Assembly (NCBI GenBank): GCA_943704415.1
Contig: CALSCO010000241.1
Location: forward strand, 1-20,161
Source: Parvularia atlantis
Lineage: Eukaryota; Opisthokonta; Rotosphaerida
DNA: 20,161 nt
Direction: 5' to 3'
Shown: in pieces, positions 1-20,161 of the stretch
Layout: each line of letters starts with the position of its first letter
How positions within the stretch are numbered: position 1 is the first letter of the stretch
Made by a program: the position numbers and the translations under genes
The notes under the pieces: model-generated
The model's database searches: none
The model's input: the letters and a program-made list of their open reading frames with translations, nothing else
Told to the model about the DNA's origin: nothing

Positions 1-21
1 GGGGGGTGGCTCGCTGGCGTG

Positions 22-1419
22 TCACTCCTCGTCATTCATGTGCTCGAAGAGGTAGTTGGCCGCGAGGGCCTCGTTCTTGTCGCACGCAAAGTACGCCTCG
101 AGCACCCTGCTGCGGTCGAAGCCGAGGCGCTCCAGCTGCGCGCCCGCGCGTGCGCGTGCTGTTTGTGCGTGCCGCCCGCGCCCGCTCCGAAACGCACCCG
201 CTCGATCGCCTCCTTCTCCTCCTGCGTCACCTCGATCACGGGCGCGCCCGCGCCCTCGTCGTCGCCCTCGGCCAGCAGCTGCAGGAACTCTTGCTGGTTG
301 TCGTTGATCAGCTGGAGCAGCGCCGGGTTGGACTGGCCGATCTGCTGCAGCAGCGGCTGGAGCAGCGCCGGGTTGTTGGCAACGACCTGCCGTAGTTGTT
401 GGAACTGCGGCTGGTTGCGCAGGAAGGCGAGCGCGCCTGCGTTTTTTTCTATGAGCAACCCGTGGCGGCAGGCTGCGCGGTGCCAGGCGCGCACCGGTCG
501 GCTGTGCGCCCTGCGGCGGGAACAGGTTGGGCATCTGCAGCGGCGCGCCCCCGCCGGTCACCGCCGGCGGCGTGGTCGTGGGCGCGGCCGTGCGCTGCTG
601 CTGTGCTGTGTGACGCGTCACCCGCATCGTCAGCGACGGCAGCGCGCGGCACAGGCGAGGCGGCACGGAACGCACGCTGCGCTGCCGCCTGCTGCTGCTG
701 CTGGGCGGGCGGCGCGGCCGCGGCGGCCTGGAGGTGCGCGGGGATGCCCTGTGCGCGTGCGCGCGTGTGTGTCAGCGGAGGCACGGCACGCGAGCACCGC
801 GGTCAGGCACACGCACGTCAAACAGGTACTCGACGGCGCGGTCGGGGTTGTTGAACGCGGCCCTGAGCGCGCGCTCAACCTGCGGGCGCTCAAAGCCCAT
901 CGCCATCAGCTCCATCACCGTGCTCTCGCGCGCCTGGCCGGTGACGAGGGCCGATGCATCGACGGCCGCGGCGGGTACTGCGGCTGGCTGCTGTTGCTGC
1001 TGCTGCTGGGCGGGTGCTGCGGCCGGCGCGGGTGCTACGGCCGGCGCGGCGGCGGTGGTCGGAGGAGGCGCGGCGGCAGCAGCGGCGGGCTTGGCCGGGG
1101 CGGCGGCGGGGGCGGCGGCAGCGGGAGCGGCCGAGGGCGCCTTGGTCGCCATGAAGACGATGAACGAGGTCTCGGTCAGCTTGAGCTCGCCCACGGTCTG
1201 CTCGTCCGTCAGCACGCGGCCGGCGAAGATGAGCTTCTGCTGCGCGGGGCTGCCGAGCTTGTGCACGGCCTCGAGCTGCTGCTTGAGCTCGCTGATCTGC
1301 ACCGCGCGACGGCGCATGTCGGCGCCCTGTGCCGCCTCCGCCCCTCGGCGCACCTTGGTCGACGGCTCCAGGTCGAGCTCGAAGGCCTTCTGCTGCAGGT
1401 TCTTGACGACGACCTTCAT
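22..1419 (-). CDS. RAD23: RAD23 ubiquitin receptor / nucleotide excision repair protein
   Basis: Six exons: 1419-1354, 1296-817, 748-676, 605-495, 436-198, 135-22; all junctions keep frame and give 360 aa. Family role: shuttles polyubiquitinated proteins to the proteasome and, with XPC/Rad4, recognises damaged DNA. Seen in order: N-terminal ubiquitin-like domain (about 1-72, starting [10 protein letters not shown]), an Ala/Pro/Gln-rich linker, UBA1 (about 145-182, with [10 protein letters not shown]), a second low-complexity linker, the STI1/XPC-binding domain (about 245-300, [20 protein letters not shown]) and a C-terminal UBA2 (about 324-360, [18 protein letters not shown]). This is the complete family order and near the usual length. 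All five introns start GTGCG. Intron 1 (57 nt) has a length divisible by three and no stop, but splicing it gives the better ubiquitin-like fold. The start is the ATG directly before the ubiquitin-like domain. It diverges from the COX9-like gene. Confidence 0.95.
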
Positions 1420-1600
1420 CCCCTCAGTGCTCTGTGCGTGCTGCGCGCGCGCGCCTTCAGCGCCGACGTGGCACGGGGCGAACGTCACACGGCGGGCGAC
1501 AGGCGGGAAAGAGGGCAAGCTACACGTCAGCCTGCCTCTGTACATACTGTGCATCACCGCGGCTAGCTATCCAACCCTATCACGCGCGTAGGCACTGCTC

Positions 1601-1670
<70 letters not shown>

Positions 1671-1746
1671 CGCCCGTTCTCGTCTCGTCTCGCAGCTCAC
1701 GACGCACGCGCGCGGCGCACAGCACACGCAGGAGCGGGGCAGCAGC
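1420..1746. promoter_or_regulatory. Divergent promoter spacer, RAD23 / COX9-like
   Basis: This 327-bp spacer lies between the two opposed start codons and must hold both promoters and 5' UTRs. Its most striking content is the CT microsatellite at 1604-1668, nearest to the COX9-like gene. I see no convincing TATA box and no coding potential; open frames across it have poor third-position GC. Confidence 0.55.
1604..1668 (+). repeat. (CT)n microsatellite, about 65 bp
   Basis: A pure CT/TC dinucleotide run lies about 80 bp upstream of the COX9-like start codon. It makes a perfect polypyrimidine/polypurine tract. Such tracts can act as promoter elements (GAGA-like) or adopt H-DNA; here that is only a possibility. 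Confidence 0.97.
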
Positions 1747-1917
1747 ATGGCCGTCCCCGTGATCAAGGGCATGGCGGCGCGCGGGCTGCAGATGCACCTG
1801 GGCATCGCCTTTGTGGTCGGCCTCGTCTCGGCCGAGGCGTGGACGTGGTCCGCGCGCGAGCGCCAGACCAAGCTCCGCAACTTCTACAACAAGCTGGAGG
1901 CGAGCACGGCGCAGTAG
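1747..1917 (+). CDS. Cytochrome c oxidase small subunit, COX9/COX6C-like
   Basis: Single-exon 56-aa protein with ATG at 1747 and TAG at 1915. It begins MAVPVIKGMAARGLQMHL, continues as one hydrophobic helix (about residues 17-34), then a charged tail with a NFYNKLE segment. This layout matches the fungal COX9 (subunit VIIa) / animal COX6C family: a short N-terminus with an I-K/T-G-M-x-R-R-G-like motif, a single inner-membrane helix and a basic C-terminal FY-x-K/E-LE segment. Family role: structural subunit of mitochondrial complex IV. The assignment rests on pattern and length since the protein is tiny. Third positions are almost all G/C, supporting coding. It has no intron, unlike most neighbours. 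Confidence 0.68.
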   Translation: MAVPVIKGMAARGLQMHLGIAFVVGLVSAEAWTWSARERQTKLRNFYNKLEASTAQ

Positions 1918-2143
1918 ACGCGGTGCGTCCGCGCGTGTGCACCGTGCGTTGCTGATGCGCGCGTGCCGCGCCAGCCTTACTCATGTGGGCGGGCCGTTGG
2001 CCCTCTCTTTGCCCCCTTCCCCTCGCCGTCCTTCGTCGTTCGCATTTCCCCCCCCCTCGTCGCGTGTCTCTCGCCGTGTGTCGCGCGCAGCGGACCATCG
2101 GCAGACAGGCAGCGGGGGTGGCGTTGTGCACACAGAAAGCAGC

Positions 2144-3070
2144 TCACTCGGCCGTGACGTCGTTCCCGTCCGCGCCCTCGTTCTCGGCCGCGAGATGCGC
2201 CATGAGCTGCGTCGCCACAGCCTGCGCCGCAGGTGGGGAGATTATTCCCTCGTACTCTTCCGCCCTCGCGCGTGCGTTGCGCGCACGTTCGCCTTCGCTG
2301 CCGCCGTCTGCAGCTCGTCCACCTGCGCCTGGAGTGCGTCCGCGATGCCCTGGGTCGCCTGGCGCACAGTGCATGCGCGCGTGTGAGCTGCATCGCGCGG
2401 AGAGGGCGGTCGTGGCCGCACCGCGTCGTGGTCCGCGCGTTGCCGCTCGAGCTCGGCGCGCAGCGACTGCACCTCGACCTGCGCCGTGTCTGTCGGCAAC
2501 GCGGAAGGGGCGCAAGGGACACGCACCCCGAGCTCGGCGATGCGCTGTGCTGAGGCCTGCTGCTCCTCGGCGTGCCGCTGCTCGGCCTGCCGCTGTGCCG
2601 TCTGCGTGCGCGCGCGAGCGGTCGTCGGCATCGCAGCGCAGTCTCGCGCGCGCACGCACGCACGTTCAGCGCCTCGATCTGCGCGAGCAGCTCGTCCTCG
2701 CGCGACGCCTTCTGCACGGCGGCGTCACCTGCAGGCACCGCGGGCGAGTTGCTGCTTCATCGTCAGCACCCGCCGGCCGCTCACACCGCTCATACCGCCT
2801 CACCGCTGCGACACGGCCGGCGCGGCCGGCTTGTGCGGCGCGGTGCGGGGCGGGGCGGGCGCGTCCTCGGCCTTGCGCTTGACGCCGGCGCTGCTGTTGG
2901 CGTGCAGCCTGCGGCGAGCCTGAGTCGGGTGGTGCGTGCACCTCACGCGGCGCGCACCGGTCGAACACGTTGCCGGCCTGGCTCGGCCCGAGTGCCGTGC
3001 GTGCCGGCTGCTGCTGCGTCGTGCTGCCGGCGACGACGTTCTCCTTGGCGCGGACAGCGGCGGTCTTCAT
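2144..3070 (-). CDS. Unrecognised coiled-coil protein with KEN and D-box motifs
   Basis: Seven exons: 3070-2958, 2908-2804, 2751-2664, 2601-2527, 2478-2422, 2358-2287, 2221-2144; introns are 48-65 nt, all junctions keep frame, product 195 aa. I do not recognise the family. The N-terminus carries a KEN box (residues 9-11) and an RTALG D-box-like motif (24-28), closely resembling the cyclin B destruction box. A VFDRLH segment and a basic KRK patch (possible nuclear signal) follow. From about residue 89 to 188 the protein is a Gln/Ala/Glu-rich helical coiled coil. Small size, degrons and coiled coil would suit a mitotic or replication regulator (geminin-, shugoshin- or securin-like), but no family signature is visible, so this is inference. 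Five of six introns start GTGCG; intron 2 starts GTGAGG. It diverges from the glycosyltransferase with 43 bp between start codons. Confidence 0.82.
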
Positions 3071-3113
3071 TCGAGCGAGTCGTTGCAACGGTCGCCGTCA
3101 CCGAACCAGCCGC
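3071..3113. promoter_or_regulatory. 43-bp divergent promoter, coiled-coil gene / glycosyltransferase
   Basis: Only 43 bp separate the two opposed ATGs. A perfect 10-bp palindrome, CGTTGCAACG, sits at 3081-3090. Core promoter elements for at least one gene must lie here or within the neighbouring gene's first exon. Confidence 0.6.
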
Positions 3114-3246
3114 ATGGCGCGCAGTGCGATGCGCATCGCGCTGTGGTGCGCCGTGGCGCTGCTGCTGCTCGCCGGGTACCGCCTGGCGACGTCCGAGCCG
3201 CGCGCCGCGGACGACATCGGCGCGGCGATCGGCGACGGCAAGAGCG

Positions 3247-3282
<36 letters not shown>

Positions 3283-4505
3283 ACGGCGGGGCGGCAAGAG
3301 CGGCGGAGCGGCGCGCGGCCGAGGTCGAGGCGCTGATCGCGCGGGCCGAGGCGGTGCAGGCCGACGCGCACGCGGCGCACGCGCACGACACGGCCGAGCG
3401 GCTCAGCCAGCAGCACCACCGCGAGGTGGAGGAGTACGGCGCCGAGACGGTGGAGGACCTGTCGGAGCACGTGCACCCGCACTGCGACATCCTCGCCATC
3501 GTCCCGACCCTGCCCCGCCCCGGCGGCGTCGACTACCTTTCGCGCGCGCTGCGCTCGATTGTTGACGGCGTGGCCGAGGCGCGCGCGGCCGAGGGCGAGG
3601 CCTCGTCGCTGACCGTGCGCGTGCTCGTGTACAAGCCCGCGCCGGGCCAGCACAAGGCGTTCGAGGAGCAGCGCAACTTTTGGATCGAGTCGAACAAGGG
3701 CATGCGCGACGCGCAGCGCGCCAAGATCAGCTTCACCTTCGCCGACCTCGGCAAGCGCCGCATGCTCGACCCCTTCCCGGACCGCCCCGAGCCCGACCAC
3801 CGCAACAACCCCGAGGCCGTGCCCGGCCACGGCGCGCGCCAGCAGAACTGCGACATGCTCTCGGTCGTGCGCTACGCCCTACAGTCGCACGCCTTCCGCT
3901 ACATGCTCTTCCTTGAGGACGATTTTGTCGTGTGCCCGCGCGGGTGGCTGCGCATGGAGCGCGCCCTCGCGCAGCTCGTGGCCTCGCGTGAGCCGCCGCT
4001 GAGCGCGATTGAGTCGGACGACGTGCTCGAGTTCTTGCTCTCGCCCGAGGCCGATGCGGGCGCGCTGCCCGAGTTTATCAAGCCGGACGTGCGCGGGGCC
4101 CTGGCCGCGTTCATGGGCGTGCCCGTGGCCGAGCGCATCCAGCTTGCACCCGTCGTCGCCAAGCAGCTCGCCACGCCCTTTGCCCTGCTCAAGGTCTCGT
4201 ACGGCATGAACGGCCTGCTCTACCACCGCCAGGACGTCAAGGGCTTTGCCGACTTTGTCCAGCGCAACCTCGACCGGCTGCCCATCGACCTCCTCGTCGA
4301 CGCCTATTTCTTCCCCACGCGCGCCGAGCCCGAGCGGCAGCACATGCTCCTGCGGCCGGCTGTGCGGGTCAACTCGGTGCTGATGGAGCACATCGGCCAG
4401 GTGTCGACCTTTGTCGAGCGAAACGAGGCCAACTTCCGCCCGGCCTTCCCGCGCTGCGATGCCTTCGTGACCGTCACGCCGCCGTTTGTTTCGCTGCACT
4501 TGTGA
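3114..4505 (+). CDS. Type II membrane glycosyltransferase, GT54 (MGAT4)-like
   Basis: Single-exon 463-aa protein. A short cytosolic N-terminus and one membrane anchor (about residues 7-24) make it a Golgi-type type II membrane protein. A poly-Gly run (46-55) and a charged stem follow. The catalytic part begins near 125 (DILAIVPTLPRPGGVDYLSR), resembling the first strand of GT-A transferases. EDD at 268-270 in YMLFLEDDFVV fits the metal- and nucleotide-sugar-binding DxD motif. Late motifs LPIDLLVDAYF (389-399) and VNSVLMEHIG (419-428) resemble the PID-W-L-L-D and PSLFQHVG segments of N-acetylglucosaminyltransferase IV. The related GPI GalNAc-transferase PGAP4 is the main alternative. Donor and acceptor cannot be told from sequence. 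The start is the ATG at 3114; an in-frame ATG five codons on is also possible. No intron. Confidence 0.8.
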
Positions 4506-4574
4506 GGCCGCGCGCGTACGTGTGCCACGATTCTAGTTTAGCTTTGCGCAAGGCACTGTCTCTCTGGGTGGATA

Positions 4575-6128
4575 TCACGAGTCCGGTGCGGGCCGCTTCG
4601 AAGCCGGCGCCGGCTCGCCCCGCGGCACCACACGGTCCAGCGGCTCGCCCCACGCGCGCTGCATCCCGTCGAGCAGCTCGGCCGTCGGCGGCCACTTGGC
4701 AAAGCCGGGCTCGTTCTGCAGCACAAACACATGCGAGTCGTGGATCGCGCTAAAGTACATCTCGGCTGCAGCGCGCGCGGTCAGCGCCACACGCACACGC
4801 CAGCGCACACCGCACGGGCACGCACAGTCGTCGACGATGTGCTGCGACCCGTTCTTGTAGGTGTGCGAGCGTGCCGACACGACGCGGTCGGCGCGCCGGA
4901 AGGGCGAGGCGAGCATCTTGCTGATCGCGGGCGTGGGTGGGTTGACCCACTCGGGCACGATCACGCAGAACGAGAGCGGGTTCTTGGACTTGCCGAGCAG
5001 CTGGGCACCACGCGCGTCAGACGCCACTGCGCAGCGCAAGCGCGCGCGCGCGCACGTGGTCGATCCGCTCGGCCATCGCGTACATCGCCTCTTCGTTGAA
5101 CGGCGGGTTGGCCTCGACCGAGCCCTCGACCAGGTCCAGGTCGAAGAACGACCCGAGCGAGCCGAAGAACCGGTCCTGCGCCGGGCGCCTGTCAGACCAT
5201 CGCGACACCGGTCACCGGCTGGCGCGCGCACCGTGTCGGCAAAGGCCGACCCGTACGCCGGGAAGTAGCAGTTGAGCGGCGACGCAAAGCACTCAAAGTC
5301 CACGCCCAGCGCGCTCTTTCGGCCGCGGGCGCGCATGTGGGCACGCTCGGCCCGCGCACCGCGCCCGCGCGCAAAGCCACCTTCAAGTACTTGAAGACGG
5401 ACTCTGGCAGCGCCGCCTGGAACCCGGACCCCTCGTAGCTCTTGGCGCCGAAGAGCGTCTGGTACCTGCACCCGCCCGCTGCGTGAGCCGCGACGACCTG
5501 CCCGCCCGCCGCCCGCACCGGCGCAGCAGACACCACACGCGCGGCAGGAACAGCGACTCGTCGTCCTCGTTCTTGCGGCGGTAGAGCTACCGCGGCGGGC
5601 GTGGGCGCGGCACAGCCAGCCGCCGCGCGGGCGCACCTTGCGCAGCTTGGACCAGTGCCGGATTGCGAGCACGAGCTCCGGGTTGTCCTTGTACGTCATG
5701 CGCACGAAGCGGTCGTAGAGCACCGTCTTGAAGTCGTTGCGCGCGATCGGCGGATCAAAGGTGTTGGTCGTTTGCTGCAAGGCACAACAGTCGGTCGGCC
5801 GCGCTAGCCGGCAGGAAGCGCCGCAGCGCACCCCACGCGGCTGCAGCTCCTGCATCTGCCGCAGCTCGATGTCGGCCGCGTAGTTGAGCCCCGAGATCAC
5901 GTCGGCCACGGCAGGCCCGGCGATGACCTTTCGGCGCGCGTGCGCGTCAGCAGCACCAGCGTGGGCCTCAGGCACGATCGCACCTTGACCTGCACGCGCA
6001 CGTCCTCGCGCAGCTGCGTCAGCCGCTCGAGGTACGTCTCACGCGAGCTGTTGCGCCCCGTCGCGTCGAGCCAGGCGAGCGTGCCAGACGCCGCGCTCTG
6101 TTGCGTCGCCGGGCGCATCAGTGTGCGT

Positions 6129-6211
<83 letters not shown>

Positions 6212-7096
6212 TGCGCGCGCCTGGATCTTGCTGATCGCGTCGGGCGACGCCGCCACGCGCCCGTACTCCTGGCACAGCTTGAGCGAGTTTTGCACAAACA
6301 TGCGCAGGATCTGCTGCGCCTGGATCGCGTTCTGGATGTAGCGCTCCGGCTTGACGTACATCGGCAGCACCTGCAGGCGCGCGGGCGCGCTATGTTTGTT
6401 GCGGCCCAAGCGCACAACAGGCCACGACGCACCTCGTACAGCTGCCGCTCGAGCGGCGACATGCCCTGTGCCGACGCGGCGGGCGACGCGCGGATGCTCG
6501 ACGTGGGCACGACGGGCTCCTGCCGGTGCTCGGACGACACGGAGAACATCTGCGCGCGCGCGCGGTTGAGCGGCGGCTGGCGGGGACGCGTGCGGGAGGC
6601 CACCTGGAACAGCCAGTGGTTGAACGACTCTTTCGGCGCCTGCACAAGAAACAGCTTCTCCTGATGTGCGCATGGATCAGCAGCGAGCACAATGGGCAGC
6701 AGTGGGCCAGGGTTGGCGCACCTTGCACAGACGGTTGTAGTGCTCGCGCAGCCGCTCGACGGCGTCGGCACGCTGCTGCTCGTGTTGCGGGTGCGGATGC
6801 GGCTGCGTCTGCTCGGTGCGGTCACGCGGCTGCTGCGATGGGTGGCTCGGGGCGCGCACCGTGTCGAGCAGCAGCGCCTGCTCGGTTGCGTCGAGCATGG
6901 CGCCATCGGCCGTGCCGACGCAGATCGCGGTACGCGGCGCCTCGGGCCCCGTGAGCACGTCGTGCGACGCGTCCTCGGCCAGCGGCGCAAACTCGGGCGG
7001 GAACTCGTAGAGGGACTTGCGCAGGCCTGGATGGTAGAAATACAGCCGCTTCTGCGACTGGCTGGCCTCGACGTGCCATCGCTGCTGCTGCTCGTG

Positions 7097-7133
<37 letters not shown>

Positions 7134-7236
7134 GATGACGGATGGCGCGGCTGCTGGCCCTGCGCACGCGCCGCGTCACCGCGAGCGAGGCGCGCGAATG
7201 CGGTGCGCGCACATCCAGACGTTGCCGCTTCTCCAT
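4575..7236 (-). CDS. PCIF1: PCIF1/CAPAM, cap-specific adenosine N6-methyltransferase
   Basis: Twelve exons: 7236-7213, 7159-6722, 6660-6433, 6370-5984, 5927-5832, 5774-5637, 5586-5519, 5465-5381, 5315-5232, 5175-5056, 5000-4826, 4765-4575; 677 aa as read (human about 704). Family role: PCIF1 methylates the first transcribed 2'-O-methyladenosine beside the mRNA cap to m6Am and binds phosphorylated Pol II through its WW domain. Seen: a poly-Gln run (18-28), a WW-like domain (36-64) with W36 and the YFY core but Tyr for the second Trp, a helical middle, then the catalytic domain with LLRRYQTLFG, FECFASPLNCYF, FFGSLGSFF, the NPPF motif (539-542) and LQNEPGFAKW. NPPF is intact, so activity is likely. 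Two splicing doubts remain: an 80-bp GT repeat in exon 4 and a possible extra 54-nt intron (6603-6550). Removing the (GT) segment 6220-6098 would give 636 aa. Confidence 0.94.
6131..6210 (+). repeat. (GT)40 microsatellite inside PCIF1
   Basis: Eighty uninterrupted bases of GT dinucleotide lie within PCIF1. Read on the gene's strand it is (AC)40, which in the gene's frame gives alternating Thr-His. The open frame passes straight through into the next conserved-looking segment. It could be coding, or lie in an intron using a GC donor (6220) and AG acceptor (6098), 123 nt and divisible by three. Confidence 0.97.
7100..7132 (-). repeat. (CAG)11 trinucleotide repeat encoding poly-Gln in PCIF1
   Basis: Eleven perfect CAG codons on the minus strand, just upstream of the WW-like domain of PCIF1; three further Gln codons follow after a short break. 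They lie in the gene's reading frame. Confidence 0.93.
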
Positions 7237-7279
7237 TACCGTTACGTACGTAGGCCTAATTTGCAGTTCTGCTTCAGTT
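7237..7279. promoter_or_regulatory. 43-bp divergent promoter, PCIF1 / PH-domain gene
   Basis: The opposed ATGs are 43 bp apart, the same spacing as the pair at 3071-3113. A perfect 10-bp palindrome, TACGTACGTA, lies at 7243-7252, and the spacer is distinctly more AT-rich than the flanking coding DNA. Confidence 0.6.
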
Positions 7280-8032
7280 ATGGCTCAGGAAGAGCGACTC
7301 CGCGAACTGCTCCGGCGACTGGACGCGGCCGGCGCGGCGCTCGCTCGTCCCGGCAGTGCCGCAGCGGGCGGTACGGCGGCGGCGGGTGCGACGACGGCCG
7401 GCGCGGATCTCGCAGGCCTGGTGCGCAGAGCGCCCCCTGTGCGCGCGCTGCTGTCAGTGCCGGTCGCACTCACAACAACAACAGATCGCGGGCGTCGAGC
7501 AGGCCGTGGACCGCGTCAGCGTCGCCATGGGCAAGGGCTCGAGCGTCACTGCTGCTTCACCTGCACCTGCGCCTGCACCTGCGCCTGCACCTACGTCTGC
7601 ACCTGCGCCTGCACCCGCGCCGTCACCCGCGCCGTCACCCGCGCCCACCGCGCCCACCGCGCCCACCGCGCCCGCGGACGACAAGCCCCTGCTCGAGGGC
7701 ACGATGCTCAAGCTCGGCGGCGGCATGTTTGCGCAGTGGCAGCCGCGCCGCATCTGCCTCCACCGCGACCGCCTCGTCTGGTTCCTGCCCGACGGGAGAC
7801 AGCCGCGCAACTCGCTCGCCCTGGCCGACGTCAAGGCGTTCAACAAGCCCGACGAGGCATGCATCCCCCCCCCGTTCTGCGGGCACGCACTCACGCCCCC
7901 GCGCAGAAGCACGCCAAGCGCCCACGCGTGCTCGAGCTCGTCACCGCGCACAAGACCTACAGCCTCCAGGCACCCGACGACGCCGTCTTTGCGGCCTGGG
8001 CCGCGAAGCTCGGCGCGGCGCTGGCCGAGTGA
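7280..8032 (+). CDS. PH-domain protein with N-terminal coiled coil and Ala-Pro linker
   Basis: Three exons: 7280-7420, 7485-7856, 7907-8032; 212 aa. The N-terminus is a short charged helix (MAQEERLRELLRRLDAAG), followed by an Ala/Gly-rich part, a second helix (IAGVEQAVDRVS) and a long Ala-Pro/Ser-Pro/Thr-Pro repeat. The C-terminal 100 residues read as a pleckstrin homology domain: LLEGTMLKLGG, QPRRICLHRDRLVWFLP, the core strands, LELVTAHKTYSLQAPDDAVFAAWAAKL with the typical late Trp in the C-terminal helix. PH domains bind phosphoinositides or proteins at membranes; the ligand cannot be told. Intron 2 (7857-7906, 50 nt) must use a GC donor (GAG/GCATGC) to join the two halves of the PH domain in frame; a GT 18 nt further on gives the wrong frame. 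Specific function unknown. Confidence 0.83.
   Translation: MAQEERLRELLRRLDAAGAALARPGSAAAGGTAAAGATTAGADLAGLVRRAPPVRALLSVPVALTTTTDRGRRAGRGPRQRRHGQGLERHCCFTCTCACTCACTYVCTCACTRAVTRAVTRAHRAHRAHRARGRQAPARGHDAQARRRHVCAVAAAPHLPPPRPPRLVPARRETAAQLARPGRRQGVQQARRGMHPPPVLRARTHAPAQKHAKRPRVLELVTAHKTYSLQAPDDAVFAAWAAKLGAALAE
7560..7675 (+). repeat. Ala-Pro / Ser-Pro / Thr-Pro-Ala coding repeat
   Basis: Degenerate short tandem repeats (units such as gcacctgcgcct, then tcacccgcgccg, then cccaccgcg) encode an extended proline-rich linker between the N-terminal helices and the PH domain. The later units are nearly perfect 9- and 12-bp repeats, suggesting replication slippage. Confidence 0.85.
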
Positions 8033-8149
8033 CTAAGCGATGGAACGTATCTCTATTTGCGAACATGCCGCGGGCTCAGTGCGAGGCACACCAGCGGCGC
8101 GCCAACGGCAGCCGAGCCCTCGGCCAGGCCCAGGGGAGACGCTTAAGTT

Positions 8150-8239
8150 TCACGTAAGTTGGTTGTCGCCGTCGATGAGCAGGCCGTTGCGCATGAGGTA
8201 GGTGATGATCATCGCCGTGTTCATGACCAGCAGGACCAT
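8150..8239 (-). CDS. Candidate 29-aa membrane micro-ORF or last exon
   Basis: A minus-strand frame reads MVLLVMNTAMIITYLMRN and ends LIDGDNQLT before TGA at 8152-8150. Of its 30 codons, 28 end in G or C, the profile of true exons here, while the opposite-strand frame has poor third-position GC. The hydrophobic run of about 16 residues could form one membrane helix. The frame stays open upstream of the ATG for ten codons, so this may instead be the last exon of a gene whose earlier exons lie at 8250-8450 and overlap the RasGRP-like gene's 5' end. I could not place such an exon in phase. No family recognised. Confidence 0.45.
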   Translation of the reverse strand: MVLLVMNTAMIITYLMRNGLLIDGDNQLT

Positions 8240-8373
8240 GTCATTGCGCGACCTGCTCTTCCTCTGCGTCCATCAAAAGCACTGCACGTCTGCCTCAGCA
8301 ACCAGCGCGCAGCGATCGCCGCAGGTGGCCTGCACGTGGCATGGACCAAAAACTCAGCCACGCACTTTGCGCG

Positions 8374-11300
8374 ATGGCGGCGGTGCGGCACCCGCCTCGC
8401 TGTCACGATACTCTGGCTCACGGCGCGCGCGGCGCGGCAGCAGCTGCTGCTGGACGAGGCGGCGGCAGCGGTGGCGGCGGCGGCGGGGCCTGACGAGGCC
8501 GTGGCGCCGGCCGCGCTACCAACGGCCGATTTGGTGCTGTACATGCTCGAGTGGACCGCGCTGACACCGGCCGCGCTGTGGGCGGCGCTGGCCGAGGACG
8601 TGGCCGCGCGGCACGCGCCGGCGCTGGCGCTGGCCGTGTTCTGGGCGCGGCACCACGCGCGGCACTTTCTCGAAGACGACGAGCTGGGCGAACGGCTGGG
8701 CGTGGTGGCGACGGCGCTGCGGGCCGAGGCTGCTGCTGCTGCTGCTGCTGCTACTGCAACAGCAACAACAACATCGCTCGACATGCGGCAGATGCTCGTG
8801 CAGGCGCTCGTGCGCGCGGCCGACCGTCTCGCAAGCCTCCAGTCCGAGTCGTCGACGACGCTGGCCGACCGCCTGCGCCGCGGGCCTCAGACGCGCGTCG
8901 TGAGCCAGCTCGACTCGCCCGTCGTGCCCGCGCCCGTGCTGTTCCTCGAGCCGGCCTCGCCCGGCGGGCCGTCGCCGCAGCAGCTGGCCGTGCCGGTGAG
9001 TGCCTACGTGCCGTCGTCGCTGTCGGCGTCGCCCGGGCGCAGCGACTGCAACCCGGAGACGTCGCTCACGGGCGTGCAGTTCCTCGACATGCCCTCGTCT
9101 GTGCTCAGCCTGCACCTGCAGCAGATGCAGCTAGACGTGTACCGCGCCCTGCGCCCGTCAGACTTTGCCGGCTGCATCCGCAGCAAGAGCGGCACGCTCG
9201 GGCGCAAGTCGGCCGACGAGCTGCTCCAGCCGCTCGACCACAACGCGATCGCGCGCCGCTCGAGCAGCGTGCGCGCGCACCAGAACGCCTTTGTGCGCAA
9301 CGTGCGCCTGTTCAACCAGGTGCGCGCCGCGGACGCGCTCCAATTTGGCGTGCTGAACAAGTGAGGGCGCGGCAGATGGCGTTCTGGGTGGTGCAGATGA
9401 TCCTGAACGAGGCCGCGCTCAAGGACCGCGTGCAGATGCTCGCCAAGTTCATCAAGGTCGCCGTGCGGCTGCGCGCCGTGCACGACTACAACTCGCTCTT
9501 CGCCGTCTACAGCGGCCTGACGCACAACGCCGTCTTCCGGCTGCGCCACACCTTCGCGGCCCTGCCGCGGCGCTACCAGATGTCGTGGGAGCTGCTCACG
9601 TCATTCCTCTCGCCCGAGAACAACTTTGCGCGGTACCGGCAGGAGCTGCGCGACAACGCCGGTGCGGGAGTGGGGTACGCTGGCGCGCCTCTCACGCGTG
9701 CGCCCGCAGACCGCAGCATCCCGTACGTCGGCCTGCTCGTGTCGGACCTCGTGCACTCGAACGACGCGTTCCGCAAGCAGGACGTGGCCAGCGCGGGCGG
9801 CGAGCTCAACTTAGCCAGGCTGGCTGCGCTGGTGCGGCTGCGCCTAGCGCCCTCGCACTCGCTGCTGCTGCTGCTCATGGCGCGACCGCAGGCGCAGCCC
9901 ATCCGCCAGGCGCTTGTCGCGCAGCGCCACTTGCAGCCGCAGCCGGTGGAGCAGTCGCTCTGGAACATCCTGCACCTGGCGATGCATCCGGTCGTCTCGG
10001 AGCAGGACATGGACAAGCTGTCGTACCTGCGCGAGCCGCGCGAAGGTGCGGCGATCGCCTGCTGCCGCAGGTGCTGACAGCTGGCCCGCGGGCCCGGCAC
10101 CCAGCCACGCCGCAGCGCCAGGTGCCCGAGGACAAGTCGGCCTTCCAGGCGTTCCTGAGCCACATGGCGACGGGGCTCTACGGTGCCGCGCGCGCTGCCG
10201 TGTGCGCGCGTGGACTTGCTGAGCGACACGGCGCAGGCCTGCACGCGGCCGCCAAAAAGTCCGACGCAGGCCACGGCACGGTCGACGCCGACGAGCAGGC
10301 GGACGACGTCAGCGTCGAGATGGCCGTGCAGGAGCTGTGCGACGCCATCTTTCGTGAGGCACGCACAGTGCGACGCCCAGACGCGACACGCACGCTGACG
10401 CGTACCGTCGGCGCGCAGTTTGACCTTGACCACTCAGATTCGCTCAGCATGGAGGAGTTTGAGAACGTGGCCACGTTCTTCCCGTTCCTGTACAGCTTCC
10501 AGTCGCTCGACAAGAACAAGGACGGACTGATCACGCGCGGCGAGCTGTACAACTTTCTGCTGCACGGTTGCCCCGCGCTTGCGGGTTCCTGCGCGCGGGC
10601 GTGGCGCTGAGCCGCGGCGCGCAGCGCGCAAGACCAATGTGTGGGACTCGCTGCACAAGCTGTTCCAGCACTCGATCATGCCGCCGGGCTCGCTCCGCTG
10701 CGACGTCTGCAGCAAGCTCATGTGGAAGAGCCTCGTGACAGGGTCGTACTTTCGCTGCATCGACTGTGGCATGGCCGTGCACCGGGTGCGTGCGCACGCA
10801 CTGCCATGCGTGGTCGGCGACTGAGCTCGGCCGCAGCACTGCCGCGCGGCCATGTCGAGCGCGTGCGAGCCCGAGAAGACCTCGGCACAGCTGTTCTCGG
10901 GGCTGCGCAGTGGCCTGGGCTCGGTGCTCGGCGGGCTGTCGTCGTCGCTCAGCATCGGCGGCCCGTCGTCGCAGGGCGACCTGCTCAGCCCGGCGTCGTC
11001 GTCGTACTGGCTGCGTGGGCAGCAGCAGCACCACCAGCCGGCGCAACAAGTGTCACACGTGGTGCGTGCCGCGTCGGCGTGAGCGCGACTGGTGCTGACC
11101 CTGCGCTGCGCAGCGGACGACGAGGGCGTCGCTCGACACGGCGGTGCGTTGCCGCCGACTGTGCCTCATGCGCACGGCTGACGCAGGCGTGCAGCAACTG
11201 ATCGCGCACGAGGCCGACGCCGTCTCGATCGCCTCGTCGACTGCTTCCGCCGCGACCGCACCCGCGCCGCTGCCGCCTGGCACACTGCTGGCCGCGCCCG

Positions 11301-11779
11301 TGGCCAAGCGTGCCGCGCACCGGCGCGTGCGCAGCGAGGACGTGCGTCCTATCATCCGCACGCTCTCAATCGAGACCAGCCCGGCCGCGCTCTCGGGCGC
11401 TGCCTCGGGCACGCCGCCGCCACCGACCGCGCCGACGTACCCGCCGCCTCCCGCACCCGATCCGCCGGCCGCCGCTGCCGATACCGGTCCGCCATCGGCA
11501 CCCGCATCAGCACCGGCATCAGCACGAGCGACGGTGCAGCAGCCGGTCGACGTCTCGCACGAGTTGCGCGCGCTGAAGGACCGGCTGGACAAGGTGCGAC
11601 AGTTGTTCCGTGCAGCGCTTGTGCCCTCAGACGCCGCGCAGGAGTATACGCTGCTGCGGCGCGTGCAGATGGCCATCGCAACGACGTCGGGCGAGCTCGC
11701 GGACGAGCTGCGCGCGAGCCTCGTTGAGCTCATCGACGACAACGAACACGCGCTCGCTCGTGTCAGCCAGCAGCCGTAA
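8374..11779 (+). CDS. RasGRP-like Ras guanine nucleotide exchange factor (REM-CDC25-EF-EF-C1)
   Basis: Eleven exons: 8374-8382, 8441-9319, 9376-9661, 9710-10045, 10105-10182, 10237-10367, 10419-10566, 10625-10785, 10837-11061, 11114-11143, 11195-11779; 955 aa. Seen in order: a REM-like helical domain (about 30-150), a CDC25 catalytic domain (about 222-500, with RVQMLAKFIKVAVRLR, NYNSL-like DYNSLFAVYSGL and IPYVGLLVSDL), two EF-hands with good loops (575-586 D-D-S-S-S-E; 604-615 D-N-D-E), a C1 zinc domain (about 633-686; ligands C648, C651, C667, C670, H675, C678, C686), a Pro/Ala-rich region and a C-terminal helix (SHELRALKDRLDKVR). This is the animal RasGRP order: Ras or Rap activation tuned by calcium and diacylglycerol. 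The C1 loop is longer than usual, so lipid binding is uncertain. The second micro-exon splits C1 exactly at the H-x2-C ligands. An in-frame upstream ATG at 8341 would add 11 residues. Confidence 0.9.
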
Positions 11780-11826
11780 TGTAGCCCTTTCGTGTAACAT
11801 TTGATTGCCAACGCTGTGTACGCAGG

Positions 11827-12935
11827 ATGGGTGAGCGCAAGGTCTTGAATAAGGTGCGCCTTTGCCGCGCCCGCCGCCGCCCGCCCACCGCCGCCGCCCA
11901 CCGCCGCGTGCACGCACGCGCCCGCAGTACTACCCGCCGGATTTCGACCCGGCCAAGATCCCGCGGCGCAAGCGGCCGCTCGATGCGCAGGTGCGCCGGC
12001 GCGATGTGTGCCGTGTGCCCGTTTTGCCTGATCGGCGGATGCGCAGCACATCGTGCGCCTGATGGCCCCGTTCAGCATGCGCTGCAACACGTGCGGCGAG
12101 TGGATCTACAAGGGCAAGAAGTTCAACGCGCGCAAGGAGAACGCAATCGGCGAGAAGTACCTGTCGATCCAGATCTTCCGGTGCGCGCTGCGCGCAGTCG
12201 CCTCGCTCTCGTGGGCGCTCACGTCCGCGCAGCTTCTACATCAAGTGCACGCGCTGCGCCGCCGAGATCACGTTCAAGACCGACCCCAAGAACGCCGACT
12301 ACACGTGCGAGCACGGCGCGTCGCGCAACTTCGAGCCGTGGCGCGACGCCGAGGACGCGGTCGAGGAGGCCAAGCGCGAGCGCGAGAAGGAGGAGGAGAA
12401 CAACCCGATGAAGCACCTCGAGAACCGCACGGCCGAGACCAAGCGCGAGATCGACATCCTCGACGCGCTTGACGAGATGCGCTCGATTCGCGCGCGCCAG
12501 GAGCGCGTTGGCATCGACGCCGTGCTGCAGCAGCACGCGGCCGAGGACGTCGCGGAGCAGGTGGCCGAGGACGAGGAGGACGAGCGCCTGGTGCGGCAGG
12601 CGTTCGGGGCGCGGCGGGGCGACGCGGGCGGCAGCGGTGGTGGAGGCGGAGGTGGCGAGGACTACGACGACGAGCAAGAGGTGATCGAGGAGATCGATCT
12701 GTTTGAGCTCGTCAAGCCGCGCGGTCCTGCGTCTGCTTCGTCCGCGGCAGCGTCGTCCTCCTCGTCTTCGTCGTCCGCAGCACCCGCCGGCAAGCCGCCC
12801 AAGCCTGCGCCGCCCGCCAAGCCGCAGCTGGCCGCCGCGACGACCGCGCCGGCGCCGCCCGCCAAGCCCGCGGACAACAAGCGCAAGGCCGCAGCCAACC
12901 CGCTCGGGATTGTCGTGAAGAAGAAGGCGGTGTGA
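11827..12935 (+). CDS. YJU2: YJU2/CWC16 (CCDC94) pre-mRNA splicing factor
   Basis: Four exons: 11827-11853, 11928-11990, 12047-12180, 12233-12935; 308 aa. Family role: Yju2 joins the activated spliceosome with the Prp19 complex and promotes the first step, contacting the branch helix. Seen: the diagnostic start [17 protein letters not shown], the Zn site with C43-x2-C46 ([23 protein letters not shown]) and C80-x2-C83 ([18 protein letters not shown]), the [11 protein letters not shown] segment, then a charged helical region, a Gly run, an acidic patch and a low-complexity Ser/Pro/Ala/Lys tail. It follows the RasGRP-like stop by only 47 bp on the same strand, the only tandem junction in the window. 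The first exon is nine codons, which fixes the start. Confidence 0.96.
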
Positions 12936-12997
12936 CGTCGGCAGAAGCAGCGTGCATGATCAGAGCGCAGTCCCCCTCCCACATACACATGTTTGCT

Positions 12998-14492
12998 TTA
13001 CAACCTGACCTCCTGCGGGTGAGCAGGCGTGAGCAGGGCGCTTGCTGCGGGGTGGCGTTGAGCGCGCGCGCACACACCTTGTCCTTCGGGAAGCCGCCGC
13101 CCGCGGTGCCCTCCTCGGCGTCGTCGAGCTTGAGCGTCATCGAGCGCATGATGTCGGTCTGGTTGGGGCTCCACAAGAGAAAGACGCCGATGCACATGAC
13201 GGCGAACCTTTCATGGGCGCGGCGTGAGCTTGTGCGCAGCACGGAAAGAAAGCGCGCGCACCCGCAGATCACGTTGAGCACGTCGCGCGCCGACTGCACC
13301 TCGGCGCCCTGGAAGCAGATGAGGTTCGCGACGATCGTTGTTGTCGTGAAGAAGACGTAGTACACGGGCGACACGGCCGCGGCCGGGAAGAGGTCGAGCG
13401 CCTGCGCGCGCACGCGACGCGGTGTGAGGTGCATGTGCGCCGCGATGTGCGCTCGTGTGCACCTTGTTAAGGTAGTTGAGCTGGAAGACGATGCCGAAGA
13501 CCATCGCGAAAAAGAAAGCGTACGTCGCCGGGTAGAAGAACTGGTTGTTGCCGCTGACCGTGAGCTTGATGGCAACGCCGACGCTGCGCAAGCACGAACG
13601 CGTTGAGCGGGGCAAAGGCGACGGCGCAGCACAGCCCGCCCGCGCACCCCTTGCTCGCGATCACGAGCAGCGAGCCGCCGAACGAGCACACCGTGATGTA
13701 CACGAGCATGTTGCGCTGGCCGTAGCGCGGCGCGAGCTTCCACAGGAAGTAGGCCATGACGGCGATGCCGGTAAACATGTACGCCACGAACGCTGCCGCC
13801 GCACGCGCCGGTCAGCCGCCCCCCATCGCAACTGAGCGCGTGTGCAACGCACCGGGCTGCGAGATGTAGAACACGATCTCGTTGATCGACTGCAGGTCGC
13901 GCTCGTGCGGCGCGTGCAGCACGATGACCGTGGTGCCGATGGCGCACAGGCCGCAGCCGATCTTGCCGCTGCGGTCGAGGCGCTCGCCGAGGAAGAGCGA
14001 TGCGAGCACGGCGCTGCGTGCGGCGTCAGTGCGACGCGGCAGTCGAGGCGTTGGCGCACCTGATGACGACGCTGAGCGCGCCCATCGGTGTCACTAGGAT
14101 CGCGGGCGCGAACGAGTAGGCCGCGAAGTTTGCGACCTCGCCGACGGCCACTGCGCGACGCGCGACGTGAGCGAAACGCGGCCGTGACGTGGCGTCGCAC
14201 GCACTGAGGAACGTGCCGCCCCACCAGATCGGGTTGAGCAGGAAGGCGTAGCTGCTGCCGGTCCCTGCGCCGCGCCCGCGCCGCTTCAGCTGCCGGTATC
14301 TCACCGCGTGGGCGGCGCCGCACCACTGCCCTCGGACGTGCTCAGCCCGTGCTTCTTGACGACGAAGCTGGTGCCGATGCTGCGCGCGTCCCGGCATGAG
14401 CGGGCCGGCGCGGGCGCTGCGCGGCACGCGTGGGCGACGCACCTCACGGCGCTGCCGGCCGCGAGCACGAAGCCGAGCAGACGGTCGTCCAT
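12998..14492 (-). CDS. NIPA-family magnesium transporter, copy A
   Basis: Ten exons: 14492-14443, 14379-14324, 14264-14205, 14150-14060, 14013-13853, 13792-13648, 13583-13463, 13401-13262, 13207-13078, 13012-12998; 322 aa. The NIPA (non-imprinted in Prader-Willi/Angelman) family are multi-pass membrane Mg2+ transporters of the DMT superfamily. Family motifs seen: [83 protein letters not shown] and [26 protein letters not shown]. About nine hydrophobic segments span the protein. The C-terminus is short and charged (KDKEVRL). The last intron starts GTGTGT and the last exon codes only four residues. It is an inverted paralogue of the gene at 14835-16317, with stretches identical at DNA level including introns. 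Confidence 0.93.
13784..14094 (-). repeat. 311-bp tract identical to copy B (left arm of inverted repeat)
   Basis: Reverse-complementing this interval gives exactly 15203-15513. It covers the end of exon 4, a 46-nt intron, the whole 161-nt exon 5, a 60-nt intron and the first 9 nt of exon 6. One mismatch at 14095 ends the tract, followed by 35 more identical bases. Two further identical tracts lie at 13391-13468 (78 bp) and 13256-13371 (116 bp). Confidence 0.95.
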
Positions 14493-14834
14493 GGCTGAAG
14501 TCGGCCCGTTCCCAGCATGGCCGCTTTCGTGACGTCACAGGACGAGCGGCGGCGCGCTGGCGGCTGTCTGCTGCCTTGGCAGCGAGCTGCTGCGCGTGTC
14601 GTGCGCTTGCTGCTGCCTTGCTGCGTGCCTTGCGCGTGCCTTGCGCGTGTGCTGCGCGTGTGCTGCCGTGGAGAGAGGGGGGCGCACGTGACAGCAGACA
14701 GACAGCACGCAGAGTGTCACTTTTGGGGCTGTGATCGCGCCCGTGGCACCTCGCCGCTCAAACCGTGCGCACGCGCAGCCGACACCCGCCTCGCGCGCGC
14801 GCGCGTGCATGTGCTGCGCGCGTTCAAGACAAGG
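14493..14834. promoter_or_regulatory. Divergent promoter between the two NIPA genes
   Basis: This 342-bp spacer separates the two opposed NIPA start codons. A perfect palindromic CRE-like site, TGACGTCA, lies at 14530-14537, about 38 bp upstream of copy A. Further right (about 14560-14670) are imprecise short repeats of ctgccttgc/gcgtgc type. I see no open frame with exon-like codon use. Sharing one spacer may co-regulate both transporters; this is inference. Confidence 0.55.
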
Positions 14835-16317
14835 ATGGACGCGCGCATCGCGGGATTCTGCCTGGCGCTGCTCTCGAGCGTGCTCATCGGCACCAGCTTC
14901 TGCGTTAAGAAGTACGCGCTCAACCACTCCGAGGGCCATGGTGCGCCGCCCACCGCGCCCACCACGCCCCCACCCGCGCGCGCGCACACGGCCCGCCCAA
15001 CGACGCGCGCTACAGGCACTGGCGAGTCGTACCGCTTCCTGCTGAAGCCCGTGTGGTGGGGCGGGACATTCTTGAGTGCGTGCGACGCCACGTCACGGCC
15101 GCGTTTCGCTCACGTCACGTCGCGCTGGCGTCGCATGTGCGCGCAGTGGCCATCGGCGAGTTTCTCAACTTCGCGGCCTACTCGTTCGCGCCCGCGATCC
15201 TCGTGACACCGATGGGCGCGCTCAGCGTCGTCATCAGGTGCGCCAACGCCTCGACTGCCGCGTCGCACTGACGCCGCACGCAGCGCCGTGCTCGCATCGC
15301 TCTTCCTCGGCGAGCGCCTCGACCGCAGCGGCAAGATCGGCTGCGGCCTGTGCGCCATCGGCACCACGGTCATCGTGCTGCACGCGCCGCACGAGCGCGA
15401 CCTGCAGTCGATCAACGAGATCGTGTTCTACATCTCGCAGCCCGGTGCGTTGCACACGCGCTCAGTTGCGATGGGGGGCGGCTGACCGGCGCGTGCGGCG
15501 GCAGCGTTCGTGGTCTTCCTCGTGCTTTCGCTGCTGTTCATCGTGCTCATGCTCTGGCTCGTCGCGCCCAAGCACGGCCGGCACAACATGCTGGTGTACA
15601 TCTCAGTGTGCTCGTTCGGCGGCGCCCTCCTCGTCATCGCGTGCAAGGGGTGCGCGCACGCACTTCGCCCCTGGCACTCGGCTCACCTGCGGCCACAGCG
15701 TCGGCGTCGCCGTACGCGTCAGCCTCGCCGGCAACAACCAGATGACATCGCCGTACACGTACGTCTTCCTCCTGTGCATGCTCTTCGGCCTGCTCTTCCA
15801 GCTCAACTACCTCAACAAGGTGCACACGAGCGCACATCGCGGCGCACATGCACCTCACACCGCGTCGCGTGCGCGCGCAGGCGCTCGACCTGTTCCCGGC
15901 CGCCGCCGTCTCGCCCGTGTACTACGTCTTCTTCACGACAACAACGATCGTCGCGAACCTCATCTGCTTCCAGGGCGCCGAGGTGCAGTCGGCGCGCGAC
16001 GTGCTCAACGTGATCTGCGGGTGCGCACATCCGGGCACGTGGCTGCGGCCGGCTCACGCCCTGCGCGTGCCAGCTTCATCGTTATGTGCATCGGTGTATT
16101 TCTCGTCTGGGGCCCAAGCCAAAAAGACTTCTCGCTTGCGAACCTCTGGGCGTGGACGTCCAGCACCAGCACCAGCGTCGTCAGCTCAAGCAGCAGTGGC
16201 CTGGGCGGCGCCACCAGCGCCGACGTGATCCAGATGGACGCGCTGCATGTCATGAAGGACGACGACGACGAGGAAGCGGGTCTTCTCACTGCTGCTGCCG
16301 CTGCGGGCCATGTTTGA
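14835..16317 (+). CDS. NIPA-family magnesium transporter, copy B
   Basis: Eight exons: 14835-14940, 15016-15075, 15147-15237, 15284-15444, 15505-15649, 15699-15819, 15881-16020, 16074-16317; 355 aa. It has the same NIPA motifs as copy A ([67 protein letters not shown]) and the same exon lengths in the middle of the gene. Differences: it lacks copy A's first intron, and its C-terminal tail is longer, with a Ser-rich stretch and a DDDDEE acidic patch instead of copy A's short charged end. Predicted multi-pass Mg2+ transporter; the different tails suggest different trafficking or regulation, which is inference. Confidence 0.93.
15203..15513 (+). repeat. 311-bp tract identical to copy A (right arm of inverted repeat)
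   Basis: This is the partner of 13784-14094 in opposite orientation, with 311 of 311 bases identical including two complete introns. Shorter identical partners lie at 15814-15891 and 15911-16026. Diverged sequence separates the tracts, so the similarity is patchy rather than uniform. Confidence 0.95.
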
Positions 16318-16380
16318 CGTGCGTGCAGTTTTTTTTCTTTTTGTACAGCGACGTTGTGTACAGCCAACGTGCCAGCCCCC

Positions 16381-18860
16381 TCACGACAGCTTGAGCGCAG
16401 AGCTCGTCTTGGGCGCGCGCGCGGCCTTGCGCTTGCGCTCGGCGGTGCTCTCCGGCGCCAGGCCCGCGTCGCCGATGATCTTGACGTTGCCCCGCGCCGT
16501 CGCCTTGCTCACGATGTCCTGCAGCTTGGCCTTGACGTGCTTGTTGCCCAGCCCCGGCCGCGACCTGTGCGGAGCTGCTCAGCAGCAAAGACTGCGGTTC
16601 GGCGCGCGCACTTTTCGAGCCGCTTCATGTCACCAGCTGCGCGTCGCTTCTCCTTGGCTTTTTGCGTGTGCTTGGCCTTGATCCGCAGCCGCTTCTTCTC
16701 GGCCGCCGACATCTCCGTCTGGCCCTGCAGCGCGCCGTCAGCGCACGCGCACGTCCGCAGTGCGAACCGCGCGCACCGCAATCACCACGCGCTTCTTCCG
16801 GTAGATCTCTTCAGGCGCGAGCCGGTTCGCGTCCGAGAACGCCGTCGGCACCTTCTCTTCCACAACCATCGCGGGCACGTTCGAGACGATCTGTGCGCGC
16901 CGAAGCTCCGTCAGCCCCGGCATAAAACACCCGCGCCCAACGCACCTGCATCTCGGCCTGCTCCGGCAGCGCGGGCGTGAAACGGAAGTTGGTGAGCGCG
17001 TCCAGCCGCTCACACAGCGCCATGTACTGCTCGCGGATGCGCACGTGGATCTTCTCCGTCTCGGACTTTGGCTTGGCCGCCAGCGGGTGCAGCTCCTGTG
17101 GCGCCCCGTCGCGCGCCTCGTCCGGCTTGCCACCGGCCTTCTGCTGTTGCTTCAAGTACGCCTCCTCGTAGATCTCGCTCAGCGACTTCTTGGACTTGTC
17201 GTGCTCGAGCTCGGCGGCGGGCTTGGCGCCGGCGCGCGCCTTGTCGTCGTCGCTCTTGCGCACGACGTCGTCAAACATGCGCTGGCCATTGCGCCGCCCC
17301 GCGTGTAAGTCGCGTCTGCCATAGCTCGCGTGAGACGCACGTCGAGGATGCGCTTTTTGATCATGTCCTCGAGCGACGATGTCACCTGCTCCGTGATCAG
17401 CGGCACGCCCTTGGTCGCCTGGTCAAACTCGAGCACTTCCTCGAGCAGGCTGTTGACGGGGCGGTCGCGCGCCGAGGCCTGGGCGGCGCCGTGTTCAGCC
17501 GTGGAGGCGCGTACACGCCGGTCGTCGCGCACCTCGCCCATCAGCTGCCACGAGCGCTTCTGCAGGTTATCCTCCTCGAGCTGCGCAATCGTCTTGCGGA
17601 TGTCGCGCAGCTTGCGTTCGTACTTGGACAGGCCTGGTGCGAGCGCGAGCGTCAGCGGGCGGGTCAACGGGCAGGCTTGCCGACGCCGCCACCTTTGGCC
17701 TCCTCGTCGTCCTCCTCGTCGTCTTCGTCGTCAAGGATGCGCCGGCGCTTGCCTGGTGTCTCGTCGTCGTCGTCGTCGTTGTCGTTGTCGTCGTCGCCAT
17801 CCTCGTCCGCGTCAAGCCCGTCGTCTTCGTCGGCTGCGGCGGCGGCATCGACCGCCTGCGCCACACGCGACGGTCGCCCGCGCGCCTTGCGCTTCTCTGG
17901 CCGCGGCGGCTCGAAAAAGTCGCGGTAGCTGATCTCCGCAGCCGACTTGGGGCCACCGTCTTCGTCCTCGTCGTCGTCCTCGTCTCCCTCGTCGGCGCCT
18001 TCTTCGTCGGGCACATCTGCGCGCGCTCGTCACACGCAGCACACTCTGGCTTTGGCCACGCACCCTGGAAGTAGTCGATCTCCTCCTCTTCTTCATCCTC
18101 GTCTGCGTCGTCTGCGTCGTCGCCCTCGTCGCGCTCGACGTCGTCCTCGTCGCGCTCGACGTCGTCCTCATCCATCTCCTCACGCTCGACGTCGTCCACA
18201 AACTTGTGCATCTCGTGCAGCGAGAAAAAGTCGTCGTCGATCGCGCTTGTGCTCTTGCTGCGGGCCGCTGCCGGCGCCTCTTCCTCTTCCTCCTCCTCGT
18301 CTGCTTTGTCATCTTCATCGTCGTCGTCCTCGCCTTCGAGCTCGGTCTCCTGCTCGTCCTCGTTCTCGTCACCGCTCTCGTCCTCGTCTTGCTGTGCAAG
18401 CGCGCTCCCGTCGTCGTCGTCGCCGTCGTCCTCCTCTTCTGCCGGCGCACGCTCGGCCTCCTGCGCGGCGGTGCAAATGTCAAGACACGCACACGCACAC
18501 CACACCGTGCCGCACCTGCTCCAGCGCCGCCACATCGTCGCGCAGCCGCGCCAGCAGCGGCCGGTGGCGCAGCTGCAGCTCCTCCCAGATCTGCTCGCCA
18601 TCGAAGCCGTCCACGAGCAGCGCCGGCAGCTCGCCAAACGCGGGCCACCCATCCACGCCTGCCGATCGTCTCAGTCGCGCGGCTTACACACGCCTCGCCC
18701 GCGCCCGCGCACCGGCGTCGTACAGCCGCTTGACCACCACCAGCAGCTCGCTCGACGCCGCCGCGTCTGCGCCCGCCGCCGCGCGGCCCAGCAGCACCAG
18801 GGGCGCCGCGACGAGCCGCGCCGCGATGCGCTGCGCCTCCTCGGGCCACGTGGCAGCCAT
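16381..18860 (-). CDS. MPP10: MPP10, U3 snoRNP / SSU processome subunit
   Basis: Ten exons: 18860-18713, 18658-18516, 18460-18064, 18016-17669, 17633-17533, 17478-17341, 17281-16946, 16890-16777, 16724-16612, 16564-16381; 673 aa (human 681). Family role: Mpp10 forms a complex with Imp3 and Imp4 on U3 snoRNA and is needed for 18S rRNA processing in the nucleolus. Seen: N-terminal FDGEQIWEELQLR, a long Asp/Glu-rich middle, DDDFFSLHEMHKFV, DYFQD, ISYRDFFEPP, then the conserved core LSKYERKLRDIRKTI, WQLMGEASARDRPVNSLLEE, VPLITEQVTSSLEDMIKKRI, FDDVVRK, NFRFTPALP, VSNVPAM and a Lys/Arg-rich C-terminus. Intron 4 is only 35 nt with a GTTGAC donor. Intron 5 (54 nt) is stop-free and divisible by three, but removing it restores the conserved spacing. 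Its start lies 28 bp from the esterase start. Confidence 0.94.
18125..18196 (-). repeat. 21-bp tandem repeat encoding an acidic DDVERDE motif in MPP10
   Basis: Two identical 21-bp units (18125-18145 and 18146-18166) are followed by a third, diverged copy. They encode repeats of Asp-Asp-Val-Glu-Arg-Asp-Glu in the acidic region of MPP10. This looks like recent expansion by slippage within a tolerant disordered segment. Confidence 0.85.
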
Positions 18861-18888
18861 GGCCGCGTGTCACACTGTCGAAAGTCGA
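18861..18888. promoter_or_regulatory. 28-bp divergent gap, MPP10 / esterase
   Basis: Only 28 bp separate the MPP10 start and the preferred esterase start (18889). An alternative esterase ATG at 18859 would overlap the MPP10 ATG within the palindrome CCATGG (18857-18862). The intervening codons have poor third-position GC, so the downstream start is favoured. Confidence 0.5.
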
Positions 18889-19973
18889 ATGCTCGCCCTG
18901 AACCAGCTCGCGACGAACGCGGCGCTCTCGGCTGCGCCGGTGCTGTTTGACGACGCGACGCTGCTCGAGACGCGCACGATCAGCGCGCAGATGGCGCGGG
19001 CAGCGGCGGTGCGCATGAAAGTGCCGCCGGGCGTGCGCGTGCACGATGGCGACGCGGCGCCGTCGAGCATCACGCCGGGCCATCGTGTGCCGCTGCGCGT
19101 GTACGAGCCGATGGCGACGGCGGGCGGGGCGGGCGCGGTGCCGTGCGTCGTCTTTGTGCACGGCGGTGGGTTTGTGCTCGGCACGCTCGACAGCGCCCAC
19201 GCCATGTGCCTCGCGCTGGCCGATCGCGCCGGCAGCGTCGTCATCTCGGTCGACTACCGCCTCGCGCCCGAGCACGCCTTCCCACTGCCGCTGGAGGACT
19301 GCTACGACGCCGTGCGCTGGACCGCCGACCCTGTGCAGCTGCGGCGCCTGCGCATCGATCCGGCGCGCATCGCCGTCGGTGGCGCGTCAGCCGGCGGGTG
19401 CCTCGCCACGGCCGTGGCCCAGCTCTGCCGCGACCGCCCCGGCAGCCCCGCGCTGTGCTTCCAGCTGCTCATCTATCCCGTGACCGACAGCGAGCTGACG
19501 GCGGGCGCGCGTGCCGCCACCGCCACGCCCGTCCTAACGGGCGACTCGCTCGTCAACATGTGGCGTCACTACCTCGGCCCGGGCGTGAACCCTGCCGCGC
19601 CGCCGCCATACGCTGCGCCGCTGCACACGCCGAGTCTTGCAGGTCTGCCGCCGGCGTACATCGAGCTGTGCGAGCTCGACCCACTGCGCGACGAGGTGCG
19701 TTGTGCGTGTTTGGAAGGCACGCACACTCATCGAGCAGGGCATCGCCTACGCGCAACGGCTGCTGGGCGAGGGCGTGTCAGTCGAGCTGGTGCTGCGCCG
19801 CGCGTGCCCGCACGGTGCGTGTGCCCGCCTTTCGCCTGTGTCTCCTAACTCACGCGCGTGCGCAAGGCTTCGAGCTGTATGGCCCGAGGACCGAGGTAAC
19901 ACTGCGCGCCGTCGAGGACCGCGTGCGCGTGCTGCGCCAGGCGTTCGACCCCGCGCTGCTCAGCCGGCTGTAG
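18889..19973 (+). CDS. Alpha/beta-hydrolase, hormone-sensitive-lipase (GDXG) family
   Basis: Three exons: 18889-19695, 19739-19814, 19867-19973; 329 aa from the preferred start (339 from the ATG at 18859). The family hydrolyses carboxyl esters of small acyl chains, lipids or drugs. Seen: the oxyanion-hole motif HGGGF (91-95), VDYRLAPEHAFP (121-132), the nucleophile in G-A-S167-A-G, Asp264 in CELDPLRDE and His294 in CPHGF, so the Ser-Asp-His triad is complete. The intron between CPH and GF places the catalytic His at an exon end. No signal peptide or anchor is obvious, which suggests a soluble cytosolic enzyme; substrate unknown. Length suits bacterial-type HSL esterases. Introns and codon use match the neighbours, so any bacterial origin would be old. 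Confidence 0.92.
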
Positions 19974-20161
19974 ACACAGCAGGACGGATGTGCATCGAAT
20001 GGCACGGCTGCAACTCCGAGTGGGACCGCAGAGACCTTTTCGCGCTTTATGAAGCAAAGTACGCACTTCTCTCCATTTTCTCTTTTCCGTCTGCGCACTC
20101 TGCTCCAGTGAGCGATTCCGCTTTGTTTGCTTTTGCACAAAATAATGTTTGCAATTCGGCT
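19974..20161. other. 3' flank of the esterase gene
   Basis: No coding potential is seen in these 188 bp. The region turns clearly AT-richer after about 20035, in keeping with a 3' UTR and intergenic DNA. Short open frames on the minus strand lack exon-like codon use. Confidence 0.5.

Follow-up and report, generated by a model that had tools for sequence, protein, structure and literature searches.

How can two neighbouring genes be identical to the letter in some stretches, introns included, and yet in others resemble each other hardly more than shuffled sequence? The question is raised by two NIPA genes of Parvularia atlantis, found in a window of 20,161 bp that is the whole of contig C54 in a draft assembly (16.25 Mb, 616 contigs) and whose GC content of 0.69 compares with 0.666-0.714 across 18 other sampled stretches of the genome. 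According to the original prediction these genes form an inverted, head-to-head pair, and this is indeed how they lie, copy A being read from 14492 to 12998 and copy B from 14835 to 16317:

12998..14492, minus strand: NIPA copy A, hand-made splice model with 10 exons, 322 aa, PF05653 match
14493..14834, no strand: interval between the start codons of A and B, 342 bp, GC 0.70
14835..16317, plus strand: NIPA copy B, hand-made splice model with 8 exons, 355 aa, PF05653 match

Both promoters are presumably contained in the 342-bp interval. Open frames flanking the pair, at 772-1557, 4575-5975, 8551-10077, 9585-10610, 12053-12935, 16811-17278 and 17947-19848, have matches to known families (ubiquitin and UBA domains, PCIF1_WW, RasGEF, EF-hand, Saf4/Yju2, Mpp10 and Abhydrolase_3), and the frames 2970-4505 and 8159-9364, when scanned for families, gave no match. 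The hits to Saf4/Yju2, Mpp10 and RasGEF, combined with short introns, mark the genome as eukaryotic. Perfect dinucleotide arrays occur in the window as well, (CT) with 32.5 copies at 1604-1668 and (GT) with 40 copies at 6131-6210.

The PF05653 profile is matched nearly end to end by copy A (profile positions 2-290 of 295, E 4.9e-96) and by copy B (positions 4-289 of 295, E 6.4e-95), and both can thus be assigned, from sequence, to the NIPA family, with a putative role in magnesium transport. The solved NIPA2 chain (PDB 9z6n) is identical to copy B at 125 of 293 positions, over B residues 7-299. In our hand-made splice models the pair has short introns (46-75 nt), and seven introns of copy A match all seven of copy B by position. 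Copy A has two extra introns without a counterpart in B, one near each end (14380-14442 and 13013-13077), reflecting either gain in A or loss in B.

Only five exact inverted identities of at least 20 nt are present in the window (311, 116, 78, 42 and 35 bp), and all of them fall within the NIPA pair. The longest three had already been predicted, with the whole introns inside two of them, and proved exact at their coordinates: the 311-bp tract (13784-14094/15203-15513), which by the splice models encloses two whole introns of 46 and 60 nt, the 78-bp tract (13391-13468/15814-15891), which by the same models encloses one whole intron of 61 nt, and the 116-bp tract (13256-13371/15911-16026). To these we can add a 42-bp tract (14164-14205/15075-15116), consisting of 41 nt of intron and one exon base, and a 35-bp tract (14096-14130/15167-15201) that a single mismatch separates from the 311-bp tract. 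The tracts make up the following patches, listed with the diverged block that separates the second from the third:

14164..14205, minus strand: patch P1 in copy A, 42 bp, exact, mostly the first part of intron A3
15075..15116, plus strand: patch P1 in copy B, in intron B2
13784..14130, minus strand: patch P2 in copy A, 347 bp with one mismatch (311- and 35-bp tracts), introns A4 and A5 identical
15167..15513, plus strand: patch P2 in copy B, with introns B3 and B4
13256..13468, minus strand: patch P3 in copy A, 213 bp (78- and 116-bp tracts), intron A7 identical
15814..16026, plus strand: patch P3 in copy B, with intron B6
15514..15792, plus strand: copy B, diverged block separating P2 from P3 (B residues 144-219), holding intron B5

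P3 has three mismatches, all silent and all situated between its 78-bp and 116-bp exact tracts. The strong divergence claimed for both gene ends is there as well, and the block 15514-15792 is strongly diverged too. When the coding sequences are aligned, the longest identical run spans 205 of 963 columns, a length reached in none of 20,000 shuffles (shuffle maximum 58), so that chance is excluded.

The introns can be compared in the same manner. Three of the seven homologous pairs are 100% identical (46, 60 and 61 nt), and a fourth, A3/B2, has an identity of 0.76, its first part being identical and the remainder differing by insertion/deletion. One pair has an identity of 0.64, with a shuffled mean of 0.58 and maximum of 0.65, and two have 0.53-0.55, with a shuffled mean of 0.55; for comparison, 56 non-homologous intron pairs gave an average of 0.59 and a maximum of 0.71. 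Alignment of intron B5 with A6 revealed no similarity above the shuffled level. As for copy A exon 6, which had been described as flanked by differing introns, our models agree on one side, where intron A6 is diverged, and disagree on the other, where intron A5 is identical; the exon numbering of the original prediction may differ from that of our models.

Silent sites, which had been proposed as the place to compare tracts with their surroundings, separate the two clearly, with a dS (Nei-Gojobori with Jukes-Cantor) of 0.03 (P2) and 0.12 (P3) inside and 0.55-0.68 in the diverged blocks. In full, dS is 0.033 for P2 (15167-15513) and 0.117 for P3 (15814-16020), as opposed to 0.676 in the N-terminal block (14835-15075), 0.563 in the middle block (15514-15813) and 0.548 in the C-terminal block (16074-16317). 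Since each patch value counts one codon that straddles the patch edge, the patches proper contain one (P2) and three (P3) silent differences. We also counted the codons that encode the same residue in both copies, excluding M and W, and took the random expectation from the codon usage of the pair itself. Inside the patches (here 15167-15513 and 15793-16020) 6 of 134 such codons differ, where 46.9 would be expected at random, whereas outside them 26 of 88 differ, against an expectation of 28.5. The outside value is at the random level, and silent sites are therefore saturated outside the patches; inside they are nearly untouched. The contrast has a Fisher p of 2.8e-7, for borders that were themselves derived from the same alignment. 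A test that uses no borders considers the longest run of identical silent codons, 67 of 222, which 21 of 200,000 shuffles reach; by itself this run test is moderate evidence.

Letter-for-letter identical stretches, introns included, in otherwise diverged copies are the usual mark of gene conversion. Patchy ectopic conversion, as put forward in the original prediction, finds support in identical introns and silent sites that lie beside ones diverged to about the random level, and we prefer it because no other reading that we considered explains this juxtaposition. Judged from the sequences, ectopic gene conversion has very probably acted between two old inverted NIPA paralogs, in at least two, and probably three, later events. 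An old head-to-head duplication would have given rise to the two genes, which would then have diverged until their silent sites were saturated. In later repair events short stretches would have been copied from one gene onto the other (i.e. interlocus conversion), replacing exon and intron sequence alike and leaving patches of about 42 (P1), 347 (P2) and 213 bp (P3). At the least P2 and P3 would represent such events, with P1 probably a third. Sequence would have passed between the neighbours by homologous repair, in which a broken copy was most likely mended by synthesis-dependent copying, either on a single chromatid or across sister chromatids. P2 holds one mismatch over 347 bp and P3 three over 213 bp; P2 may be the younger patch, or P3 may combine two events, the counts being too low to choose between these options.

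Donation from a third copy was considered and rejected: in a DNA-level search of the assembly, which passes over simple repeats and highly frequent words, only the A and B loci match. Distant NIPA-like exons are found, when compared in translation, on contigs C312, C469 and C227. Scans of viral and prokaryotic sequences with single-protein queries, whose reach is close relatives, returned none.

One may also read the mosaic as a maintained state. Recurrent conversion would hold two transporter core blocks identical, while selection, or divergence past a homology threshold, would shield the gene ends and B residues 144-219; crossovers in the patches may in addition have inverted the segment with the two gene starts; and the outcome, if true, would be two transporters with common cores and separate variable modules. 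Taken jointly, these parts make a doubtful proposition.

Conversion between the two paralogs could in principle have followed a different route from ordinary break repair, through a hairpin formed by the two arms of the inverted repeat or a switch of template from one arm to the other during replication. The geometry would suit such an exchange, since the copies are inverted neighbours and 1,108 bp separate the two exact arms of the 311-bp tract. We nevertheless consider it unlikely, as no sequence feature sets it apart from ordinary break repair, and conversion is also reported for direct and for unlinked copies (PMC3199776, PMC3966223).

In a draft where this contig is one of 616, identical tracts might be a product of assembly, in which similar tracts of both copies were merged into one sequence that was then used twice. 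Such merging would, we infer, need near-identical tracts to begin with, and could not turn diverged introns into identical ones. Furthermore, silent mismatches remain at 15202 and at the three P3 sites between the tracts, and unique flanks bound the 42-, 78- and 116-bp tracts. An artefact is therefore very unlikely.

A further explanation involves no copying at all, and assumes that selection acted on the sequence, either through conserved protein cores or through an overlapping or RNA element. In its favour, P2 is the block best conserved with respect to NIPA2: A and B share 80 of its 81 residues, and agree with NIPA2 at 46 (A) and 47 (B) of the 81 (57-58%). P3 is ordinary in this respect, with 55 of 56 residues shared between the copies and 23 of 56 in each agreeing with NIPA2 (41%), which is no better than the N-terminal block, where the copies differ freely (38 of 56 shared; 24 in A and 21 in B agreeing with NIPA2). 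In the middle block the copies share 39 of 76 residues (23 in A and 25 in B as in NIPA2), and in the C-terminal block 13 of 24 (5 in A and 9 in B). The idea that the patches simply are the conserved core is thus half borne out, P2 coinciding with the core and P3 not. Since NIPA2 matches the patches at only 57-58% and 41%, protein constraint, on these comparisons, fails to explain an A/B identity of 98-99%, and least of all the identity of silent and intron sites. A scan of the window with Rfam found no family at gathering score. Altogether, selection on the sequence is a highly improbable explanation.

GC-biased conversion was looked at through the GC content of third codon positions, which inside the patches is 130 of 136 in A and 132 of 136 in B, and outside them 163 of 171 in A and 175 of 205 in B; copy A shows no difference between inside and outside, and nothing was concluded.

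A whole-gene dS of just 0.32 between A and B might suggest that the pair stems from a single duplication, recent and covering the entire gene, after which the parts beyond the patches diverged very fast. The chance of this is close to negligible: in those parts silent sites differ as often as random drawing would give and most introns do not align, identical introns sit 50-300 bp from diverged ones, and two introns of copy A are absent from B (present models). For so patchy a pair, the whole-gene value would mislead if taken as an age.

Elsewhere in the same genome, no exact repeat exceeds 35 bp in 20 sampled stretches beyond the window, 186,292 bases in all, low-complexity and overlapping matches being set aside, and among the top two repeats listed for each of these stretches the sole inverted one measures 20 bp; this background speaks for conversion. 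Two kinase pairs, one inverted and one direct, which were chosen by eye among the matches listed, have no exact repeat of at least 20 bp. Kinase pairs free of patches count against the conversion reading, but two pairs say nothing about frequency. Among other repeats, stretch L025, one of the less GC-rich of those sampled, contains an inverted pair (2300-2380/4030-4110) of 81 nt, 83% alike and about 1.65 kb apart, that may mark the two ends of a mobile element. At the start of contig C600, positions 2-1346 of stretch L033 consist of direct repeats that have diverged to about 66-68% identity.

Our literature search joining NIPA, magnesium transporter and gene conversion found no description of such a case. 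Adjacent inverted duplicates with mosaic conversion that takes in introns are already on record, in Capitella Dlx genes and in Caenorhabditis paralogs. A review (PMC3924818) gives estimates of conversion tracts from 50 to several hundred bp, a range that the NIPA patch sizes of 42-347 bp fit, and warns that a tract inferred from sequence may not correspond to one event. Dlxa and Dlxb of Capitella teleta are closely linked inverted duplicates (PMC3199776), mostly divergent and mosaic in their conserved part, with a converted stretch of 150 bp that reaches into an intron; other inverted pairs are listed there too. They belong to a different gene family and lie tail to tail, whereas the NIPA genes lie head to head, and their identity covers part of one intron as opposed to three whole introns here. 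In Caenorhabditis, conversion between neighbouring inverted genes is likewise described, for example for the paralogs hsp16 and hsp70, and one survey cited in PMC3966223 has short introns converted in 15% of detectable events; the hsp16 modules, however, are reported as 100% identical throughout with diverged flanks, unlike the patches inside the NIPA genes. GOT1p1 and GOT1p2 of Tigriopus californicus (PMC3728101) resemble the NIPA pair in showing ongoing conversion, with islands of high divergence between regions of low divergence, but their sequenced part has no introns and several populations serve as support, while the NIPA pair comes from one genome. The NIPA genes thus add an example to a well-documented process rather than a new principle. 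Theirs is an unusually clean case for a single pair, with letter-identical introns beside introns of little or no similarity and with saturated silent sites.
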